Assembly (NCBI RefSeq): GCF_006636205.1
Contig: NZ_VIGB01000001.1
Location: forward strand, 1 to 64,000
Source: Kitasatospora acidiphila
Lineage (GTDB): Bacteria > Actinomycetota > Actinomycetes > Streptomycetales > Streptomycetaceae
Direction of reading: 5' to 3'
Length of the DNA stretch: 64,000 bases
The notes under the pieces were generated by a model. It saw only the letters and a list, made by a program, of their open reading frames with translations. It made no database searches and was not told the origin of the DNA. The position numbers and the translations under genes are program-made. Positions 1-64,000 of this stretch are shown one piece after another (positions within the stretch are counted from its first letter, which is position 1; the number at the start of each line of letters is the position of its first letter).

Positions 1-971
1 TAGTCGGCGGTAGTTGAAGACGCACTCCGTCAGGTTGGCAGTCACTACGTTCAATCGTGGCCGATCGGCTCGGATGTGCCTGGCGTGGAGCCGATTCATG
101 GTGATCGAACCGATGGAGACATCTGGCGCGTCTGGCAAGCCATGGGCCGTGGACGCGGTCATCGACACCTCGGCCGGCGAACTGCCACCACGGCAGTTCT
201 GCGGCGCACGAGCCTTGGAACCCGTGACTTGCCAGTACGTCTACATCTCCACAGCCTCGGTCTACGCGGATGGCCCGACGAGCCGCTTCGCTCGGTGATG
301 CGGTGCTTGACGGCCCACCGGAGCGGACGAGGACTACGGGCGCAACCCGGCCGGTTGCTAGGACCCAACCTTCACTACGGCGGCAAAAGGCCGCGCCGAG
401 CGCAGTGTCACCGTCTTCGGCCCGGAGCGGTCCTGATTCTGCGTCCCGGTGTGATTCTTGGACCGGGGAGTACGTCGGCCGGCTGCCTTGGTGGTTGCGT
501 CGGGCCGTACGCGGTGACGGATCCTGGCACCCGGAGATCCGCGAAAGGCCATCCAACCAGTCGACGTTCGTGACGTAGCACGGTTCGCGCTTGGCGTCGC
601 CAGCGAACCGGCGGTGGGGTGCACAACGTCACGGCACCGATCGGCCGCGAGACGATGTCAGACCTTCTGCAACTCTGCCTCACACCACAGGAAGTATGGG
701 CAGCTTGAGTGGGTCCCCGATGCTGTGCTGCTGGAGAGCGGCGTGACCCAATGGACCGAAACTCCCGCTGTGGCGCACGCACGAAGGGTTGGCTCATCGA
801 CGCATCGACGGCCTATGAGGTCGGGCTGACATGTCGACCGCTGGCGCAGACCGTCGCCGACACTTGGGCGTGCTGCAGTCCGGAGGTCTTCCGTTCCGCA
901 CCCAAGGGCCGCAGCGCACGGCATTGCCCCTGAGAAGGAGGCGCGATCTCGCAACGGCAGCCCGGAAATGA
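1..971 (+). pseudogene. NAD-dependent epimerase/dehydratase, 5' partial and frameshifted
   Basis: Homology to the atypical/extended SDR family of NAD-dependent epimerases is visible piece by piece in all three forward frames. In order the pieces are VVEDALRQ near base 10, VTTFNRGRS near 46, PGVEPIHGDRTDG near 80, DAVIDTSA near 150, YVYISTASVYADG near 235, LRPGVILGPG near 440, QPVDVRDVARFALG near 555, IDASTAYEVGL near 800 and ATAARK before a TGA at 969-971. The gene enters from outside the window, since the N-terminal Rossmann glycine motif is missing. At least six frame changes and one in-frame stop near 360 break it. Some look like single-base losses in short homopolymers, so sequence error and true decay cannot be separated here. 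The family acts on nucleotide sugars or similar substrates; no specific substrate can be named. Confidence 0.6.
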
Positions 972-1049
972 GTTGGTGCGCGCGTCGAGCTTGGCTGGAC
1001 GCGCGCACCGGCCCGATTGGGCGTCAGTTCCCGAGCGCGAGACGAGTTG

Positions 1050-1920
1050 CACCAGTGCCGAGTTGCCTCGGTGCTGATCCCTGACTACTCCTCGAGGTCC
1101 TCGCCAAGCGAATCGCCACCGCCGACGTGCGGATGGTCTTCCGTAAGCAAGCCGCGAACACGGCGGATCCGCTCCACCAGGCCGCGATCCGCCGGTCAGG
1201 TGGTAGCGCCGCAATGGGCTTCAGCATCTCGACCGCGCCGTCCAGATCGCCCGTGAGAGCAGGGCCGCGGCGCAGTCCGCGCGGGCCTCGGCTTCGATCC
1301 GGGTGTCCGCTTGGACGCTGGTAGCGCGGACTGCAGAGTCAGGACCCTGGTGGTGTGTTCCTGAGCTCCAGCGCCGTCGCTCAGCAGAAGGAACGTCGTG
1401 CCGTACGAACGGGCCAGGCGAGCAGCATCGTGATGAACTCGCCGCCGATGCCGTCATGGAGGTCGTCGACGCCCTCCCAGTCATCGTTCAGAAGGCCTGG
1501 ACAGCTCGTTGCGCCCGAGCGGCGTCGCCGAGGTGGCCATAGGCACGAGCCTCGATTGAGCCGAGCCGCGCACGGCAGCAGCTCCGATGCCCGGGTGCAG
1601 CTTGGCCTGCCGGACAAGTTGGACAGCCTCCGCGGACGACCGTCCCAGTAGGCAAGAACAGCCAGCGTTCCACCGGCAAAGGCTTGCAGCGGGCCGAACC
1701 GTGCTGCTTCTCCGTAATTGCTGCCGAGCGGCCAGCCTGGTTGCGGAACCCAGTGACCCGAGATCGAACGCTGACATGGCGAGCAGCGCAGCAGCCTGGC
1801 CGCGATGATAGTAGGTCCTGCGTTGCGCCGGAATCTGGGTGCGGTCCAGCAGATCCGCCACGTTCGCGCGCAGCATCTTGCCTTCGCGGAAGACGTCGAA
1901 TGGTGCCTTCGATCATAGGT
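1050..1920 (-). pseudogene. Helix-turn-helix/TPR-type transcriptional regulator, C-terminal part, frameshifted
   Basis: The reverse strand carries pieces typical of the C-terminal, TPR-like half of Streptomyces XRE-family regulators: NVADLLDRTQIPAQRRT, AALLAMSAFDLGSLG, YGEAARFGPLQAFAGGTLAVL, QLVRQAKLHPGIG, AYGHLGDAARAQRAVQAF and DDLHDGIGGEF. They lie in successive frames between about 1890 and 1440, then continue more weakly to about 1050. I do not see the N-terminal HTH domain that intact members carry, so the gene is truncated at its 5' end as well as frameshifted. It lies convergent to the epimerase remnant. Whether it was ever linked to its neighbours cannot be told. Confidence 0.5.
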
Positions 1921-2081
1921 ACGGCGAGATGAACGAGTCGTCACGGAGCTGCTCTAGCGACATTCGGGAAGGGACTGGGAGCCAGGGCGAACGCGTGGTC
2001 GGATGCGTCACGTGCGGTCATCGCATGTCGCTTTCGAGGTTGTACTGGGCTGCTCGTTGGAGGCGAGGCTGGGCGCCGGTG

Positions 2082-2402
2082 CTAACAGCGAGGCCGCTGT
2101 CCTATGGAACATGTGCTCCAGCACCTGGGCAGACCTGCCGGCTGTCCGGCCCACCCGACCTGCCGTCCAACGTCGGAACGTCGTTCGGAGACGGTCAGGT
2201 TGTTGAAGTGCCGGTCGCCGAGGCGCTTCGCCAAATCGGTGGCGGCTGCGGCAAACGCTCGCTCGAAGTCCTTGTAGCTCCAGTGGCGTTGCTCGGCAAC
2301 CAGAACCAGAGCAGGGTCTTCGTGTTCGTCACGCGTAACCCCTTCCGGTCGTCCTCGGCACTCGAGGCAGCCCTGTGCAAAGTCGTACGAGCCGATATCC
2401 AC
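2082..2402 (-). CDS. Hypothetical protein, possibly a fragment
   Basis: I do not recognise this reading frame. It would encode 106 residues. The stretch around residues 27-65 (DPALVLVAEQRHWSYKDFE, then an Ala-rich helix and AKRLGDRHF) looks like a real folded segment, with mixed charged and hydrophobic residues and high third-position GC. The C-terminal 40 residues look out of frame (Arg/Cys/Trp-rich), which suggests that a frameshift near 2190 hides the true end. It sits between a broken regulator and a broken methyltransferase in a part of the window where nearly every gene is frameshifted. It may be no more than a relic. Confidence 0.3.
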   Translation of the reverse strand: MDIGSYDFAQGCLECRGRPEGVTRDEHEDPALVLVAEQRHWSYKDFERAFAAAATDLAKRLGDRHFNNLTVSERRSDVGRQVGWAGQPAGLPRCWSTCSIGQRPRC

Positions 2403-2799
2403 TGATACAGCCTCAGGTCGCTATGCGCAGCGGTTATCGCTCAATGACACGTCGGTGATACCAATGGCTTCGATCGCGCTCAGTTGATCGCGGGGCGAGG
2501 TGGTGGCGATACGGCACCTTGACGGACAGTGAGTCCCCGGTCAGGTTCGAGTGTTGCGTCCCAGGACGTCCTTGCACCGTCCGGCTATGCGGTACCACCG
2601 TCCGTGCTTCAACGGCCACTATCAGCCAAACGAGCAGGCGAGCTAACCTCCCCGTCGAGCACACGATCGCACTGGTCCACCGTGTGACCTACGGCGCGTC
2701 GGCACGCGCACCGCCACCCGTTGACCGCCTGCTCGCCGTGACATCCCCTGCGCGGCGAGCAGGCACCAGCAGCTCCACCCGTTTCGTCCGGACCAGCAG

Positions 2800-3625
2800 A
2801 TGAGCGCCGAGGAACCCATGACCGTGCTGAAACAGAGCGACGTAGTCGCTGAGCGACGGTCTCGGTGGCTTCCACCGAACCTGACGGGCGTCCGATCCAC
2901 TGAGGGTTGGCAGTCGATCGGCCGAGCCGGGGGGAACGGCAAGCCGTCGCGGGCGCGTCTGGACGACCTGCTCCTTGGCGGGAAGGACCATCAGGTGATC
3001 GACCGGACGGTGGCGGCTGAGCTGAAGAAGGTGCCCCTGCGATTCGCGATCGGTTCGGGCCCGCGGGATTTCATCGAGCGTGCTGTGCAGTTCTGGCCAG
3101 GGCCACCAGGTGCGTGATTGCTGGTGCTCGTGCCGGCTTGCCTACAGGTCCTGCCTTCACGGTCTGCCCAGGCGTTCCAGCCCAGTGTCCAGCCGTGTAC
3201 GTGGACGACGACCCGATGGTGCTGACCCACCTGCGGGCCGGCTCAGCTGTCTCCGCCCGGCGGATTGCGTGGTACCTGGTCACCTGGACAGCCGAAGAGT
3301 TGTTGGCTGCTTCGCCGGTGCAGGCGTTGCTGGAGCCGGGGCGGCCGGTGGCTCTGGTCGTGGAGTCGGCGCTCGAATTCATGCCTGACGAGCAGGACCC
3401 GCACGGCTGCCTGGCGGCCGTGCTCGAGGTACTGCCTGCCGGCTCCTGGTGGTGCTGGCGCACGCGACTGCGGACTTCACCCCGAAGGCGTGGGAGAAGG
3501 TCGCAGCGGTCTTCGCCCGGCACCGGTTGCCGATCCATCCACGGTCGGTGGAGGAGTGGCCGGGTTCTTGGAGGGGCTGATGCTGTCGGCGCCGGGCTGA
3601 CCACCGTGAACCGGTGGCCTCGCCT
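2800..3625 (+). pseudogene. DUF574-type S-adenosylmethionine methyltransferase, frameshifted
   Basis: This is the actinobacterial SAM-dependent methyltransferase family DUF574 (Methyltransf_19), about 270 residues. Visible pieces in order: ARLDDLLLGGKDH with the family's N-terminal GGKDH motif, FIERAVQF, GARAGLPTGP in place of the usual IGTGxPT loop, AVYVDDDPMVLTHLRA (the acidic residue expected to bind the ribose of SAM), RPVALVVESALEFMPDE, then LVVLAHATADFTPKAW, EEVAGFLEGL and GLTTVNRWP. Frame changes lie near 3090, 3450 and 3560. Each can be repaired by adding one base, for example TTCTGG to TTCCTGG near 3093. I therefore think the gene may be intact in the organism. The methyl acceptor of this family is generally unknown. 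Confidence 0.65.
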
Positions 3626-4083
3626 GGTGGATCAGCTCACTCCGGCTGAGGTGTCCCGGTACGGGGCGTGGGTCGAACTCTGGGGGCTCGGTGATGGCTT
3701 CGTGACACCGGCGGTGGCCGGGACGATCGTCTGCTCTCTGGTCGCGCTGCTGGTGGCAGTCGTGTCCCAGCGCTCCGCCGCGACGGCCCGGCGTCGGGCC
3801 GCCGCGGCGGAACGGCAGCTGGCCATAGTCAGGAAGCAGGACAGCGACCTCCTAGCCGAGGTGGCGGTGCAGTTGGCGGTGCTGTCCGATGAGCCGAACT
3901 CCCTGGCCTACGTGTCGGGGAGGTCGTGTCGAGTATGCGGGCAGAGCGCCGGCAAGTGGACGAGGCGATCAGCCGGCTGGTGAGCTGGTGTGCTCCGCGA
4001 CTCGAGGGCCGGCTTCGCGTGGTGCCCTCGCTGCACCGGGGCGCGAACGGACGGCAGGTCGGTTGGCGGTCGGCGCGGTGAAG
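3626..4083 (+). pseudogene. Hypothetical single-span membrane protein, frameshifted
   Basis: Reading on from the methyltransferase in the same frame is a segment that does not belong to that family. It holds one probable transmembrane helix (GTIVCSLVALLVAVVS) followed by an Ala/Arg-rich helix that could be a coiled coil (SAATARRRAAAAERQ), and a soluble tail ending near RLEGRLRVVPSLHRG. A frame change near 3925 separates the tail. The expected stop of the methyltransferase and the start of this gene are not clear, and a lost base may have fused them. The topology suggests a small membrane-anchored protein with a cytosolic helical region. I do not recognise the family. Confidence 0.4.
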
Positions 4084-4092
4084 GGGGCGGCG

Positions 4093-5081
4093 ATGAGCGG
4101 CAGCTCACCGTCGGACCGGGTGGTCTTTCACCCGGCTGCCTGGACGACGCGTTGAGGGCGGTGGTGGAGGAGGTAGGGGCGGGCCGGTGGATGGCGATGC
4201 GTGACCTGCTGGCTGCCTCGCGCTCCTTGCCCGGAGTACGGACCGCCCGCTCCCAGGTGCTCGGGGCTGTGGCCGCCGGGTCGACGGTGGGAGGAGTGGC
4301 GCCGTGAGGAGCCCAACAGTGCGGATGCGGCGCCATGAGCGCTCGAGTGGCGGTCGAGCGGGCGCTGCGAGCCGGCCGGGAGCACCCTGGTTGGGCGGGG
4401 TGCTGGCGGCCGGCCCGTGAGGCCTGCTGGTCGGCAGTGAACACTGCACCGGCCGACCCGGTCCCATGGGTGTGCCTGCTCGCACTTGCCCAGCTGGACA
4501 CGACCGAAGCGGTGCCCGACCACCGGGTGGCGGCGCCGTGGGGCGGGAGTTTCCTGCCGACCGGTCCGTGGGGTCTCCTGCACGAGGCGATGCTGCGGAC
4601 CCGGTGGGACGCGAGGCCCATGTGAGGATGCTGCAGTTCTGGCTGTCGCGGCCCACCGGCCAGTTCTCGCGGTGTGGAACTTCGTCTTCTTCATGGAGGG
4701 CCTGGCACCGGCCGGGTCGCCACGCCTGGTGCTGCCACTGCTGGCGCACGCGGAGACCTACTGGGCGCTGCGCAAGAGCGGCCGGGCGCGAGACGCGGAC
4801 CACCGGCAATGGCAGGTCTCGGAGTCGGTGGGCCGGCGCACGGAGCGGCCTGGAGCGAGTGGTTCCGGCAGCCGTTTCAGGAGCCGCCCACCGCGGTGGA
4901 CCTGAACCTGTTGGCCCACGCGCTGTGGGCCGGGCGTCGCCGCGCCGATGCGGCGCAGGTGTTCGAGGTGATCGGGCCGCACGCCAGCCGCATCCCGTGG
5001 GCCTACGTGGCTGACCGACCCGGCGGCCCGGAGCAGGCATTCCTCGAAGCGCGCGATCAGTGCCTGTACCTGAGGCACTGA
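4093..5081 (+). pseudogene. Conserved actinomycete hypothetical protein, frameshifted
   Basis: Successive frames give one continuous protein of about 325 residues: LDDALRAVVEEVGAGRWMAMRDLLA, TARSQVLGAVAAGS, ARVAVERALRAGREHPGWAGCW, PADPVPWVCLLALAQLDT, GPWGLLHEAMLR, HVRMLQFWLSRP, GSPLLVLPLLAHAETY (corrected frame), VDLNLLAHALWAGRRRADAAQVFEVIG and EARDQCLYLRH before the TGA. The helical, repeat-like pattern with conserved tryptophans resembles TPR-like proteins found widely in Streptomyces, but I cannot name a function. Start is ATG at 4093 after a GGGGGCGGCG stretch. Frame changes lie near 4130, 4300, 4570, 4625, 4665 and 4850. Most neighbour short G or C runs, which argues for base-calling loss. 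Confidence 0.45.
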
Positions 5082-5109
5082 AGAACCACCGTGCTCACGG
5101 CCGACTGCC

Positions 5110-5130
5110 CAAGCTTCGGCTTGATGTTTT
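5110..5130 (+). terminator. Rho-independent terminator
   Basis: CAAGC-TTCG-GCTTG forms a 5-bp stem with a very stable TTCG tetraloop at 5110-5123, followed by ATGTTTT. It lies 29 bases after the stop at 5081 and before the AT-rich leader of the permease gene, so it probably ends the upstream transcript. Confidence 0.55.
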
Positions 5131-5168
5131 CAACTTTCCTATTTCATTGCTGATTTGGAGGTTGCACA

Positions 5169-6668
5169 ATGGCGCGCTCGCACCGAGCGGTGTCCGGATC
5201 CGCGGATGAAGCGTTACTGCGCCAGCTGGGCTATCAGCCCCAACTGGTCCGCAGAATGAGCAGTTTCGGGAACTTCGCGATCTCGTTCTCGGTCATCTCG
5301 ATTCTGTCCGGATGCATGACCCTGTACGGGTACGGCTTGGGGCGGGTGGCCCGGCGGTGATGCTGTGGGGCTGGGTCGGTGTCGGGGCGCTGGTGCTGCT
5401 GGTCGGCTCCGCCCTGGCAGAAGTCACCTCGGCCTACCCGACGTCCGGGGCGCTGTACTTCATGGCGGACCGCTTGGGCGGGAGGGCCTGGGCTGGTACA
5501 CAGGCTGGCTCAACCTGCTCGGCCTGTTGGGCGGATCGCTGGCATCGACTACGGGGCCGCGTCGTTCATCGGGGCGCTGGCGCACCTGCAGTTCGGGTTC
5601 AACCCGACGCCCAGTTCGCTGATGGGGATCTACACGGGATCCTGCTGCTGCACGCGGTCCTGAACTTGGCCGGGTGCGGCTGGTCAGCATGCTGAACAGC
5701 GTCTCCGTGTGGTGGCACATCGCAGGTGTGGTGCTGATCGTCGGCGTCCTGCTGCTGGTGCCCAGCCATCATCAGTCCGCTGCCTGGGTGTTCGGCCACT
5801 ACAACAACGCGACCGGGTGGCACAGCCCGGTGTACGTCGCAGCGATCGGCTTGCTCCTCGCCCAGTACACGTTCAGTGGGTACGACGCCTCCGCGCACCT
5901 GTCGGAGGAGACGGTCTCGGCGGCGGTGTCGGCCCCGCGGGGATCGTCCGGTCAATCTGGGTCTCCTGGGCAGCGGGTTTGGTGCTGTTGTTCGGCCTGA
6001 CCTTCGCGATCAAGGACTACGCCGCCACCGTCGGCACAGCCACCGGCGTGCCGCCGGCGCAGATCTTCCTCGATGCCCTGGGCACGCGCGGGGCCGAGGG
6101 CCTGTTGATCGTGGTCATCGTGGCTCAGCTATTCTGCGGGAACGCCGAGACCGCCGCGGCAAGCCGGATGGTGTTCGCGTTCTCCCGGGACGGTGCGCTG
6201 CCGGGCAGCACCTGGTGGCGACGCACCTCGACCCGCACTGGCACGCCCGTGGCGGCAGTATGGCTTTCCGTTTCGGTGGCCTGGCTGCTGGCGCTGCCCT
6301 CCCTGTGGTCGATGACCGCCTACGGTGCCGTCACCGCCATCAATGTCATCGGCATGACCCCGGCGTACGCCATCCCCATCTACTTGCGCCTGCGCGCCAA
6401 GTCCCGCTTCGTTCCGGGACCGTGGCACCTTGGCCGGTGGAGCCGTCCGATCGGGATTGCCGCGGTGGTGTGGGTGGTGATCGTCACCGTGCTGGTGTGC
6501 CTGCCGCAGAGCAGCCCGATCACCGCCAACTCGTTCAACTACGCACCCGTCGCCCTGGCCGTCGTGCTACTGCTGGCCACCGTGTGGCGGTGGATCGCCG
6601 GCCGCTCATACACCCCGCCCAACGCCCCGAGCGCCCGCATGACCGAACTGGCCGGCGAGGTCGTCTGA
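5169..6668 (+). CDS. APC-family amino-acid permease, frameshifted as assembled
   Basis: This is an amino acid/polyamine/organocation transporter of about 500 residues with 12 expected membrane helices. N-terminal landmarks are LLRQLGYQPQLVRRMSSFGNFAISFSVISILSG and the following GYGLG..GGPAVMLWGW. Later ones are EVTSAYPTSGALYF, GLGWYTGWLNLLGLLGG, GIDYGAASF, YTFSGYDASAHLSEET (the conserved TM6/7 loop) and a long intact C-terminal half from about 5940. The ATG at 5169 follows the ribosome site TTGGAGG. Frame changes occur near 5340, 5482, 5533, 5637, 5671 and 5930. The first five are each repaired by one extra G in a G run, for example GGGG to GGGGG at 5339, and the sixth also looks like a lost base. 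The gene is probably intact in the cell. It touches the glutamine-synthetase-like gene and likely imports that enzyme's amino-group substrate (GABA or a polyamine-type compound, inferred). Confidence 0.75.
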
Positions 6669-8063
6669 TGCCCACCACACCGACCACCACCCAACAGCTC
6701 TCGGGTCGGTTGACGCGAGACCAGCTGCGCCAGGCCGCGCTGACCGGCGAGCTCCGCAGCGTCCTGCTTGCCGTGGTCGACACGCAGGGCCGGTTGAAGG
6801 GGAAGGCATACGATGCCGAGTACTTCGTGCGGCACTTCGTCGACGGCCAATCCGAGGCGGAGATGTGCGGCTACGTGCTGGCCACCGACATCGAGATGAC
6901 CCCCTTGGACGGGCTGGACCTGGCCGGCTGGGAGTCGGGCTTCGGAGACGTTCGGTGGCTCCCCATCTCGCGTCGGCACGGACGGTGCCGTGGCTGCCCC
7001 ACACCGCTCTGGTGTTTGCCGACGCCGTCACCCCGGATGGGAACACCGCGCTGCCGGTAGCCCCGTCGACGATGCTTGCTCGCCAGCTCGATCTGCTTGC
7101 CGACGCCGGGTTGAGCGTGAAGGTCGGCTTGGAGACCGAGTTCCTCGTCTACCAGGGCACGCTCGCCCAGGCCACCGCTATAGGGTTTCGCGGCCTGACC
7201 CCGGTTACCTGCGACAACCGCGACTACTCCCTCGACCAGCCAGCCCACCTGGTGCGCTACACCCAGCGCCTGGCCACCCTGCTGCGCCGGGCCGGCTCGC
7301 CCATCGAGGCGGTCAAGACGGAGGGCGCCCCGGGGCAGGTGGAGATCACGCTTCCGTACGGGGATCCGGTGGAGGCTGTTCGCGGGCAGGTGCTGCTCAA
7401 GGCGGCAGCCCGAGCGGCTGCCGACCGGATGCGCCTGGTGCCGACCTTCATGGCGGCTCCGACGACCGGGGTCGGCTCGGGCCTGCACCTGCACCTGTCG
7501 CTATGGGACGACGGCGCCTCCCGGATGGCCACCGGCGACCAGCCTGAGGAGCTGTCCGAGTGGGACGGGGCGCTGTGGCCGGCCTGCTGGCGGCTCTGCC
7601 GGTGCTGGCCCCGCTGTGGGCTCCGAACGTCAACTCCTACAAGCGGTTCCGGCCGCGCAGCTTCGCGCCGACGCGCTACTGCTGGGGCCGGGACAACCGG
7701 TCCTGCGCGGTGCGTGTCGTTGGCCACGGCCCCAGCCTGCACTTGGAAGTTCGCCTGCCCGGCGCGGACAGCAACGCCTACCTGGCGCTTGCCGCCGCGG
7801 TGGCCGCGATGCGCCACGGCATCGCGGCCGGCCTCAAACCCCCGGCGCCCGTCACCGGCAACGGCTACCGCACCACCGCCGGGCCGCAGCTGCCCGGCAA
7901 CCTGGGCAAGGCCGTGGAGTTGTTCGCCTCGAGCACGCTGGCCAGCACGCTGCTGGGCGAAGACGTCGTTCATCACTACGACACCCTGGCCCGCGCCGAA
8001 CTGGCCGCCCACGAGACGCGAGTGACCGACCTCGAGCTCGTGCGCGGCTTCGCCCAGACCTGA
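6668..8063 (+). CDS. Glutamine-synthetase-family ligase (gamma-glutamyl-polyamine synthetase-like), frameshifted
   Basis: The type is the GlnA-like ATP-dependent ligase of about 460 residues that joins glutamate to ammonia or to an amine. Family marks: the N-terminal beta-grasp part (LLAVVDTQGRLKGKAYDAEYF, then VLATDIEMTPL), TALVFADA, LETEFLVYQ with a metal-binding glutamate, GLHLHLSLWDDG (the His-containing nucleotide loop), NSYKRFRP, RYCWGRDNRSCAVRV and LEVRLPGADSNAYLALAA. The ATG at 6668 overlaps the permease TGA. Two single-base frame changes, near 6970 (CCCCATC for CCCCGATC) and near 7575, split the frame. Divergence from housekeeping GlnA and the paired permease suggest the amine-utilising GlnA3/GlnA4-like branch, but the substrate is inferred. 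Confidence 0.75.
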
Positions 8064-8080
8064 CCCTGTCCCCTTGTGCC

Positions 8081-8117
8081 GGGGCCCCGAGGCGTGGGCA
8101 GTCCGCCTCGGGGCCCC
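8081..8117 (+). terminator. Long perfect hairpin, probable terminator
   Basis: GGGGCCCCGAGGCG at 8081-8094 pairs perfectly with CGCCTCGGGGCCCC at 8104-8117, a 14-bp GC stem with a 9-base loop. It lies 18 bases after the ligase stop and 29 bases before the next start. There is no U tract, which is common for actinomycete terminators. Confidence 0.7.
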
Positions 8118-8146
8118 ACCCACCGTCCTGGAGAACTTCTAGAACC

Positions 8147-10177
8147 GTGTCCTCCACACTCGCTCTTCCCGCGCCGAGCTGCGGGGCCGAACCTCCGTCC
8201 TACCTGACGATCCTGCTGGCCGGCACCGAGCACGACACCACAGCATCCCTTACCGCCGTCAGCGACGAGGCACTAGAGATCGTCGAGGAGTATGCCGATA
8301 TCGCTTCCGACCCCGGCTTCGCCACCAAGACGATCTGTGCCTGGAAGGGCCGGATCACGATCGGCGATGTGGTGGTGCTCTTGTTCGCCCTACCCACCCC
8401 GGCGGCGGCTTGGCGGCGCTGGACGGACCTGCTCGACGGTGCCACCGCCGCACTGCTGGTGACCGATCACTGGCCCGTGATGGGCACCGACCCGAGCGCC
8501 CTGGACGTCTTCGAGCAGCGCGGAATCCCCCACTTGATCGCCATCACCAACCCACCGAGCCACAACTGCGAGCAGTCAACGGAGCCTGAGCTCCTGCGCG
8601 TCACCGGGGCCTGCCCGCCCCTGACACGCGTCGCCGCACGTCCGCACGGTGTCGGCCATCGAGTATTCCTCGTCGCCGCGGCACTCGAAGCGATCAACCA
8701 GGACTGGCCCCCGCCCATCGCCACCATTCCGCAGGAGAAGCCCCGCATGAACTCCACGCCCAACGCCCAACCACTGCTGACCGTCCCGCACCTGGTCGGT
8801 ATCGACGCCGAGGGCTCCGGACTGCCGGGCCTGGCCGAGCTGCTGCTGGCCCGCGGTGCCCGCGTCAGCGGCTCCACCAACGCCACCACGGACACCCCTG
8901 CCATCAACGCGCTGCGCGGCCTGGGTGCGGTCATCCACCCGCACAGCTCCGCCCCAGTGCGGGCCGACATGGCCTGCCTGATCTGGCCCGGCCCAACTAC
9001 CAAAGCCGCGCGGGCCGAGCTAGACCGGGCCAGGGCCCTCGGCATCCCCGCCCTGACCGTCGCCGAGGCGCTCGGTGAACTGATCGGGTGCGCCACCACC
9101 GTCATGGTCGCCGGCAGCCACAGCACCGCCACCGTCTCAGGGATGCTCACCAGCGCACTCGGCCACCGCAACCCCGCCTGGATGTTGCGCCGCCCGGTGA
9201 CCGGTCAACGGCTCGGTCACCACAGCGGAGGGGACTTGTTGATCGCTGACCTCGCCCAGGACTACGACCTGGCCGTCAGGACCGAGGTCAGCGTGATCAC
9301 CGCTGCCAGCGCTACTCGACTCGACCGACTCGACGATGAGCTTGAGGAGCTCGAAGGCATCGCGCGGCGCAGCGAGGCGGTGGTGCTGCCGACCTGGGAG
9401 GCGGGTGTGGGCAAGCTGGCCGCCCGGCTGGCCGCGCAGCCCGGGCCGCGGGTAGTGACAGTCGGGCAGGCCGGCGGTGCCGACGTGCGGATCCTGGACA
9501 GCTGGCGGAACCGGAGCGGCACGCGGCTGCGGCTGAGAGGCCTGGACGGTACGGAGTACGAGCTGACGGTACCGGTGATGGGCCGGCAGGCGGCGCGGGA
9601 TGCGGCGATGGTGGTCGCCGCCGGGCAGCTGCTCGGCGTCGCTGTCGCAGATCTCGCCGAAGGGGTTGCTGACTTCAGCGGCATTGCCCGTTCCCTGACG
9701 GTTGCCGGCAAACCCAATGGCATCACGGTCTTGGACTCCGTCGCTGTTCATCCCGTGGAGTTGGCGCATGACCTTGCCGTCGCCCGCGAGCTGACCGACC
9801 ACCGTGGGCGAGTGATCGCCTTGTTCGAGCCAAGCGGCTGGCCCGCCACTGTCGCCAACGGCCGTGAACTTGGCCGCCAGTTGGCCGCCGCTGATCACGC
9901 CTTCCTGCTGCCCGTGTACGACCCGTCGGGCGCTGCCCATCCGGGATTCCCCTCCGGCGTGGAAGCCATCGCCCGCGCGGCAGCTCATCAGGGCATCGCC
10001 GACCACCTCCACGTTATGCCTAGCGTGCAGGCCGTGCTCAGCCACGAACTGGAACGGCAGATCGCCGACCTAGCACGCCCAGGTGACGTGATCGCCGTCG
10101 TCGGAAGCGGCTACGCCACCCAGCTCGCCGAACGCCTTCTCGCCGCGCTGGCCACCCCCGTCCCCGCCAACCGCTAA
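8147..10177 (+). CDS. Degenerate CvnD-GTPase-like / MurC-like protein, one continuous frame
   Basis: One open frame of 676 codons holds two recognisable parts. Residues about 20-150 resemble the small GTPase of Streptomyces conservons: KGRITIGDVVVLLFALP, then AALLVTD and DVFEQRGIPHLIAI. Its P-loop is replaced by GTEHDTTA and the NKxD motif is gone. From the internal ATG at 8747 the rest resembles UDP-N-acetylmuramate-alanine ligase (MurC). It shows VAGSHSTAT where MurC has GTHGKTT, VHPVEL for the HHPTE motif, LFEPSGWPAT for the FQPHRYSRT strand and a C-terminal PGDVIAVVGSGYATQL. The lysine that binds ATP phosphate is missing in both parts. The gene could be a true fusion or two genes (8147-about 8746 and 8747-10177) joined by a lost stop. 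Start is GTG 8147; 28 bases separate it from the LuxR-type gene. Confidence 0.6.
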   Translation: MSSTLALPAPSCGAEPPSYLTILLAGTEHDTTASLTAVSDEALEIVEEYADIASDPGFATKTICAWKGRITIGDVVVLLFALPTPAAAWRRWTDLLDGATAALLVTDHWPVMGTDPSALDVFEQRGIPHLIAITNPPSHNCEQSTEPELLRVTGACPPLTRVAARPHGVGHRVFLVAAALEAINQDWPPPIATIPQEKPRMNSTPNAQPLLTVPHLVGIDAEGSGLPGLAELLLARGARVSGSTNATTDTPAINALRGLGAVIHPHSSAPVRADMACLIWPGPTTKAARAELDRARALGIPALTVAEALGELIGCATTVMVAGSHSTATVSGMLTSALGHRNPAWMLRRPVTGQRLGHHSGGDLLIADLAQDYDLAVRTEVSVITAASATRLDRLDDELEELEGIARRSEAVVLPTWEAGVGKLAARLAAQPGPRVVTVGQAGGADVRILDSWRNRSGTRLRLRGLDGTEYELTVPVMGRQAARDAAMVVAAGQLLGVAVADLAEGVADFSGIARSLTVAGKPNGITVLDSVAVHPVELAHDLAVARELTDHRGRVIALFEPSGWPATVANGRELGRQLAAADHAFLLPVYDPSGAAHPGFPSGVEAIARAAAHQGIADHLHVMPSVQAVLSHELERQIADLARPGDVIAVVGSGYATQLAERLLAALATPVPANR

Positions 10178-10205
10178 CCCCGCCACCAACGCCCAAGGAC
10201 CCCAG

Positions 10206-10733
10206 GTGACCATCGCACCCGATTCGCATCGGCCCGTGCCCGTGCTGACCACAGAGCAGGCCACCCTGCTTAAGCTGCGGGCCGCCGGCCGCTCCCGTGC
10301 CCGAATCGCCCGCGCTCTCTACACCTCTGAGAGCCAGATCACCGACCTCCTGAACCAGCTTCAGGCTGCCCTGGGCGCCGAGTCCCGTGCCCAGTTGATC
10401 GGGCTGGGACTGATCCACCGCATCGTCTCTCCGCAGGACGTCATCGTCCGCCACGTCTCGGTCCCGATCCCCCTGACCCCGCGCCAGCGCCAGGTCCTGA
10501 CGATCTTCGCCACTGGCGGCAACGACCAGGACGCCGCCACTGCGCTGGGGATCACCACGAGCACGGTGCGGGAGTACGCGAGCAAGCTGCTGAGCAACCT
10601 CGGTGCCCGGGACCGCGCCCACGCAGTCGGCCTGGGCTTGGTTTATGAGGTTCTGCTCCTCAGCGATCTCAATCCAGCTCTTCCGGCCGTCACGCTGACT
10701 GACCACCTCGCCCAATTCGCCGCCAATACGTGA
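10206..10733 (+). CDS. LuxR-type double helix-turn-helix protein
   Basis: A 175-residue protein with two copies of a LuxR/FixJ-like HTH and no sensor domain. The first copy (residues about 15-75) contains LTTEQATLLKLRAAGRSRARIARALY and ends in a dimer helix. The second (about 90-155) contains LTPRQRQVLTIFATGGNDQDAA, GITTSTVREYASKLLSNLGARDRAHAVGLGL, close to the canonical recognition helix. Start is GTG 10206, 28 bases after the MurC-like gene, so it is probably co-transcribed. A small two-HTH protein inside a metabolic operon is likely a local regulator. Binding site and ligand are unknown. Confidence 0.7.
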   Translation: MTIAPDSHRPVPVLTTEQATLLKLRAAGRSRARIARALYTSESQITDLLNQLQAALGAESRAQLIGLGLIHRIVSPQDVIVRHVSVPIPLTPRQRQVLTIFATGGNDQDAATALGITTSTVREYASKLLSNLGARDRAHAVGLGLVYEVLLLSDLNPALPAVTLTDHLAQFAANT

Positions 10734-10773
10734 CTGCTGACAGCCACACGCTGTTGCCGCAGCGGAAAAGCAA

Positions 10774-10790
10774 TCGGCCGAAACGGCCGA
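10774..10790 (+). promoter_or_regulatory. Short hairpin in the intergenic leader
   Basis: TCGGCCG-AAA-CGGCCGA is a perfect 7-bp inverted repeat with a three-base loop. It lies 41 bases after the LuxR-type stop and 36 before the next ATG. It could be a weak terminator or an operator for the adjacent HTH protein. Confidence 0.35.
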
Positions 10791-10826
10791 GCTGTCGACC
10801 CGTCCCACCTACTGGAGGTCTACACC

Positions 10827-11759
10827 ATGGCCGTGATCGTCATCGGCAGTTTGAATCTCGAGCATGACGGCTTCACGCCGCATCCACGTGGTGGCGGACA
10901 CTTCGACAAGTGGTATGCCGCACACGAATTCCTGTCTGGACTCCCACTCGATGCCCTGTTCCGGCAGGAAATGACGCACACCCATGAGCAGGGCGGCCGC
11001 CTGCTGCACGAGGCCGAACGCATGCTCTCCATGCGGGGATTCCTTGCCTCCGCTACACCGGAGTCTCCCAACCCGACGGGGCTGTTCGTCCGAGAGGACA
11101 CGTTCTCGGTGACCGGCGTGTGGCCGCAGAGCACAGACTGGTGGCACGCCCCCTGTGCGATCTCAGTTCGCTACGGCGGGGTGGATGTTCCGCTGCAACT
11201 GGCCTCCGTGCACCTGAGCTCCCGCTCACCGGAACGCCGCCAGATCGAGGCCCGCAACATGACCACCTGGCAGCGCCGCAAGCTCGCGGTGCTGACCGCC
11301 GGAGACTTCAACTCCTACAGCGCCTCCGGCCACGAGCAGGGCCCCTTCCCGGACTGGCCGAATCTGGAGGACCGCGGGCATCAGGAGCGCCGCACCCGCG
11401 ATGGCGCGCACACTGACACCGAGCCGGACCGGATCCTGACCGCAATCGGTCTGGCCGATCCGGCCGTGCACGCCGCCCTCCAACTCGGCCAGGCAGACGC
11501 CCTCACGCCGACGGCCAGCATGCGCCCAGCCGTCAACCGCAGACAGGGGCCACCGCAGCGCATCGACCGCCAATACGTCTCGCGGGCGCTGCTCCCGGCT
11601 CTGAAGGAGTTCAAGGTGGTGCCGCTGCCGGAGTGGTCCGACCACGCCATGACCGTGTCGGTCTGGGACGCGGAACTGTTCATGGCCGGCCTGCATCGCC
11701 ATCCCGACTACGACTACCGCACCCACGACGCTTGTCCCGCTCCTGTGCCTGCGACCTGA
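10827..11759 (+). CDS. Endonuclease/exonuclease/phosphatase (EEP) fold protein
   Basis: A 310-residue soluble protein of the EEP superfamily (DNase I/APE1-like metal-dependent phosphoesterases). Motifs in order: IGSLNLEHDG at the N-terminus (first metal-binding Asn/Glu region), DALFRQEM (catalytic Glu), LASVHLSS, LTAGDFNSY (Asp/Asn of the active site), RIDRQYVSRAL and the C-terminal SDHAMTVSVW with the catalytic Asp-His pair. All catalytic positions are present, so it should be active on a phosphodiester or phosphomonoester. Start is ATG 10827 with CTGGAGG 12 bases ahead. It has no signal peptide. Its neighbours are full of NUDIX proteins, so a nucleotide-type substrate is plausible but not shown. 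Confidence 0.8.
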   Translation: MAVIVIGSLNLEHDGFTPHPRGGGHFDKWYAAHEFLSGLPLDALFRQEMTHTHEQGGRLLHEAERMLSMRGFLASATPESPNPTGLFVREDTFSVTGVWPQSTDWWHAPCAISVRYGGVDVPLQLASVHLSSRSPERRQIEARNMTTWQRRKLAVLTAGDFNSYSASGHEQGPFPDWPNLEDRGHQERRTRDGAHTDTEPDRILTAIGLADPAVHAALQLGQADALTPTASMRPAVNRRQGPPQRIDRQYVSRALLPALKEFKVVPLPEWSDHAMTVSVWDAELFMAGLHRHPDYDYRTHDACPAPVPAT

Positions 11760-11962
11760 CCACGCGCCAGCCGGCGGCACCGTCCCCTCGTGACCAGGTT
11801 GCCCAGCGTCGAACCGACGTTCGCACGATCGGGTGACGCTCTACGCGTTCTGCCTCCACGCGGGTGCCCGGTTGCCAGGATCCTGGTGGACCCCGCGCCG
11901 TGGCTCAGGCTGCCACCGTGGTGATCCCGCTCATGTTCACCTCTGGAAAGGGGGCGTCCGCC

Positions 11963-12400
11963 ATGGCTCATCCGACGGGCATCGGCGTGCACCTGGTCCT
12001 CATCCGCGAAGACCGGATCCTGCTGGGCAGGCGCCGCAACACCGGCTACGCGGACGGATGGTGGCACCTGCCGGCCGGGCACCTGGAGGCCGGTGAGTCG
12101 GTCGCCGCCGGAATGGTCCGCGAGGCCGAGGAAGAGCTGGGGCTGCTCATCGCCGAGGACGAGCTGCGGCTGGTGCACGTACTGCACGACCGCGACCCTG
12201 ACGACGGGGTGGTACGGCTGCAACTGTTCTTCGCCACCGACACCTACCGGGGTGAACCGGCCAACTGCGAGTCCCACAAGTGCTCCGAGCTCAGGTGGTG
12301 GCCACTCACCGGGCTACCGGAACCGACCGTGCCCTACCTCCGTGTCGCGCTGGCCGGCATCGCCGCCGGCCGCCAACTGACCGTGCAGGGCTTCGGCTGA
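11963..12400 (+). CDS. NUDIX hydrolase
   Basis: A single-domain NUDIX protein of 145 residues. The NUDIX box runs from GHLEAGESVAAG to REAEEELGL with the catalytic REaEEE glutamates in place. It starts IGVHLVLIREDRILLGRRRNTGY, typical of nucleoside-diphosphate-linked substrate pyrophosphatases. ATG 11963 follows GGAAAGGGGG. An upstream in-frame extension to 11864 exists but lacks family similarity, so I chose the internal start. It is first in a run of NUDIX genes that continues past the ABC exporter 86 bases downstream. The substrate cannot be told from sequence. Confidence 0.85.
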   Translation: MAHPTGIGVHLVLIREDRILLGRRRNTGYADGWWHLPAGHLEAGESVAAGMVREAEEELGLLIAEDELRLVHVLHDRDPDDGVVRLQLFFATDTYRGEPANCESHKCSELRWWPLTGLPEPTVPYLRVALAGIAAGRQLTVQGFG

Positions 12401-12485
12401 ACCCACAGGCCTGGGGGGTCTCGCCGGTTGGTCCAGGGTGCCTGCCGGCTGTTCGTGATCGTGACCTGAACATGGGAGGCACCGC

Positions 12486-14417
12486 TTGAGTACGGCTACC
12501 GAGCAGCTCACCGACACCGCGGACGAAGAGCTCCAGTGGCTTGCCGATGGCCGCCGGATCGAGGCCATCGAGGCGATCAGCGTCAGCGCGATGGCCCGGC
12601 GGCTTCCCCAACTGGTCGTCAGAGCCTTCAGGTTGGGCTGGCAGATCGACCGGGTGTCGGTTGCCGTCCTCCTCGGCTGCCAGATCCTGTCCGCCGTCCT
12701 CGGCGCCGCCGGCCTGTTCGCGACCACCGGAACGATCGCGGCGGTCTTCGGCCCCGGCAAGGTGGGTGACAAGCTCACCCACGCCGCGCCGTCGATCGCG
12801 GTGATCGCCGCCGCGGCCGCCCTGCGTTCGCTACTGGGCATCGCCATCCACGCCATCACCGTCCACCTGTCGCCCCGGATCTCCCGGGAGGCGTCGGCCG
12901 CGGTGCTGCGCGCCACAGTGGCGACCGAGCTGACCGCCTACGACCGCGCCGGGTACGCCGACGAGTTGGAGGCCGCGGACCGGGGCGCGGAGGTCGCCGT
13001 CGACATCATCGGCGAGGCGCAGAACCTGTTGTCCTCGGTGGGCTCGCTGGTCGGGGCGGCCGGTGTGCTGACCGTGCTCCATCCGTTGCTGCTGCCGCTG
13101 CTGGTGGCCGCCGCGCTCCCGCAGGGTTTCGCCTCGGTGTACGCCGCCCGGGTGCAGTTCCTCGCCAACCGCCTGGCCTCGGGCGACCGGCGGATCCTGC
13201 TCAACCTGCGCTGGTACATCCACCAGAAGAACAATGCCGACCAGGTGCGCTCCGACACCATGGGCCGGTTCCTGCTCGACAAGTACGACCTGATCGGGCG
13301 CCGCCTGGACGGCGTCACCCGGCGTGCGGCGCTGCAGGGTGCGCGCGTGTCGGTGATCGGCGCGGCCGTGTCCGGCCTGGGCACGGCGGTGGTCTGGCTC
13401 GTCATGCTGTACCTGGTCAGCACCGGGAGGATGAGCCTGCCGCACGGCGGTGCCGCGGTCATCGCCCTCGGCGCGGTCGGCTCCGCCCTGCGGGGCATCG
13501 TCGGCTACGGCGCCGACCTGTTCCGCACCGGCATGTACCTGGACGACTGGACGTCGTTCCTCGACAAGGCTGGCGGCTTCGCGCTCCAACGCGGCCCGGC
13601 GATTGCCCAGCGGCCGGAGCGGATCGAGCTGAAGGACGTCAGCTACAGCTATCCGTCCTCGGACCGGGCCGCCTTGAACGGGGTGAGCCTGCACGTGGAG
13701 ACCGGCGAGATCCTGGCACTCGTCGGTGAGAACGGATCCGGCAAGACCACCGTTGCCAAGACCATCGCCGGCCTCTACCTGCCCGACAGCGGAGCGGTGC
13801 TGTGGGACGACCAGGACACCCGCGACCTGGACCCGCACGCGCTGTGGCGCCAAGTCGCCGTCGTACCGCAGAGCTACGCGCGCTGGCCGCTGACCGCCCG
13901 GGAGAACATCACCCTCGGCCACGCCGCACCAGGCGGTGACGAAGCGGCACTGCGGGCAGCCGCCGCCTCCGGTGCGGACGAGGTCATCGCCAAGCTGCGG
14001 CGGGGACTGGGCACCTTGCTCGCCGTCGAGTGGATGGGCGGCGAGGAGCTCAGCGGCGGACAGTGGCAACGGATCGCGATCGCGCGGGCGTTCTACCGCG
14101 AGGGCGGCCTGCTGGTCCTCGACGAGCCGACGGCCGCGCTCGATCCGCGCGCCGAGCACAAGATCTTCGCCAACCTGCGCGAGGTAGCACGCGACCGCGC
14201 AGTCGTCCTGGTCACCCACCGGCTCACCAACGTCGCCATCGCCGACCGGATCGTCGTCCTCGAAGACGGCCCGGTCATCCAACAGGGCACGTTCGACCAG
14301 CTCGTGGCGCAAGAGGGCTCCAGGTTCCGCGAGTTGTGGGACCTGCAGAACGACCGCACCGGAATCCCCGCTCAGCGGGACGTGACGGCCCGACAGGAAC
14401 AGGAGCAGGCCCAGTGA
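12486..14417 (+). CDS. ABC transporter, fused permease and ATPase
   Basis: A 643-residue half-transporter of the exporter type. Residues about 50-370 contain the six-helix membrane domain. The nucleotide-binding domain follows with Walker A GENGSGKTT, Q-loop VPQSYARWPLTARENI, signature LSGGQWQR, Walker B LLVLDEPTAALD and the switch His in THRLTN. The start is TTG 12486 after GGGAGG. The stop overlaps the next GTG by four bases, so it is translationally coupled to the triple-NUDIX protein. The size fits a homodimeric exporter or a processing-free peptide/lipid exporter; it has no peptidase domain. Its cargo is presumably the product or substrate of the surrounding NUDIX/methyltransferase genes (inferred). 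Confidence 0.85.
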   Translation: MSTATEQLTDTADEELQWLADGRRIEAIEAISVSAMARRLPQLVVRAFRLGWQIDRVSVAVLLGCQILSAVLGAAGLFATTGTIAAVFGPGKVGDKLTHAAPSIAVIAAAAALRSLLGIAIHAITVHLSPRISREASAAVLRATVATELTAYDRAGYADELEAADRGAEVAVDIIGEAQNLLSSVGSLVGAAGVLTVLHPLLLPLLVAAALPQGFASVYAARVQFLANRLASGDRRILLNLRWYIHQKNNADQVRSDTMGRFLLDKYDLIGRRLDGVTRRAALQGARVSVIGAAVSGLGTAVVWLVMLYLVSTGRMSLPHGGAAVIALGAVGSALRGIVGYGADLFRTGMYLDDWTSFLDKAGGFALQRGPAIAQRPERIELKDVSYSYPSSDRAALNGVSLHVETGEILALVGENGSGKTTVAKTIAGLYLPDSGAVLWDDQDTRDLDPHALWRQVAVVPQSYARWPLTARENITLGHAAPGGDEAALRAAAASGADEVIAKLRRGLGTLLAVEWMGGEELSGGQWQRIAIARAFYREGGLLVLDEPTAALDPRAEHKIFANLREVARDRAVVLVTHRLTNVAIADRIVVLEDGPVIQQGTFDQLVAQEGSRFRELWDLQNDRTGIPAQRDVTARQEQEQAQ

Positions 14418-15784
14418 TCGACTTCGATGTACTGACCGCGTTGGCGGCGCGCGAGGGGATCGAGCGGATCGGCGTCGGCGTGATCGTGCGCGACCACTCC
14501 GGGCGGGTCCTGCTGATCTGCCGGGCCGCCCACGACGTCCTGCCTGGCCTGTGGGAGTACCCGGGGGGCGGTCGCGAGGGCGACGAGGCGGTGGAGGCAG
14601 GCGCGGCACGCGAGTTGGCCGAGGAGACCGGCCTTACCGGCCTGCCGCTGGAATACGCGCGCAGCCTGGACTACACCAACCAGAACGGTCGGCGGGTGCG
14701 GCAGTTCGTGTTCACCACCGCGGTGGCAGATGGCACCGCGGTGACCCTGTCGGAAGAGCACGACGCCCACCAGTGGGCCGAACCCGACGAGTTGCCGCAC
14801 ACCAGCGACGGGCAGCGCGAGGTCATCCAGTGGCTGACCCGTCGCCTCTCACTCCCCAACTGGCGGCCCGTCGGCGGCTACCTCTCCACCATCGCGCGCC
14901 CCACCACCTACGGCTGTCTCCTCGTCACCGACCGGCAGGGCCGCGTCATCGGGATGCGCTCGACCGTCGACCCGGCCGCCTGGGACTTCCCCGGTGGCAA
15001 CGTCGAGCACGGCGAAACGCCGTTCGACGCCGCGCTGCGCGAGGCCCAAGAAGAGCTGGGCCTCGACCTTGCTGCGGAGAACCCGCAGGTGCTCCGGCGC
15101 CGCCTGGTCGCCGTGATCCATGCGCAGGCCGACACCTACTTCCCGGTGCCGACGTGCGGCTACGTGTTCGACGGCGGCACGCTGACTGCAGAACAGCAGG
15201 CCCGGATCCGGCTCGATCCGGCCGAGCACACCGAGTTCCGGTTCGAGACGACCCACGACTGGCGCTCCCGCATGACCCCTGCCCACTACCAGTGGCTCCG
15301 GCAGGTGTTGCGCGCCCACCGGTCCGGACGCCCGCTCTACCTGGAACGCCCTGCCCGGGCCGACGACGACTTCGAGGGCGTCCTGGTCTTCGTCACCGAC
15401 CCTGCGGGCCGACTGCTGATGCACCTGCGCGACGACCTGCCCGGCATGGCCTGGCCCGGCTACTGGACTCCGATCGGCGGCTGGCGCGAGGGCGACGAGA
15501 GCGCCGAGGAGAGCGCGGTGCGCGAGGTCCGCGAGGAGGCCGGGATCGAGATCACCGGGCTTCGGGCCCTCCCCGACCCGCACCACGACCTCGGCCTCCC
15601 CCTCACCCGCGTCCTCCACGCCGTCTGGCACGGCCCCGAGACGGAGCTGCGGCTCGGCGACGAGGGCCGCGCGGTGCGCATGGTCCCCCTTACGGAGCTG
15701 CCCGGTCTCAAGGTCCCGCCATACATGGCGCACTACCTGCCGCAACTCGCAGCCGCCCACCAGTCCGAAGGAGTGAACCAGTGA
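14414..15784 (+). CDS. Triple NUDIX-domain protein
   Basis: A 456-residue protein made of three consecutive NUDIX domains. Their boxes are GGREGDEAVEAGAARELAEE (residues about 52-75), GGNVEHGETPFDAALREAQEE (about 195-217) and GGWREGDESAEESAVREVREE (about 355-378). Each retains the REx2EE glutamates, so all three may be catalytic. The domains are separated by linkers with a common WLRQ/WLTR-like helix. Start GTG 14414 overlaps the ABC stop, and its own TGA overlaps the next GTG, which places it firmly in one operon. Tandem NUDIX proteins usually have one or two domains; three in one chain is unusual. No substrate can be assigned. Confidence 0.85.
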   Translation: MIDFDVLTALAAREGIERIGVGVIVRDHSGRVLLICRAAHDVLPGLWEYPGGGREGDEAVEAGAARELAEETGLTGLPLEYARSLDYTNQNGRRVRQFVFTTAVADGTAVTLSEEHDAHQWAEPDELPHTSDGQREVIQWLTRRLSLPNWRPVGGYLSTIARPTTYGCLLVTDRQGRVIGMRSTVDPAAWDFPGGNVEHGETPFDAALREAQEELGLDLAAENPQVLRRRLVAVIHAQADTYFPVPTCGYVFDGGTLTAEQQARIRLDPAEHTEFRFETTHDWRSRMTPAHYQWLRQVLRAHRSGRPLYLERPARADDDFEGVLVFVTDPAGRLLMHLRDDLPGMAWPGYWTPIGGWREGDESAEESAVREVREEAGIEITGLRALPDPHHDLGLPLTRVLHAVWHGPETELRLGDEGRAVRMVPLTELPGLKVPPYMAHYLPQLAAAHQSEGVNQ

Positions 15785-18700
15785 CCCAGCCCACCATCGC
15801 CCGCCAACCAGTCGCGCCCCTGCCCTGGCAGCAGCACGGCCGCACCACCCTGCTCGACACCGGCTCGTACCTGATCCAGCGCGACACCGTCACCCAACCC
15901 GACGGCACGCACAGTGCCTTCGAGTTCCACCAGGCCCGCGTCGACGCCGCTCTGACGGTCGCCCTGGACGACCAGGGCCGGATCGCGATGGTCCGCTACC
16001 ACTCCTACGTCCACGGCGAGATCGTCACCCCGCCCGGTGGCGTCCTCGAACCGGGCGAGGAACCGCTGGACGCGGCCCGCCGCGAGCTCAAGGAGGAGTC
16101 CGGCATCACGGGCGCCGACTGGAGCAAGCTCGGCCAGGTCGCCCTGATGACCAAGTGCACGTGCGACCTGAAAGCCCCTCTGCGTGAGTGGGAAGGACCG
16201 GAGACGCCAACCCCCCGCTAGTGATTCCAGCGGGTCCTCACTGTCAAGCGCTTCGGCCGTAAGGCTGGGGTGTTGAGCTGACAGCAAAGTCCAAGGGACC
16301 TCGGTCCGCTCAGAGGTCCACAGGCGAGAGGAAGGACGAAAGGGTGAACGAAAGTGAACTGCCGTACCTAAAGATTCGAAAAGGTCATCCGTGCAGCGGA
16401 CGCAAAAGGCGCGGATATGGGCAGCCGACCACACCTGGCAAGGTGGAGTCGACGCAGGACGGGACGTCGGGCAGTGCAGCACCGGCGGAGGATCACCCCG
16501 GCCCCGGATCAGAGGCAGCACCCGACCCGTCCGCAGTCTCACAAGAGGGGAACAGGGAAACCCCGTAGCGGTCCCCGAAGCCAGGGGTAGGCCGGAGGTA
16601 ACGAAGGTGCAAGCCCGCGCGGGAAAAGGATGGTTCGAGAAGCAAGCCGATAGGGCGAAAGCCCAGGGGAACGGCCGGGATGGAAGGCGCTCCGAGCCTC
16701 CGGCCCAACCCGTCGGATATGCCCACGCGAACCAGGTAGGTCTTTGAAGAAACGATGGGGACCGCCCCAACGAGGGCACAAGTTAGACAAGGAGGGCGAG
16801 TTGAACGACAGTCAGTTGCCGGATAGCGACCCCTCCCGGAACGGAACCCCCGACTTCGCCGCCAACTGGCACAGCACGGACTGGGCCAAGGTGGAGAACG
16901 AGGTAAGACGGCTCCGCCACCGGATCTTCAAGGCTTCGCAGGCTGGAGACCTGGCGAAGGTCAGAAACCTCCAGAAGCTCATGCTGCGGTCGCACTCCAA
17001 CACGCTGCAAAGTGTGCGGCGGGTGACGCAGCAGAGTAAAGGACGACGTACGGCCGGAGTGGACCACTTCAGGGCTCTGACACCGGAGGGACGGGGCAGG
17101 CTTGCCCATGCTCTCTCGGTCCCCGGAGCTCCAAAGGTCAAGCCGGTACGACGGGTGTACATCCCGAAGGCGAACGGCAAGACGAGGCCGCTCGGCATCC
17201 CGACCATCAGGGACCGGGTAGAGCAGGCCAGGGTGAAGAACGCCCTGGAGCCGGAGTGGGAGGCCAAGTTCGACGGCCGCTCCTATGGTTTCCGCCCCGG
17301 ACGAAGCTGCCACGATGCTCTGCTGATGATCCACAATGTGGTGAACAAGAAGAGCAGGCAGTGGGTTCTGGATGCGGACCTGGAGGCCGCGTTCGACCGG
17401 ATCGACCACAACCACTTGATGCGAGAAATCGGGCACTTCCCGGCCCGAGAGCGGATCAGGGACTGGTTGAGGGCCGGTGTGATGGAGAACGGTGCCTTCA
17501 TCTCTACAGACGAAGGCACACCACAAGGTGGGGTGATTAGCCCACTGCTCCTGAATATCGCGCTGAACGGGATGGAGACGGCGGCGGGAGTCCGTATCAG
17601 GCGGACAAAGGAGGGGCTAAAGACCCATCTGAAATCGCCCGTTCTGGTGAGGTACGCCGACGACTTCGTGGTGCTATGCCACGACGAACTCGGAGCGCAT
17701 GAAGCGCGGCTCAAGCTATGCAGCTGGCTGGAAGCTCGGGGTCTGCGGATCAACGAGCAGAAAACCAGCGTGGTAGAGGTAACCGAAGGATTTGATTTCC
17801 TCGGGGCCCGATGCCAGCTGTATGGCAACGGGACGACGCTCATCGTACCGTCCACGGACGCCGTTAAGAAGGCCAGGAAGAGGATCAAGGAAATCATCAC
17901 ATCCTGCGGGAGTGGCAGCGAGGAGTTTCTAATCTCCAAGCTAAGCCCATTCATCAGAGGATGGAGTGGCTACTACAGTCCAATGTCCTCATCGAGGACA
18001 TTCAGCAATCTCGACAGATATGTCTTCGAGAGATTGTGGGAGTGGGCTCGTAGGAGGCACCGCAAGAAGGGGAGAAGGTGGGTGAAGGACCGGTACTGGG
18101 GCCGACACCACCCGACCAGGAACGACAGATGGGTATTTGGCAACAGCCATATGTATCTGGCGAAGTTCGCCTGGACCCCAATCCGCTACCACCGAGGAGT
18201 CCCGGCGCACGTGTCGAAGGACGACCCGGAACACGCGGAGTTCTGGGCCCGCAGATCCCGCAGACGCGGATTGCCAGTGACCGAGCGCAAGCGCATCACG
18301 TTGCTGGCAGTACGACAGAAGGGACTGTGCCCAGGCTGCGGTCTTGACCTCATGGAGGGAGCCGGCTTCGAGCCGGACAACCTCCGCGACTGGGTGGCGT
18401 GGTTCGACGGCGCCACACGGGCATTCAATGTCCACCACGTCGTGCAGCGGGTGAACGGTGGCTCCGATCACCTCAGCAACCTGGAACTCAGACACACCGA
18501 GTGCCACCAGCAGCTACATGCTGGTGGACACGACAAGTCCGGACCTGGGAGGTCCCAGTGACCCGCTTGAGCCGTGTGCCGCGACGAGTGGCACGCACGG
18601 TTCTGAGGGGGCCGGGGCCACAGCAATGTGGCCCCGGCTACCCGACCGCACGCCTGCACATGTTCATCGCCCGGAACCTGACGGTCGGCGAGCAGGAACT

Positions 18701-18848
18701 GACCGGCACCGAGACCGGCATGACCGTGGAGTGGTGGCCGCTCCAGGAGGCCGTCGCCGCCGCGATGGACGGCCGACTCCTGCTGTCCGGGGCTGCCGTG
18801 TCGGTCCTGATGGCCGCCAACACCATCCCCACTCCGGGGCACGCATGA
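15781..18848 (+). CDS. NUDIX hydrolase (ADP-ribose-pyrophosphatase-like) interrupted by a group II intron
   Basis: Exon 1 runs 15781-16160 and exon 2 18647-18848. Joining them restores a 193-residue NUDIX protein: TALMTK-type text LMTKCT in exon 1 continues directly as ARLHMFIARNLT in exon 2, as in ADP-ribose/GDP-mannose pyrophosphatases. The box GGVLEPGEEPLDAARRELKEESG is intact. Start GTG 15781 overlaps the preceding stop, and the exon-2 stop overlaps the ATG of the cysteine hydrolase, so the operon logic is unbroken across the insertion. Without splicing, translation runs into the intron and stops near 16221 after about 146 residues, losing the C-terminal part of the fold. Function therefore depends on intron splicing. 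Confidence 0.8.
16801..18561 (+). CDS. ltrA: Group II intron reverse transcriptase/maturase/HNH endonuclease
   Basis: The intron-encoded protein, 586 residues from TTG 16801 (ribosome site AAGGAGG 12 bases ahead). Domains in order: RT fingers/palm with GRRTAGVD, IPKANGKTRPLGIPT, YGFRPGRSCHDAL, LDADLEAAFDRIDH, GTPQGGVISPLLLNIALNGME and the catalytic VRYADDFVVLC. Then a maturase domain X with SPFIRGWSGYYSP, and a C-terminal HNH nuclease domain with CPGCGLDL, VHHVVQRVNGGSDHLSNLELRH and CHQQLH. All catalytic motifs look intact, so the element may still be mobile. It promotes splicing of its own intron and reverse-transcribes it into new sites. Confidence 0.92.
   Translation: MNDSQLPDSDPSRNGTPDFAANWHSTDWAKVENEVRRLRHRIFKASQAGDLAKVRNLQKLMLRSHSNTLQSVRRVTQQSKGRRTAGVDHFRALTPEGRGRLAHALSVPGAPKVKPVRRVYIPKANGKTRPLGIPTIRDRVEQARVKNALEPEWEAKFDGRSYGFRPGRSCHDALLMIHNVVNKKSRQWVLDADLEAAFDRIDHNHLMREIGHFPARERIRDWLRAGVMENGAFISTDEGTPQGGVISPLLLNIALNGMETAAGVRIRRTKEGLKTHLKSPVLVRYADDFVVLCHDELGAHEARLKLCSWLEARGLRINEQKTSVVEVTEGFDFLGARCQLYGNGTTLIVPSTDAVKKARKRIKEIITSCGSGSEEFLISKLSPFIRGWSGYYSPMSSSRTFSNLDRYVFERLWEWARRRHRKKGRRWVKDRYWGRHHPTRNDRWVFGNSHMYLAKFAWTPIRYHRGVPAHVSKDDPEHAEFWARRSRRRGLPVTERKRITLLAVRQKGLCPGCGLDLMEGAGFEPDNLRDWVAWFDGATRAFNVHHVVQRVNGGSDHLSNLELRHTECHQQLHAGGHDKSGPGRSQ
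18569..18646 (+). ncRNA. Group II intron domains V and VI
   Basis: GAGCCGTGTGCC-GCGACGA-G-TGGCACGCACGGTTC folds into the catalytic domain V hairpin (18569-18603). The next stem GCCGGGGCCACA / TGTGGCCCCGGC is domain VI; an unpaired A near 18623-18626 is the candidate branch point. The intron ends CTACCCGAC, consistent with the AY rule. Confidence 0.8.
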
Positions 18849-19531
18849 GCACCGCGCCACCGGCCGACGCCCCCGCCCTGCTGCACGCCTGGTCGATCCC
18901 AGAGCGCGAGTACGCCCGCCAAGAAGCGCGCCGGGGCCGCCGGCACGCCTACACCCGGCTCGACCCGGTCCGCACCGCACTGGTCGTGATCGACATGGTG
19001 CCGTTCTTCGACGGGCCGTACGCGCGCGGGGTGATCCCGCAGATCCAGGACCTGGCGAGCGCCCTGCGGGAGGCCGGGGGCCTGGTGGCCTGGGTGCTGC
19101 CGGGACCTGGTGGGCCGCGAGCAGCCCGCGAGGAGTTCTACGGCCCCCGCGTCGCGGAGCTGTACCGGACCTCCGGCGGCAGCGGCCCGCTCGCCGGGCG
19201 CCTGTGGCCGCAGTTCACCGTGGACGAAGGCCGCGACCTGCTGGTGGAGAAGGCCGCGTCCAGCGCCTTCTTCCCCGGCTTCTGCCCGCTGCCCGACCTA
19301 CTGGCCGAGCGCGGCATCGACACCGTGGTGGTGTGCGGGGTCGTCACCGACGTGTGCGTGGCCGGGTCGGCACGCGACGCCTCCACCCTGGGCCTGCGGG
19401 TGGTCGTCGTGGCCGACGGCACGGCCGCCGGCAGCGACGAGGTCCACAACGCCGCCCTGCGCACCCTCTACCGGTCCTTCGCCGACGTGCGCGCCACTGC
19501 GGAGGTCCTCGACCTGATCCGGGCGGGCTGA
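18845..19531 (+). CDS. Isochorismatase-family cysteine hydrolase
   Basis: A 228-residue member of the isochorismatase/nicotinamidase fold. The catalytic triad is visible: Asp in ALVVIDMVPFF (residue about 45), Lys in LLVEKAASSAFF (about 140) and Cys in GVVTDVCVAGSARDA (about 170) with the cis-peptide VVT preceding. Start ATG 18845 overlaps the NUDIX stop by four bases. Members hydrolyse amides, ureido groups or vinyl ethers; nothing here picks one. It stands between the NUDIX genes and two methyltransferase genes and is presumably in the same transcript. Confidence 0.85.
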   Translation: MSTAPPADAPALLHAWSIPEREYARQEARRGRRHAYTRLDPVRTALVVIDMVPFFDGPYARGVIPQIQDLASALREAGGLVAWVLPGPGGPRAAREEFYGPRVAELYRTSGGSGPLAGRLWPQFTVDEGRDLLVEKAASSAFFPGFCPLPDLLAERGIDTVVVCGVVTDVCVAGSARDASTLGLRVVVVADGTAAGSDEVHNAALRTLYRSFADVRATAEVLDLIRAG

Positions 19532-19657
19532 TGAGCCCGAGACCCCGGCCCGCCACCACCACACCGCCAGCGGGTGCCGTCGAGCCTGGTGCCCCACGCA
19601 CTGGCTTTCCCGCCGTACCTGAACCGAGCGACCCAAACGGACTTGGAGGCCACGAAG

Positions 19658-20446
19658 GTGCCCCTCTTTCCCGGCGCTGCCCGCGCCTACCGCGAGTTCC
19701 GGCCCAGCCTGCCCGAAGGCGCCGTCGCACTCCTGACCGACACCGTTCGCGGCATCCCCCGCCCGGTGCTGCTGGACCTGGGCACCGGCACCGGGCAGGT
19801 CCCCGCCGCCCTGCACCAGGCGTTCGCTCGGGTCGATGTCGTCGAACGCGACCCGGAGATGATCGCCGAGGCCGAGAAGGCACTGCAGCCGCTCATGCGC
19901 GACAAACCGCTGGGCGTACACGCCTGCCCAGCCGAGGAGTTCAGTGCTCCCTACCCCGGCTACCAAGCTCACCTGGTCACATGCTGCCGGGCATTCCACT
20001 GGATGCCCCAGGACCAGGTCCTCAGCGTGATCGACGAGATCACAGCCCCCGGTGCCGTAGTCGCGGTCATGGGCGACGGCAGCCTGTGGACCGCCCGCAA
20101 CTCGTGGACCGATCCCCTGCGCGCGCTCATCCAGACCTACCTGGGCCCCGAGCGCCGCGCCGGCACCGAAGGCACCTACACCCAACCGCACCGCCGCTAC
20201 GAGGAGGTCCTCGCCGACTCACCGTTCTCCCGCATCGAGGAACACGTCCTGCCAGTGGTGCGCCGGTGGACGCCGGACCAGGTGGTCGGCTACCTGGCCA
20301 GCACCTCCTTCGCGGCCGACCAGCTGTTCGGCGACCAGTTGGCCGCCTTCCAAGCCCAGGCCCTCGAACTGCTGGAACGCCACGCAGTGAACGGCGATCT
20401 CACCGAGAACGCCGAGTTCACCATCCTGCTCGCCAGCCGCCCGTGA
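19658..20446 (+). CDS. Class I SAM-dependent methyltransferase
   Basis: A 262-residue Rossmann-fold methyltransferase. Motif I is LLDLGTGTGQVPAAL (residues about 39-53), the acidic residue of motif II lies in VDVVERDPEMI, and the post-I region HACPAEEFSAPYPGY and CCRAFHWMPQDQVL are typical of the UbiE/Methyltransf_11-type family. I chose GTG 19658 because TTGGAGG lies 9 bases upstream; the frame is open further back to 19574 but with no family similarity. The substrate is unknown. It precedes the methyltransferase-NUDIX fusion by 35 bases, so both likely act in one pathway. Confidence 0.8.
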   Translation: MPLFPGAARAYREFRPSLPEGAVALLTDTVRGIPRPVLLDLGTGTGQVPAALHQAFARVDVVERDPEMIAEAEKALQPLMRDKPLGVHACPAEEFSAPYPGYQAHLVTCCRAFHWMPQDQVLSVIDEITAPGAVVAVMGDGSLWTARNSWTDPLRALIQTYLGPERRAGTEGTYTQPHRRYEEVLADSPFSRIEEHVLPVVRRWTPDQVVGYLASTSFAADQLFGDQLAAFQAQALELLERHAVNGDLTENAEFTILLASRP

Positions 20447-20481
20447 CCACTCACACCACCAACCGAACACAGGAGCAGCAC

Positions 20482-22044
20482 GTGGCGTATGTCCTTGAGG
20501 ATTGGGAGCAGCACTACGCTGATGGCCGGGGGTTGCGGCCGCTTGGCGATTGCGAGCGGGCGCTCCTTGCCGAGCACGTCCCCGCGCCGGAGGGCGGTGG
20601 GCGGGCGCTCGATGTCGGCTGTGGCACCGGGGAGTTGGCTGCGCACCTTGTGGGTCTCGGCTATGCGGTGGACGGCGTGGACTTCGCCGCCAGTGCGTTG
20701 GAGCGGGCCCGGGCTGAGCACGGTCGAATCGAAGGGGTGCGGTGGCTGCGGCTGGACATCGAGCGCGATGACCCGATGTATCTGGGCGAAGACGGCTATG
20801 ACCTCATCACGTTGCGCTTGATGTACCCGTTTCTGGGCAACCGGACTCGGGTCCTGCATGCCCTCGGGGAGCGGCTGCGGCCCGGCGGCGCGCTCGTGGT
20901 GATCACACTCATGGTCGAGCAGATCCCGGCCACCAGGCGGGCCATCGCGCTCGACGAGGAGGAGATCGGCCTGCTCACCGCGGGGTGGGAGACGGCAGAG
21001 CGGTGGGCGGCGGACGACCTGGCGGTCCTCGTCCTGCGCGGCCCCTGTCACTCCGACACCAGGGCCGTCGAGAAGGACCCGCCCACCGGGCACGCCCTGA
21101 CCGGAGCCGTGGTGGTCGTCACCGACGATGCCGGCCGGGTCCTGCTGGGCCGCTCCCGCCGGAACATGTGGGAACTGCCTGCCGGGAAGACCAGCGGCTC
21201 GGAGAGCTTCGAGGAAGCGGCGGTTCGGGAACTTGCCGAGGAGACCGGCCTGACCGCCGGCACCGCCGACGCCACCGTGGTGACCATGCTCAGCGACGAC
21301 AGCCACGGCGTGCCCCGGCTGACCGCCGTCATCCGCGTCAGCGCCTGGACCGGGACTCTGGCGAATCCGGAGGCGCGGCTCTTCGACCGGTGGGAGTGGC
21401 ACGACCTCCACGCCCTGGCCTGCCTCGGCGAGGTGTTCGCCCCGGCCGCGCAGGCCCTGAACGCGATCTGGCCCGGCGTCATCCCGGACCTGCCGGCCGT
21501 CCACGCCTACCCGACCGCCGCCACCCAGCCGCCCGTGCCCGGGGAACCCGCCAAGGCGGTCCGACTGCGCCGGCAGATGGCCGACGCCGTCATCGCGGCC
21601 GGCTGGGCGCCCTCCCCCGCAGTCCAGGACGCGCTGCGCACGGTGCCCCGCCACCGGTTCGCACCGGAGAAGGACCTCGCGACCGCCTACGACGACGACC
21701 TGGCCATCGTCACCCGCTGGGACGGGAGCGGGCGGGCGACCAGCTCGGTGTCCGCGGCGTGGCTGCAGGCCGACATGATCGAGAAGCTGCGACTGGAGCC
21801 CGGCGCGGCCGTCCTCGAGGTCGGTTCCGGTGGCTACAACGCGGAGTTGATCGCGCACGTCGTCGGCGAGGGTGGACAGGTGGTCACCATCGACATCGAC
21901 CCGTACGTCGTCCACCGCACCCGGCGGTTCACCGCGGAGGCCGGCAGTGGTCGCGTCCTGGCCCTGCGGGGCGACGGAGCGCTCGGCGCACCCGCGCGGC
22001 ATGTGCCCCGCGGCCGTGCGACGCGCCTCTCGACCGCCTGGTAG
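20482..22044 (+). CDS. Methyltransferase-NUDIX-PCMT fusion, C-terminally truncated
   Basis: Three domains in one chain. Residues about 1-185 form a class I methyltransferase (DVGCGTGELAAHL, GVDFAASALERAR). Residues about 195-345 form a NUDIX domain with box GKTSGSESFEEAAVRELAEE. From about 360 a protein-L-isoaspartate-methyltransferase-like domain follows (PAVQDALRTVPRHRFAP, VLEVGSGGYNAELIA, VVTIDIDP). This last domain ends abruptly after GDGALGAPA; the remaining residues (RHVPRGRATRLSTAW) look out of frame, and the DNA then becomes a PIG-L fragment. Start GTG 20482 follows CAGGAG. The first two domains correspond to a known actinomycete bifunctional arrangement; the third resembles the methyltransferase found with FxLD-type lanthipeptides. 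The PCMT part is probably inactive. Confidence 0.75.
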   Translation: MAYVLEDWEQHYADGRGLRPLGDCERALLAEHVPAPEGGGRALDVGCGTGELAAHLVGLGYAVDGVDFAASALERARAEHGRIEGVRWLRLDIERDDPMYLGEDGYDLITLRLMYPFLGNRTRVLHALGERLRPGGALVVITLMVEQIPATRRAIALDEEEIGLLTAGWETAERWAADDLAVLVLRGPCHSDTRAVEKDPPTGHALTGAVVVVTDDAGRVLLGRSRRNMWELPAGKTSGSESFEEAAVRELAEETGLTAGTADATVVTMLSDDSHGVPRLTAVIRVSAWTGTLANPEARLFDRWEWHDLHALACLGEVFAPAAQALNAIWPGVIPDLPAVHAYPTAATQPPVPGEPAKAVRLRRQMADAVIAAGWAPSPAVQDALRTVPRHRFAPEKDLATAYDDDLAIVTRWDGSGRATSSVSAAWLQADMIEKLRLEPGAAVLEVGSGGYNAELIAHVVGEGGQVVTIDIDPYVVHRTRRFTAEAGSGRVLALRGDGALGAPARHVPRGRATRLSTAW

Positions 22045-22235
22045 CGGACATCGTGCGGCACATCCGCTCGTTCCGACCCGAGATCGTGCTCACCCACGAC
22101 GCCCACGACGCCCACGGCGGGCCGACCGGGCACCCGGACCACCAGCGGACCCACCGCGCGGTCGTGCTCGCCACGGGAGTCACCGGTCAAGTATCGCCGA
22201 ACCCTGATCCGGAGATGCATAAAGGATTCATATAA
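22018..22235 (+). pseudogene. PIG-L family deacetylase, C-terminal fragment
   Basis: The fragment reads DRLVADIVRHIRSFRPEIVLTH, DAHGGPTGHPDHQRTHRAVVLA, which is the middle of an MshB/PIG-L type N-acetylglucosaminyl deacetylase with its zinc-binding HPDH motif. The N-terminal AHPDDE part is absent. It begins where the PCMT domain of the preceding gene breaks off, so a deletion probably joined the two genes near 22000. It runs to a TAA at 22233. Confidence 0.65.
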
Positions 22236-22253
22236 AGCTGCTATGCTTCAGGC
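22219..22253 (+). promoter_or_regulatory. Probable promoter of the marR-MFS pair, possibly leaderless
   Basis: An AT-rich island in otherwise GC-rich DNA. TATGCT at 22242-22247 would serve as -10 box only seven bases before the ATG at 22254. No good ribosome site precedes that ATG, so the transcript may start at or next to the A of ATG. ATAAAG occurs twice here (22219 and 22233), a possible operator for the MarR protein. Confidence 0.4.
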
Positions 22254-22712
22254 ATGAGTCGCCGAGACGCCGCGCACAGCGCTTCCGATGCCATCGGGTC
22301 AGCCCTCTACGGTCTGGCCACCAGGGCCGTGAGACGCCTTCCCCGCGACATGAGCCTGACGTCCGCCGCCACCTTGGCCACCCTGGACAAGACCGGCCCG
22401 CGACGGATCACCGATCTGGCGGTGGCCGAGGGCGTCACCCAGCCCGCGATGACCGTCCTGGTCCGGGTGATGGAGGAATCCGGGCTGGTCGAGCGGAAGG
22501 GCGATCCGTCCGACAAGCGGGTCACGCTGGTGTGCCTGACCGAGGCCGGCGCGTCGTACGTCCGGACGCGACGCCAGGCGGGCGTCGACGCGTACGCGCG
22601 GTTGATCGACGAACTCACCGGTGACGAGGTCGAGGCCTTGGCAGCAGCCGTTCCGGCGCTGCTGCATCTGGCGGAGCTCGAAAGCCACGCCCGAGAGGGG
22701 TCGGACCGGTGA
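22254..22712 (+). CDS. MarR-family transcriptional regulator
   Basis: A 152-residue MarR repressor. The winged helix is seen in PRRITDLAVAEGVTQPAMTVLVRVMEESGLVERKGDPSDKR (residues about 48-90), with the wing arginine/aspartate pattern D-x-R of the family. The flanking helices form the dimer interface. Its GTGA overlap with the following MFS gene indicates one operon, the usual arrangement in which the MarR protein represses its own exporter and is released by the exported compound. The ligand is unknown. Confidence 0.85.
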   Translation: MSRRDAAHSASDAIGSALYGLATRAVRRLPRDMSLTSAATLATLDKTGPRRITDLAVAEGVTQPAMTVLVRVMEESGLVERKGDPSDKRVTLVCLTEAGASYVRTRRQAGVDAYARLIDELTGDEVEALAAAVPALLHLAELESHAREGSDR

Positions 22713-24238
22713 CCGCGGCCCAGGCTCACGACCAGCCTATGAGCACTGCCCTGATACGTTCCGAGGCACGTCTGCTGGTCCCCGCCCTGATGTTCATCGC
22801 CCTGGTCGTGGCGGCGGTCGCCAGCCTCGGGACGCCGCTCATCACCAGCGTGGCGACCACGTTCCACGTCTCCCTCGACAGCGCGCAGTGGACGCTGACC
22901 ATCGCCCTGCTCAGCGGCGCCGTCGCCACACCCGTCCTCGGCCGGCTCGGAGCCGGTCCGCACCGGCGGGCCACGATCCTCGCCACGCTGGCGATCGTCG
23001 TCGTCGGCAGCGCGCTCACCGTGCTGCCGCTGCCGTTCGCCTGGCTGCTCGTGGGCAGAGCGGCCCAAGGCGTCGGACTCGGTCTCACGGCGCTGATGAT
23101 GGGCGTGGCCCGCGACCATCTTCCCGAGGAGCGCAGCGCGGCCACGATCGCCTTGATCTCAGTGGTCTCCATCATCGGAGCCGGCGTCGGCTACCCGCTG
23201 GCCGCGCTGCTCGCCGAGTTCGGCGGACTGCGGGCCGCCTACGGCCTCGGCCTGCTCGTCACCGCCATCGCCTTCGTGACCGCGTGGCGCTCCATGCCCG
23301 CAGCTCCCGAAGGGCGCTCCGCCCACGTGAACGTGGCCGGTGCGCTCGTCCTGGCGGGTGGACTGCTCCTCGTCCTGTTCCTGGCCGGCGAGAGGAGCCT
23401 GTGGAGCCGACACCTCGCCGTGGCGGTGACCCTTGCCGTCGCCGCCGTACTCCTGCTCTGCGTCTGGACCGTTTCCGAACTGCGAACCAGGACGCCCCTG
23501 GTCGACGTCCGGGCGGTACGGCACCCGGCGGTCGCCGGGGCGAACATCGCCATGTTCGTCGGCGGGAGCGGCATGTACCTCCTGCTCACGCTCATCACCC
23601 GCTACGCGCAGACGCCGCACAGCGCCGGCTACGGCTTCGGCCTGACCACCTTCGTGGCGGGGCTGGTCCTCATCCCGTTCTCCGTGCTGGGGTTCGTCGC
23701 CGGCAAGCTCACGCAGCGGGTCCGGATGCGGATCGACGGCCCCCTGCTCCTGGCCGGCAGCGCCGCCATCGTCGGCGGCGGGTTCGTCCTGTTCGCCACC
23801 GCCCGCTCCAACCTGGCCGAACTGCTCGCGGCCATGGGCGTGCTGGGCTTCGGCGTCGGCAGCTTCTCGGCCGCCATGCCCGGCGTCATCCTGGCCGTCA
23901 CCCCCAAGAGCGAGACGTCGAGCGCCATGAGCTTCAACTACGTCGTCCGCAGCGTCGGGTACTCCCTGGGCAGCGCCATCGGCGGTCTGATCCTGGCCGC
24001 CGGCACCGCCACGGGCCGCCTCTTCCCGAACGACGACGCCTACACGACCGCGGCGCTGGTCGGCGTCGCCGCGATGGCGATCACGACGATGGCCAGCCTC
24101 GCCCTCGCCCGCCGACGCTCACCCGAGACCAATCGATCACAGCCCCAGTCGGTGTGCCGGGCCTGGGCCGGTCGAGTCGAACCGGAAGCTGAGGATCGAA
24201 GCCGTCCGACTTCGACGCCGTCTCCGTCGGCTCACTGA
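22709..24238 (+). CDS. MFS transporter, drug-efflux type
   Basis: A 509-residue major facilitator with about 14 hydrophobic segments, as in the DHA2 drug:H+ antiporters. Helix 1 (LLVPALMFIALVVAAVASLG), the motif C-like region in TM5 (VVSIIGAGVGYPLAALLAE) and the second-half LRTRTPLVDVRAVRHPAVAGAN linker are typical of that group. Start GTG 22709 overlaps the marR stop. The last 45 residues after ALARRRSPE are Arg/Pro/Ser-rich and not membrane-like. Role inferred: efflux of a toxic compound under MarR control. Confidence 0.85.
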   Translation: MTAAQAHDQPMSTALIRSEARLLVPALMFIALVVAAVASLGTPLITSVATTFHVSLDSAQWTLTIALLSGAVATPVLGRLGAGPHRRATILATLAIVVVGSALTVLPLPFAWLLVGRAAQGVGLGLTALMMGVARDHLPEERSAATIALISVVSIIGAGVGYPLAALLAEFGGLRAAYGLGLLVTAIAFVTAWRSMPAAPEGRSAHVNVAGALVLAGGLLLVLFLAGERSLWSRHLAVAVTLAVAAVLLLCVWTVSELRTRTPLVDVRAVRHPAVAGANIAMFVGGSGMYLLLTLITRYAQTPHSAGYGFGLTTFVAGLVLIPFSVLGFVAGKLTQRVRMRIDGPLLLAGSAAIVGGGFVLFATARSNLAELLAAMGVLGFGVGSFSAAMPGVILAVTPKSETSSAMSFNYVVRSVGYSLGSAIGGLILAAGTATGRLFPNDDAYTTAALVGVAAMAITTMASLALARRRSPETNRSQPQSVCRAWAGRVEPEAEDRSRPTSTPSPSAH

Positions 24239-24304
24239 CCCACAGCGCGCCGGCCATGGATCTGAACATGTTTCCGAGCATCAATTCCGAACACAGGAGG
24301 TACC

Positions 24305-24598
24305 GTGGCCAAGGGCTACTGGGTCAGCGTCTACCGCACCATTGCGGACCCTGAGAGGCTTGCTGCCTACGACAAGTTGGCTGGTCCGGCCGTCAAGGCC
24401 GCGGGCGGGCGGCTGCTCGCCCGCGGCAGCCGGGTCGTCGCACACGACGCCGGAATCGCCGAGCGCACTATCCTGATCGAGTTCGACAGCTTCGAACAGG
24501 CGGTCGCCGCACGTGCGAGCGCGGCTTACCAGGAGGCGCTGGCCGCACTTGCTGACGGCGTCGAGCGCGACTTCCGCATCATCGAAGGCCTCGACTGA
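24305..24598 (+). CDS. DUF1330-family protein
   Basis: A 97-residue ferredoxin-like (dimeric alpha/beta barrel) protein. KGYWVSVYRTIADPERLAAYDKLAGPAVKAAGGRLLARG and ILIEFDSFEQAVAARASAAYQEAL are the two halves of DUF1330. Start GTG 24305 is preceded by CAGGAGG at a good distance. Family members are small stand-alone proteins of unknown biochemical role. It has its own 66-base leader after the MFS gene and may be read from that promoter. Confidence 0.85.
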   Translation: MAKGYWVSVYRTIADPERLAAYDKLAGPAVKAAGGRLLARGSRVVAHDAGIAERTILIEFDSFEQAVAARASAAYQEALAALADGVERDFRIIEGLD

Positions 24599-24644
24599 CG
24601 ATCGAGGCTGCGTCGGCGACGAACACGAAGCCGACTGCGGGGGA

Positions 24645-24899
24645 TCACCCCGGCTCGTCAGCGCGCCGCACCGTCGCGAACAGCATCAGGCCAGTGGCAT
24701 CAGCGTCGGCGAACATCTCGGCCAGCGGTGCCATGGCCGCCGTGACGGTGTCCTGACGGGCCCTGGCGAGCGCGGCGGGGAGTCGGCGGAGGGCGAAGTC
24801 GTCGAAGTAGCGGTGTGTGGTCGCGCGGTCTGCGCCGGCGATCGCCGGGAGTTCGGCCATGGCTTGCCGGACGAAGTCGGCCAGCGCGGTAGGGCCGAC
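24645..24899 (-). CDS. Unrecognised small protein or gene fragment
   Basis: The reverse strand just after the hydrolase stop encodes a coherent helical stretch: VVGPTALADFVRQAMAELPA, ATTHRYFDDFALRRLPAALARARQD and MFADADATGLMLFATVRRADEPG, then a stop. An ATG lies at 24860, but the similarity-like composition extends upstream to about 24899 without a good start codon. I do not recognise the family. It could be a 3' fragment of a gene whose front half was lost, or a small protein coupled to the hydrolase upstream of it on the same strand. Confidence 0.35.
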   Translation of the reverse strand, partial: VGPTALADFVRQAMAELPAIAGADRATTHRYFDDFALRRLPAALARARQDTVTAAMAPLAEMFADADATGLMLFATVRRADEPG

Positions 24900-24915
24900 T
24901 ACTGGCGGGGGACCG

Positions 24916-25917
24916 TCAGTCGGTGGCGAGGAGTCGCTCGAGCCAGTTGTGGCGCGCCGCGAGGGCGGCCTTGCTGAGCCGTGCCTCGGGGACCTCCCGG
25001 TCGAAGGCGTGGATTCCGCCGGGCCACACGTGCAGCTCGGCCTTGCCGCCGGCCTGCCAGATCCGGTCGGCGTAGGCGAGGATCTCGTCGCGCAGACATT
25101 CCGCGGAGCCGACGTCGAGGAACGCCGGAGGCAAGCCGGTCAGGTCGGTGGCGCGGGCAGGCGCGGCGTACTGCGGCACGTCCGCTCCGTCCTGGACGTC
25201 GCCGAGGAGCGAGCTCCAGCCGAACCTGTTGTAGCTGCGGTCCCAGAATTCGATTCCGTCCATTTGCATGGCCGAGGCGCTGTCGTTGCGGTCATCGAGC
25301 ATGGGGGACATCAGCAGCTGGCCGATCAGGTGGGGGCCGCCCTTGTCGCGCACGGTCAGGGCGAGCGCGGCGCTGAGGCCGCCGCCGGCGCTGTAGCCCG
25401 TGACGACGATGTGCTCCGCGTCGATGCCGAGTTCGTCCGCGTGGTCGGCGGCCCAGAGCAGACCAGCGTAGGCGTCGTTGATCTGGGCGGGGTAGGGGTG
25501 CTCGGGCGCGAGCCGGTAGCCAACGGAGATCAGTGTGGCTCCGAATCGCTCGGCCATGTCGAGCAGTTGGTCGAGCCCGGTGCGGTGATCGTTGCAGAAG
25601 AAGCCGCCGCCGTGCATGAAGTAGAGCACCGGCCGCGACGCCGGCGCGTCAGCGGGCGTGCAGACCAGCAGCGGGATCTCGGGGTCGCCGTCCAGGCTGG
25701 GGACCGACGGCTGGGAAACGGTGAAGCGCCCGCCACGGCTGAGGTCCGCGAGCGCCGCCACCGCGGCGTCGACCTCCGCGCGGATCCCCGGCAGCATTTC
25801 GAGGCTCATCGGCGCCAGCTCCGGCTCCTCCGCCATGTAGGCGTCATATGCGACCTGGAGTTCGGCATCGAGTGGAACGGGCACGGCGGGCACGGTCTTC
25901 CCCGGTTCAAGATTCAC
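24916..25917 (-). CDS. Alpha/beta hydrolase, hormone-sensitive-lipase (HSL) family esterase
   Basis: A 333-residue esterase of the bacterial HSL/family IV type. Signature parts: oxyanion-hole HGGGF in YFMHGGGFFCNDH (residues about 108-120), nucleophile elbow GYSAGGGLSAALAL (Ser about 177), catalytic Asp in FLDVGSAECLRDE (about 276) and catalytic His in GGIHAFDREVP (about 306). Start ATG 25917. It lies alone on the reverse strand between the DUF1330 gene and a fragmentary region. Such enzymes hydrolyse short-chain esters; the natural substrate is unknown. Confidence 0.88.
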   Translation of the reverse strand: MNLEPGKTVPAVPVPLDAELQVAYDAYMAEEPELAPMSLEMLPGIRAEVDAAVAALADLSRGGRFTVSQPSVPSLDGDPEIPLLVCTPADAPASRPVLYFMHGGGFFCNDHRTGLDQLLDMAERFGATLISVGYRLAPEHPYPAQINDAYAGLLWAADHADELGIDAEHIVVTGYSAGGGLSAALALTVRDKGGPHLIGQLLMSPMLDDRNDSASAMQMDGIEFWDRSYNRFGWSSLLGDVQDGADVPQYAAPARATDLTGLPPAFLDVGSAECLRDEILAYADRIWQAGGKAELHVWPGGIHAFDREVPEARLSKAALAARHNWLERLLATD

Positions 25918-25929
25918 GCGCGCACGCTA

Positions 25930-26228
25930 GCCGCCCCGCTCCCTTCGAGCCAGCCGATTTTCATTACGGCCCGCCCTCGGACAACGACCCGAGGTTCGGC
26001 GAGTACAGCACGCACGAACTCGGCATCGAACCCGACGCGTACGACCCGAAGCTCGACGTCGACCTCACCCTGCTGCGCGAAGGGGATCTGAACGTCGTCG
26101 GCTTGGACCGGGCCGCGTGGTGCCGGGTGCGGCCACGAGCGGGTGAGGCGGCGAGCAGCCCCGTGCGCGCGGGCCGGTTGCTGTACCGCGCCGGGTGCGC
26201 CCGCGGCGACGACGCGGGCGCCGAGTCG
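25930..26228 (+). other. Gene remnant or non-coding spacer
   Basis: Between the divergent hydrolase and helicase genes only a weak coding-like piece is seen in one forward frame (ADFHYGPPSDNDPRFGEYS, then YDPKLDVDLTLLREGDLNVVG). It has no plausible start of its own and I cannot match it to a family. I regard it as a relic. Confidence 0.3.
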
Positions 26229-28301
26229 TCAGGCGGGCTGGACGGTGATTGAGCAGAGGCGCTTGGTGGCCCGGGTCAGGGCTACGTACAAGTCCCTTTC
26301 CCCACCGGGGCGGGCCGCGATGATTTCCTCGGGGTCCACGACGACGACCCCGTCGAATTCCAGGCCGCGTGCTTCGGACGCCGGCACGATGCGTGCGTGG
26401 TGAGCGATGCCCTGGGCCGTCAGCTCGGTCACCCTGCTTTCCGCGCAGATCACTCCCAGAAGCTCGCCCGGGTGCGCGGTGCTCTGGGCACGGAGTTCCT
26501 GAATGACGGCGGTGACCAACCCGTCCGGAGGTGTGGCCACGGTGCGAGGGCTCTCACCGCTTCGCAGTGACCGTGCGGGCTGCTGGTCCGGAGCGATCCG
26601 CGTGAGCAGGTCCCGGACGCTCTCCAGGATCTCCTGCGTGGTGCGGTAGCTGACGGTCAGGTTGTGCAGTTTGAACCGCGGTCCGACGTGGGGGCTCAGT
26701 GCTTCCTTCCAGTCGCGTGCCGTCGCGACCGGGCCTGCCTGGGCGAAGTCACCCACCAGCGTCATCGCCCTTGCCGGGCACCGGCGGACGATCATCCGCC
26801 ACTGCATGGCGGTCAGTTCCTGCGCCTCGTCGACGACGACGTGCCCGTACATCCGCTCGGGGGGACCGTCGACCAGGCTCGCCGCCTCGTCCAGCAACGG
26901 CACATCGGCATCGGTCCACGGGTCGTCCGGACCGCGCAGCAGAAGGGACCGCTCCTGCGCCGTGAGGCGGGGCAGGTGCTCGGCGAGAGCGCCGGCGTTC
27001 GTCAGGAGCGCCTTCACGAGGTCACCGGGTACCAGCCGCGGCCACAACACCTCGACCGCTCGGTCGACGCCGGCGTCGTCAAGGAGATCGGCTCGGATGG
27101 CGTCCAGGTCCAGCTCGTGGACCGGACCCGAGTCGGCCGCACCTTCGGCACGGCGCTGGGCGGCTCCCGTGAACCGGTCGAGGTCCAGGCCCGTCATCCT
27201 GACGGCATCGGCGTCGATCTGCTCCAGGAGGTCGCCCATGTCTCGTTGCATCGCGTCGGTGACGGCGTCGACCAAGAGCTCTCTGAACACCTGGCGCGCG
27301 GGGTTGTGCCCCGGTGCGGCTGCCACGGCGGCGTCGCGTGCTGTGGCGACTTCCTCGCCGGACAGGTGAACCAGTTCCCGTCCGACCCGCACGGTGAAGT
27401 CACCGGCGGGGGCTTGGTGGACGCGCAGCAGGCCGGCCAAGGCATCGGCGAGGTCGGAGCTGCCCTTGAGACGCGCCGTATCGAACGGGTCCACCGTGTC
27501 CGTGGACACTCCGGCCAGTTCCCCGCAGGTCGCCAGAACGACGTCGTTCTCTCCGAGCGAGGGAAGGACCTGGGAGATGTAGTCGAGGAACCGGGAATTC
27601 GGGCCCACCACCAGGACACCCTCCTCCGCGGCGCGCGGGAACGCGTACAGGACGTAGGCAGCCCGGTGCAGGGCAACCACCGTCTTGCCGGTGCCGGGCC
27701 CGCCCTGCACCACGGTCACCCCGCGGTGGGCGGAGCGGACGATCTCGTCCTGCTCGGCCTGCAGCGTCGCGACGGCCGCGTGCATCCTGCCCGTACGCCG
27801 TGCCGACAGGGCCTCGGTCAACGGACCGTCCCCCACGACGTCCTCGTCGGTCGGGACGGTCCCGTCCAGCAGTTCGTCGCTCACCGAGATGACCGTGCGC
27901 TCGTCGAGGCGCAGGTGCCGGCGCCGCCGCAGGCCCATCGGGTGGACCGGTGTCGCCTCGTAGAAGGGCCGCGCCGCGTTCGCGCGCCAGTCCACGAGCA
28001 GCGGCAAGTCATCCTCCTCCCTGTGCAGTCCGATCCGCCCGATGCGCAGGGCCATGCCATCCGTCCAGTCGATTCGCCCGAAGACCAGCCCCTTTTCGGC
28101 GCCCTCCAGCCGGCCGATTTCCTTGGCCAGACGCTCGGCGGCGATTTCTCGCTCGCATGCCTCATCGGCGCTTTCTGCCGGGGCCTTCAGCACACTCGCT
28201 CGGTGTACTCGCGCCTCGGAAAGCCGCTCGGTGAGCAACTCATACAAGGAGGACACATAATCCCGCTCCGATTCAACCGCACGCACAGCGAGATCATTCA
28301 T
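26229..28301 (-). CDS. helR: HelD/HelR-like RNA polymerase-recycling ATPase (UvrD-like helicase fold)
   Basis: A 690-residue superfamily 1 ATPase. The N-terminal coiled coil (SERDYVSSLYELLTERLSEAR, then EREIAAERLAKEIGRLEG) is the arm that HelD/HelR inserts into RNA polymerase. The motor has Walker A VVQGGPGTGKTVVALHRAAY, motif II HVVVDEAQELTAMQW, VGDFAQAG and SYRTTQEI, and ends YVALTRATKRL. HelR proteins in actinomycetes displace rifamycins from RNA polymerase and give resistance. I chose ATG 28301 (MNDLAVRAVESERDY); the open frame extends to 28349 without similarity. A perfect inverted repeat lies 60 bases upstream and may control it. Confidence 0.8.
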   Translation of the reverse strand: MNDLAVRAVESERDYVSSLYELLTERLSEARVHRASVLKAPAESADEACEREIAAERLAKEIGRLEGAEKGLVFGRIDWTDGMALRIGRIGLHREEDDLPLLVDWRANAARPFYEATPVHPMGLRRRRHLRLDERTVISVSDELLDGTVPTDEDVVGDGPLTEALSARRTGRMHAAVATLQAEQDEIVRSAHRGVTVVQGGPGTGKTVVALHRAAYVLYAFPRAAEEGVLVVGPNSRFLDYISQVLPSLGENDVVLATCGELAGVSTDTVDPFDTARLKGSSDLADALAGLLRVHQAPAGDFTVRVGRELVHLSGEEVATARDAAVAAAPGHNPARQVFRELLVDAVTDAMQRDMGDLLEQIDADAVRMTGLDLDRFTGAAQRRAEGAADSGPVHELDLDAIRADLLDDAGVDRAVEVLWPRLVPGDLVKALLTNAGALAEHLPRLTAQERSLLLRGPDDPWTDADVPLLDEAASLVDGPPERMYGHVVVDEAQELTAMQWRMIVRRCPARAMTLVGDFAQAGPVATARDWKEALSPHVGPRFKLHNLTVSYRTTQEILESVRDLLTRIAPDQQPARSLRSGESPRTVATPPDGLVTAVIQELRAQSTAHPGELLGVICAESRVTELTAQGIAHHARIVPASEARGLEFDGVVVVDPEEIIAARPGGERDLYVALTRATKRLCSITVQPA

Positions 28302-28360
28302 TTTCGACAACAGGGGGCTCCTTCGACTCGAGCCACACCATACGGTCAAAGCTCCCTGAA

Positions 28361-28378
28361 GGTAAGTCTTGACTTACC
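28361..28378 (-). promoter_or_regulatory. Perfect palindrome upstream of the HelR-like gene
   Basis: GGTAAGTC-TT-GACTTACC is a perfect 8-bp inverted repeat with a two-base centre, 60 bases before the helicase start. It is not obviously the rifamycin-associated element known to me from helR genes (that one is GC-rich), so it may bind a different repressor. It is the only strong dyad in this leader. Confidence 0.5.
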
Positions 28379-28389
28379 TGGTGAAGCTA

Positions 28390-29060
28390 TGGCCCTACGA
28401 CTGAATCCATGACGGCTGACCGTGTGGCGCATCATGCATTCCGCCGTTCCGCATATCGCTAATTGCGCTCCCGATGCCCGTCTGCCTTCTGGGCGAGCCC
28501 GCCCTTGGATGCCGGCGATGTACTGGCGAGCTGCTGTCCACCGTGACGTGGTTCGATGCTGACGACAGCGTGGAGTTGACCCTCGCCCCCCGACTTCGGA
28601 TCCTTCGTCGAGGGCCTCACTTCCGCCAATGACTTCGACTGAAACGCCACGAACACACCCGACTAACCTCGCGATCAGCGCCACGGTCCCTGCCCAATAC
28701 AGCGAGACAACGTCACAAGCAGGGCGAACGTTGCCTGATGCGGCACTGGTCTGCGCATTTGGCTGAACGTTCTCAGGCAGCTCACTCTTCACCGGTTCGA
28801 GCTAATTGGCTCCAGGCCAGAAATCTCCGTGCTAGTGCTTTCCTTAGCCTCCCCCACGCTACGAATGCGAGACGAAGAGGCTCTGCACCGGGCAACGTGA
28901 CGTCACGTGCCGCTGTACATTTTCCCAGCAAAGGTCGGCTCAGATCCAAGTAGCCCAAGCTTTAGCAGAATTGAGAGGAACTCATGACGACCAGTCTCCC
29001 GAGCTGCGCGGGGCCGGTGCCTGAGTCGGGTCCGCCGGTGCGCCGCACCACAAGGCCTGG
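28390..29060 (+). other. Intergenic region without a convincing gene
   Basis: About 670 bases of lower GC content than the flanks. Reverse-strand frames at 28346-28792 and 28459-28656 are open, but their composition is poor and they show no family features. I see no tRNA or other RNA fold here. Confidence 0.5.
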
Positions 29061-29062
29061 AA

Positions 29063-29090
29063 GGGGCTGCCCGCCCGCGCGGGCAGCCCC
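29063..29090 (-). terminator. Bidirectional hairpin terminator
   Basis: GGGGCTGCCCGC-CCGC-GCGGGCAGCCCC is a perfect 12-bp stem (14 bp with flanking AA/TT) followed by TTCGTC on the forward strand and TTCC on the reverse. It lies 280 bases beyond the end of the leftward biosynthetic operon and probably stops that transcript. Confidence 0.75.
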
Positions 29091-29369
29091 TTCGTCATGC
29101 CCTCCGCCGTCGTGCCTTGCGCGACCGGCGGCGGACGTGATGGCGAGTCCGGTCCGGTCCCGTCCGCGCGGAGTGGACCGGGCCCGCCGCCCGAACCGGG
29201 ATCGCATCGTCAGACCGGGATCGACAGCGGCTCTCGCCCGCGCGGGCAGCTCAACCACCTCGAAGTGCGGAGGGCGGACGGGCCCCCTCCGCCCGCCGGC
29301 GGTCATCAGGTGGACCTTGGCCGGCCTGCCTGGTGAAGGCCCGGCCACCCGTCGGCGGGCCGTGCCGGG

Positions 29370-31111
29370 CTACCCGAGGTGCAGCTCCCGCAGACGCTCC
29401 GGGCCCACCGGGCTCGGTGCGCCCATCAGCAGGTCCTGGGCGCTCTGGTTGAGCGGGAAGGCGATCGTCTCCCGGATGTTGGGCTCGCCGGCCAGCAGCA
29501 TCAGGATCCGGTCGATGCCCGGGGCGATGCCGGCGTGCGGGGCGCGCCGTATTGGAGGGCGCGGAGCATTCCGCCGAACTCCTGCTCCACCTGGGCCCGT
29601 TCATAGCCGGCGAGTTCGAAGGCGCGGAACATGATGTCCGGGTCGTGGTTGCGCACGGCACCGGAGGAGAGCTCGATCCCGTTGCACACGATGTCGTACT
29701 GCCAGGCCAGCACGGTCAACGGGTCCTCAGCATCGAGCGCGGCCAGCCCGCCCTGCGGCATCGAGAACGGGTTGTGGGAGAACGCGATCCGCCCGGTACC
29801 CGGGTCGCACTCGTACATCGGGAAGTCGACGATCCAGCAGAACCTGAATGCCTCCTCCCGGAAGCGGCCGGTGCGTTTGGCGGCCTCGACCCGGAGCTCG
29901 GCCATCACCGGGTCGACCTGGGAGCGCTCACCGCCGGCCAGCAGTACCGCAGTGCCGGGCTCGGCGCCGACCGCCCTCAGCAACAGCGTTTCCTGGTCCT
30001 GGGTCAGATGGTTGGCCAAGGGCCCGGTGACGTCCAGATCGGCGCCGAACCGGAGCCAGCCGATCCCCTCGGCGCCGTGCCGGACGGCGAAAGCGGCCAG
30101 CTCGTCGAAGAACCTGCGGGGCCGGTCCGCGGTGCCGGGCAACGCCAGCGCCCGCACGTGCCGGCCGGCCAGAGGAGTGAACGCGGAGGCGGTGAAAACG
30201 GTTGAAACGTCGACCAGTTCGAGTTCCGCTCGGAGATCGGGCTTGTCGGTGCCGTACTTGAGCAGGCTGGTGCGGTACGGGATGCGTGGGAACGGGGAGA
30301 CGATCTCGCGACTGCCGCCGAAGCGGACGAACAGGTCGGTCATCACCCGCTCGACCACCGCGAAGACGTCTTCCTGCTCGACGAAGCTCATCTCGATGTC
30401 GAGCTGGTAGAACTCGCCGGGCGAACGGTCGGCCCGGGCGTCCTCGTCGCGGAAGCAGGGGGCGACCTGGAAGTAGCGGTCGAAGCCGGCCACCATCAGC
30501 AACTGCTTGAACTGCTGGGGTGCCTGCGGCAAGGCGTAGAAGGTACCCGGGTGCAGCCGGGAGGGGACGAGGAAGTCACGCGCACCTTCCGGGGAGGTGG
30601 CGGACAGGATCGGCGTGGCCAGCTCGTGGAAGCCCAGCGAAGCCATGGTGCCGCGCAGGAAGGCGATCACCTCCGAGCGCAGCATGATGTTGCGGTGCAT
30701 CCGCTCCCGGCGCAGGTCGAGGAAGCGGTGGGTCAGCCGCTGCTCCTCCCCGACGTTGTCCTCGGGGAAGACCGGGAACGGCAGCGGGCGGGCGGTGCTG
30801 AGCGCTTCGACGGCGGTGACCTGAACCTCGATCTCGCCAGTGGCCAGCTCGGGGTTGACGTTCGGCGCGCTGCGGGCCGCCACCCGGCCGTCCACCCGCA
30901 GCACCGACTCGCGCGGCAGGGTGCGCAGCAGTTCGTAACCGGGACTGTTCGGGCGGACCCTGAGCTGCACCAGGCCGTAGTGGTCGCGTAGGTCAACGAA
31001 GAGGATGCCGCCGAGGTCACGGCGGTTGTGCAGCCAGCCGCTGAGGCGGACCTCGGTGTCGAGGTCGGCGGCGCGAAGGGCGCCGCAGGTGTGGGATCGG
31101 TAGGGATGCAT
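29370..31111 (-). CDS. aspS: Aspartyl-tRNA synthetase, last gene of the biosynthetic operon (one frameshift)
   Basis: Class II aspartate-tRNA ligase, about 580 residues once corrected. The N-terminal anticodon-binding OB fold starts [13 protein letters not shown]. Motif 2 ([20 protein letters not shown]), the bacterial GAD-type insertion, [37 protein letters not shown] and motif 3 ([19 protein letters not shown]) are all present. A missing C in a run at 29539-29542 shifts the frame before motif 3; the correct frame then ends ELHLG at 29370. The sequence is of the ordinary actinobacterial type but has a short C-terminus. Lying 62 bases behind a HAD gene in a biosynthetic operon, it is unlikely to be the housekeeping copy. 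Self-resistance to a product that targets AspRS is my leading inference; supplying Asp-tRNA is the alternative. Confidence 0.88.
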
Positions 31112-31173
31112 GGGCTTTCCCGAATTGGTCGGTATGAGGGCTCCCGGCGCGGGCGTCGCGCACGCGGCCCGGA

Positions 31174-31749
31174 TCAGGGCAGCAGGCCGTGACCGCGCAG
31201 CTGCGCGCGGGCCTGCCGGGAATCGGTGAAGGTGACCGTCAGGCCGCCGAGTTGTTCGAGTGCCCGGGTATTCTCCGATTTGTCATCGATCAGCAGCAGG
31301 TCCTGCGGCCGGTGCCCAGCGCGCCGGGCGATCTCCTCGAAAAAGCCGGCGGCGGGCTTGCGCACGCCCAGGTCGCAGGAGGCGTGGACCTCGATCGGCA
31401 GGCCGCCGAGCAGATCGCGGGCCACTTGGCGGATCCACACCGGGTAGTTGGAGCCGATCACGGTGCGGTGCAGTGCCGCACAGTCCGCCACCAGCCGGCG
31501 CATGCCGGGCAACCACTGCTGGCCCTGCCTGCGCAGTCGGTGGAAGCGGTGCGGGTCGATCGAGAGGCCGCTGGCTCGCAGTGCCCGCCAGTATGCGGCC
31601 TCGGTGATCTCGCCGCGCTCCAGGGCATGGTAGAGCTCCGGTGGGCGAGCCCGCTGGAACTCCTCGAAGGTGCAGCCGGCGGCTTCGGCGTAGGCGGTGC
31701 GGTAGGGGTCGTGGACGAGCGTGCCCATCAGGTCGAACACGATGATCAC
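31174..31749 (-). CDS. HAD-superfamily hydrolase
   Basis: A 191-residue haloacid-dehalogenase-type protein. Motif I is VFDLMGTLVHD: the first Asp is the nucleophile, but the second Asp of the usual DxDGT is a Met, as also occurs in some members. Motif II is the Ser in VIGSN, motif III the Lys in GVRKPAAGFFEE and motif IV LLLIDDKSEN. The helical cap (residues about 15-80) is of the C1 type. Start ATG 31749 lies seven bases after the P450 stop, so it is in the operon. Loss of the acid/base Asp makes phosphatase action less certain; a phosphatase or dehalogenase step in precursor supply is inferred. Confidence 0.75.
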   Translation of the reverse strand: MIIVFDLMGTLVHDPYRTAYAEAAGCTFEEFQRARPPELYHALERGEITEAAYWRALRASGLSIDPHRFHRLRRQGQQWLPGMRRLVADCAALHRTVIGSNYPVWIRQVARDLLGGLPIEVHASCDLGVRKPAAGFFEEIARRAGHRPQDLLLIDDKSENTRALEQLGGLTVTFTDSRQARAQLRGHGLLP

Positions 31750-31756
31750 GGTGGCC

Positions 31757-32914
31757 TCATCCGACGCGCACCATCAGGGCGGTGATCTGGTCGGCGCCGA
31801 GGTGGCCTACCCGGCGCAGCGACCCGGGCACGACCTCCAGGGTGCGACCGCCCTCGTCCAGGGTCCGGGCGAGGATGTCGAGCGCACCGCGGGCCAGCGT
31901 CGCGCCGACGCAATGGTGCACGCCCCAGCCGAAGCTGAGAGGGCGGGCCTCGCGGCCGGGCAGGAAGGCGAGCGGGTCGGGGAAGACCTCTTCGTCCAGG
32001 TTGGCCGAGCCCAGCACCAGCAGCACGCGTTGACCAGGCAGTACCGTGTGCCCGGCGATCCGGAACTCCTCGGTGGCGTACCGGACCGCGAAGCGGAATG
32101 GGCAGCTCAGGCGCAGCGCCTCGTCGGCGGCCGCCCGGTAGGGCCGGGCCGCCGCGCTCGACTGGTAGCGCTGTGCCGCTTCGGCCAGCGCGGCAGCCAG
32201 CGGGTCGAGGGTGCCGGTGATGATCTGGACGGCCACGGCGACTGCGGTCTGCTCACCGAGTCCGGTGTCGTCGGCGATCTCACGCAGCGCCAGGGCGAGC
32301 GGGGCGGTCGGCTCCGCGAGGACGGTGTCGCGCACCGCGGCTTGCGCCATGGTGAGCGACTCCCGGGCTCGGCCGCCCACCTCGTCGTCCAGGTGGGCGC
32401 GCGGTTTGGCCAGGTAGGCCATCAGCCCCTCGGTGGCCCCGGCAAGCGTGTCCAGCTGCGCGGACGTGGCGCCGAACAGCGCGGCCAGCAGCCGTAGGGC
32501 GTAGGGGCGGCAGAACCGGTCGATCCAGTCGACCGGCACCGACTCGGTGCTCAGTTGTTCGAGCAACTCTGCGCAATCGAGTGCCAGTTGGTGGAGGATC
32601 GGCGCGCAGGCCGAACGGCTGAACGCCGGTCGGAGCCGGTCCCGCACCATGGTGTGGTGGTGTCCCCAGGCCTGGAAGAAACGCAGGACAGGTCGGTGCA
32701 ACTCGACCTGCTGCGCGGTCAGGTCCGCGTCCGCCAGTGGGTCGCGCTGCGCCATGTTGGTCAGCGCCGGGTGGAGCAGCAGCTCTTGGACCAGTTGGTA
32801 GGAGGTCACCAGCAGGGCGCCGGTACTGGGTTCGCGCGAGACCGGCTGGGCGGTCATGGCGTGCAGAGCGGCACGCGGGTCGCTGGTGGAGTAGTCGGCG
32901 AAGATGGCGTGCAT
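31757..32914 (-). CDS. Cytochrome P450
   Basis: A 385-residue actinomycete P450. The haem loop is LSFGWGVHHCVGATLAR with the Cys thiolate near residue 336. The K-helix ExxR is in ADEALRLSCPFRFAVR. The I-helix reads IITGTLDPLAA where most have AGxET: the Gly is kept and the Thr pair is changed, which is common in P450s that act on carrier-bound or peptide substrates. No ferredoxin gene is adjacent. It sits between the PLP enzyme and the HAD gene and probably hydroxylates or oxidises the nascent product or a free amino acid. Confidence 0.9.
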   Translation of the reverse strand: MHAIFADYSTSDPRAALHAMTAQPVSREPSTGALLVTSYQLVQELLLHPALTNMAQRDPLADADLTAQQVELHRPVLRFFQAWGHHHTMVRDRLRPAFSRSACAPILHQLALDCAELLEQLSTESVPVDWIDRFCRPYALRLLAALFGATSAQLDTLAGATEGLMAYLAKPRAHLDDEVGGRARESLTMAQAAVRDTVLAEPTAPLALALREIADDTGLGEQTAVAVAVQIITGTLDPLAAALAEAAQRYQSSAAARPYRAAADEALRLSCPFRFAVRYATEEFRIAGHTVLPGQRVLLVLGSANLDEEVFPDPLAFLPGREARPLSFGWGVHHCVGATLARGALDILARTLDEGGRTLEVVPGSLRRVGHLGADQITALMVRVG

Positions 32915-32938
32915 GCGGTACCTCGCGGTGCGCGGCGG

Positions 32939-34138
32939 TCAGTTGCCGGCCAGGTGCCAGCTGCCCGGCCCGGCCGGCGCAGCGAACGCCCGCGAGCCGG
33001 AGACCACCACCGCGAGCCGGGCCGCCGGGTCGAACTCGGACTTGAGCAAGCCGGTGAGCGAGATGTACCCCGACTTCTCACGCTGGTAGTCCAGGGCGAT
33101 GCCCGCCTCCGCCAGGATCTCGTCCACCACCGGACGCAGGTCCTCAACGGTCTTCGGCGGGACCGACTCCAGGGTGCTGCCGACGGGCAGCCCGGCGCGC
33201 AGCTGCGGCAGCGTGGCCACCGGGTTCGTCGACTGCAGGGTGGGCTCGAACGGGTCCTCGGGCAGGCGCAGTTCGCTGTCCTCGATCCGGTCGATGCCGT
33301 GCTGCCAGGCCCAGGTGAGGGTGTCGGCGTCCCCGGGCTGGTAGAGGCGGTACCGACGGTCGCACAGCACGCCCGCCGGGGTGTCCACCACCTGACTCAG
33401 CCGCTCGAAGCCGACCTCGAAGCCGAGCGGTCCGTAGCCTCCGGCCACGGTCTGCACGATGGTGTCCACCTGCGGGGCAGCCTCGTAGATGACCGAAGCC
33501 AGCACCGACTTGCCCTCCAGCTTCCAGTCGAACGGGGCCAGGTGGACCCGCCCGTCCGCAGCGGCCGCCGCCTTGGCCTTCGCCGACAGCTCGGCGTAGG
33601 CGCAGTCGATGGCGTACAGAGGCTGCTCGGGGTCGGCGGTGATGTCGCCCAGCTTGTCGACGTTCAGCCGCGGCAGGTACCCGGCGCAGGAGACGCCGGC
33701 ACGCTGCGCGTAGTGCCGGTAGGCCAGCGCGGTGTTGCCGGTGGAGTGCACCGAGACCCGGCGCAGGCCGTGCTGCTTGGCGGCGGCGAGCACGATGGCC
33801 GCCTCGAAGTCCTTGAACGTGCCGGTGCCCAGCGCGGTGCCGTCGACCAGCCACACCTCGGCGACGCCGAGCCGGGACTCCAGCTGCGGACTGCGCACCA
33901 CTCGGGGCAGCACGTGGTCGTCCAGCTCGGGCTCGTACTGGACCGGCACCAGCTCGGGGTAGCGCCAGGGCAGGCCGCGCTCGGCCGCCACCAGCTCGAC
34001 GAAGGGCCGGGGCGCGGGCAGCTGCAGCCGCAGCGCTTCGCCGCACCCGCCGCAGCGGTACTGCAGGATCTCCTCGTCGGCGGGGACGCGGTCCGGGCAG
34101 GACGGGCAGGCCAGCTGGTTGATCGACTGATCGGTCAT
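32939..34138 (-). CDS. Threonine-synthase-like PLP enzyme
   Basis: A 399-residue fold-type II pyridoxal-phosphate enzyme. A short N-terminal zinc ribbon (CPSCPDR, CGGCGEAL) precedes the catalytic core, as in many archaeal-type threonine synthases. The PLP lysine is in ALGTGTFKDFEAA (residue about 108); VSVHSTGNTALAYRHYAQ holds the cofactor-phosphate/substrate region and VQTVAGGYGPLGF the later glycine loop. The family replaces a beta/gamma phosphate of an amino acid with water or another nucleophile. Here, inside a biosynthetic operon with RpiB-, SDR- and HAD-like genes, it probably makes a non-standard amino acid. Substrate unknown. Confidence 0.75.
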   Translation of the reverse strand: MTDQSINQLACPSCPDRVPADEEILQYRCGGCGEALRLQLPAPRPFVELVAAERGLPWRYPELVPVQYEPELDDHVLPRVVRSPQLESRLGVAEVWLVDGTALGTGTFKDFEAAIVLAAAKQHGLRRVSVHSTGNTALAYRHYAQRAGVSCAGYLPRLNVDKLGDITADPEQPLYAIDCAYAELSAKAKAAAAADGRVHLAPFDWKLEGKSVLASVIYEAAPQVDTIVQTVAGGYGPLGFEVGFERLSQVVDTPAGVLCDRRYRLYQPGDADTLTWAWQHGIDRIEDSELRLPEDPFEPTLQSTNPVATLPQLRAGLPVGSTLESVPPKTVEDLRPVVDEILAEAGIALDYQREKSGYISLTGLLKSEFDPAARLAVVVSGSRAFAAPAGPGSWHLAGN

Positions 34139-34226
34139 CGGAATCTCTCCTCTTGGGATGGCGTCAGTTGGGGGTGTCGTGAGGTGGCGTGATGCGGTGA
34201 ACTGCGACGGCGCGGGCCGCGGATGG

Positions 34227-35405
34227 TCAGCGGCTGTGGTGCGAGCGCCGGTCGGCCAGGGCGGCGGCCGCGGCCCTGGCCGCCTCGCAGTCCATCGGGC
34301 GCAGCGGGTGGCCGCGGCGGGCGATGTCGTCCAGCAGGCCCTGCGAGGCGTTCGGGTGGCGCAGTGCGTACAGCAGGAGGTTGCGGTCGGCCCACCGGCG
34401 GCGGTGGGAGGCGGACTGACGCACGATCAGCCGCAGGGTCGCGGCGTCGGTGTGCGGGTTCATCAGGGCTGCATGGCGCACCCACCAACTACCGCCATAC
34501 GCACGTTCGAGCTGCGCCCGCACCTGCCGGGCCGAGCCCGCCAGGAAGACCTGCAGCATCGCCTGCGGCTCCGAGCGGCACGCCGTCCCCTCCGCCCGGG
34601 CCGGTATCGCCGTGCCGGTCAGCACCGCGGCCAGCTGCTGCAGCACCTCGCTGTCCAGCGGGGCATTGGCGGCCAGCCAGTCGTGCCGGCGGTCAAGCAG
34701 CCGGCGGACCGAGGCGAGGAACTCGGCGGCCAGTGCCGCCCGGCGCACCTGCTGCTCGCGGTGGCTGGTTCGGCCCTGCTCGCAGTCGCGCCGCAGCCGC
34801 ATGGCCGTGGCGAAGGCCGCCGGTGCGCCTGGTTCCACCAGCCCCTGCGCCGCGAGCGCACCGAGCACCGGTTCGGTGGCGTGGTGCCGGGAGCGGCCCT
34901 CGATCAGCGCACCGCACTCGGCCAGCGCGGTCCAGCAGCGGGTGGCGCCGAGCGCGAACTTCTCCGGGCGGTACAGCGTGGCGCCGTGCACGGCCGGCAG
35001 CAGTACCGCGGTGGCGAGCAGGTGGCAGACCTCCTGGGCTCGCAGCCGGCTGTCCCGCCACAGGTCGCCGACCACCTCCTCGAAGGCCGAGACGAGCGCC
35101 GGGTCACCGCCGATCACCTCGCTGAACATCACCGCGTGCAGGTCGGTGGCGTTGGCGGTGGCGAAACCGCGCAGCGCTCCACGGCCGCCGGTGCAGGCGA
35201 CCAGGTCGAGGTACTGGGCGTACTGGACGGTCAGCGCGGGCAGTTCCGCACCGCCGGGATTCCAGCACATCAGATCGAGGTCGCTGGAGGGGGTGCGCTC
35301 CCTGCGAGCCGTGCTCCCCCAGGCTGTGACGACCAGGCCCGGTACGGCGTCGAGCAGGGTGCGGGCCAGCAGGTCGGCCTCGTCCCGCAGCATCGTCGCG
35401 GTCAC
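34227..35405 (-). CDS. Nucleotidyltransferase-fold protein with C-terminal leucine-rich-variant repeats
   Basis: A 392-residue protein. Residues about 20-60 carry the NTase signature AWGSTARRERTPSSDLDLMCW: GS followed at the right distance by the metal-binding D-x-D (SDLDL). A helical middle resembles the GlnD/DUF294 and aminoglycoside-nucleotidyltransferase-type scaffolds. The last 120 residues contain short helices of the type RHAALMNPHTDAATLRLIV and LLYALRHPNASQGLLDDIA, as in leucine-rich-variant repeats. The GTG start overlaps the SDR stop. It should transfer a nucleotidyl group, usually AMP, to a protein or small molecule; whether that is product maturation or immunity is open. Confidence 0.6.
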   Translation of the reverse strand: MTATMLRDEADLLARTLLDAVPGLVVTAWGSTARRERTPSSDLDLMCWNPGGAELPALTVQYAQYLDLVACTGGRGALRGFATANATDLHAVMFSEVIGGDPALVSAFEEVVGDLWRDSRLRAQEVCHLLATAVLLPAVHGATLYRPEKFALGATRCWTALAECGALIEGRSRHHATEPVLGALAAQGLVEPGAPAAFATAMRLRRDCEQGRTSHREQQVRRAALAAEFLASVRRLLDRRHDWLAANAPLDSEVLQQLAAVLTGTAIPARAEGTACRSEPQAMLQVFLAGSARQVRAQLERAYGGSWWVRHAALMNPHTDAATLRLIVRQSASHRRRWADRNLLLYALRHPNASQGLLDDIARRGHPLRPMDCEAARAAAAALADRRSHHSR

Positions 35406-36130
35406 CGACGGGCCTCCAGGGTGCTGCCGCCGTCGAAGGCGATCACCTGCCCGGTCAGCTGGTCGACGTGCGGCAGCAGTGCGGCGGCGAAGTCGGCGAG
35501 TTCGGCAGGAGTCACCAGCCGGCCGCCCGGGCGGCCAGGAGCCATTGGTGCGGCCGGGTACTGGCTCCGCACCCGCTCGGCGTTGCGCTCCACCATCACC
35601 GTGCCCGGGGCGAGCCCGACGAGCCGGATCCCGTCGGCCGCCCAGCCGACCGCGAGGCTGCGGACCAGCGCGGCCACCGCCGCCTTGACCGCCGCGTACA
35701 GCGGCTGGTTCGGGCGTGCGGTCAGGGCCGCGTTGGAGGTGACGACCAGACAGGCGCACGAACTGCCGCGCGTCTGCCGGTGAACCGTGTGGAGCACGTT
35801 GACGCAGGCCGTGAAGTTGTCCCGGACGATCCGGTCGACCTGCTCCGGAGCGGCCTCGTGGACGGTGGCGGAGGAGACGTGACCGAGGGTCAGGGCGACC
35901 ACGGCGGGCGACCCGTAGTCGCGGACGGCGCCGCTCGCAGCGGCCCCGAACGCGGCGCGGTCGGCCGCGTCGACTTGGTGGAACGCCTCGGCGCCGGCCG
36001 CCTCCGCAGGGCGGACCCGGTCGAACAGCACCACCCGGTGGTCGGCGGCCAGCCGCGCACCGAGGGCGCTGCCGATCCCGCCGGCGCCGACCACCCAGGC
36101 GACGGGCAGGCCGGTCGCGTCGCCGGTCAT
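35402..36130 (-). CDS. Short-chain dehydrogenase/reductase
   Basis: A 242-residue classical SDR. Cofactor motif VVGAGGIGSALGARLA (GxGGIGxxLG), VVTSNAALTARPNQPLYAAVKAAV with the catalytic Ser/Asn region and YxxxK, and LVGLAPGTVMVE following the active site. The acidic residue after beta-2 (VVLFDR) points to NAD preference. It overlaps both neighbours by four bases (RpiB-like upstream, nucleotidyltransferase-like downstream), so the three are translationally coupled. Role inferred: oxidation or reduction of the small precursor handled by this sub-operon. Confidence 0.85.
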   Translation of the reverse strand: MTGDATGLPVAWVVGAGGIGSALGARLAADHRVVLFDRVRPAEAAGAEAFHQVDAADRAAFGAAASGAVRDYGSPAVVALTLGHVSSATVHEAAPEQVDRIVRDNFTACVNVLHTVHRQTRGSSCACLVVTSNAALTARPNQPLYAAVKAAVAALVRSLAVGWAADGIRLVGLAPGTVMVERNAERVRSQYPAAPMAPGRPGGRLVTPAELADFAAALLPHVDQLTGQVIAFDGGSTLEARR

Positions 36131-36579
36131 GCGACGGCGCCCGCACGCTCGAGCCGGGCGATCTCCGCCAGCTTGGGGACCGACCGTGCCGAGTCGAAGC
36201 TGTGGTGGAGCCAGGTCTCGACCAGTGTCCTGGCCATCGCGGGGGCCGTCACTTCGGCGCCGAGCGCGAGGACGTTGGCATCGGAGTTCCGGCGCGCCTT
36301 CTCGACGCTGAAGGCGTCGGTGCAGCGGGCTGCCCGCACGCCGCGGACCTTGTTGGCGGTGATGCTCATGCCGAGGCCGGTGCCGCAGATCAGGATCGCC
36401 GAGTGGTAGCCGCCGTCGGCGACCCGCTCAGCGGTCTGCCAGGCCAGGCCGGGGTAGTCCCGGTCCCCCGAGCCGACCGCCGTCTCCACCGTCCGCCCGG
36501 CGGCCTCGACGGTCTCCCGGACCGCTTCGGCGAGCAGGGCGCCCATCGGGTCGTAGGCGAGGAGGACAGTGTTGCTCAT
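36127..36579 (-). CDS. RpiB/LacAB-family sugar-phosphate isomerase
   Basis: A 150-residue RpiB-type protein. The family core is complete: AILICGTGLGMSITANKVRGVRAARCTDAFSVEKARRNSDANVLALG, with the catalytic Cys of ICGTG and the phosphate-binding arginines. The N-terminal phosphate/ring-binding DHxG motif is changed to YDPMGA, so the substrate may differ from ribose-5-phosphate. RpiB homologues also isomerise tetrose and hexose phosphates. It lies 92 bases after the PKS stop and starts the small-molecule part of the operon; precursor supply for an unusual building block is the likely role. Confidence 0.8.
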   Translation of the reverse strand: MSNTVLLAYDPMGALLAEAVRETVEAAGRTVETAVGSGDRDYPGLAWQTAERVADGGYHSAILICGTGLGMSITANKVRGVRAARCTDAFSVEKARRNSDANVLALGAEVTAPAMARTLVETWLHHSFDSARSVPKLAEIARLERAGAVA

Positions 36580-36671
36580 GGTGCTTCTCCTTGTTCGTCT
36601 CGGTTGACTGGCAGAAGAACTGCCAGTCCGTCAGTTCGTGAACCGGCGGTGACGGCTGGTCACCACCGTCG

Positions 36672-39600
36672 TCAACTGCCCTGGATGGCGCTGACGACCG
36701 CAGTCAGGTCGGTGAGCGTGCGAGCCTTCAGCACGCTGCGCAACGGGATGTCCCGGCCCAGGTGCAGCCGGATCCGGGCCGCCACCCGGGTCGCCGCCAG
36801 CGAGTCGCCGCCGAGATCGCGGAACTCGTCCTGCGGGCCGAAGTGCCTGTGCCCGAGCACCTCGGCCCAGATGGCGGTGAGGGCCCGCTCGACTCCGCCG
36901 TCCGCCCCACCGTCCGCCCCACCATCGGGGAGCTGTGGGCCGGTGACCGCCCGCCGGGTGCCGTCCTCGGCCGCAGCCGGTACCGCGGCGTCGGCTACGG
37001 CCGGGGCCTGGGCCGGGCGGCCGCCCCAGCGGTCCTGGCGCGCGGCGAAGTCGTGGGCGCCGACGAGCAGATGCGGTCCGCTGCGTACGGCGCGGATCCG
37101 GTGGAACGCGGCCAGTGCCTCGGCAGTGCCCAGGCTGCCGATCCCGGCGTCCGGCGTCCGCTGCGACTGCTGCCAGGTGTCCCATCCGAGGCTCAGCCAG
37201 CGATCGTCCCCTTGACGATGCAACTCGGCTGCAAGCGCGTCAAGTTGGGCGTTCCCGGCAGCATATGCGCCCAGTCCCACGCCGCCCAGCACCGCAGCGG
37301 TCGAGGAGAAGAAGACGCACTGGCCGAAGTCGCGCGGGCGCAGCGCCGCGACCAGGTTGCGGGCTCCGTCGGTCTTGGCCGCCATGATCTGCCGGGCTCG
37401 CGGCCAGGCCAGGTCCTGCAGCAACACGTCCGCGGCGTCGCCGGTGGTGCCGGCGGCATGCACCACCAGGTCGAGCCGGCCCAGTTCCCGTTCGGCCCGG
37501 TCCAGCAGGGCCGTCAGGCTGTCCGGCCGGGTGACGTCCGCCCGTGCGGTCGCCACTCGGCCGCCCCAGCGGTCCTGGCGCGCCGGCGCCCGGGCGGGCC
37601 GCGGTGGCACGGTGACGTCGTCCGCGAGCGACCGACCGGCCAGCAGGACGGCGGCGCCCCGCCCGGCCAGCTCCTCGGCCAGCAGCAGGCCCAGCCGGCC
37701 GCCGCCCACGACCAGGCAGTTCCGCACCGGAGCCGGGTCCGACACTGGCAGCTGTGCCGGGCGGTACTGCGGAACCCAAAGGTGCCGACCGCGGTGCGCC
37801 ACCTTGCGGTCCGCGCGGGCCGCCACCGCGGCCGGCCACAGGGCGGTGGCCGGCGGACGCGGCGCGCCGGCGTCCAGGTCCAGGTATTGGCAACGGCTGA
37901 GCGGGTCCTCCTGGCCGAGCACCACGGTCAGCGCGGCCAGCCCTGCCTGGGCCGGGTCCACCGCCTCGGTGCCGAGCACCGGAAAGGCCCCCTGCCCGAC
38001 CACTGCCAGCACACCCGGCAGCGCCGGGAACACCGAGCGCCAGGCTTGGTGGGCCAACAGCAGGGCGTGCTGGGCGAGTTCGCCATCCACTGGGTCTCGC
38101 GTACGGTCCAGTGGCCAGCCGTACAGCAGCGATGGCTTCCAGCCGCCACCCGCGAGCTCGGCGAGCAGCCGACGGTGGTCGGCGAAGCTCTCCGGGTCGA
38201 TCTCGAAGGCCTCGGCCCCGAGTCGCCGGTACGTACGGCCCGGACGGACCCGTATCCAGCGCGCCGGACCGTCGACCGGCGGCGGGTTCACCGCGCCATC
38301 GGCATCGGCGTACACCACCCAATCGCCGCCCGGTGCCACGGCGCGGACGGACGAGGCGGCCCGGGCCCACTCCGGCGTGTACACGGTGGCGGTGGCCGAC
38401 CGTCCCGCCGGATGCGTCCCGGCTGGCGGCTCGGCGGCCCGCCCGCGGAGCGCGCCGGTACCCTCTCCTGCCACCGGCGGCCCGATCCAGTACCGGTCCC
38501 GCGCGAACGGGTAGGTCGGCAGACTGATCGGCCTGCCCCCGCCCAACAGTGCCACCCGGCTCCAGTCGAGCGGCGCCTGCGCCAACCAGAGTTGGCCCAG
38601 CGCCTTGAGCAGGCCCTCCCGCTGCCGCTCCGGCTCGGCCGGACCGTCCGGCAGCGGGGCGGCGAAGCGCAGGCCGCCGTGCCGGCCCGGCCTGCGGGCA
38701 GCGAGCTGGGTCAGCGTTCGCCCCGGCCCGACCTCCACGAGCGTGCCGGGGCCGTCAAAGGACCGCAGCGCGTGCGCCAGGGCCGCTTCGAAGCGCACCG
38801 GCTCGACCACCTGGCCGGCCCAGTAGTGCGGGTCCCTGGCCTGCTCGGCGGTCAGCGGACGTCCGGTGACCGTCGAGACCAGCAGCCGGGTCGGCGGCGC
38901 GAGCCGGACGCCGCGCAACACCCCGAGCATGCGCTCGGCGGCGGGCGCCATCGCTGCGGTGTGGAAGGCCCGCTCGGCGGCCAGCCGACGCACCGGCCAG
39001 CCGCGGTCGGCGCACCGCCGGGCGAACTCGGCCCCGGCCTGCGGCGGGCCGGCGACCACCAGGTCGTCCGGGCCGTTGCAGGCCGCCACGGTGAGCCGCG
39101 CGGGCAGCGCCGCCCGGACCTCACCCGCGGGAGCGCGTACCGCCCACATGGCGCCGGGCGAGCAGTCCGCCATGGCCCGCCCCCGCTCGGCCACCAGGGC
39201 CACCGCGTCGCGCAGTTCGAACACGCCGGCGAGCGCGGCGGCGGCCAGCTCGCCCACGCTGTGCCCGATCAGCGCAGCCGGCTCGACGCCCCAGTGCTCC
39301 AGGGTCCGGCCCAGGGCGTACATCACGGCGAAGAGCGCGGGCTGGGCGAGCGCGGTCGACGCCAGTGCCCGCTCGGCCTCGGCCGGCGGCTGCTCGAAGA
39401 GCAGCCCCGGCAGGTCGAGGCCGGTGAGCGGCCTCAGAAGCCGGGCGCAGTCGTCGAAGGCAGCCCGGAAGACCGGCTCCTCCCGATGCAGCAGCGCCCC
39501 CATCCCCGGGGACTGGACGCCCTGGCCGGGTAGCAGGAACACCGTGCTGCCGGCGGCCGGCCCATCGGTCGGCCGCGGCTCGACGTGCTGCCAGCGGAAG

Positions 39601-42600
39601 GCCGGACCGGGCCGCGCACCGGCCGCGGCCAGTCGGACGGCGCGGTGCGGCAGCGCCTTGCGGCCGGTGCGCAGCGTGTGCGCGGCGTCCGCGAGCTGCT
39701 CGCCGGAGGCCTCGTGCAGCACCTGGTCCAGACGCTCTGTCAGCTGCCGCAACTGCGCGGCGCTGCGGGCCGAGACGGCCAGCAGCTGCGGCTCCGCCGC
39801 GGTCGGCCCGGGCGGCTGGCGCGGCGGCTGCTCCAGTACGAGATGGGCGTTGGTGCCACCCACGCCGAGCGAGCTGACCGCCGCCCGCCGGACGGTCCCG
39901 GTCAGCCGAGCGGGCCGGTCGGCGACGACCCGGAACGGGGTCCGCGGGAAATCCGCGTGCGGGTTGGCGGTGCGGTGGTTGACCGTGGGCGGTAGTTCAC
40001 CCGTGCGCACCACCAGGGCCGCCTTGATCAACGCGGCGACACCCGCCACGGTGTCGGTGTGCCCGATGTTCCCCTTCACCGAGCCGATCGGGCAACCCTG
40101 CCGAGGCAGGCCCGGCTCCAGCGCGTCCCAAGCCGCGCTGAGTGCCGCGACCTCCAGAGGGTCGCCCAGCGCGGTGCCGGTGCCGTGCGCCTCCACGTAA
40201 CCGATCTGCGAGGGCCGCAGGCCCGCGTCGGCGAGCGCCGCGCGCACCACCGCCTGCTGGCCCGGCACACCGGGAGCGGTGAAGCCGGCCTTGGCGGCCC
40301 CGTCGTTGTTGACGGCGCTACCGCGCACCACGGCGTGGATCCGGTCGCCGTCGCGCAGCGCGTCGCCGAGCCGTTTTAGCACCACCACGCCAGCGCCGCC
40401 GGTGAAGACCGTACCGTCGGCGTCGGCGTCGAACGGCCGGCAGCGGCCGCCGGCCGAGACGATTCCGCCGGGTTCGTACCAGTATCCGGTGTCCGCCGGG
40501 ACCCGCAGCGAGACCGCGCCGGCCAGCGCCGCCCGGCACTCACCCGCGCGCAGGCTGCGCACCGCCAGGTGGACGGCGACCAGCGAGGTCGAGCATGCGC
40601 TCTGCACGGTGATGCTCGGCCCGGTCAGGTCGAGCTTGTAGGAGACCCGGGTGGCCAGGAAGTCCTTGTCGTTGGCGATCAGCAGCTGGAGCGCGTCCGA
40701 TGACCCGCCGAGCAGCGCTGCCAGGCCGCCCTGCGGGTCGAGCGCCTCCCGGTTCGGCAGCAGGTTGTGCAGCAGGTAGCCGTTGTGGCCGCTGCCCGCG
40801 AAGACACCGATCGCCGCGCGCTCGCGGTGGGGGTCGATCGCCGCATCCTCCAGCGCCTCCCAGCAGGTCTCCAGGAAGACCCGGTGCTGAGGGTCCATCA
40901 GCTCCGCCTCACGGGGGCTGTAGCCGAACAGCTCGGCGTCGAAGCGGTCGTACTCGGGCACCGGGCCGTACGCGGCCACCGGGTGGCCCGCCGGATCGCT
41001 CGCGGCTCCGTCGGCCGACGGCTCGGCTGGGGTGGTGAGCAGGTCGGTCCCGGCGAGCAGGTGCCGCCAGTACTCCTCGACGGTCCGCGCACCGGGCAGC
41101 CGGCAGGCCATGCCCACGATCGCGATCGGCTCGTCCCCGGTCGTCCGGTCCGGGTTGTCCGGCGCCGCGTCGGCCTCCGGTGGGGCGGCGGAGCCCAGCA
41201 GTCGCTCCAGGTGTGCGGCCTGGTCCCGCAGCGTCGGATAGCGGAAGAAGTCGGCGATGGGCAGCTCGACGCCGAGCTGCTCGCGCACCCGCCGGCGCAG
41301 GGTCATCAGCTGGAGCGAGTCGCCGCCGTGCTGCTGGAAGCCGACCGACCAGTCCAACTCCGCCACCCCCAGCACCCGACGCCACAACCCCGCCAACACC
41401 TCCACCACCGACCCACCGACCACCGCCGACGACTCCCCCACCACCTCCACACCCACCACCGACGCCACCAACCCCGCCAACGCCCGCCGATCCGTCTTCC
41501 CGTTCACCGTCACCGGCAGCCCCTCCACCACCACCACCGACCCCGGCACCGACCCACCCGGCAACACACCCGCCACGAACCGACGCACCCCACCCACCAA
41601 CCCACCACCCCAACCCGCCACCGGCACCACACACCCCACCAACCGACCACCCACCACCACCGCAGCACCAGCCCGCACCCCCGGATGCGCCACCAACGCC
41701 GCATCCACCTCACCCAACTCCACCCGATGACCCCGCACCTTCACCTGGTCATCCACCCGCCCATGAAAACGGAACAACCCGTCCCCACCCAACGACACCA
41801 CATCACCCGTCCGATACAACCGCCCCGCCCCCACCACCACACCCGACACAAACCGCTCAGCCGTCAAATCCGGCCGCCCCAATACCCCAACGCCAACCCG
41901 GCACCACCCACCCACAACTCACCCCGCACCCCGGCGGCACCAACCGCCCCACACCATCCACCACAAACGCCTGACAATTCGCCACCAGGGAGCCCAACGG
42001 CGGCTCCTGGTCGGCGAGCGCCGGGTCCGCGGACCAGAAGAGGGTGTCGATGGTGGCCTCGGTCGGACCGTAGAGATTGGTCAGCCGTGCCCGGCTGACG
42101 GCGGTGAACCGGCGCACCACCGTGGCGTCCAGGCGCTCTCCGCCGCAGAAGACCTCGCGCAGGCTCTCGCAGTGCTCCAGGCCGCCCTCGTCGAGCAGCG
42201 CGCCTAGCATGGCGGGCACGACCTGCAGGATGGTGACGCCGGCCGCGCGGGTCTGGGCCAGTAGCGCGGCCGGATCGCGGTGCGATCCGGGTTCGGCGCA
42301 GACCACGGTGGCGCCGGCCGACAGCGGCAGGAAGAACTCCCAGACCGAGGCGTCGAAGCTGATAGGGGTCTTCTGCAGCACCCGGTCGCCCGGGCCGACC
42401 GCGAACTCCCGGCGCATCCACTCCATGTGGTTGGCGACGGCGCCGTGCGGGACCATCACGCCCTTCGGCCGCCCCGTCGAACCCGACGTATACATCACAT
42501 ACGCCAACTCCTCCGGACCCACCTCCACACACACCCCACCACCAGCAGCAACCCCCAACCCTCAACCTCCCCCACCGACAACACCCGCACACCCGAACCC

Positions 42601-44646
42601 TCCAACCACGACAAACCCCCCGCATCCCCCAACACCACCCCCGGACCACAATCCCCCACCATCAACCGCAACCGCTCCACCGGATACTCCACATCCAACG
42701 GCACAAACGCAGCCCCCGCCCGCCACACCCCCAACAACGCCACCACCAGATCAACCCCCCGCCCCACCGCAACCCCACCACATCCCCCGCCCAACCCCCG
42801 CAGCCACCAACCCCGCAGCCACCAACCCCGCCCGCACATCCAACTCACCGAACGACAACACCCCACCCACACCACACACCGCCACCGACCCACCAGCAAC
42901 AACACCCCACCCCGCCACAACCCCCGCCAAACCCCTGAAACCAAAACCCCCAACCGAACCGTTCACCCGCGCAACCAACCCCACATCCCCAACCCCCAAC
43001 ACCGACAACCCACCAACCACACCCCCACCACCCACCACCACCGCACCGCGCAGCCAGGAGAGCATGCGCTCGCCGAGCAGCCGGGTGTCCTGGGCGGTTA
43101 GCTCGGTCGGGTCGGTCCACCAGGTGTACGAGGTCTCTCCCGGGTCGGCGACCAAAGCCAGCCGGCGGCCGGCCGCGAGCCCGGCCGCCTGCGCGGACGT
43201 CAGGCCGAAAGCGAGCAACGGGTTGTCGCTGCTCCCGCGGGCGGCGATGCGGCGCAGCGCCGGCGTGCGGTCCACCAGGTCGACGGGGTAGGGGCCGAGC
43301 GCGGTGTGACGGTGGATCAGGCGGGTCACACCCTCGATCGCCGCACCCACCGTGCCGGCGACCTCGGCCTCCGGAGCGGCACACAGCATGTCGGTCAGCA
43401 GGCCGCGGCCGAGGCCGGCGAGGTGGCGCAACCGGTCGTTGCTCCACCACAGTTCGGCCGGGCTGTGGCCGCTGGCGGTCACCACGTCCTGGTAGGCAGC
43501 GGCCACCGCGGCGGCGGGGGACCAGCCGCGTGCCGCCAGGTCCGCGCGCAGCTGCGTGTCGAGGGTGAAGCGCTCCCCGGTCGGCCGGCTCCGCCGCCGA
43601 GCGGGCGGGTCGCCGACCGGGCGGCGGGCGAGCAGCCGCGCCAGGCTCGCAGTCCAGCGCCGCTCAGCGGGCGCGGCCCGCTGGCACAGCTCGCGCAGGG
43701 CGCGGCGGTCCGCCTCGGCGAGCGCGGGCAGGCGGGTGCCCGGCGGCAGCGCGGCCGCGGTGTCCGCGGTGTCGTCAGCACCCGCCGAGTCTGCGGCGCC
43801 GCGCGCCGGCCGGAGTGCGACCCGCACGTCGAAGTCGGCGGTGGCGACGGTCAGTCGGCCGCCGTGGATCGCCGTGACGGTGCCCGGCTCGGCCGTCGAT
43901 GCCCGGTCGGTCACCGTCAACTCGTCGAGGAGCAGCAGCCCGTCGGGCCCCAGGGTCTTCGGGGCGGCGACCGGGTTGCCGGTCGGGCCGAAGCTCAGGG
44001 AGCGGACATGGCGGTCGAGCAGGGCGGCGGGCCATCCCCAGTCGACGAGTCCGCCGCCGGACGGCCGGGTCTGCAGGGCATTGAAGGTGCGCCGCGACAG
44101 GTCCTGGGGGATCGCGCGCGGGCCACCGCCGCGCAGGCCGGCCACCAGGTCGTGGAAGGAGGAGACCGACGCCTCGAAGCAGCGGGCGTTGAGGGTGACG
44201 GCCGTATCGTCCGGTTCGATCGGCACCTCGCGCTGGGCCAGCACGCCCCCGGAGTCGATCGGCCCCTCCAACAGGTGCCAGGTCACCCCGTGCGTGGTGG
44301 CCCCGTCGGCGATGGCCCAGGTGGTGGCGTAGTAGCCGGCCAGCGCCGGCAGTGGGGAGTCGTGGTAGTTGACCGCCGCAAGCCGGGTGGCGCGTCGCAC
44401 GGCCTCGGGGATCATCCGGCAGTTGACGATGTTGAACAGGTAGTCGTGCGAGGGGACTTCGAAGGGGCGGGTGGGCTCCGACCAGTCGTGGACGGACAGC
44501 CCGGCCTGCCCGGCCCAGTCGGCCAGCGCCCGGTCGGCAGTGAGTATCCCGAGGACCGGGTGCCCCTGCGCGAGCAGGTGCTCGGCACAGGCGCGGGCCA
44601 GCGGACCGCTGCCGACCAGGTAGGCCGTGAGGAGGGAGCTGTGCAT
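36672..44646 (-). CDS. Hybrid NRPS-PKS: F - half-C - A(Gln) - T - KS - AT(mal) - KR - ACP, frameshifted in the A domain
   Basis: About 2650 residues. F domain: formyltransferase with catalytic Asn93/His95 (NYHDSPLP) and Asp131 (GPIDSGG). Residues about 360-530 resemble only the second half of a condensation domain. The A domain (about 43050-41360) has core YTSGSTGRPKG; its specificity residues read DAWQFGLIDK, a code I remember for glutamine. T is FQQHGGDSLQLM. KS has SACSTSL, EAHGTGT and GNIGHT. AT has GHSVGE and RAFHTAAM, the malonyl-type motif. KR has GGGRLG and AYAAGN. ACP is LGGDSLAATRV. There is no thioesterase. Five one-base losses in C runs (near 42770, 42783, 42557, 41930 and 41878) split the frame; the parallel copy at 46-48 kb shows the correct lengths. 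Predicted unit: N-formyl-glutamine extended by one reduced malonate, a statine-like gamma-amino-beta-hydroxy acid. Confidence 0.88.
37018..37583. repeat. 26-bp direct repeat inside the KR/ACP region
   Basis: The 26 bases at 37018-37043 recur exactly at 37558-37583, 540 bp apart, keeping the reading frame. Both encode RQDRWGGR. Key part: GCCCCAGCGGTCCTGGCG. One copy lies in the KR, the other in the linker before the ACP. Confidence 0.85.
41313..41984 (-). repeat. Duplicated A-domain C-terminal segment, copy 1a
   Basis: Codes for the A-domain C-terminal part plus the start of the T domain. It matches 46225-46898 almost base for base. The differences I saw are one substitution near 41812 and two shorter C runs here (4 instead of 5), giving 672 against 674 bases. 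Confidence 0.85.
42439..43049 (-). repeat. Duplicated A-domain N-terminal segment, copy 1b
   Basis: Matches 47341-47953 almost exactly. The differences I saw are one substitution near 42961 and four C-run length changes. The stretch between 1a and 1b, which codes the substrate-binding core, is unlike its counterpart. Confidence 0.85.
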
Positions 44647-44734
44647 GTCTAGTCCTCGGCTGCTCTTGTTGACGGGGCCCTTGGCGACGGGCGGCGGAAG
44701 GGCTGTGGAGCGCGGTTGGTGAAGGTGGGGTCGG

Positions 44735-47700
44735 TCAGCGGGGTGGCAGCAGGGCGGTCAGCTGCCGCGCGAAGCCATCGGCGAGGCTCGCGACGGTGCG
44801 GCTGCGGTGCAGGCTCTCGCTGTACTGGAGTTCCAGGACGAGCCGGCCCCGCCGGACGAAGATCCGCAGCTGGAGCACGCTGCCCCGGTCCTCCTGCGGG
44901 CTGAACCGGTCGGTGATCCGCTCCTCGGCGGGCCGCCACTGCCCTGGTCGGGGGACGGCGACGTCCTCCCGGCCGAGGTAGTTGAAGTTGATCTCGGGGG
45001 TGGGCAGCGACCGCATCCGCCGACGCAGCGGCTCCGCGGCCAGGTGCCGCAGGATGCCGTAGCCGTAGCCGTGCCGGGGGGTCGCGGCCAGTCGGTCCCT
45101 GACCCGCGCGAGCAGCGTCTGCCCGGGTGCCGCCGCGGTGGGCAGGACCAGTGGGTAGTCGATGGACAGCCAACCCAGCGTGGACCGCAGGTCCCCTCCG
45201 GTGCCCAGGCCGTGGCGCCCGTGGTGCAGCATCCGCAGCGCCGTCGTCGGCGCGCCGCTCCAGTCGCCGTAGGCCGCCGCGAAGGCGGTGAGCAGGAGTT
45301 CCTGGGTGGTCGCGCCGTCGGCCCAGGAGTGCGGTTCCAGCAGTCGGGTGGTGGCCGCGGCGTCCAGCGCCCGTTCGACGGTACGCGCGGTGCCGGCGGT
45401 GTTCCGGCCGGCCGTCAGGTCCCGCGGTACCGGGGCCACTCGGCTCAGGCTGAGGGATTCCCAGTACCGCACCTCGTCCGCGACACCGGGGTCCGAGGCC
45501 TCCGCCTCGACGGTGCGGGCCCAGTCGCCGAACTGGGTGCCCGGCGGCCGGTCGTCCGCAGCGGGCCGTCAACCGACGGACTGGACGTCAGTTTTGCATA
45601 GGTGCACGCCAGTTCGCTCAGAAAGGCCTGCCAGGACCAGGCATCCATCACCAGGTGGTGGGCGATGACCAGGATCCGCGGCCGTGCCTCGCCCCTCACC
45701 CGCAGCACCACCACCTTGGCCACCGGCCCGCGGACCAGGTCGATCGTGCGCTGCTGGCTGCGCGCCTCCGCCTCGATCACGGTCCGCACATCGGCGCCGG
45801 CACAGTCCAGCTCGCGGCTCTCCACCGCGACCCGGGGCTCCGGCACCAGGGTCTGGCGCCACTCGCCGGTGCCGCCGGACGGGGCGGTGAAGGCGAGCCG
45901 CAGCGCCTCGTGGCGCCGGGCGACCAGCCGCAGCGCCGCACCGAGCCGGTGCTCGTCGACGGGATCGGCCTCGTCGGGCCGGAAGAGCCCGGCGAGGTTG
46001 GCCCAGTTGTGGTCGGGGCGGGGGCGGGCGAAGAAGTCGTGCTGCATGGGCAGCAGCGGCAGCGGGCCGCTGGACGTACGGTCCGGCCGCACCAGCCCGG
46101 TCGCCGCCGGGTCGAGGGCGGCCGCGGCCCGGGCCGCCTCGGCCAGCGAGTCGGCCCGCAGCAGCGTGGCCGCGGTCAGCGCTATGCCGCGGGTGCGGGC
46201 CTGGGCGGCCGCCTGGATGGCCTTGAGCGAGTCGCCGCCGTGCTGCTGGAAGCCGACCGACCAGTCCAACTCCGCCACCCCCAGCACCCGACGCCACAAC
46301 CCCGCCAACACCTCCACCACCGACCCACCGACCACCGCCGACGACTCCCCCACCACCTCCACACCCACCACCGACGCCACCAACCCCGCCAACGCCCGCC
46401 GATCCGTCTTCCCGTTCACCGTCACCGGCAGCCCCTCCACCACCACCACCGACCCCGGCACCGACCCACCCGGCAACACACCCGCCACGAACCGACGCAC
46501 CCCACCCACCAACCCACCACCCCAACCCGCCACCGGCACCACACACCCCACCAACCGACCACCCACCACCACCGCAGCACCAGCCCGCACCCCCGGATGC
46601 GCCACCAACGCCGCATCCACCTCACCCAACTCCACCCGATGACCCCGCACCTTCACCTGGTCATCCACCCGCCCATGAAAACGGAACAACCCGTCCCCAC
46701 CCAACGACACCACATCACCCGTGCGATACAACCGCCCCGCCCCCACCACCACACCCGACACAAACCGCTCAGCCGTCAAATCCGGCCGCCCCCAATACCC
46801 CAACGCCAACCCGGCACCACCCACCCACAACTCACCCCGCACCCCCGGCGGCACCAACCGCCCCACACCATCCACCACAAACGCCTGACAATTCGCCAGA
46901 AGCCCGCCGACCAATCCGGCGTCCTCCGGGCCGGTGATCCGCCGGGCGGTGCACCAGACGGTGGCCTCGGTCGGGCCGTAGACGTTGAACACCTCGCAGT
47001 CGAAGGCCTGCTGGATGGTGTGCACCAGGTGCCCGGGCACGGGCTCGCCGCCGAGCAGGACGTACTTCACACCGCGCAGCAGCAGCCGCCAGGCCGGATC
47101 CTCGACGATCGCGGCCGCCAGGGTTGGCGTGCACTGGAAGTGGGTCACGCGATGCGGGGCCGCGGCGCTCCCCGGCCCGCCGGCCTCGCTCGGCGTACCC
47201 AACTGCACCCGCGCGCCGACGGCCAGCGGCCAGAACAGCTCCAGCAGGGCGATGTCGAAGGAGATGCTGGTGACCGCATGGAGGGTGTCACCGGGGGCGC
47301 AGCCGATCCGCTCCTGGAACGCCTGCACGACATTGCTGATGGCGCCGTGCGGGACCATCACGCCCTTCGGCCGCCCCGTCGAACCCGACGTATACATCAC
47401 ATACGCCAACTCCTCCGGACCCACCTCCACACACACCCCACCACCAGCAGCAACCCCCAACCCCTCAACCTCCCCCACCGACAACACCCGCACACCCGAA
47501 CCCTCCAACCACGACAAACCCCCCGCATCCCCCAACACCACCCCCGGACCACAATCCCCCACCATCAACCGCAACCGCTCCACCGGATACTCCACATCCA
47601 ACGGCACAAACGCAGCCCCCGCCCGCCACACCCCCAACAACGCCACCACCAGATCAACCCCCCGCCCCACCGCAACCCCCACCACATCCCCCCGCCCAAC

Positions 47701-49273
47701 CCCGCAGCCACCAACCCCGCAGCCACCAACCCCGCCCGCACATCCAACTCACCGAACGACAACACCCCACCCACACCACACACCGCCACCGACCCACCAG
47801 CAACAACACCCCACCCCGCCACAACCCCCGCCAAACCCCTGAAACCAAAACCCCCAACCGAACCATTCACCCGCGCAACCAACCCCACATCCCCAACCCC
47901 CAACACCGACAACCCACCAACCACACCCCCACCACCCACCACCACCGCACCGCAGGCGAGGGCATCCAGGGCGGCGAGGAGCGTGCGGGTGTCGGCGCTC
48001 GTGAGGGAACGACCGTCGCGTTCGACCCAGCCGGCCAGCACCGGAGCGGTGGCCTCGACCGAGACCGCGAGGTCGAACTCGGCGGCGCGGTCAGGGCCGG
48101 CCAGTGGCCGGGCCAGCACACCCGGCAGGTCGAGCACGGCCGGCGGCAGGTTCTGGAAGGCGAGCATGACCTGGTAGAGCGAGTCCCCGCCGGCGCGGGC
48201 CGCGGGGACGGCGGCGGCAACCCGGTCGGCCTCCAGCGGGCGGTGGTCCAGGGCGTCGTAGTGGGCAGTCTCGACGGCCAGGACCAGCTCCGCCAGGGTC
48301 ATCTCGTCGCGGACGTCGACCACCAGCACCAGGGTGTTGAGGAAGAGGCCGATGGTCCCCTCCTCCTCGGGGCCGCGGGTCGAGGTGGGGTAGCCGATGT
48401 GCACCGGCCCCGGGCCGTGCAGACGGTTCAGTGCGCAGGCCAGCAGCGCGGCGGTGACCACGAACTCGGTGGTGCCGAACTCATCGGCCAGCCGGCGGAC
48501 GGCGTCCGACGCCTCTGCGCCGAGTGCGAACGGCTCGGCCGGGGGCGGCGCGAGCAACTCGGCACCGGTGCCTGCGGGCTCCAGGACCAGCGGGGGACGG
48601 CCGGGCGGCGGGGTGAGCCGCGCGGTCCAGTACCCGAGGTTGCGGGCCCCCGCGCCGGCGGCCAGCCGGGCGGCCTCGGCCAACACGTGCCGCCGGAAGG
48701 ACCCGGCGGCCGGGGCCTGCGCCTCTTCCCGACGGACCGTCAGGCCACGGTAGTCGGCGGAGAGTTCGGCCAGCAGCAGGCCGGCGGACCAGCCGTCGAA
48801 GACCAGGTGGTGCACCAGGATCAGCAGGACGTGGCGCTGTGGGGCCAGCCGGAGCAGGTGCACCCGCAGCAGCGGCGGCCGGTCCAGCTCGAACGGCCGA
48901 GCGGCGGCTGCGGCCAGCCACTCCCGGGTGTGCAGCTCGGCGGACTGCTCATCCAACCCGGGCGGCGCGGTGGCCAGTTCGACCGGACAGTCGGCCACCT
49001 TGCGGATCTCCTGCACCAGGCCCTCTGCGGTCAGCCGGAAGCCCGTGCGCAGCGCCTCGTGGCGCCGCACCACGCCGTCCAGGGCGGCGCGCAGCGCGTC
49101 CGGATCGACCCTGCCCTCCAGGGCGTAGGTGAGCTGCAGGGTGTAGGCGCGCGGGTCGCCGTTCACCTCGGCGTGGAGCCACATGAGGCGTTGCTCCACC
49201 GAGAGGGGAACTCGGTGGAGGTCTGCCGCGCGCGGCCGGGCATCGCCTGGTCACCGGCAAGGACGTCCATCAT
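44735..49273 (-). CDS. NRPS: C - A(Gly) - T - E-like, frameshifted
   Basis: About 1510 residues. The C domain has HHLVFDGWS (HHxxxDG intact). The A domain (about 47950-46320) has YTSGSTGRPKG, ISFDIALLELF and VYGPTEATVW; the specificity residues read DILQLGVVWK, closest to codes known to me for glycine. T is FQQHGGDSLKAIQ. The last domain has HHLVMDAWSW, LGWLSIDYPLVLP and INFNYLGRE, so it is epimerase-like, though its HHxxxDG reads HHxxxDA. Start ATG 49273 (MMDVLAGDQ) follows AGAGGAG. Three single-base losses break the frame: C run near 49206, C run near 47696 and near 45560. There is no thioesterase. Transcribed before the hybrid gene, but biosynthetically its C domain probably accepts the hybrid gene's chain. 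An E domain after a glycine module is odd. Confidence 0.85.
46225..46898 (-). repeat. Duplicated A-domain C-terminal segment, copy 2a
   Basis: Partner of 41313-41984. Here the C runs have the lengths that keep the frame open, so this copy shows the true sequence of the shared segment. Confidence 0.85.
47341..47953 (-). repeat. Duplicated A-domain N-terminal segment, copy 2b
   Basis: Partner of 42439-43049. One C run (near 47698, 4 instead of 5) is short here, the others are short in the partner, so each copy reveals the errors of the other. Confidence 0.85.
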
Positions 49274-49432
49274 GGGGTGGCTCCTCTTGTTTTGCTGCTT
49301 CTCGTACTGCTTCGCGGTGGCAGGCGCACTGCGGCGCAGTGCGACCGGACACCGGGGCCTGCGCCCGAGCCGGGCGCGGCGGCGGGCCCCTCAGCACCGG
49401 CTCCGGGCGGGGCGGCCCGGGCGCCGGGTGGG

Positions 49433-50430
49433 CTATCGGGGCAGGACCGACACGGGTGTGCCGGGCACGGCCGGCGCGAGCGTGTCGTCAACGGGCTCCT
49501 CGGCTCCGGCCAGCTCCTCCGCCAGCGGAACCAGGCCGAGCCGGCCGGGACGGTACAGCTGGGATCGCTGGCCCGCCCTCGCGGCGGCGATCACCTCGGC
49601 GGCATCCAACGTGGCCAATCGGTCCGTCAGATGTCTGATCAGTTCCTTCGCCTGACGGGTCAGGGCCTCGTCGTCGAGTGGGCGGGCGGGCGACTTCAAC
49701 TCCCTGGTGATCAACCGCTGCAGCGCCTTGAAGAGCTCCACCGTGCCGATCTCCCGGATGGTGAGCGACAGGTGGGCGGACAGGCCGCGCTGCCCGGTGG
49801 CGCGGTGCGCGAAGCCCCGGGGATGTAGAGGACCTCACCGGCGTTCAGCACGGTGGTCAGCAGCGGTTCGCCGTCCGACTGCACGGGACCCGGCCGCCAG
49901 TCGGCGCCGGCAGGACCGCCGTGGACATGCCACTCCTTGCTGCCGCTGACCTGGTGCACCAGCACGTCGGCGTCGTCGCGGTGCAGCGGCAGCCCCTGCT
50001 GCCCGGGCGGGGTGACGAAGAAAAACGCCTCGACGTGCCGCCCCAGTTCGGCGCCGAGCGCGCGGGTGAGGGCGGCGGTGGGGCCGTGCCACTGCTCGGC
50101 ACAGCGCAGCAGCAGGGTGTAGCCGTCGTCCAGCAGCGTTCGCACCTTCGTCGCGTCGACGAACCCGGGGTACGCGGTCTGGTGCACAGTCCGGGAACTG
50201 CTGTAGGCATCGGCGGGGGCACTGCCGCCGGCCTTCGTCAGATCGACATAGCACGACTGCAGGGCACCGCTCTCCAGCGCCTCGTCCACCGCGGCCAGGG
50301 TCAGCGGCGACCATTCGGACGTCGTGGACCGGAACACTCCCGGCTGCTTCCGCCAGTATTCGGCGGTGAACGATCGGGCATCGCCGACAAAATCGGCGAT
50401 GCCACCGGGATCCAACTCGGTGCTGTCCAT
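49433..50430 (-). CDS. JmjC/cupin-type Fe(II)/2-oxoglutarate oxygenase, one frameshift
   Basis: About 330 residues, first gene of the leftward operon. The double-stranded beta helix is seen in FFFVTPPGQQGLPLHRDDADV with the iron-binding H-x-D, VSGSKEWHVHGG, and, after correction, VLYIPRGFAHRA with the distal His. A missing C in CCCC at 49818-49821 (five needed for IPRGF) shifts the frame; the continuation reads TIREIGTVELFKALQRLI and a ROXA-like winged tail, ending VLPR at 49433. Start ATG 50430 (MDSTELDPGG) with GGAGG upstream. Relatives hydroxylate ribosomal proteins or free/peptide residues. Here the leader peptide gene lies just across the promoter, so peptide hydroxylation is plausible (inferred). 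Confidence 0.75.
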
Positions 50431-50720
50431 GAAGCTCCCCCTCCGGGAACCGACTTCGGTCAAGGATTTCCGGAATATCAAGGCCGCAGCACCGAGTCAC
50501 CACGGCGCCCGAAGCAAGTCCTTGAATCGCCTGGGAAGACGTTGCGCGAACATTTTCAAGAAGCGCCCTGCCAGGGAAACAGATACTGCCACGCCACTTC
50601 GTCTGATTCCAATACCGGCGCCTTCCAAACGCGTTCGCCGAGTCCGTCCGGCGAGCCACCGCAACCACCCTGAGCTGTGAGGATGACAGTTCGATCCGCT
50701 CAACAGCTGCATGGCCACGC

Positions 50721-50738
50721 TGTCTCGCCGGCGAGACA
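50721..50738. promoter_or_regulatory. Perfect 18-bp palindrome, candidate LmbU operator
   Basis: TGTCTCGCCGGCGAGACA lies midway in the 607-bp divergent region, about 290 bp from the cupin start and 300 bp from the peptide start. Its centre CGCCGGCG equals the core I recall for LmbU in the lincomycin cluster, and an LmbU-family gene closes this cluster. Confidence 0.65.
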
Positions 50739-50857
50739 CCAGGGCCTCGGCAGGAACACCGGAACCGCCCGGGATAGCGCATGACCGGTCTCCCGGCACG
50801 CCCCCTACGGGCCCGACCGGAAATCTCGTGGAATGCTCCGACCCAACGCACCGGGCC

Positions 50858-50887
50858 TTGATTCCTGGCGGTCGGGCTGCCTAGAGT
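50858..50887 (+). promoter_or_regulatory. Candidate sigma-70-type promoter for the peptide operon
   Basis: TTGATT at 50858-50863 and TAGAGT at 50882-50887 with an 18-base spacer. This would start transcription near 50894 and give a leader of about 145 bases before the peptide gene. Confidence 0.45.
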
Positions 50888-50934
50888 TCCGTCCTGCCGG
50901 CAGGTCGAGCAGAAGCCCGGTTCCGCTGGTTTCA

Positions 50935-50962
50935 GCAGCCGGTCGACATCGATGCCGGCTGC
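50935..50962 (+). promoter_or_regulatory. Leader hairpin
   Basis: GCAGCCGG (50935-50942) and CCGGCTGC (50955-50962) form a perfect 8-bp stem with a 12-base loop in the predicted 5' leader, 75 bases before the peptide start. Confidence 0.4.
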
Positions 50963-51037
50963 CGTGAGAGTTCCGGTACCGGCTATCGGCGACCCTGCCG
51001 GTGTCCAGCCGGAATTACCTACCAAAAGGAGAAAGAA

Positions 51038-51136
51038 ATGACCGAGATCCAGGTTGACATCGCCGCCCTGACCGACGAGGAGCTGGACGACATCGTCGGT
51101 GGCGGCGCCGTCACCACGAACAAGGCCTGCATCTGA
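51038..51136 (+). CDS. Putative RiPP precursor peptide with double-glycine leader
   Basis: A 32-codon gene with a strong ribosome site (AAAAGGAGA) before ATG 51038. The leader of 23 residues is acidic and ends LTDEELDDIVGGG, the classic pattern (hydrophobics at -4/-7/-12, GG at the cleavage site) recognised by C39 peptidases. The remaining core is AVTTNKACI: nine residues with two Thr, one Asn, one Lys and a single Cys. It is the first gene of the rightward operon, and the next gene encodes a C39-peptidase ABC transporter, which strongly supports the assignment. No LanM, LanB, YcaO or radical-SAM gene is nearby, so the modification, if any, must come from the oxygenase, P450 or acyl-transfer genes. 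The core is unusually short. Confidence 0.8.
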   Translation: MTEIQVDIAALTDEELDDIVGGGAVTTNKACI

Positions 51137-51240
51137 CCTTCGGCACACGCCGAGGATCAGCCACCGCGCACGGCCTGATCCCGGCCGCCCGTCCGGACGG
51201 CTTGTCGCGACGGGTGGCCGGCCCGGGGCCGGCGCACTGA

Positions 51241-51272
51241 GGGGGGTGTGGTTGGGCCCGACCACACCCCCC
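51241..51272 (+). terminator. Hairpin between peptide and transporter genes
   Basis: GGGGGGTGTGGT-TGGGCCCG-ACCACACCCCCC, a perfect 12-bp stem without a U tract. It probably acts as an attenuator that keeps precursor mRNA more abundant than transporter mRNA. Confidence 0.6.
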
Positions 51273-51307
51273 GGCACTGCCGCTATTCGCCGAAAGGGAC
51301 AGCCAGG

Positions 51308-53587
51308 ATGACCACTGGACCACGCTTCCGGGCCGAGGCCCTCGCGCACCACCAGCGGGCCGACGGCCTCGGACCGGTGCTTGGCCATGCCCCCTCGGCC
51401 CACCGCCCGCGCGACGCGCGCGAGCGACTGCGCTCCGCGGCGGCCCGGCTGCGCAGCCGTAGCGGCCCGCGCATCCCGGTCTGCTACCAGACCCAGGTCA
51501 GCGACTGCGGCCCGGCCAGCCTAGTCATGACGCTGCGTCACCACGGCATCGAGGCCGATCTCGACGCCGTGCGGGCCCGCGCGGACGCCGGACGCAACGG
51601 AGCATCGGCGCGCACCCTGCTCGAACTCGGCCGCAGCTTCGGCCTCAACGGCCGCGGCGTGCGCACCGATCTCGACGGGCTGACGCACCTGCCGCCCGGC
51701 ACCATCCTCTTCTGGAACTTCAACCACTTCGTGGTGCTGGAATCGGCGACCGAGCACCACGTGGACATCGTCGACCCGGCCGCCGGCCGCCGACGGCTGA
51801 GCCGGTCCTCGGTCGCCGAGGCCTTCACCGGTGTGGCGCTGGAGTTCGACCGACCGCTGGCCGGTGCGGGCGGGGGCCGCCAAGGGCGCCCGGCCCAGGC
51901 CGCGAGCCCCTGGCGGCAGTTGCTGCGGCTGGTCCCACGCGGCCGCGAGCTGCGCCGGCTAGCCGCCGCCTCGGCGGCTCTGACCGCCTTCGAGTTCGTG
52001 CTGCCGCTCACCGTCAGCTACCTGGTCGGCCAAGTGCTGCCGAACCGGCGGACCGGACTGCTCTGGCCGGTCATCACTGGCCTGGGCGTGCTTTGCCTGC
52101 TCTTCCTGCTCCTCCAGGTGATCCGCTCCTTCCTGGTGACCCGACGTCAGGCCAGCGTCGAAAAGGAGCTGACCTGGGGGGTGATGACGCACCTGGCCTC
52201 ACTGCCCTACGACTTCTTCACCGTGCACAACGCCGGCGACCTTGCCATGCGAGTGCGGACCAGCAGTGTGCTAAACCAGGTGCTGAGCCTCACCGCCGTC
52301 TCGGCGATCTTCGACAGCGCGCTGATCGCGGTCTACCTGGCGGCCATCGTCGTCGCCGATCCGGCGCTCGCCGCGCTGGTGGTGCTGTTGATCCTGCTTC
52401 AGGTCCTGGTGCTGTCGTTCGCCTGGCGCCGACAGGCCGAGTTGAGCCATGAGGTGCTGGAGCGTCAGACCAAGACCCAGGACCAGCTGGTGGAGCTCCT
52501 GGAGAGCATGACCACGCTCAAGGCCGCGGGCCTGGAGGCGGCCGCCGCGGAACGCTGGTCGCACACGCTGGTGCGCGAGGTCAACAAGCGGCTGACCGCC
52601 CGGCGGAACGCCGCGCTCACCACCTCGGTCAGCCGGGCGATCCAGTTCACCGCACCGGTCGCAGTCCTGCTGGCCGGTGCCTGGCGGGTGCTTGCAGGCC
52701 ACGGCTCGCTGGGTGACACCCTGGGCTTCATGGCGCTGACGATCGCGCTCTTCGCACCGCTGGAGGGCATGTTCACCGCCGCCGCCCAGCTGGCCGCGAT
52801 CCGGCCGGCGCTGGCCCGGCTCGACGACCTGCTGCGCAGCCCGGCCGAGCCGGGCGGCCTGCCGCTGCCCGCGGCCGGACCGGGCCGCCTCACCGCCGAG
52901 GCCGTGTCGTTCCGCTACCGCGGTGCCCCCGCCCCGTCGCTCTCCGGCGTCGACCTGGACATCGCCCCGGGCAGCTTCGTGGCGATCATCGGCCGCTCCG
53001 GCTCCGGGAAGTCCACCCTGGGCATGCTGCTGGCGGGGCTCCACCTGCCGACCTCCGGCACCATCCGGGCGGACGGAATCGACCTGACCGAACTGGATCG
53101 CCCCGCGTACCGCCGGGAGATCGGCTACGTCAACCAGAACGCCCACCTCTTCGGCGGTTCGATCAGGGAGAACATCGCCTTCGGCGGCGACGACGTCAGC
53201 CCCGCCGACCTCAAGGAAGCGGTCCGGCTGGCCCGGATCCACGAGGACATCGCGGCACTGCCGCTCGGCTACGACACCCTGGTCGGACCGGGCGGGCACG
53301 GCCTCTCCGGCGGGCAGCGGCAGCGTGTGGTGCTGGCCCGGGCCCTGGCCAGGAAACCGCGGCTGCTGGTGCTCGACGAGGCCACCAGCGCGCTGGACCC
53401 CGCGCTGGAGGAGGAGATCCTCGGCGGGCTGCTCGGGTCGGGCATCACGGTGGTGGCGATCGCACACCGGCTGACGGTACTGGAGCGCGCCGACCACGTC
53501 GTGGTGATCCGCGACGGCCGGATCGTCGAGGCCGGAACGCCAGGTGAACTGCTCGCCCGCGGAGGGGAGTTCCTGTGTCTGACCTGA
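51308..53587 (+). CDS. Peptidase-containing ABC transporter (C39 PCAT)
   Basis: A 759-residue bacteriocin-type exporter. The N-terminal C39 peptidase (residues about 55-190) has the catalytic Cys in QVSDCGPASLVMTLRHH, His in FWNFNHFVVLE and Asp in VDIVDPAAGRR. A six-helix membrane domain follows (about 210-500). The ATPase has IIGRSGSGKSTLGML, LSGGQRQRVVLARALARKPRLLVLDEATSALD and AIAHRLTVLE. It cleaves a double-glycine leader while exporting the peptide. Start ATG 51308 follows AAAGGGACAGCCAGG. The stop overlaps the start of the condensation-like gene by 13 bases. Its partner is almost certainly the 32-residue peptide upstream. Confidence 0.92.
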   Translation: MTTGPRFRAEALAHHQRADGLGPVLGHAPSAHRPRDARERLRSAAARLRSRSGPRIPVCYQTQVSDCGPASLVMTLRHHGIEADLDAVRARADAGRNGASARTLLELGRSFGLNGRGVRTDLDGLTHLPPGTILFWNFNHFVVLESATEHHVDIVDPAAGRRRLSRSSVAEAFTGVALEFDRPLAGAGGGRQGRPAQAASPWRQLLRLVPRGRELRRLAAASAALTAFEFVLPLTVSYLVGQVLPNRRTGLLWPVITGLGVLCLLFLLLQVIRSFLVTRRQASVEKELTWGVMTHLASLPYDFFTVHNAGDLAMRVRTSSVLNQVLSLTAVSAIFDSALIAVYLAAIVVADPALAALVVLLILLQVLVLSFAWRRQAELSHEVLERQTKTQDQLVELLESMTTLKAAGLEAAAAERWSHTLVREVNKRLTARRNAALTTSVSRAIQFTAPVAVLLAGAWRVLAGHGSLGDTLGFMALTIALFAPLEGMFTAAAQLAAIRPALARLDDLLRSPAEPGGLPLPAAGPGRLTAEAVSFRYRGAPAPSLSGVDLDIAPGSFVAIIGRSGSGKSTLGMLLAGLHLPTSGTIRADGIDLTELDRPAYRREIGYVNQNAHLFGGSIRENIAFGGDDVSPADLKEAVRLARIHEDIAALPLGYDTLVGPGGHGLSGGQRQRVVLARALARKPRLLVLDEATSALDPALEEEILGGLLGSGITVVAIAHRLTVLERADHVVVIRDGRIVEAGTPGELLARGGEFLCLT

Positions 53588-54897
53588 GCACTCCGCTCAC
53601 CGCCGAGCGGCTCCCGCTCGGTTACGAGCAGGACTGGTACCAGGCGAACACCCGGGGTGGCACCGGCGCCCACAAGAACGTCCGGATCTCCTTCCGGATC
53701 CTCGGCCCGCTGGTCCCGGAGGCCCTCGACGAGGTCGTCCGACGCTTCACCGCCCGACATGACGCGCTCCAGCTGCAACCGCTGCCGGGGCCTGATGGCA
53801 CCGGAACCACCGGGCAGTACCTGCGCCCGTTGGGAGCCGGGGAGCCGGTCATGCTGCGCGAGAGCGTCACCGCGCGCTCGGCCGAGCAGTTCTCGCGCTA
53901 CGCCTCCGCCCTGCTCTCCCGGGACTTCACCGCCCCCTGGGCCGGTGACGGCGACCGGCCGTTCCGCGTGCGGTTGCTGCGCTACGAGCCGGACCACCAT
54001 GCGCTGTTGGCCACCTTCCAGAACCTGGTGTTCGACGGGCGCGCGCACCACCTGTTCGCCAGTGAACTGTGGCGGGACTACCAGGCGCTGGTCCAGGGCG
54101 ATCCGGTGCCGGACACCGCCCCGTCCTTTGCCGCCGCCGTGGCCCGCCAGCGCACCGGCTTCGGGCCGGAGCACCTGGCCCGGGCCCGGGCGAGCTGGCG
54201 CAAGCGCCTGGAGTTCGCCGCCCGCCATCCCTGGCGGCAGCCGGCCTCCGCGGCGCCGACCGAAGGTGGAACGCTCCGGATCGAGCTTCCCGCACGTGCC
54301 TGGCCGGCCCTGCGGGAGCGCTGCGCCGAAGCGCGCTGCAGCGTGTCGCAGTGGGTCATCGCCGCCTTCGTCCGGGCAGTGGCCGGGCAGGCCGGACTGC
54401 GCCGGGTCGCCCTGTGGACCACGATGGACTCGCGAGGCTTCCGCGATCGGGACCTCGTCGGGATGCTGGCCGGCACCTGCCCCGTGGCCGTGCGCGATCC
54501 GGCCGCCGCGCTGCCCGCCGTGCTAGCCGAGGTGCGGGCCCGACTGCTGGAGGCACTGCGGTACCAGCAGTTGACCGCCGCGGAACTCCACGGGCTGGCC
54601 GCGGAGCTGGCCGCGGGCGGCGGCGCGTCGCTGGCCCGCGACATCTTCGTCAGCCTGCGCCGCTTCGACGGGGAGTACCCGGTGACCCGTGAGCAGCGGG
54701 CGCTGCGGATCACCGCGGACGCCTACCCGCTGCGCCGGATCGCCTTCACCGGCTCCGCCGCCCTGCACCTGCGCTGCACCGAGTTCCGGGACCGCCTCCT
54801 CATCGACCTCACGTTCGACGGCCCCCGGGTCGGCCGTCTGCTGGCGCAAGCCATCGCCGACCAGCTGGGCAACGACCTCATGACGGACCGGCCCTAA
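53575..54897 (+). CDS. Stand-alone condensation-domain-like protein lacking HHxxxDG
   Basis: A 440-residue protein of the chloramphenicol-acetyltransferase/NRPS condensation superfamily. It begins LGYEQDWYQANTRGG where C domains have the SxAQxRLW motif, and has DEVVRRFTARHDALQLQ as in C2. The active-site motif is FQNLVFDGRAHHLFASELW: the two His of HHxxxDG are replaced by Gln-Asn while the Asp-Gly is kept. The C-lobe reads VSQWVIAAFVRAVAGQAG and MLAGTCPVAVRD. Without the second His it should not catalyse classical amide formation; it may bind an acyl carrier or use another mechanism. Start GTG 53575 overlaps the transporter stop, so production is coupled to it. Confidence 0.75.
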   Translation: MSDLSTPLTAERLPLGYEQDWYQANTRGGTGAHKNVRISFRILGPLVPEALDEVVRRFTARHDALQLQPLPGPDGTGTTGQYLRPLGAGEPVMLRESVTARSAEQFSRYASALLSRDFTAPWAGDGDRPFRVRLLRYEPDHHALLATFQNLVFDGRAHHLFASELWRDYQALVQGDPVPDTAPSFAAAVARQRTGFGPEHLARARASWRKRLEFAARHPWRQPASAAPTEGGTLRIELPARAWPALRERCAEARCSVSQWVIAAFVRAVAGQAGLRRVALWTTMDSRGFRDRDLVGMLAGTCPVAVRDPAAALPAVLAEVRARLLEALRYQQLTAAELHGLAAELAAGGGASLARDIFVSLRRFDGEYPVTREQRALRITADAYPLRRIAFTGSAALHLRCTEFRDRLLIDLTFDGPRVGRLLAQAIADQLGNDLMTDRP

Positions 54898-54961
54898 CAG
54901 CCACCGCTGCCCGGCCTCCGGCCGCGGGCCACCCCATCGCGGGAGCCCTCACACCTCGTCC

Positions 54962-55007
54962 GCGGCGGCGGGGGCCGCCCCCGCCGCCGCCCCGGCTGAA
55001 GCCGGGG
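54962..55007 (+). promoter_or_regulatory. Two tandem perfect hairpins before the carrier-protein gene
   Basis: GCGGCGGCGGGGG-CCG-CCCCCGCCGCCGC (54962-54990) and CCCCGGCT-GA-AGCCGGGG (54990-55007) sit side by side 20 bases before the ACP start. They could be a terminator/attenuator or an mRNA-stabilising end that separates the operon into two parts. Confidence 0.55.
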
Positions 55008-55026
55008 TATCCACGAAAGGACCCTG

Positions 55027-55290
55027 ATGAGCATCCCCAGCCCAGCACCCGGCCACCTCCTCGCCCTGCTGCTGGACGCCGCCGCCCAGGTGTTCGGCCG
55101 ACCGGTTGCCGCGCACGACAGCTTCTTCGAGCTGGGCGGCGACTCGATCGCCGCGGTCGAGCTCGCCACTGTCGCCGAGCGACTGACCGGCATCGAGGTC
55201 GACACGGAACTCATCGTCGAGCAAGCGGACTTCACGGCCCTGGCGGCCGCCCTGACGCCTGCCTCGACAGCACCGGAGGCTGCCCGATGA
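55027..55290 (+). CDS. Stand-alone acyl/peptidyl carrier protein
   Basis: An 87-residue carrier protein. DSFFELGGDSIAAVELATVAERL contains the phosphopantetheine serine (GGDS) in the usual place, near residue 40. The sequence is closer to NRPS-type PCPs (LGGDSI) than to fatty-acid ACPs. Start ATG 55027 with GAAAGGA. Its stop overlaps the ligase start by four bases, so the two are a matched pair. It should hold the acyl group activated by one of the two downstream AMP-forming ligases. Confidence 0.9.
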   Translation: MSIPSPAPGHLLALLLDAAAQVFGRPVAAHDSFFELGGDSIAAVELATVAERLTGIEVDTELIVEQADFTALAAALTPASTAPEAAR

Positions 55291-56690
55291 GCCAACCGTA
55301 CCTCTGGGACCCGTGGGCGACGGCCGCCGAACAACCCGAGCGCACCGCCGTCATCGCCGACGAGGAACGCTGCAGCTACCGCGAACTGGTCCGCACTGCG
55401 GACGCATTCGCCGCAGGCCTGCAAGCGCACCGGGTACCGGCCGGCGCGACGGTGTCCACCGACATCCCCACCGGGCCGCTCTTCTTCGCGCTGGCGCTCG
55501 CCGCCCTGCGCCACGGCTACGGCCTGCTACCGGTCGGCCGCGCCTTGCTCGCCTCCGCGACGGGCCACGCGGTACTGCGGAGCATGACGGTGGTCCTACA
55601 TGTGATGGACGATCAGCCCGCCCGGTGGGCCACGCCCATGCCGCCCTGTCCCGTGCTGACCGCCACCGAGCTGACCGCCGCCGGTGCGGCGGTGCGGCCG
55701 CCGACCCCGGCAGCGCGGGCCGGCTACCTGGCCTTCACCACCTCCGGAACGACCGGCGAGCCCCAGGGCGTACCACGCCCCCGCCCACCTCGTCCCTACA
55801 GGGGCGTTGCGGTGGCCGAGCGATACGGCGCGGGCCGCGACCTGGGCCCGCACCTGATGGCCAACCCCAGCTACCACCTGGGCACGCTGGGCCCCGCGCT
55901 CTATGCGCTGCAGGCCGGCAGCGCGGTCGTCGTCCAGCGCAGTTGGTCGCCCTGCGCCTTCGCCGAGCTCGTCGACCGACACCGAGCGGACAGTGCGATG
56001 CTCAGCCCCGACCGGCTGCTCGACCTGGTCGGCGCCGGGCGGGCACCCGCCCGGCGGCTGCGCGTCCTGTTCCACGGCGGAGCCGCCTGCCCGCCCGCGG
56101 TCAAGCGCGCCGCGATCGAACTGCTCGGTCCAGTGCTGCACGAGTACTACGGCACCTCCCGGGGCACGCTGACGGAGATCACCGTCCCGCAGTGGCTGGC
56201 GCATCCAGGCTCGGTTGGCCGCCCGTTGGCGGGGATCGGGATCGAGATCCTCGCCGCGGGCCGGCCGGTGCCGGCCGGCGAGCTCGGCTCGGTGCACGCC
56301 CGGCTGCGCGGTGCGGATCGCGCCGCGGGCGAACCCGACCTGCTGGACACCGGCGACATCGGATTCCTGGACCCCGACGGCTACCTCTTCGTCGTGGGCC
56401 GCACCGGGCAGCGCGACCCGCTGGGGGAGCCGCTGCTTGAGCACGGGATCCGCCTGTTGAACGGCGTCTTCGACGTCGCCGTCCTGGGCGGCGCCGATCA
56501 GCACTGCTTCGTCGAGAGCAGCCGCTCCGACACCGCCGGACTCAGCGCGGAGGTCGCCGCGACCGCCCGCCGCCTCGGCCTGCTCCCACCGCGGCTCACC
56601 GTCGCACCGCCGGGCTCCCTGCCACGGACCCCGAGCGGCAAGATCCACCGGGCCGGGCTGGCCGGGCAACGCGCCGCACAGGGCAGTTGA
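55287..56690 (+). CDS. AMP-forming acyl ligase (ANL superfamily) with altered P-loop
   Basis: A 467-residue adenylate-forming enzyme. Motifs: FTTSGTTGEPQGV, where the usual Lys of TSGTTGxPKG is Gln; HEYYGTSRGTLTEI; DTGDIGFLDPDGYLFVVGR; and LPRTPSGKIHR with the C-terminal catalytic Lys. It is shorter than typical A domains, like benzoate/CoA-ligase-type or OSB-type ligases. Start overlaps the ACP stop and its end overlaps the FAAL start. It presumably loads the neighbouring carrier protein. Substrate cannot be read reliably; the Lys-to-Gln change may lower but not abolish activity. Confidence 0.8.
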   Translation: MSQPYLWDPWATAAEQPERTAVIADEERCSYRELVRTADAFAAGLQAHRVPAGATVSTDIPTGPLFFALALAALRHGYGLLPVGRALLASATGHAVLRSMTVVLHVMDDQPARWATPMPPCPVLTATELTAAGAAVRPPTPAARAGYLAFTTSGTTGEPQGVPRPRPPRPYRGVAVAERYGAGRDLGPHLMANPSYHLGTLGPALYALQAGSAVVVQRSWSPCAFAELVDRHRADSAMLSPDRLLDLVGAGRAPARRLRVLFHGGAACPPAVKRAAIELLGPVLHEYYGTSRGTLTEITVPQWLAHPGSVGRPLAGIGIEILAAGRPVPAGELGSVHARLRGADRAAGEPDLLDTGDIGFLDPDGYLFVVGRTGQRDPLGEPLLEHGIRLLNGVFDVAVLGGADQHCFVESSRSDTAGLSAEVAATARRLGLLPPRLTVAPPGSLPRTPSGKIHRAGLAGQRAAQGS

Positions 56691-58477
56691 TGAGCGGCGC
56701 CGGCCTTATGGCACACCTGTGGCCGACGGTGCACGCGTGCCACCGGCCCACCGGACCCGCAGTGACCGTCCATCAGGACGGTGAGATACAGGCCCGGTTG
56801 ACCTTTGCCGAGCTGTCCGCTGCAGTGGACCGGTTCGCAAGAGTTCTGACTGGACGTCACATCACCGCTGGCGCAAGAGTGCTACTGGTACTGCCCAACG
56901 GGCTGGAGTTCAGCACGGCCCTGCTCGGCGCACTGCGCGCCGGCCTCGTCGCGGTCCCCGCGCCGACTCCCGACCTCGCCCGGCAGGAGGCTCTCCGCGA
57001 GCGCATCACCGGCATCGCGGCCGACTGTGCACCCGCGCTGGCAATCACCCTTGAAGATTGGATCGATCAGCTCCACCGGATCCTGCGCCGCCTGCCCGAG
57101 CCGCCCGCGCTGCTCAGCTGGGAGCAGCTCGGCCGAGCCGACGGCGCCCCGCCCCGGCGACCGTCCTCGCCACCACCGGTCGCCGCACCGGACGACATCG
57201 CCTTCCTCCAGTACACCTCCGGCTCCACCGGCCAGCCCAAAGGCGTGGCCGTCAGCCACCGAGCGCTGCACGCCAGTTGCCACCAGGCGGCGGCGGTCTA
57301 CGCGGAGACCCCCGCGGACACGGCGGTCACCTGGGTGCCGCTCCACCACGACATGGGCCTGATCACCGGCCTGTTCCGGCCGCTGTTCACCGGCTACGAG
57401 TCGGTCCTGCTGTCACCCCGGGAGTTCGCCCGCTCGCCCGCGAGCTGGCTGTCGGCCGTCAGCGCGTTGCGCGGGACGCTGTCCAGCGCGCCGAACTTCG
57501 CCTACGAGCACTGCGTGCGCCGGATCTCCCCCGCAGCGGCCGCCGACTTCGACCTCAGCTCATGGCGAGTGGCGCGCAACGCCGGCGAGGTGGTCCACCC
57601 CGGCACCGCGGACCGCTTCACCGACCGGTTCGCCGCAGCCGGGTTCCGGGCGAGCGCCTTCTGCCCCTCGTACGGCATGGCGGAGGCGACCCTGACCGTC
57701 ACCGCCGCGACACCACGGCGGCCGGCCCTCCGGCTGGCCGTCGACCGGGACGAGCTGCACCACGGCCGCGTGCTCCCGGTCGACGACGGCACCACGGCAC
57801 CGACCATCCGGCTGCTCTCCTCGGGGACGCCGCTGCCCGGCACCCGCGTGGCTATCCGGGCCCGGTTCACCGACCCACCCGACGACGAGCGCACCGACCG
57901 GAACACCGACCGACCCACCCGCCAGTACGCCGACCGACCCGGCGACCGCTACCTGCCGGACGGCCAGGTGGGCGAGATCCTGCTGTGCGGACCGCAGTTG
58001 TTCACCGGATACTGGCCCGCCGACGGCGCCCGCCCGTCCGCCTGGCACGCCACCGGTGACCTCGGCTTCCGTCACCAGGAACAGCTGTTCGTCCTCGGAC
58101 GCTGCGACGACACCCTGGTTCACCGCGGCCGGAACTACCACGCGGCGGACGTCCGGACAGCCTGCGCCGCGATCCCGGAACTGCGCCCGGGCCGGTGCGC
58201 CGCGCTGGCCGGTGCACCGGACGCCGACCGGTCCGGCACCGAACGGGTGGTTCTGGTGGCGGAGTTGGCGGACCCCGCCGAGGCGCCCAGTGCCGAGCTC
58301 GCGCTGCGGGTAAAACGTGAACTCGCCCGCACCCTCGACCTCTACGTCAGCGATGTACACTTCCTCGCCCCGGGCACCCTGCCGATGACCACCAGCGGCA
58401 AGATCCGGGTGGCAGAGACCGCTCGCCGGCTGCGGCTCGGCACTCTGCCACCCCGTTCGCCTGCGGCGCCTCATTGA
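56690..58477 (+). CDS. Fatty-acyl-AMP ligase (FAAL)
   Basis: A 595-residue ligase with FAAL-type features: FLQYTSGSTGQPKGV, WVPLHHDMGLITGLF, SSAPNFAYEHCVRR, AFCPSYGMAEATLTV, ATGDLGF and FVLGRCDDTLVHRGRNYHAADV, plus the C-terminal TTSGKIRV lysine. These enzymes make acyl-AMP from free fatty acids and pass it directly to a carrier protein, not to CoA. An Asp/Arg-rich insertion (residues about 395-425) is not part of the family. ATG 56690 is in a TGATG overlap with the preceding gene. It likely supplies a fatty acyl starter to the carrier protein at 55027. It ends tail-to-tail with the LmbU gene, overlapping 7 bp. Confidence 0.9.
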   Translation: MSGAGLMAHLWPTVHACHRPTGPAVTVHQDGEIQARLTFAELSAAVDRFARVLTGRHITAGARVLLVLPNGLEFSTALLGALRAGLVAVPAPTPDLARQEALRERITGIAADCAPALAITLEDWIDQLHRILRRLPEPPALLSWEQLGRADGAPPRRPSSPPPVAAPDDIAFLQYTSGSTGQPKGVAVSHRALHASCHQAAAVYAETPADTAVTWVPLHHDMGLITGLFRPLFTGYESVLLSPREFARSPASWLSAVSALRGTLSSAPNFAYEHCVRRISPAAAADFDLSSWRVARNAGEVVHPGTADRFTDRFAAAGFRASAFCPSYGMAEATLTVTAATPRRPALRLAVDRDELHHGRVLPVDDGTTAPTIRLLSSGTPLPGTRVAIRARFTDPPDDERTDRNTDRPTRQYADRPGDRYLPDGQVGEILLCGPQLFTGYWPADGARPSAWHATGDLGFRHQEQLFVLGRCDDTLVHRGRNYHAADVRTACAAIPELRPGRCAALAGAPDADRSGTERVVLVAELADPAEAPSAELALRVKRELARTLDLYVSDVHFLAPGTLPMTTSGKIRVAETARRLRLGTLPPRSPAAPH

Positions 58478-59169
58478 GCCGGCGGCCGCTCCCCTCCCCG
58501 CGCCACTGACACTGCCTGGTCGGCCAATCTCATCAGCCACCGCACCACATCGCCGTCCTCGCACTGCGCTGCCTGCTGCCAACTGGTCCACTGCTCCGCG
58601 GCGAGCTCGAACCGCAGTTGCGGCCGCAGCAGCGCGCACGGCTGCGGCGGCGGCACCAGCTGGCCGCGCAGCCGGCGCCGCAGCTCGGCCTTGGACCACC
58701 GGTGCTCCAGTGCCCGGTCCAGCCAACGGTCCTGCTCGGCCGGTGGCAGCGCTGCCACCTCCTGGTGGTGCTGGAAGCTCAGCGCCTCACGCCGCCGGGC
58801 CACCTCGAACTTCCGGGCGACCCACGCGTAGTTCCGCAACGTCTGGTAGTCGAGCATGGTCCCGCTGATCGCCGTGCGGTACCGCCCGGGATAGGTGCTC
58901 GCGCCGTACACCAGCCAGTCGCCGGCCCACCACGCTGAGGAGTTGCCGATCGCCCCCAGCTGCTTGCCGACCCGCAGCCAGGCCGCCAGCGGCAGCCCCC
59001 GTGGCATCCGCAGCGACGTGCTCAGCGCCTGCACCGGGCCGCCGCCCACCCCTACCCTCGCACCGACCGCCGGGCCCCCGGTCGGCTGACCTGGCGTGCC
59101 CGGCCGCCCGGCCGCCGGAACAGCACGCCGCTCCGGTCCGCCCAGGATCGAACTACGGGACTCGGGCAT
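58471..59169 (-). CDS. LmbU-family pathway regulator
   Basis: A 232-residue member of the LmbU/NovE/HmtD group of cluster-situated regulators. The conserved core is SLRMPRGLPLAAWLRVGKQL, SSAWWAGDWLVYGASTY, TMLDYQTLRNYAWVARKFE, RREALSFQHHQEVAALP and RALEHRWSKAELRRRLR (residues about 65-170). I chose ATG 59169 with AAGGGGG upstream; the frame is open to 59223. Members activate antibiotic clusters. The palindrome at 50721 with core CGCCGGCG is the likely target in this cluster. It is the only regulator gene within the cluster. Confidence 0.85.
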   Translation of the reverse strand: MPESRSSILGGPERRAVPAAGRPGTPGQPTGGPAVGARVGVGGGPVQALSTSLRMPRGLPLAAWLRVGKQLGAIGNSSAWWAGDWLVYGASTYPGRYRTAISGTMLDYQTLRNYAWVARKFEVARRREALSFQHHQEVAALPPAEQDRWLDRALEHRWSKAELRRRLRGQLVPPPQPCALLRPQLRFELAAEQWTSWQQAAQCEDGDVVRWLMRLADQAVSVARGGERPPAQ

Positions 59170-59389
59170 GTAATACCCCCTTGAGGTGCTTCGCGGTGAA
59201 CGTGTGCGGAAAGCTCCACGCACTTCGTTAACGCTAGGAAGCGCTGTTCAACACTCCGTCGACGACCGTTCAACGGCCACTGGTTGTTTGGAACGAGTGA
59301 GATCCGATTCCACGGGCCACTCCCGCCGGCTCCATCCGCCACGTTGTTCACAAGCGGGATGGAGGGCCGTTCCAGCTGCTGCGGTCACG

Positions 59390-59850
59390 GCTCGTCCAGC
59401 TCCAGCACCACGGACACCCGGTCCGGAAGCAGCACCTGCACACCTTCGAAGGCGCGATCGGCGCCTACGCCCGCGACGTCGAGGAGCACACGCCGATCCA
59501 TCCCGAGCACGCGGCCTCGGTGCTCGACGAGAGGGCCGCCGACGACGCGGTCTCCACCGTGGACCCGGCACGTGCTTTGTCTGGGGCCCCCGCTACCTGA
59601 CGCCCAACGGACGGTGCCGCATCCTCGGTTCCTTCGTCCACGGCTCCATGGCCAACGCCGTCCCGCAGGCCATCGGCGCGCAGTTCCTCGACCGCGGCCG
59701 CCAGGTGGTGTTGCTGTCCGGGACGGTGGGTTCTCCGTGCTGATAAGCGACTTCCTGGCGCTCGTACAGAACGAGCTGCCGGTGAAGGTCGTGGTCTCCA
59801 ACAACTCCTCGCTCGGCATGGTCTGGAGGGAACGGTCGACGGTCTGCCGT
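59390..59850 (+). pseudogene. Pyruvate oxidase/TPP-enzyme fragment
   Basis: Pieces of a thiamine-diphosphate enzyme of the PoxB type: [20 protein letters not shown]-like text in shifted frames, [41 protein letters not shown], then [30 protein letters not shown]. Only the C-terminal TPP-binding region is left, with frame changes near 59450, 59570 and 59725, and it stops being similar after SSLGMV. It marks the right border of the cluster as a degraded or rearranged zone. Confidence 0.65.
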
Positions 59851-60007
59851 CGTACGGCACCGTCATCGGCGCACCCGTTCAGCGTCACCGGGTACGGCTG
59901 TGCGCTGCCGGCGAAGCGGACGCAACTCACGACTGGTCACAAGAAGCGTGACCCCTCGGTGCCAACAAGCGTGTCCCGCTGACCGGAAGATGCCGGCTCG
60001 CCTGGTC

Positions 60008-60265
60008 CTACTGCTCCAGGATGCGCACGGCGCGGTCGATCGCCAGCAGGTCACCGTCCTTGACGGCTCGCCGGAACGCGACGGAGAACAGCCGCTCCAG
60101 GCGCATGTGGTGGACGATGCGCAGCTCGTCCACGGCAACGTCGAGTTCGGTGTGCCGCTCCCGCAGGGCGGTGCTGACGTCCTTGCAGGCGTAACGGATC
60201 AGCACGGCGTCGGCTGGCGGCTCCTTGCCCTTCGGCCGCCCGCCCGAGCACGATCTGCGCGACAT
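60008..60265 (-). pseudogene. C-terminal tail of an HTH/terminase-small-subunit-like protein
   Basis: The reverse frame reads ALRERHTELDVAVDELRIVHHMRLERLFSVAFRRAVKDGDLLAIDRAVRILEQ and then stops. This is the helical tail of proteins of phage or integrative-element type that carry an N-terminal HTH; the HTH part is absent. It is a relic, possibly of a mobile element. Confidence 0.35.
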
Positions 60266-60285
60266 TCGCGCATGGAGCCCTGATC

Positions 60286-60805
60286 ACCAGCCTCCACGCA
60301 CCGGCGACCGATCGCTCTGCTCTCCGTTCCGCCGGTGGTCGCGCTGGGCCTCTCGTTCACCGCGACCGCGTGCAGTGCGAAGGTCTTGGCCCGCACCGAC
60401 CCCGGCCCGGTGCCGTCGTCGCCTCCGCCACTCCGATGGGACCTGCCGGCCCGTGCCGCGGCAACGGCCCTGCTGGTCACCGCGCCGACCTCCGCCGCGG
60501 CGCGGCTCGGCCCCAGCACGACCGGTGTACTCGCACCCTTTCCCATCGGCACCAGCGTCACCGCCGCCTTCGCACTCGCCCAGGGCGGACCGGCCGTGGC
60601 GGCGGCGACCCTACGTGGCGTCCTGCGGGGCCTGTGGGGCTTCGCCGTGTTCTGCTTCCTCGTCGCCGTACTGGCCGAACCGCTCGGCGGCGGACCCGCC
60701 TTCGGTATCGCCATCGCCTGCACGCTCGTGCTCCAACTGGGCATCGGGCGCCTGCAGTCAGCGCGGGCCGCACAGCGGACTCCCCGCGCAGCCCGCGCAG
60801 CGTAG
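60286..60805 (+). pseudogene. Membrane protein, N-terminally truncated
   Basis: An open frame with four hydrophobic segments (LLSVPPVVALGLSFTAT, AAATALLVTAPTSAA, GVLAPFPIGTSVTAAFALA, GLWGFAVFCFLVAVLAEPL and a last one near its end). The only internal start is GTG 60335, inside a membrane helix, and similarity-like sequence continues upstream to about 60286, so the front half is missing. The family is not known to me. It ends before the TetR gene, tail to tail. Confidence 0.45.
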
Positions 60806-60903
60806 ACCAGTCCCACCGGGGCTCGGGGAACGGCGCCCAGACCCCGGAGTGCATCCGCCGGTCACATCAGCCGGAATGTTCTAGCCGTACCCGGTTCAGC
60901 CCT

Positions 60904-61545
60904 TCAGGAACGGTAGCGGTGGAGGAAGGTCTCGACGAGGAAGCGGGCCAGGTCGGTGAGCCGTTCCGGGGGGTAGGTGGCGGGGTCGCGCAGGAGCAGT
61001 CGGCCGCCGTCCTCGAGGGTGGTGAGCAGGACGTGGGCGAGGAGGTCGACGTCGACGGTCTCGCCGCCGGGCCGGTCCTGGAGGAGCCGGCGGACGGCCT
61101 CGGCGAAGCGGGCGCGGATGTCGGCCTCGGTGGCCTCCTTGTACCTGCGTACCGGTGCGGGTGAGGTGTCGACGGGCAGCAGGATGGCGCGCCAGCGTGC
61201 GGGGTGGGCGAGGACGGCGTCGTAGAAGCCGCGGGCGACGGCGGTGAAGGTGTCGGCGGGGTCGGCGCCGGCCGGGTCGGTGGTGATGACGTCGGCGAGC
61301 TGGGCGAGGGCGCGCTCTCCCTCGCGTTCGAGCAGGTCGCGCAGGAGGTGGTCGGAGTCGGTGAACTGGCCGTAGACCACCGGCCGGGTGACGCCGGCGA
61401 GGCGGGCGACGGAGTCGACGGACACCGCGGCGACGCCGGCGGTGTTGATGATCTCCAGTGCGGCGTCGAGCAGTTGCTCGCGGCGCTCGGCCGGCGGCAT
61501 CCGCGGAGCGTAGGGCCGCTTGGGGGTGGTCTGCGCTCTGGCCAT
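60904..61545 (-). CDS. TetR-family transcriptional regulator
   Basis: A 213-residue TetR repressor. The N-terminal HTH is RREQLLDAALEIINTAGVAAVSVDSVARLAGVTRPVVYGQFTDSDHLLRDLL (residues about 21-72). The ligand-binding C-terminus is helical with VARGFYDAVLAHPARWRAILLP. Start ATG 61545. It is divergent from the hot-dog thioesterase gene; the 118-bp gap holds three copies of GAAGCTAC, likely its operator. Confidence 0.88.
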   Translation of the reverse strand: MARAQTTPKRPYAPRMPPAERREQLLDAALEIINTAGVAAVSVDSVARLAGVTRPVVYGQFTDSDHLLRDLLEREGERALAQLADVITTDPAGADPADTFTAVARGFYDAVLAHPARWRAILLPVDTSPAPVRRYKEATEADIRARFAEAVRRLLQDRPGGETVDVDLLAHVLLTTLEDGGRLLLRDPATYPPERLTDLARFLVETFLHRYRS

Positions 61546-61564
61546 GTCCCGGATCGTACCTTGC

Positions 61565-61600
61565 GAAGCTACACAGCTGAAGCTACGGTACTGAAGCTAC
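61565..61600. repeat. Three GAAGCTAC direct repeats, 14-bp period
   Basis: GAAGCTAC occurs at 61565-61572, 61579-61586 and 61593-61600, each 14 bp apart, between the divergent TetR and thioesterase genes. Probable regulator-binding array. Confidence 0.6.
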
Positions 61601-61663
61601 ATATCCGTAGCAATTGCCGGAGACGCGACGACCTACGACAACGAAGACCGGAGCCTGAAGCAC

Positions 61664-62119
61664 ATGCACGACCAGACCACGACCACCTTCCCCCAGGAGA
61701 TCCTGGACGAGTGGGCCGCTACGGGAATCGACCTGCCGGCCGTCTTCTCCCTGGGCGCGCTCTGCGACCGCATGGGGATCCGCATCCAGCACGCCTCCGC
61801 CGACCGCGTAGTCGGCACGCTCCCCGTCGAGGGCAACGCCCAGCCCTACGGCCTCCTGCACGGCGGGGCCTCGGCCGTCCTCGCCGAGAGCCTCGGCTCG
61901 ACGGCAGCGGCACTGCACGGAGGCCCCACCAAGTACCCCGTCGGAGTCGACCTGAACTGCACGCACCACCGCAGCGTCCGCTCCGGCCTGCTGACCGGAG
62001 TCGCCACCGCCGCGCACCTCGGCCGCACCACGGCGACCTACGAGATCGTCGTCACCGACGAGACCGCCCGACGGGTGTGCACCGCCCGCCTCACCTGCCT
62101 CCTGCGCACCGCCGACTGA
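61664..62119 (+). CDS. Hot-dog fold thioesterase, PaaI-like
   Basis: A 151-residue acyl-CoA thioesterase-like protein. The signature GNAQPYGLLHGGASAVLAESLGS includes the catalytic Asn/Gly and Glu positions of the PaaI/MenI group, and VGVDLNCTHHRSVRSG forms the second strand region. Start ATG 61664. The divergent TetR gene suggests induction by an acyl-CoA or aromatic compound. It hydrolyses acyl-CoA thioesters, with phenylacetyl- or hydroxynaphthoyl-CoA among known family substrates. Confidence 0.88.
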   Translation: MHDQTTTTFPQEILDEWAATGIDLPAVFSLGALCDRMGIRIQHASADRVVGTLPVEGNAQPYGLLHGGASAVLAESLGSTAAALHGGPTKYPVGVDLNCTHHRSVRSGLLTGVATAAHLGRTTATYEIVVTDETARRVCTARLTCLLRTAD

Positions 62120-62126
62120 ACGGCTG

Positions 62127-62158
62127 ACCGGGGCCACCCAGAGAAGGTGGCCCTGGTC
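62127..62158 (+). terminator. Hairpin terminator after the thioesterase gene
   Basis: GGGCCACC (62131-62138) pairs with GGTGGCCC (62146-62153); the stem extends to GACC/GGTC with one mismatch. It lies 8 bases after the stop. Confidence 0.65.
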
Positions 62159-62256
62159 GACCGTGTGTCCCACCGGTCCCCGCAACGCGGATCGCCGCCC
62201 AGTGCAGGCAGCGGGCGGCGATCCGGGTCAGCAGGGGAAACCGACGGCAGCGTGGG

Positions 62257-62510
62257 TCACTTGACGATCGGCTGGCTCATCTCGCAGCCGCCCTGGCCGT
62301 TGTTGGCGTCGTTGGACCAGGTGGACTGCATCGCGAACGACCCGGTGGAGAAGTTGACGTTGGTGGCGGCGCCCGGGCCGGTGTTCTTCCAGGCGCACTT
62401 GTCGCCGTTCTCCCAGCCGGCGCTGTCGCTCCAACCACCCATCGGGTTCTGGTCGGTGATGGTCTCGGCGGACGGGTTGTCTACCCAGCTGCCGGCCAGC
62501 GCGCCACCTC
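62257..62510 (-). pseudogene. Secreted protein, C-terminal fragment
   Basis: The reverse strand encodes SWVDNPSAETITDQNP, GWENGDKCAWKN, TGSFAMQSTWSNDANNG and GGCEMSQPIV before a stop. This is the C-terminal domain of a family of secreted Streptomyces proteins with paired Cys and many Trp/Asn. The N-terminal part and signal peptide are missing, and the frame changes near 62505 into an unrelated sequence. Confidence 0.55.
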
Positions 62511-62616
62511 CGGGTAGCCCACGTGCGCGGCGTCCTCCGGGCGCAGTCGGTCAACTCGGCTCCCGGCGGGGACGCCGTGCGGCGTGAAAACGACTGGTGC
62601 TCGGGCCGACCTGTTG

Positions 62617-63486
62617 TCACGCGCCCGAGCTGATCCATGTCCAGGCGAGTTCCTTGACCCACGTGGCGGCCTCGTCGGCCCTGGCCGGGGGTGCACCGAC
62701 GACGACGAGTTCGGTGACGCCTGCTGCGGCAAGCTCGGGCAGGTGCTCCGGGGTGCCGTCGCTCGGGGCGACGGCGACCGTGAGCTCCTCGAGATCGCGA
62801 CCGTGCCGGGCGCACTCCTGCGCGAGAACGGCGATGTGTGCCGGGATGTCGGCCACGGACACGTTGAAGCCGTACCAACCGTCGGCGAGCGTGACCGCGC
62901 GCCGCAGTGCGGTGTCGCTGTTGCCGCCGATCACGACCGGAAGCCGGCCGTCGCGCAGCGGCTTGGGGTTGACCCGGATCGCGTCGAACCGGGTGAACTC
63001 TCCGGTGTAGGAGGCGGGGTCCTGGGTCCAGAGGGTGCCCATGGCGGCGAGGTACTCGTCGGTGCGGCGCCCGCGTCCCGTGAAGGGGACTCCGAGAGCG
63101 GCGAACTCCTCGGCCGACCAGCCGACGCCTACACCGAGGCTGAACCGTCCGGCGGACAGTACATCAAGTGTGGCGGCCTGTTTGGCGACCAGGACCGGGT
63201 TGTGCTCGGGCAGCAGGAGTACCCCGGTGGCGAGTTCGATCCTGTTGGTGACCGCTGCCGCGAAGCTCAGGGCGAGCAGTGGGTCCAGCCAGTCCGCGTC
63301 CGCGGGTACGGCGATCCGGCCGTCCGCGGAGTAGGGGTAGCGGGAGGCGGGCTTGTCCACGAGCACCACGTGCTCGCCGCACCACAGCCTCGCGAAGCCG
63401 TACGCCTCCGCGGCCGTGGCCACGGCCCGGATCACCTCGGGACGGGCACCGTCACCGATACCGAGCGCGTGCAGCCCTACCCGCAT
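62617..63486 (-). CDS. LLM-class F420-dependent oxidoreductase
   Basis: A 289-residue TIM-barrel protein of the luciferase-like monooxygenase family, F420 branch. RLWCGEHVVLVD, ELATGVLLLPEHNPVLVAKQAATLDVLSAGRFSLGVGVGW (the cis-peptide/cofactor region), EEFAALGVPFTGRGRRTDEYLAAM and LPVVIGGNSDTALRRAVTLADGWYGF are typical. Start ATG 63486. Such enzymes use F420 or FMN to reduce or oxidise small molecules; the substrate is unknown. It is a single gene next to a fragmentary region. Confidence 0.88.
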   Translation of the reverse strand: MRVGLHALGIGDGARPEVIRAVATAAEAYGFARLWCGEHVVLVDKPASRYPYSADGRIAVPADADWLDPLLALSFAAAVTNRIELATGVLLLPEHNPVLVAKQAATLDVLSAGRFSLGVGVGWSAEEFAALGVPFTGRGRRTDEYLAAMGTLWTQDPASYTGEFTRFDAIRVNPKPLRDGRLPVVIGGNSDTALRRAVTLADGWYGFNVSVADIPAHIAVLAQECARHGRDLEELTVAVAPSDGTPEHLPELAAAGVTELVVVGAPPARADEAATWVKELAWTWISSGA

Positions 63487-63744
63487 CCAGCGCACCTCCT
63501 GCCCCACCCTAGCCACAGGGACGCGGACACGAGCGACGCGGCACGCCGTCTGCCGAGAGCCGAGGCGCCGCCGGCGAACGAGCCGCCGGCCCGCTGGGCT
63601 GCCTACCCCCGGGCGGGGGCGCCGTGCGGTGTGAAGCCATGTGGGGCTGGTGCCCGCCCGGTCGACTCCGCTTGCCTCTTGGGATCCTGAGCGCCCGGAC
63701 CGGGTGACGCGGAAGCCGGCAGGACGGCCAGGGACCGCCGCGCA

Positions 63745-63840
63745 CGGGCTCAGCGGCCGAGCGCGCAGGCGCAGCGCCCAGCGGTCGACTGCGCGGGCTC
63801 AGCGGTCGACGCCGCGGGCTCAGCGGTCGAGTGCGCGGGC
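63745..63840. repeat. Degenerate 20-bp tandem repeats
   Basis: The unit GCGGGCTCAGCGGTCGA recurs with a 20-21-bp spacing, about four copies from 63745 to 63840, the last overlapping the end of the SnoaL-like gene. No function assigned. Confidence 0.55.
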
Positions 63841-64000
63841 GATGGGGAGCGTGTCGGAGGTCTGCCGCAGCTGGCTGATCTTCCCGGCCCGCACGGTGAA
63901 GACGTGCGCGAAGCGCGAACTCACCGCCTTGCCACCGGTAGTGGTCCCGAGGTAGCGGCCGAGGACGATGACGTGGTCGCCGTCCTCGAAGAACGCGTCC
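63820..64000 (-). CDS. SnoaL-like/NTF2-fold protein, C-terminal part (runs off the window)
   Basis: The reverse frame at the window edge reads DAFFEDGDHVIVLGRYLG, GKAVSSRFAHVFTVRAGKI and QLRQTSDTLPIARAL, then a stop at 63820. This is the C-terminal half of a SnoaL-type NTF2-fold protein of the ketosteroid-isomerase-related group. The start lies beyond base 64000. The last codons overlap the tandem repeats. Confidence 0.75.
   Translation of the reverse strand, partial: DAFFEDGDHVIVLGRYLGTTTGGKAVSSRFAHVFTVRAGKISQLRQTSDTLPIARALDR

Follow-up and report, generated by a model that had tools for sequence, protein, structure and literature searches.

Two A domains share their arms and differ in their pockets

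At the start of contig C1 of the Kitasatospora acidiphila genome (8.58 Mb in 3 contigs), two A domains of one hybrid NRPS-PKS cluster carry almost identical, intensely skewed DNA arms on both sides of unlike substrate cores. We consider it probable (about 80%) that recombination uncoupled the arms from the pocket, in either direction and with copying of the arms included. The window analyzed here comprises the first 64,000 nucleotides of that contig.

The A domains are encoded by two consecutive assembly-line genes on the minus strand, recognized by their translations and domain profile matches (Table 1). Gene 1 is purely NRPS, and gene 2 extends from an ATG at 44646 to about 36675. The domain contexts of A1 and A2 are unlike, as A1 belongs to an E module and A2 to a formyltransferase (FT) loading module. 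Frame pieces and translations indicate that the reading frame of gene 1 is broken by several frameshifts caused by indels, and the translations place the frameshifts of gene 2 in its A domain.

Table 1 Features of the two A domains and their genes in the window
Feature	Coordinates	Strand	Description and basis
Gene 1: C-A1(predicted Gly-type)-PCP-E	44738..49250 (approximate limits)	(-)	Pfam/NCBIfam matches on frame pieces, translations
Gene 2: formyltransferase-A2(predicted Gln-type)-PCP-KS-AT-KR-PCP	36675..44646 (approximate limits)	(-)	Pfam/NCBIfam matches, translations
A1 N-terminal arm	47342..47951	(-)	From about the A-domain start to just behind motif A3; skewed repeat; 99% identical to 42440-43047
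A1 substrate core, motifs A4-A5	46899..47341	(-)	Code DILQLGVVW, predicted Gly-type; GC skew -0.01
A1 C-terminal arm	46225..46898	(-)	Begins about 62 bp before A6 and reaches the PCP motif GGDSL; skewed repeat; 99% identical to 41313-41984
A2 N-terminal arm	42440..43047	(-)	Skewed repeat; alignment, skew
A2 substrate core	41985..42439	(-)	Code DAWQFGLID, predicted Gln-type
A2 C-terminal arm	41313..41984	(-)	Skewed repeat; alignment, skew

As the genes are on the minus strand, the blocks at 42440-43047 and 47342-47951 are the N-terminal arms, and those at 41313-41984 and 46225-46898 are the C-terminal arms. In the alignments, the N arms (610/608 bp) differ by one substitution (AAT/AAC) and four gap columns, and the C arms (674/672 bp) differ by one substitution (CGC/CGG) and two gap columns. 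Both substitutions are synonymous in the translations, and each of the six gaps is a single-base difference in the length of a G run. The blastn matches, which include extensions beyond the blocks, pair 41310-42074 with 46222-46982 at 95.0% identity and 42436-43089 with 47338-47993 at 96.8%. An earlier note on this DNA had placed the blocks to within a few bases of these limits, as judged by blastn and alignment, and the alignment confirmed its count of two substitutions in about 1.28 kb apart from run lengths. It had described the sequence pattern correctly, leaving unnamed the minus strand, the broken frame and the nucleotide skew of the arms.

Between the arms, the cores (443 bp in A1 and 455 bp in A2) are 58% identical, and their pocket codes differ, in agreement with that note; the alignment also yielded the Gly-like and Gln-like codes that it had read. 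Table 2 of PMC2866473 lists DAWQFGLIDK as a Gln code for tyrocidine synthetase, the DILQLG code corresponds to Gly in nocamycin (PMC5466765), and DILQLGMIWK is listed for Gly in a survey (PMC12283262). Glycine for A1 and glutamine for A2 are the predicted substrates. The code alignment was made on the main sample of 233 A domains described below, 226 of which, A1 and A2 included, could be coded, leaving 7 without a code.

The arms are GRINS-like skewed repeats

We calculated nucleotide skews on the coding strand. The arms display GC skews of 0.59-0.70 and TA skews of 0.60-0.70, with values of 0.70 for both in the A1 N arm and of 0.59 and 0.60, respectively, in the A1 C arm. Skews range from -0.08 to 0.10 in the cores and in the C, E, FT and PKS stretches examined, and the four arms are the only blocks of more than 250 bp in the window with an absolute GC skew above 0.3 and an absolute TA skew above 0.2. 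The arms are recoded toward G and T, which make up 96% of third codon positions in the in-frame piece of the A1 N arm and 92% in the A1 C arm, versus 46% in the A1 core and 43% in the A2 core. Similarly, the residues G, V, L and W represent 54-55% of the A1 arms versus 33% of the A1 core and 30% of the A2 core. Both N arms have a mean skew of 0.68, versus 0.67 in the next A domain of the comparison, and both C arms have 0.63, a value that the next domain also reaches. The arms are thus at the top of this comparison but have close followers.

GRINS are described as stretches of 500 bp or more whose identity to some other region of their assembly line exceeds 80% and often 90% (PMC10394414, PMC9899208), with GC and TA skews above 0.15 (PMC9899208) or above 0.25 (PMC10394414). 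Such repeats have been linked with gene conversion and discussed for PKS and PKS-NRPS hybrids (PMC10394414, PMC9899208). The arms, of 610/608 and 674/672 bp at 99% identity, exceed these lengths and identities as well as both skew thresholds, and gene 2, with its FT-A-PCP-KS-AT-KR-PCP order, is one of the assembly-line PKS or hybrid genes in which GRINS are located. The arms are therefore GRINS-like by the published sequence criteria: they are repeats within one assembly line, more than 90% identical and strongly skewed in both GC and TA. In contrast with the described GRINS, they are found in NRPS A domains, they come in pairs, and the pocket between them has been left unrecoded.

The edges of the pocket unit fall within known hotspots

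Breakpoint analysis of the two A domains revealed abrupt block edges in the alignment. On the N side identity ends 21 bp behind A3, and on the C side it begins again 62 bp, or about 20 codons, before A6, corresponding to the end of A5 plus 67 bp. Pocket and arms thus have unlike histories separated by abrupt breakpoints, as in natural A-core exchange, a pattern observed here between two copies only. Counting from code positions 235 and 322, we take the edges of the unit to be at about residue 206/207 and residue 352 in GrsA numbering. Two earlier laboratory studies used the cut points T221/I352 and K205/A322 (PMC7486941), and the natural edges are close to the upstream cut point of one study and to the downstream cut point of the other. 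According to PMC7486941, one natural hotspot occupies the interval from A2 to A4 and another begins close to A5, and both edges fall within these regions. The recombination is thus at known A-domain hotspots.

In the N arm of the window, the skewed stretch is estimated to end 20 bp before the end of A3 and the identity ends 21 bp behind it, leaving an overlap of about 40 bp that is identical and unskewed. As the identity extends past the skew edge, we infer that the domain that was copied probably already had an unskewed core, in which case one exchange would be enough.

Shared arms with unlike cores recur in related genomes

To the two A domains of the window we compared A domains from 80 stretches of its own and related genomes, picked from matches to the skewed arms. 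This main sample comprises 233 A domains from 47 genomes, forming 1290 within-genome pairs, and it is biased to skewed clusters, with at most 8 or 2 candidates scored per genome, regions with two matches preferred and part of the matches fetched. In this sample and in the skew-blind one below, A domains that lacked the motifs or lay at the edge of a region were left out and enter no count.

Both arms were at least 95% identical in 15 of the 1290 pairs; the sharing between A1 and A2 is far beyond chance. In 11 of these 15 pairs the cores were also alike (0.91 to 1.00), 9 pairs having the same code and 2 having one code unresolved. Such whole A-domain copies are common and speak for duplication of a whole module or domain, after which selection would have acted on point mutations in the pocket. 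In the window, however, this would require a core at 58% identity to arise next to arms with two substitutions in 1.28 kb, with sharp edges and a difference in core length, and the surrounding modules differ, one being the E module and the other the FT loading module. We consider this origin to be practically negligible.

In the remaining 4 pairs the codes differ, with core identities of 0.58 in our genome, 0.57 in G201, 0.73 in G202 and 0.83 in G312, where the likeness that the cores retain counts against the reading. The mean skews of the cores in these eight domains are between -0.10 and 0.14 for seven of them and 0.25 for the eighth (G201 7187097). These pairs also bear on the possibility of an assembly or polishing artefact, in which the arms of one A domain were corrected with reads from the other. 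Mis-mapped reads could inflate the likeness of the arms, and this assembly is prone to indel errors, as 6 of its 37 A domains, versus 4 of 237 in other genomes, have A3 and A6 out of frame. Nevertheless, the two copies are separated by two substitutions and six different G-run lengths, and the same architecture is present in G201, G202 and G312, each of them recorded as a single contig, making an artefact very improbable.

With looser thresholds, both arms at 0.85 or more together with a core below 0.75 were found in 3 of the 47 genomes (our own, G201 and G202), and a C arm alone at 0.85 or more with such a core in 9 of the 47. In the best pairs of G039, G149, G293 and G321 the C arms are 0.96-1.00 identical and the N arms 0.58-0.77, which shows that arms can be shared alone.

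The pairs were then sorted by skew. A shared C arm (at least 0.85) with an unlike core (below 0.75) was observed in 23 of the 155 pairs whose C arms both have a skew of at least 0.25, in 0 of 195 pairs with both below 0.15 and in 0 of 810 mixed pairs. For the N arm, the corresponding numbers were 5 of 420 skewed, 0 of 114 unskewed and 2 of 626 mixed pairs. Mixed pairs are few by nature, because a shared arm has one skew.

We also assembled a skew-blind sample from the TIGR01733 family in six congeners. It holds 41 A domains, forming 182 pairs, from 28 regions picked by hand, mostly clusters with at least 2 A domains, and many of the listed domains were not fetched or not recognized. A skew of at least 0.25 was present in the C arm of 2 of the 41 domains and in the N arm of none. 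Arms shared next to unlike cores were nevertheless found where both arms were below 0.15 (2 of 153 pairs for the N arm and 1 of 164 for the C arm), and in 1 of 14 mixed pairs for the C arm. The pair 1279741/1273369 of G001 has identities of 0.86, 0.55 and 0.90 for the N arm, core and C arm, with unskewed N arms and C arms skewed at 0.34 and 0.21; 1273369/1270201 of the same genome has 0.89, 0.55 and 0.83, and the C arms of 2273185/2270020 in G006 are 0.87 identical, with skews of 0.14 and 0.08. The occurrence of shared arms with unlike cores at weak or no skew led us to reject skew as a requirement, and therefore A-core exchange needs no GRINS. We hypothesize that skewed repeats promote the exchange.

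We placed the edges in the two sample sets as well. In the main set, an inner C-side edge was placed for 24 pairs. It precedes A6 by 53 to 84 bp in 14 of them, from 8 genomes, which speaks for the recombination, and the other 10 edges are at -183 and at +24 to +163 bp from A6. The two C-side edges of the control set are at +75 and +30 bp. On the N side, edges were found 95 bp (G059) and 203 bp (G018) before the end of A3. These deviating edges, like the 10 of the main set, count against the reading. Where skew blocks lie beside unskewed cores, their ends are in similar places: on the C side, 16 of 26 domains have them 43 to 81 bp before A6, and on the N side, 12 of 13 have them short of the end of A3 by 20 to 95 bp.

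Direction of the exchange

We propose that gene conversion or duplication would have carried a copy of an A domain with skewed arms from one module to the other, and that homologous recombination would then have replaced the pocket segment of one copy, yielding one Gly-type and one Gln-type module. Replacement of the core in a copied A domain is the course to which we lean, at slightly better than even odds. Alternatively, the Gly and Gln A domains may both have been present already, and gene conversion may have overwritten the arms, one side independently of the other, with the unlike cores blocking heteroduplex formation and staying in place, so that no pocket was exchanged. Either course would leave the pattern observed. 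The single-arm sharing in G039, G149, G293 and G321 would suit this scenario, as would the composition of both window cores, which is the normal one of their surroundings. It would take two conversion tracts, each of them ending at one edge of the pocket, however, and we regard it as rather unlikely.

The G201 cluster is informative in this respect. Its domains 7182682 and 7187097 are identical in N arm and core (1.000) and 0.778 identical in the C arm, and 7173100 and 7187097 have N and C arms at 0.989 and 1.000 and a core at 0.571. These pairs show that segments of A domains can move independently. The skewed core is common to two modules and absent from the third, for which a single core replacement would be simpler than arm copying. 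With N arm and core common to 7182682 and 7187097, and with 7173100 combining an N arm at 0.989 with an unskewed, unlike core, G201 favors pocket replacement, for that cluster.

The proposal of the earlier note, namely recombination or gene conversion of a subdomain, stands as regards the uncoupling, in view of the abrupt edges, the synonymous substitutions, the unlike codes and the three other genomes, but a core swap is not shown over arm copying. We do not claim it as proven, because neither an ortholog nor a donor was found in our searches. FT-region DNA (43200-44500) detected no orthologous cluster in 70 genomes of the genus, our own included; among the best 5 candidates per genome there were partial matches at 66-67% in G059 and G063, the others listed being short. 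With the FT protein we obtained 10 loci and no ortholog among genome contigs, using a method suited to close relatives, and its best matches were to a delta-proteobacterial MAG (40%) and a Rhizobacter MAG (37%). At an E value of 1e-40 or lower, the A1 core matched itself only (1 of 297 genomes), and the A2 core had matches in 20 of 297 genomes, one of them its own, with no more than 54% identity in the rest. The best core matches elsewhere were at about 45% for A1 and 52-54% for A2. In plasmid records, the best place was below 60% protein identity in all matching records (963/963 for A2 and 351/351 for A1), and the longest DNA match to 41000-48500 covered 235 bases at 75.6% identity, in Burkholderia glumae.

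Relation to known exchange systems

Natural A-core exchange is established (PMC9205934, PMC8097286, PMC7486941, PMC2174460). In the wollamide/desotamide system, the pocket has been replaced within the A domain, WolG1 being specific for Gly and WolG2 for Orn, and the authors mention "common patterns of nucleotide skew" in these NRPS genes without using the word GRINS (PMC9205934). That system and, probably, ours have recombination within the A domain in common, which in ours may have replaced the pocket, and both show nucleotide skew. They differ, as do the surveys, in that the partners here belong to one cluster and have arms that are 99% identical and intensely skewed. In most cases of PMC8097286, a longer part of the core was exchanged, whereas the unit here is limited to the pocket. 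GRINS are established for PKS and have been tied to the diversification of AT domains (PMC11907408). Our literature search, which included parts of PMC10394414, PMC9899208, PMC11915812, PMC11907408 and PMC9205934 and had the original GRINS paper outside its range, turned up no article that deals with GRINS in A domains. The pocket swap is a known process, and its link to skewed repeats looks less explored, for which we claim no priority. The abstract of the original GRINS paper (2021) reportedly mentions other gene families.

Partial A-domain swaps in the laboratory were generally unsuccessful or inefficient (PMC7486941), and those performed in PvdD by the authors of that article gave no visible product. 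Pairs that occur in nature, with arms at 99% identity around different pockets, represent sharply bounded test cases for pocket cuts. Moreover, the recurrence of this layout around skewed repeats provides a testable link between GRINS, so far mainly a PKS matter, and pocket exchange in NRPS. It is conceivable, though we have little confidence in it, that in this actinomycete family paired GRINS provide the A domains of NRPS with permanent exchange arms, in that recoded, conversion-prone DNA would keep the arms identical across modules and leave the pocket free. If so, any pocket between A3 and A6 would be insertable, and the layout would favor substrate diversification.

The E domain of module 1 and LgrA

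The last C-like domain of gene 1 matches TIGR01720 and contains HHLVMDAWSW. In the alignment with PvdL, LHHGRH is found opposite EGHGRE, indicating that the glutamate of that motif has been lost. This residue is catalytic in epimerization domains, and the E domain of module 1 is probably idle. As Gly lacks a stereocenter, a Gly-type pocket beside an E domain is unexpected. The nearest solved structure is that of the linear gramicidin synthetase LgrA, which gave the best PDB matches of the A1-PCP-E piece and whose module 2 has Gly as its substrate and an idle E domain. An idle E domain with a Gly-type pocket fits a pocket change and, equally, the LgrA state; as LgrA has the same combination, the Gly core in an E-domain module, considered as a proof of the swap, is weakened to an observation compatible with it.

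Both systems have a formylation-A-PCP loading unit and a C-A-PCP-E unit. Unlike in LgrA, the units here are split over two genes in reversed order, and a PKS module comes after FT-A-PCP. The FT domain of gene 2 is only distantly similar to that of LgrA (E value of 2e-4), with sugar and Met-tRNA formyltransferases scoring above it.

Related A domains in other NRPS regions

The clearest case for following which A-domain segments moved is found in a related genome, G201, where the A domains of C1:7173100-7187097 (L151) are mosaics of the same arms (the shared N- and C-terminal blocks) and cores (the substrate-pocket segments). The source genome itself carries a large NRPS region at C3:2256000-2387000 (L049-L055). 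Most A domains found within it show moderate skew that takes in the core, unlike the pair in the window.

Genes and domains around the cluster

The module housing the E domain with the LHHGRH sequence has a Gly-type pocket.

Features in and near the NRPS-PKS cluster
Feature	Window position	Strand	Remarks
Extra aspartyl-tRNA synthetase gene	29376-31111	minus	481 + 53 bits, split over two frame pieces
E domain of gene 1	44738-46100	minus	HHxxxD motif present; LHHGRH replaces EGHGRE
ABC transporter with C39 peptidase domain, lone condensation domain protein, acyl-CoA synthetase-like protein	51179-56690	plus	consecutive

An extra aspartyl-tRNA synthetase (AspRS) gene lies close to the cluster; the other copy of the source genome (C3:1400273-1402000, 708 bits) is likely the housekeeping one. 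Because a self-resistance gene can take the form of a duplicated target enzyme adjoining a cluster, AspRS may be the target of the cluster product, a possibility that we offer as a lead only.
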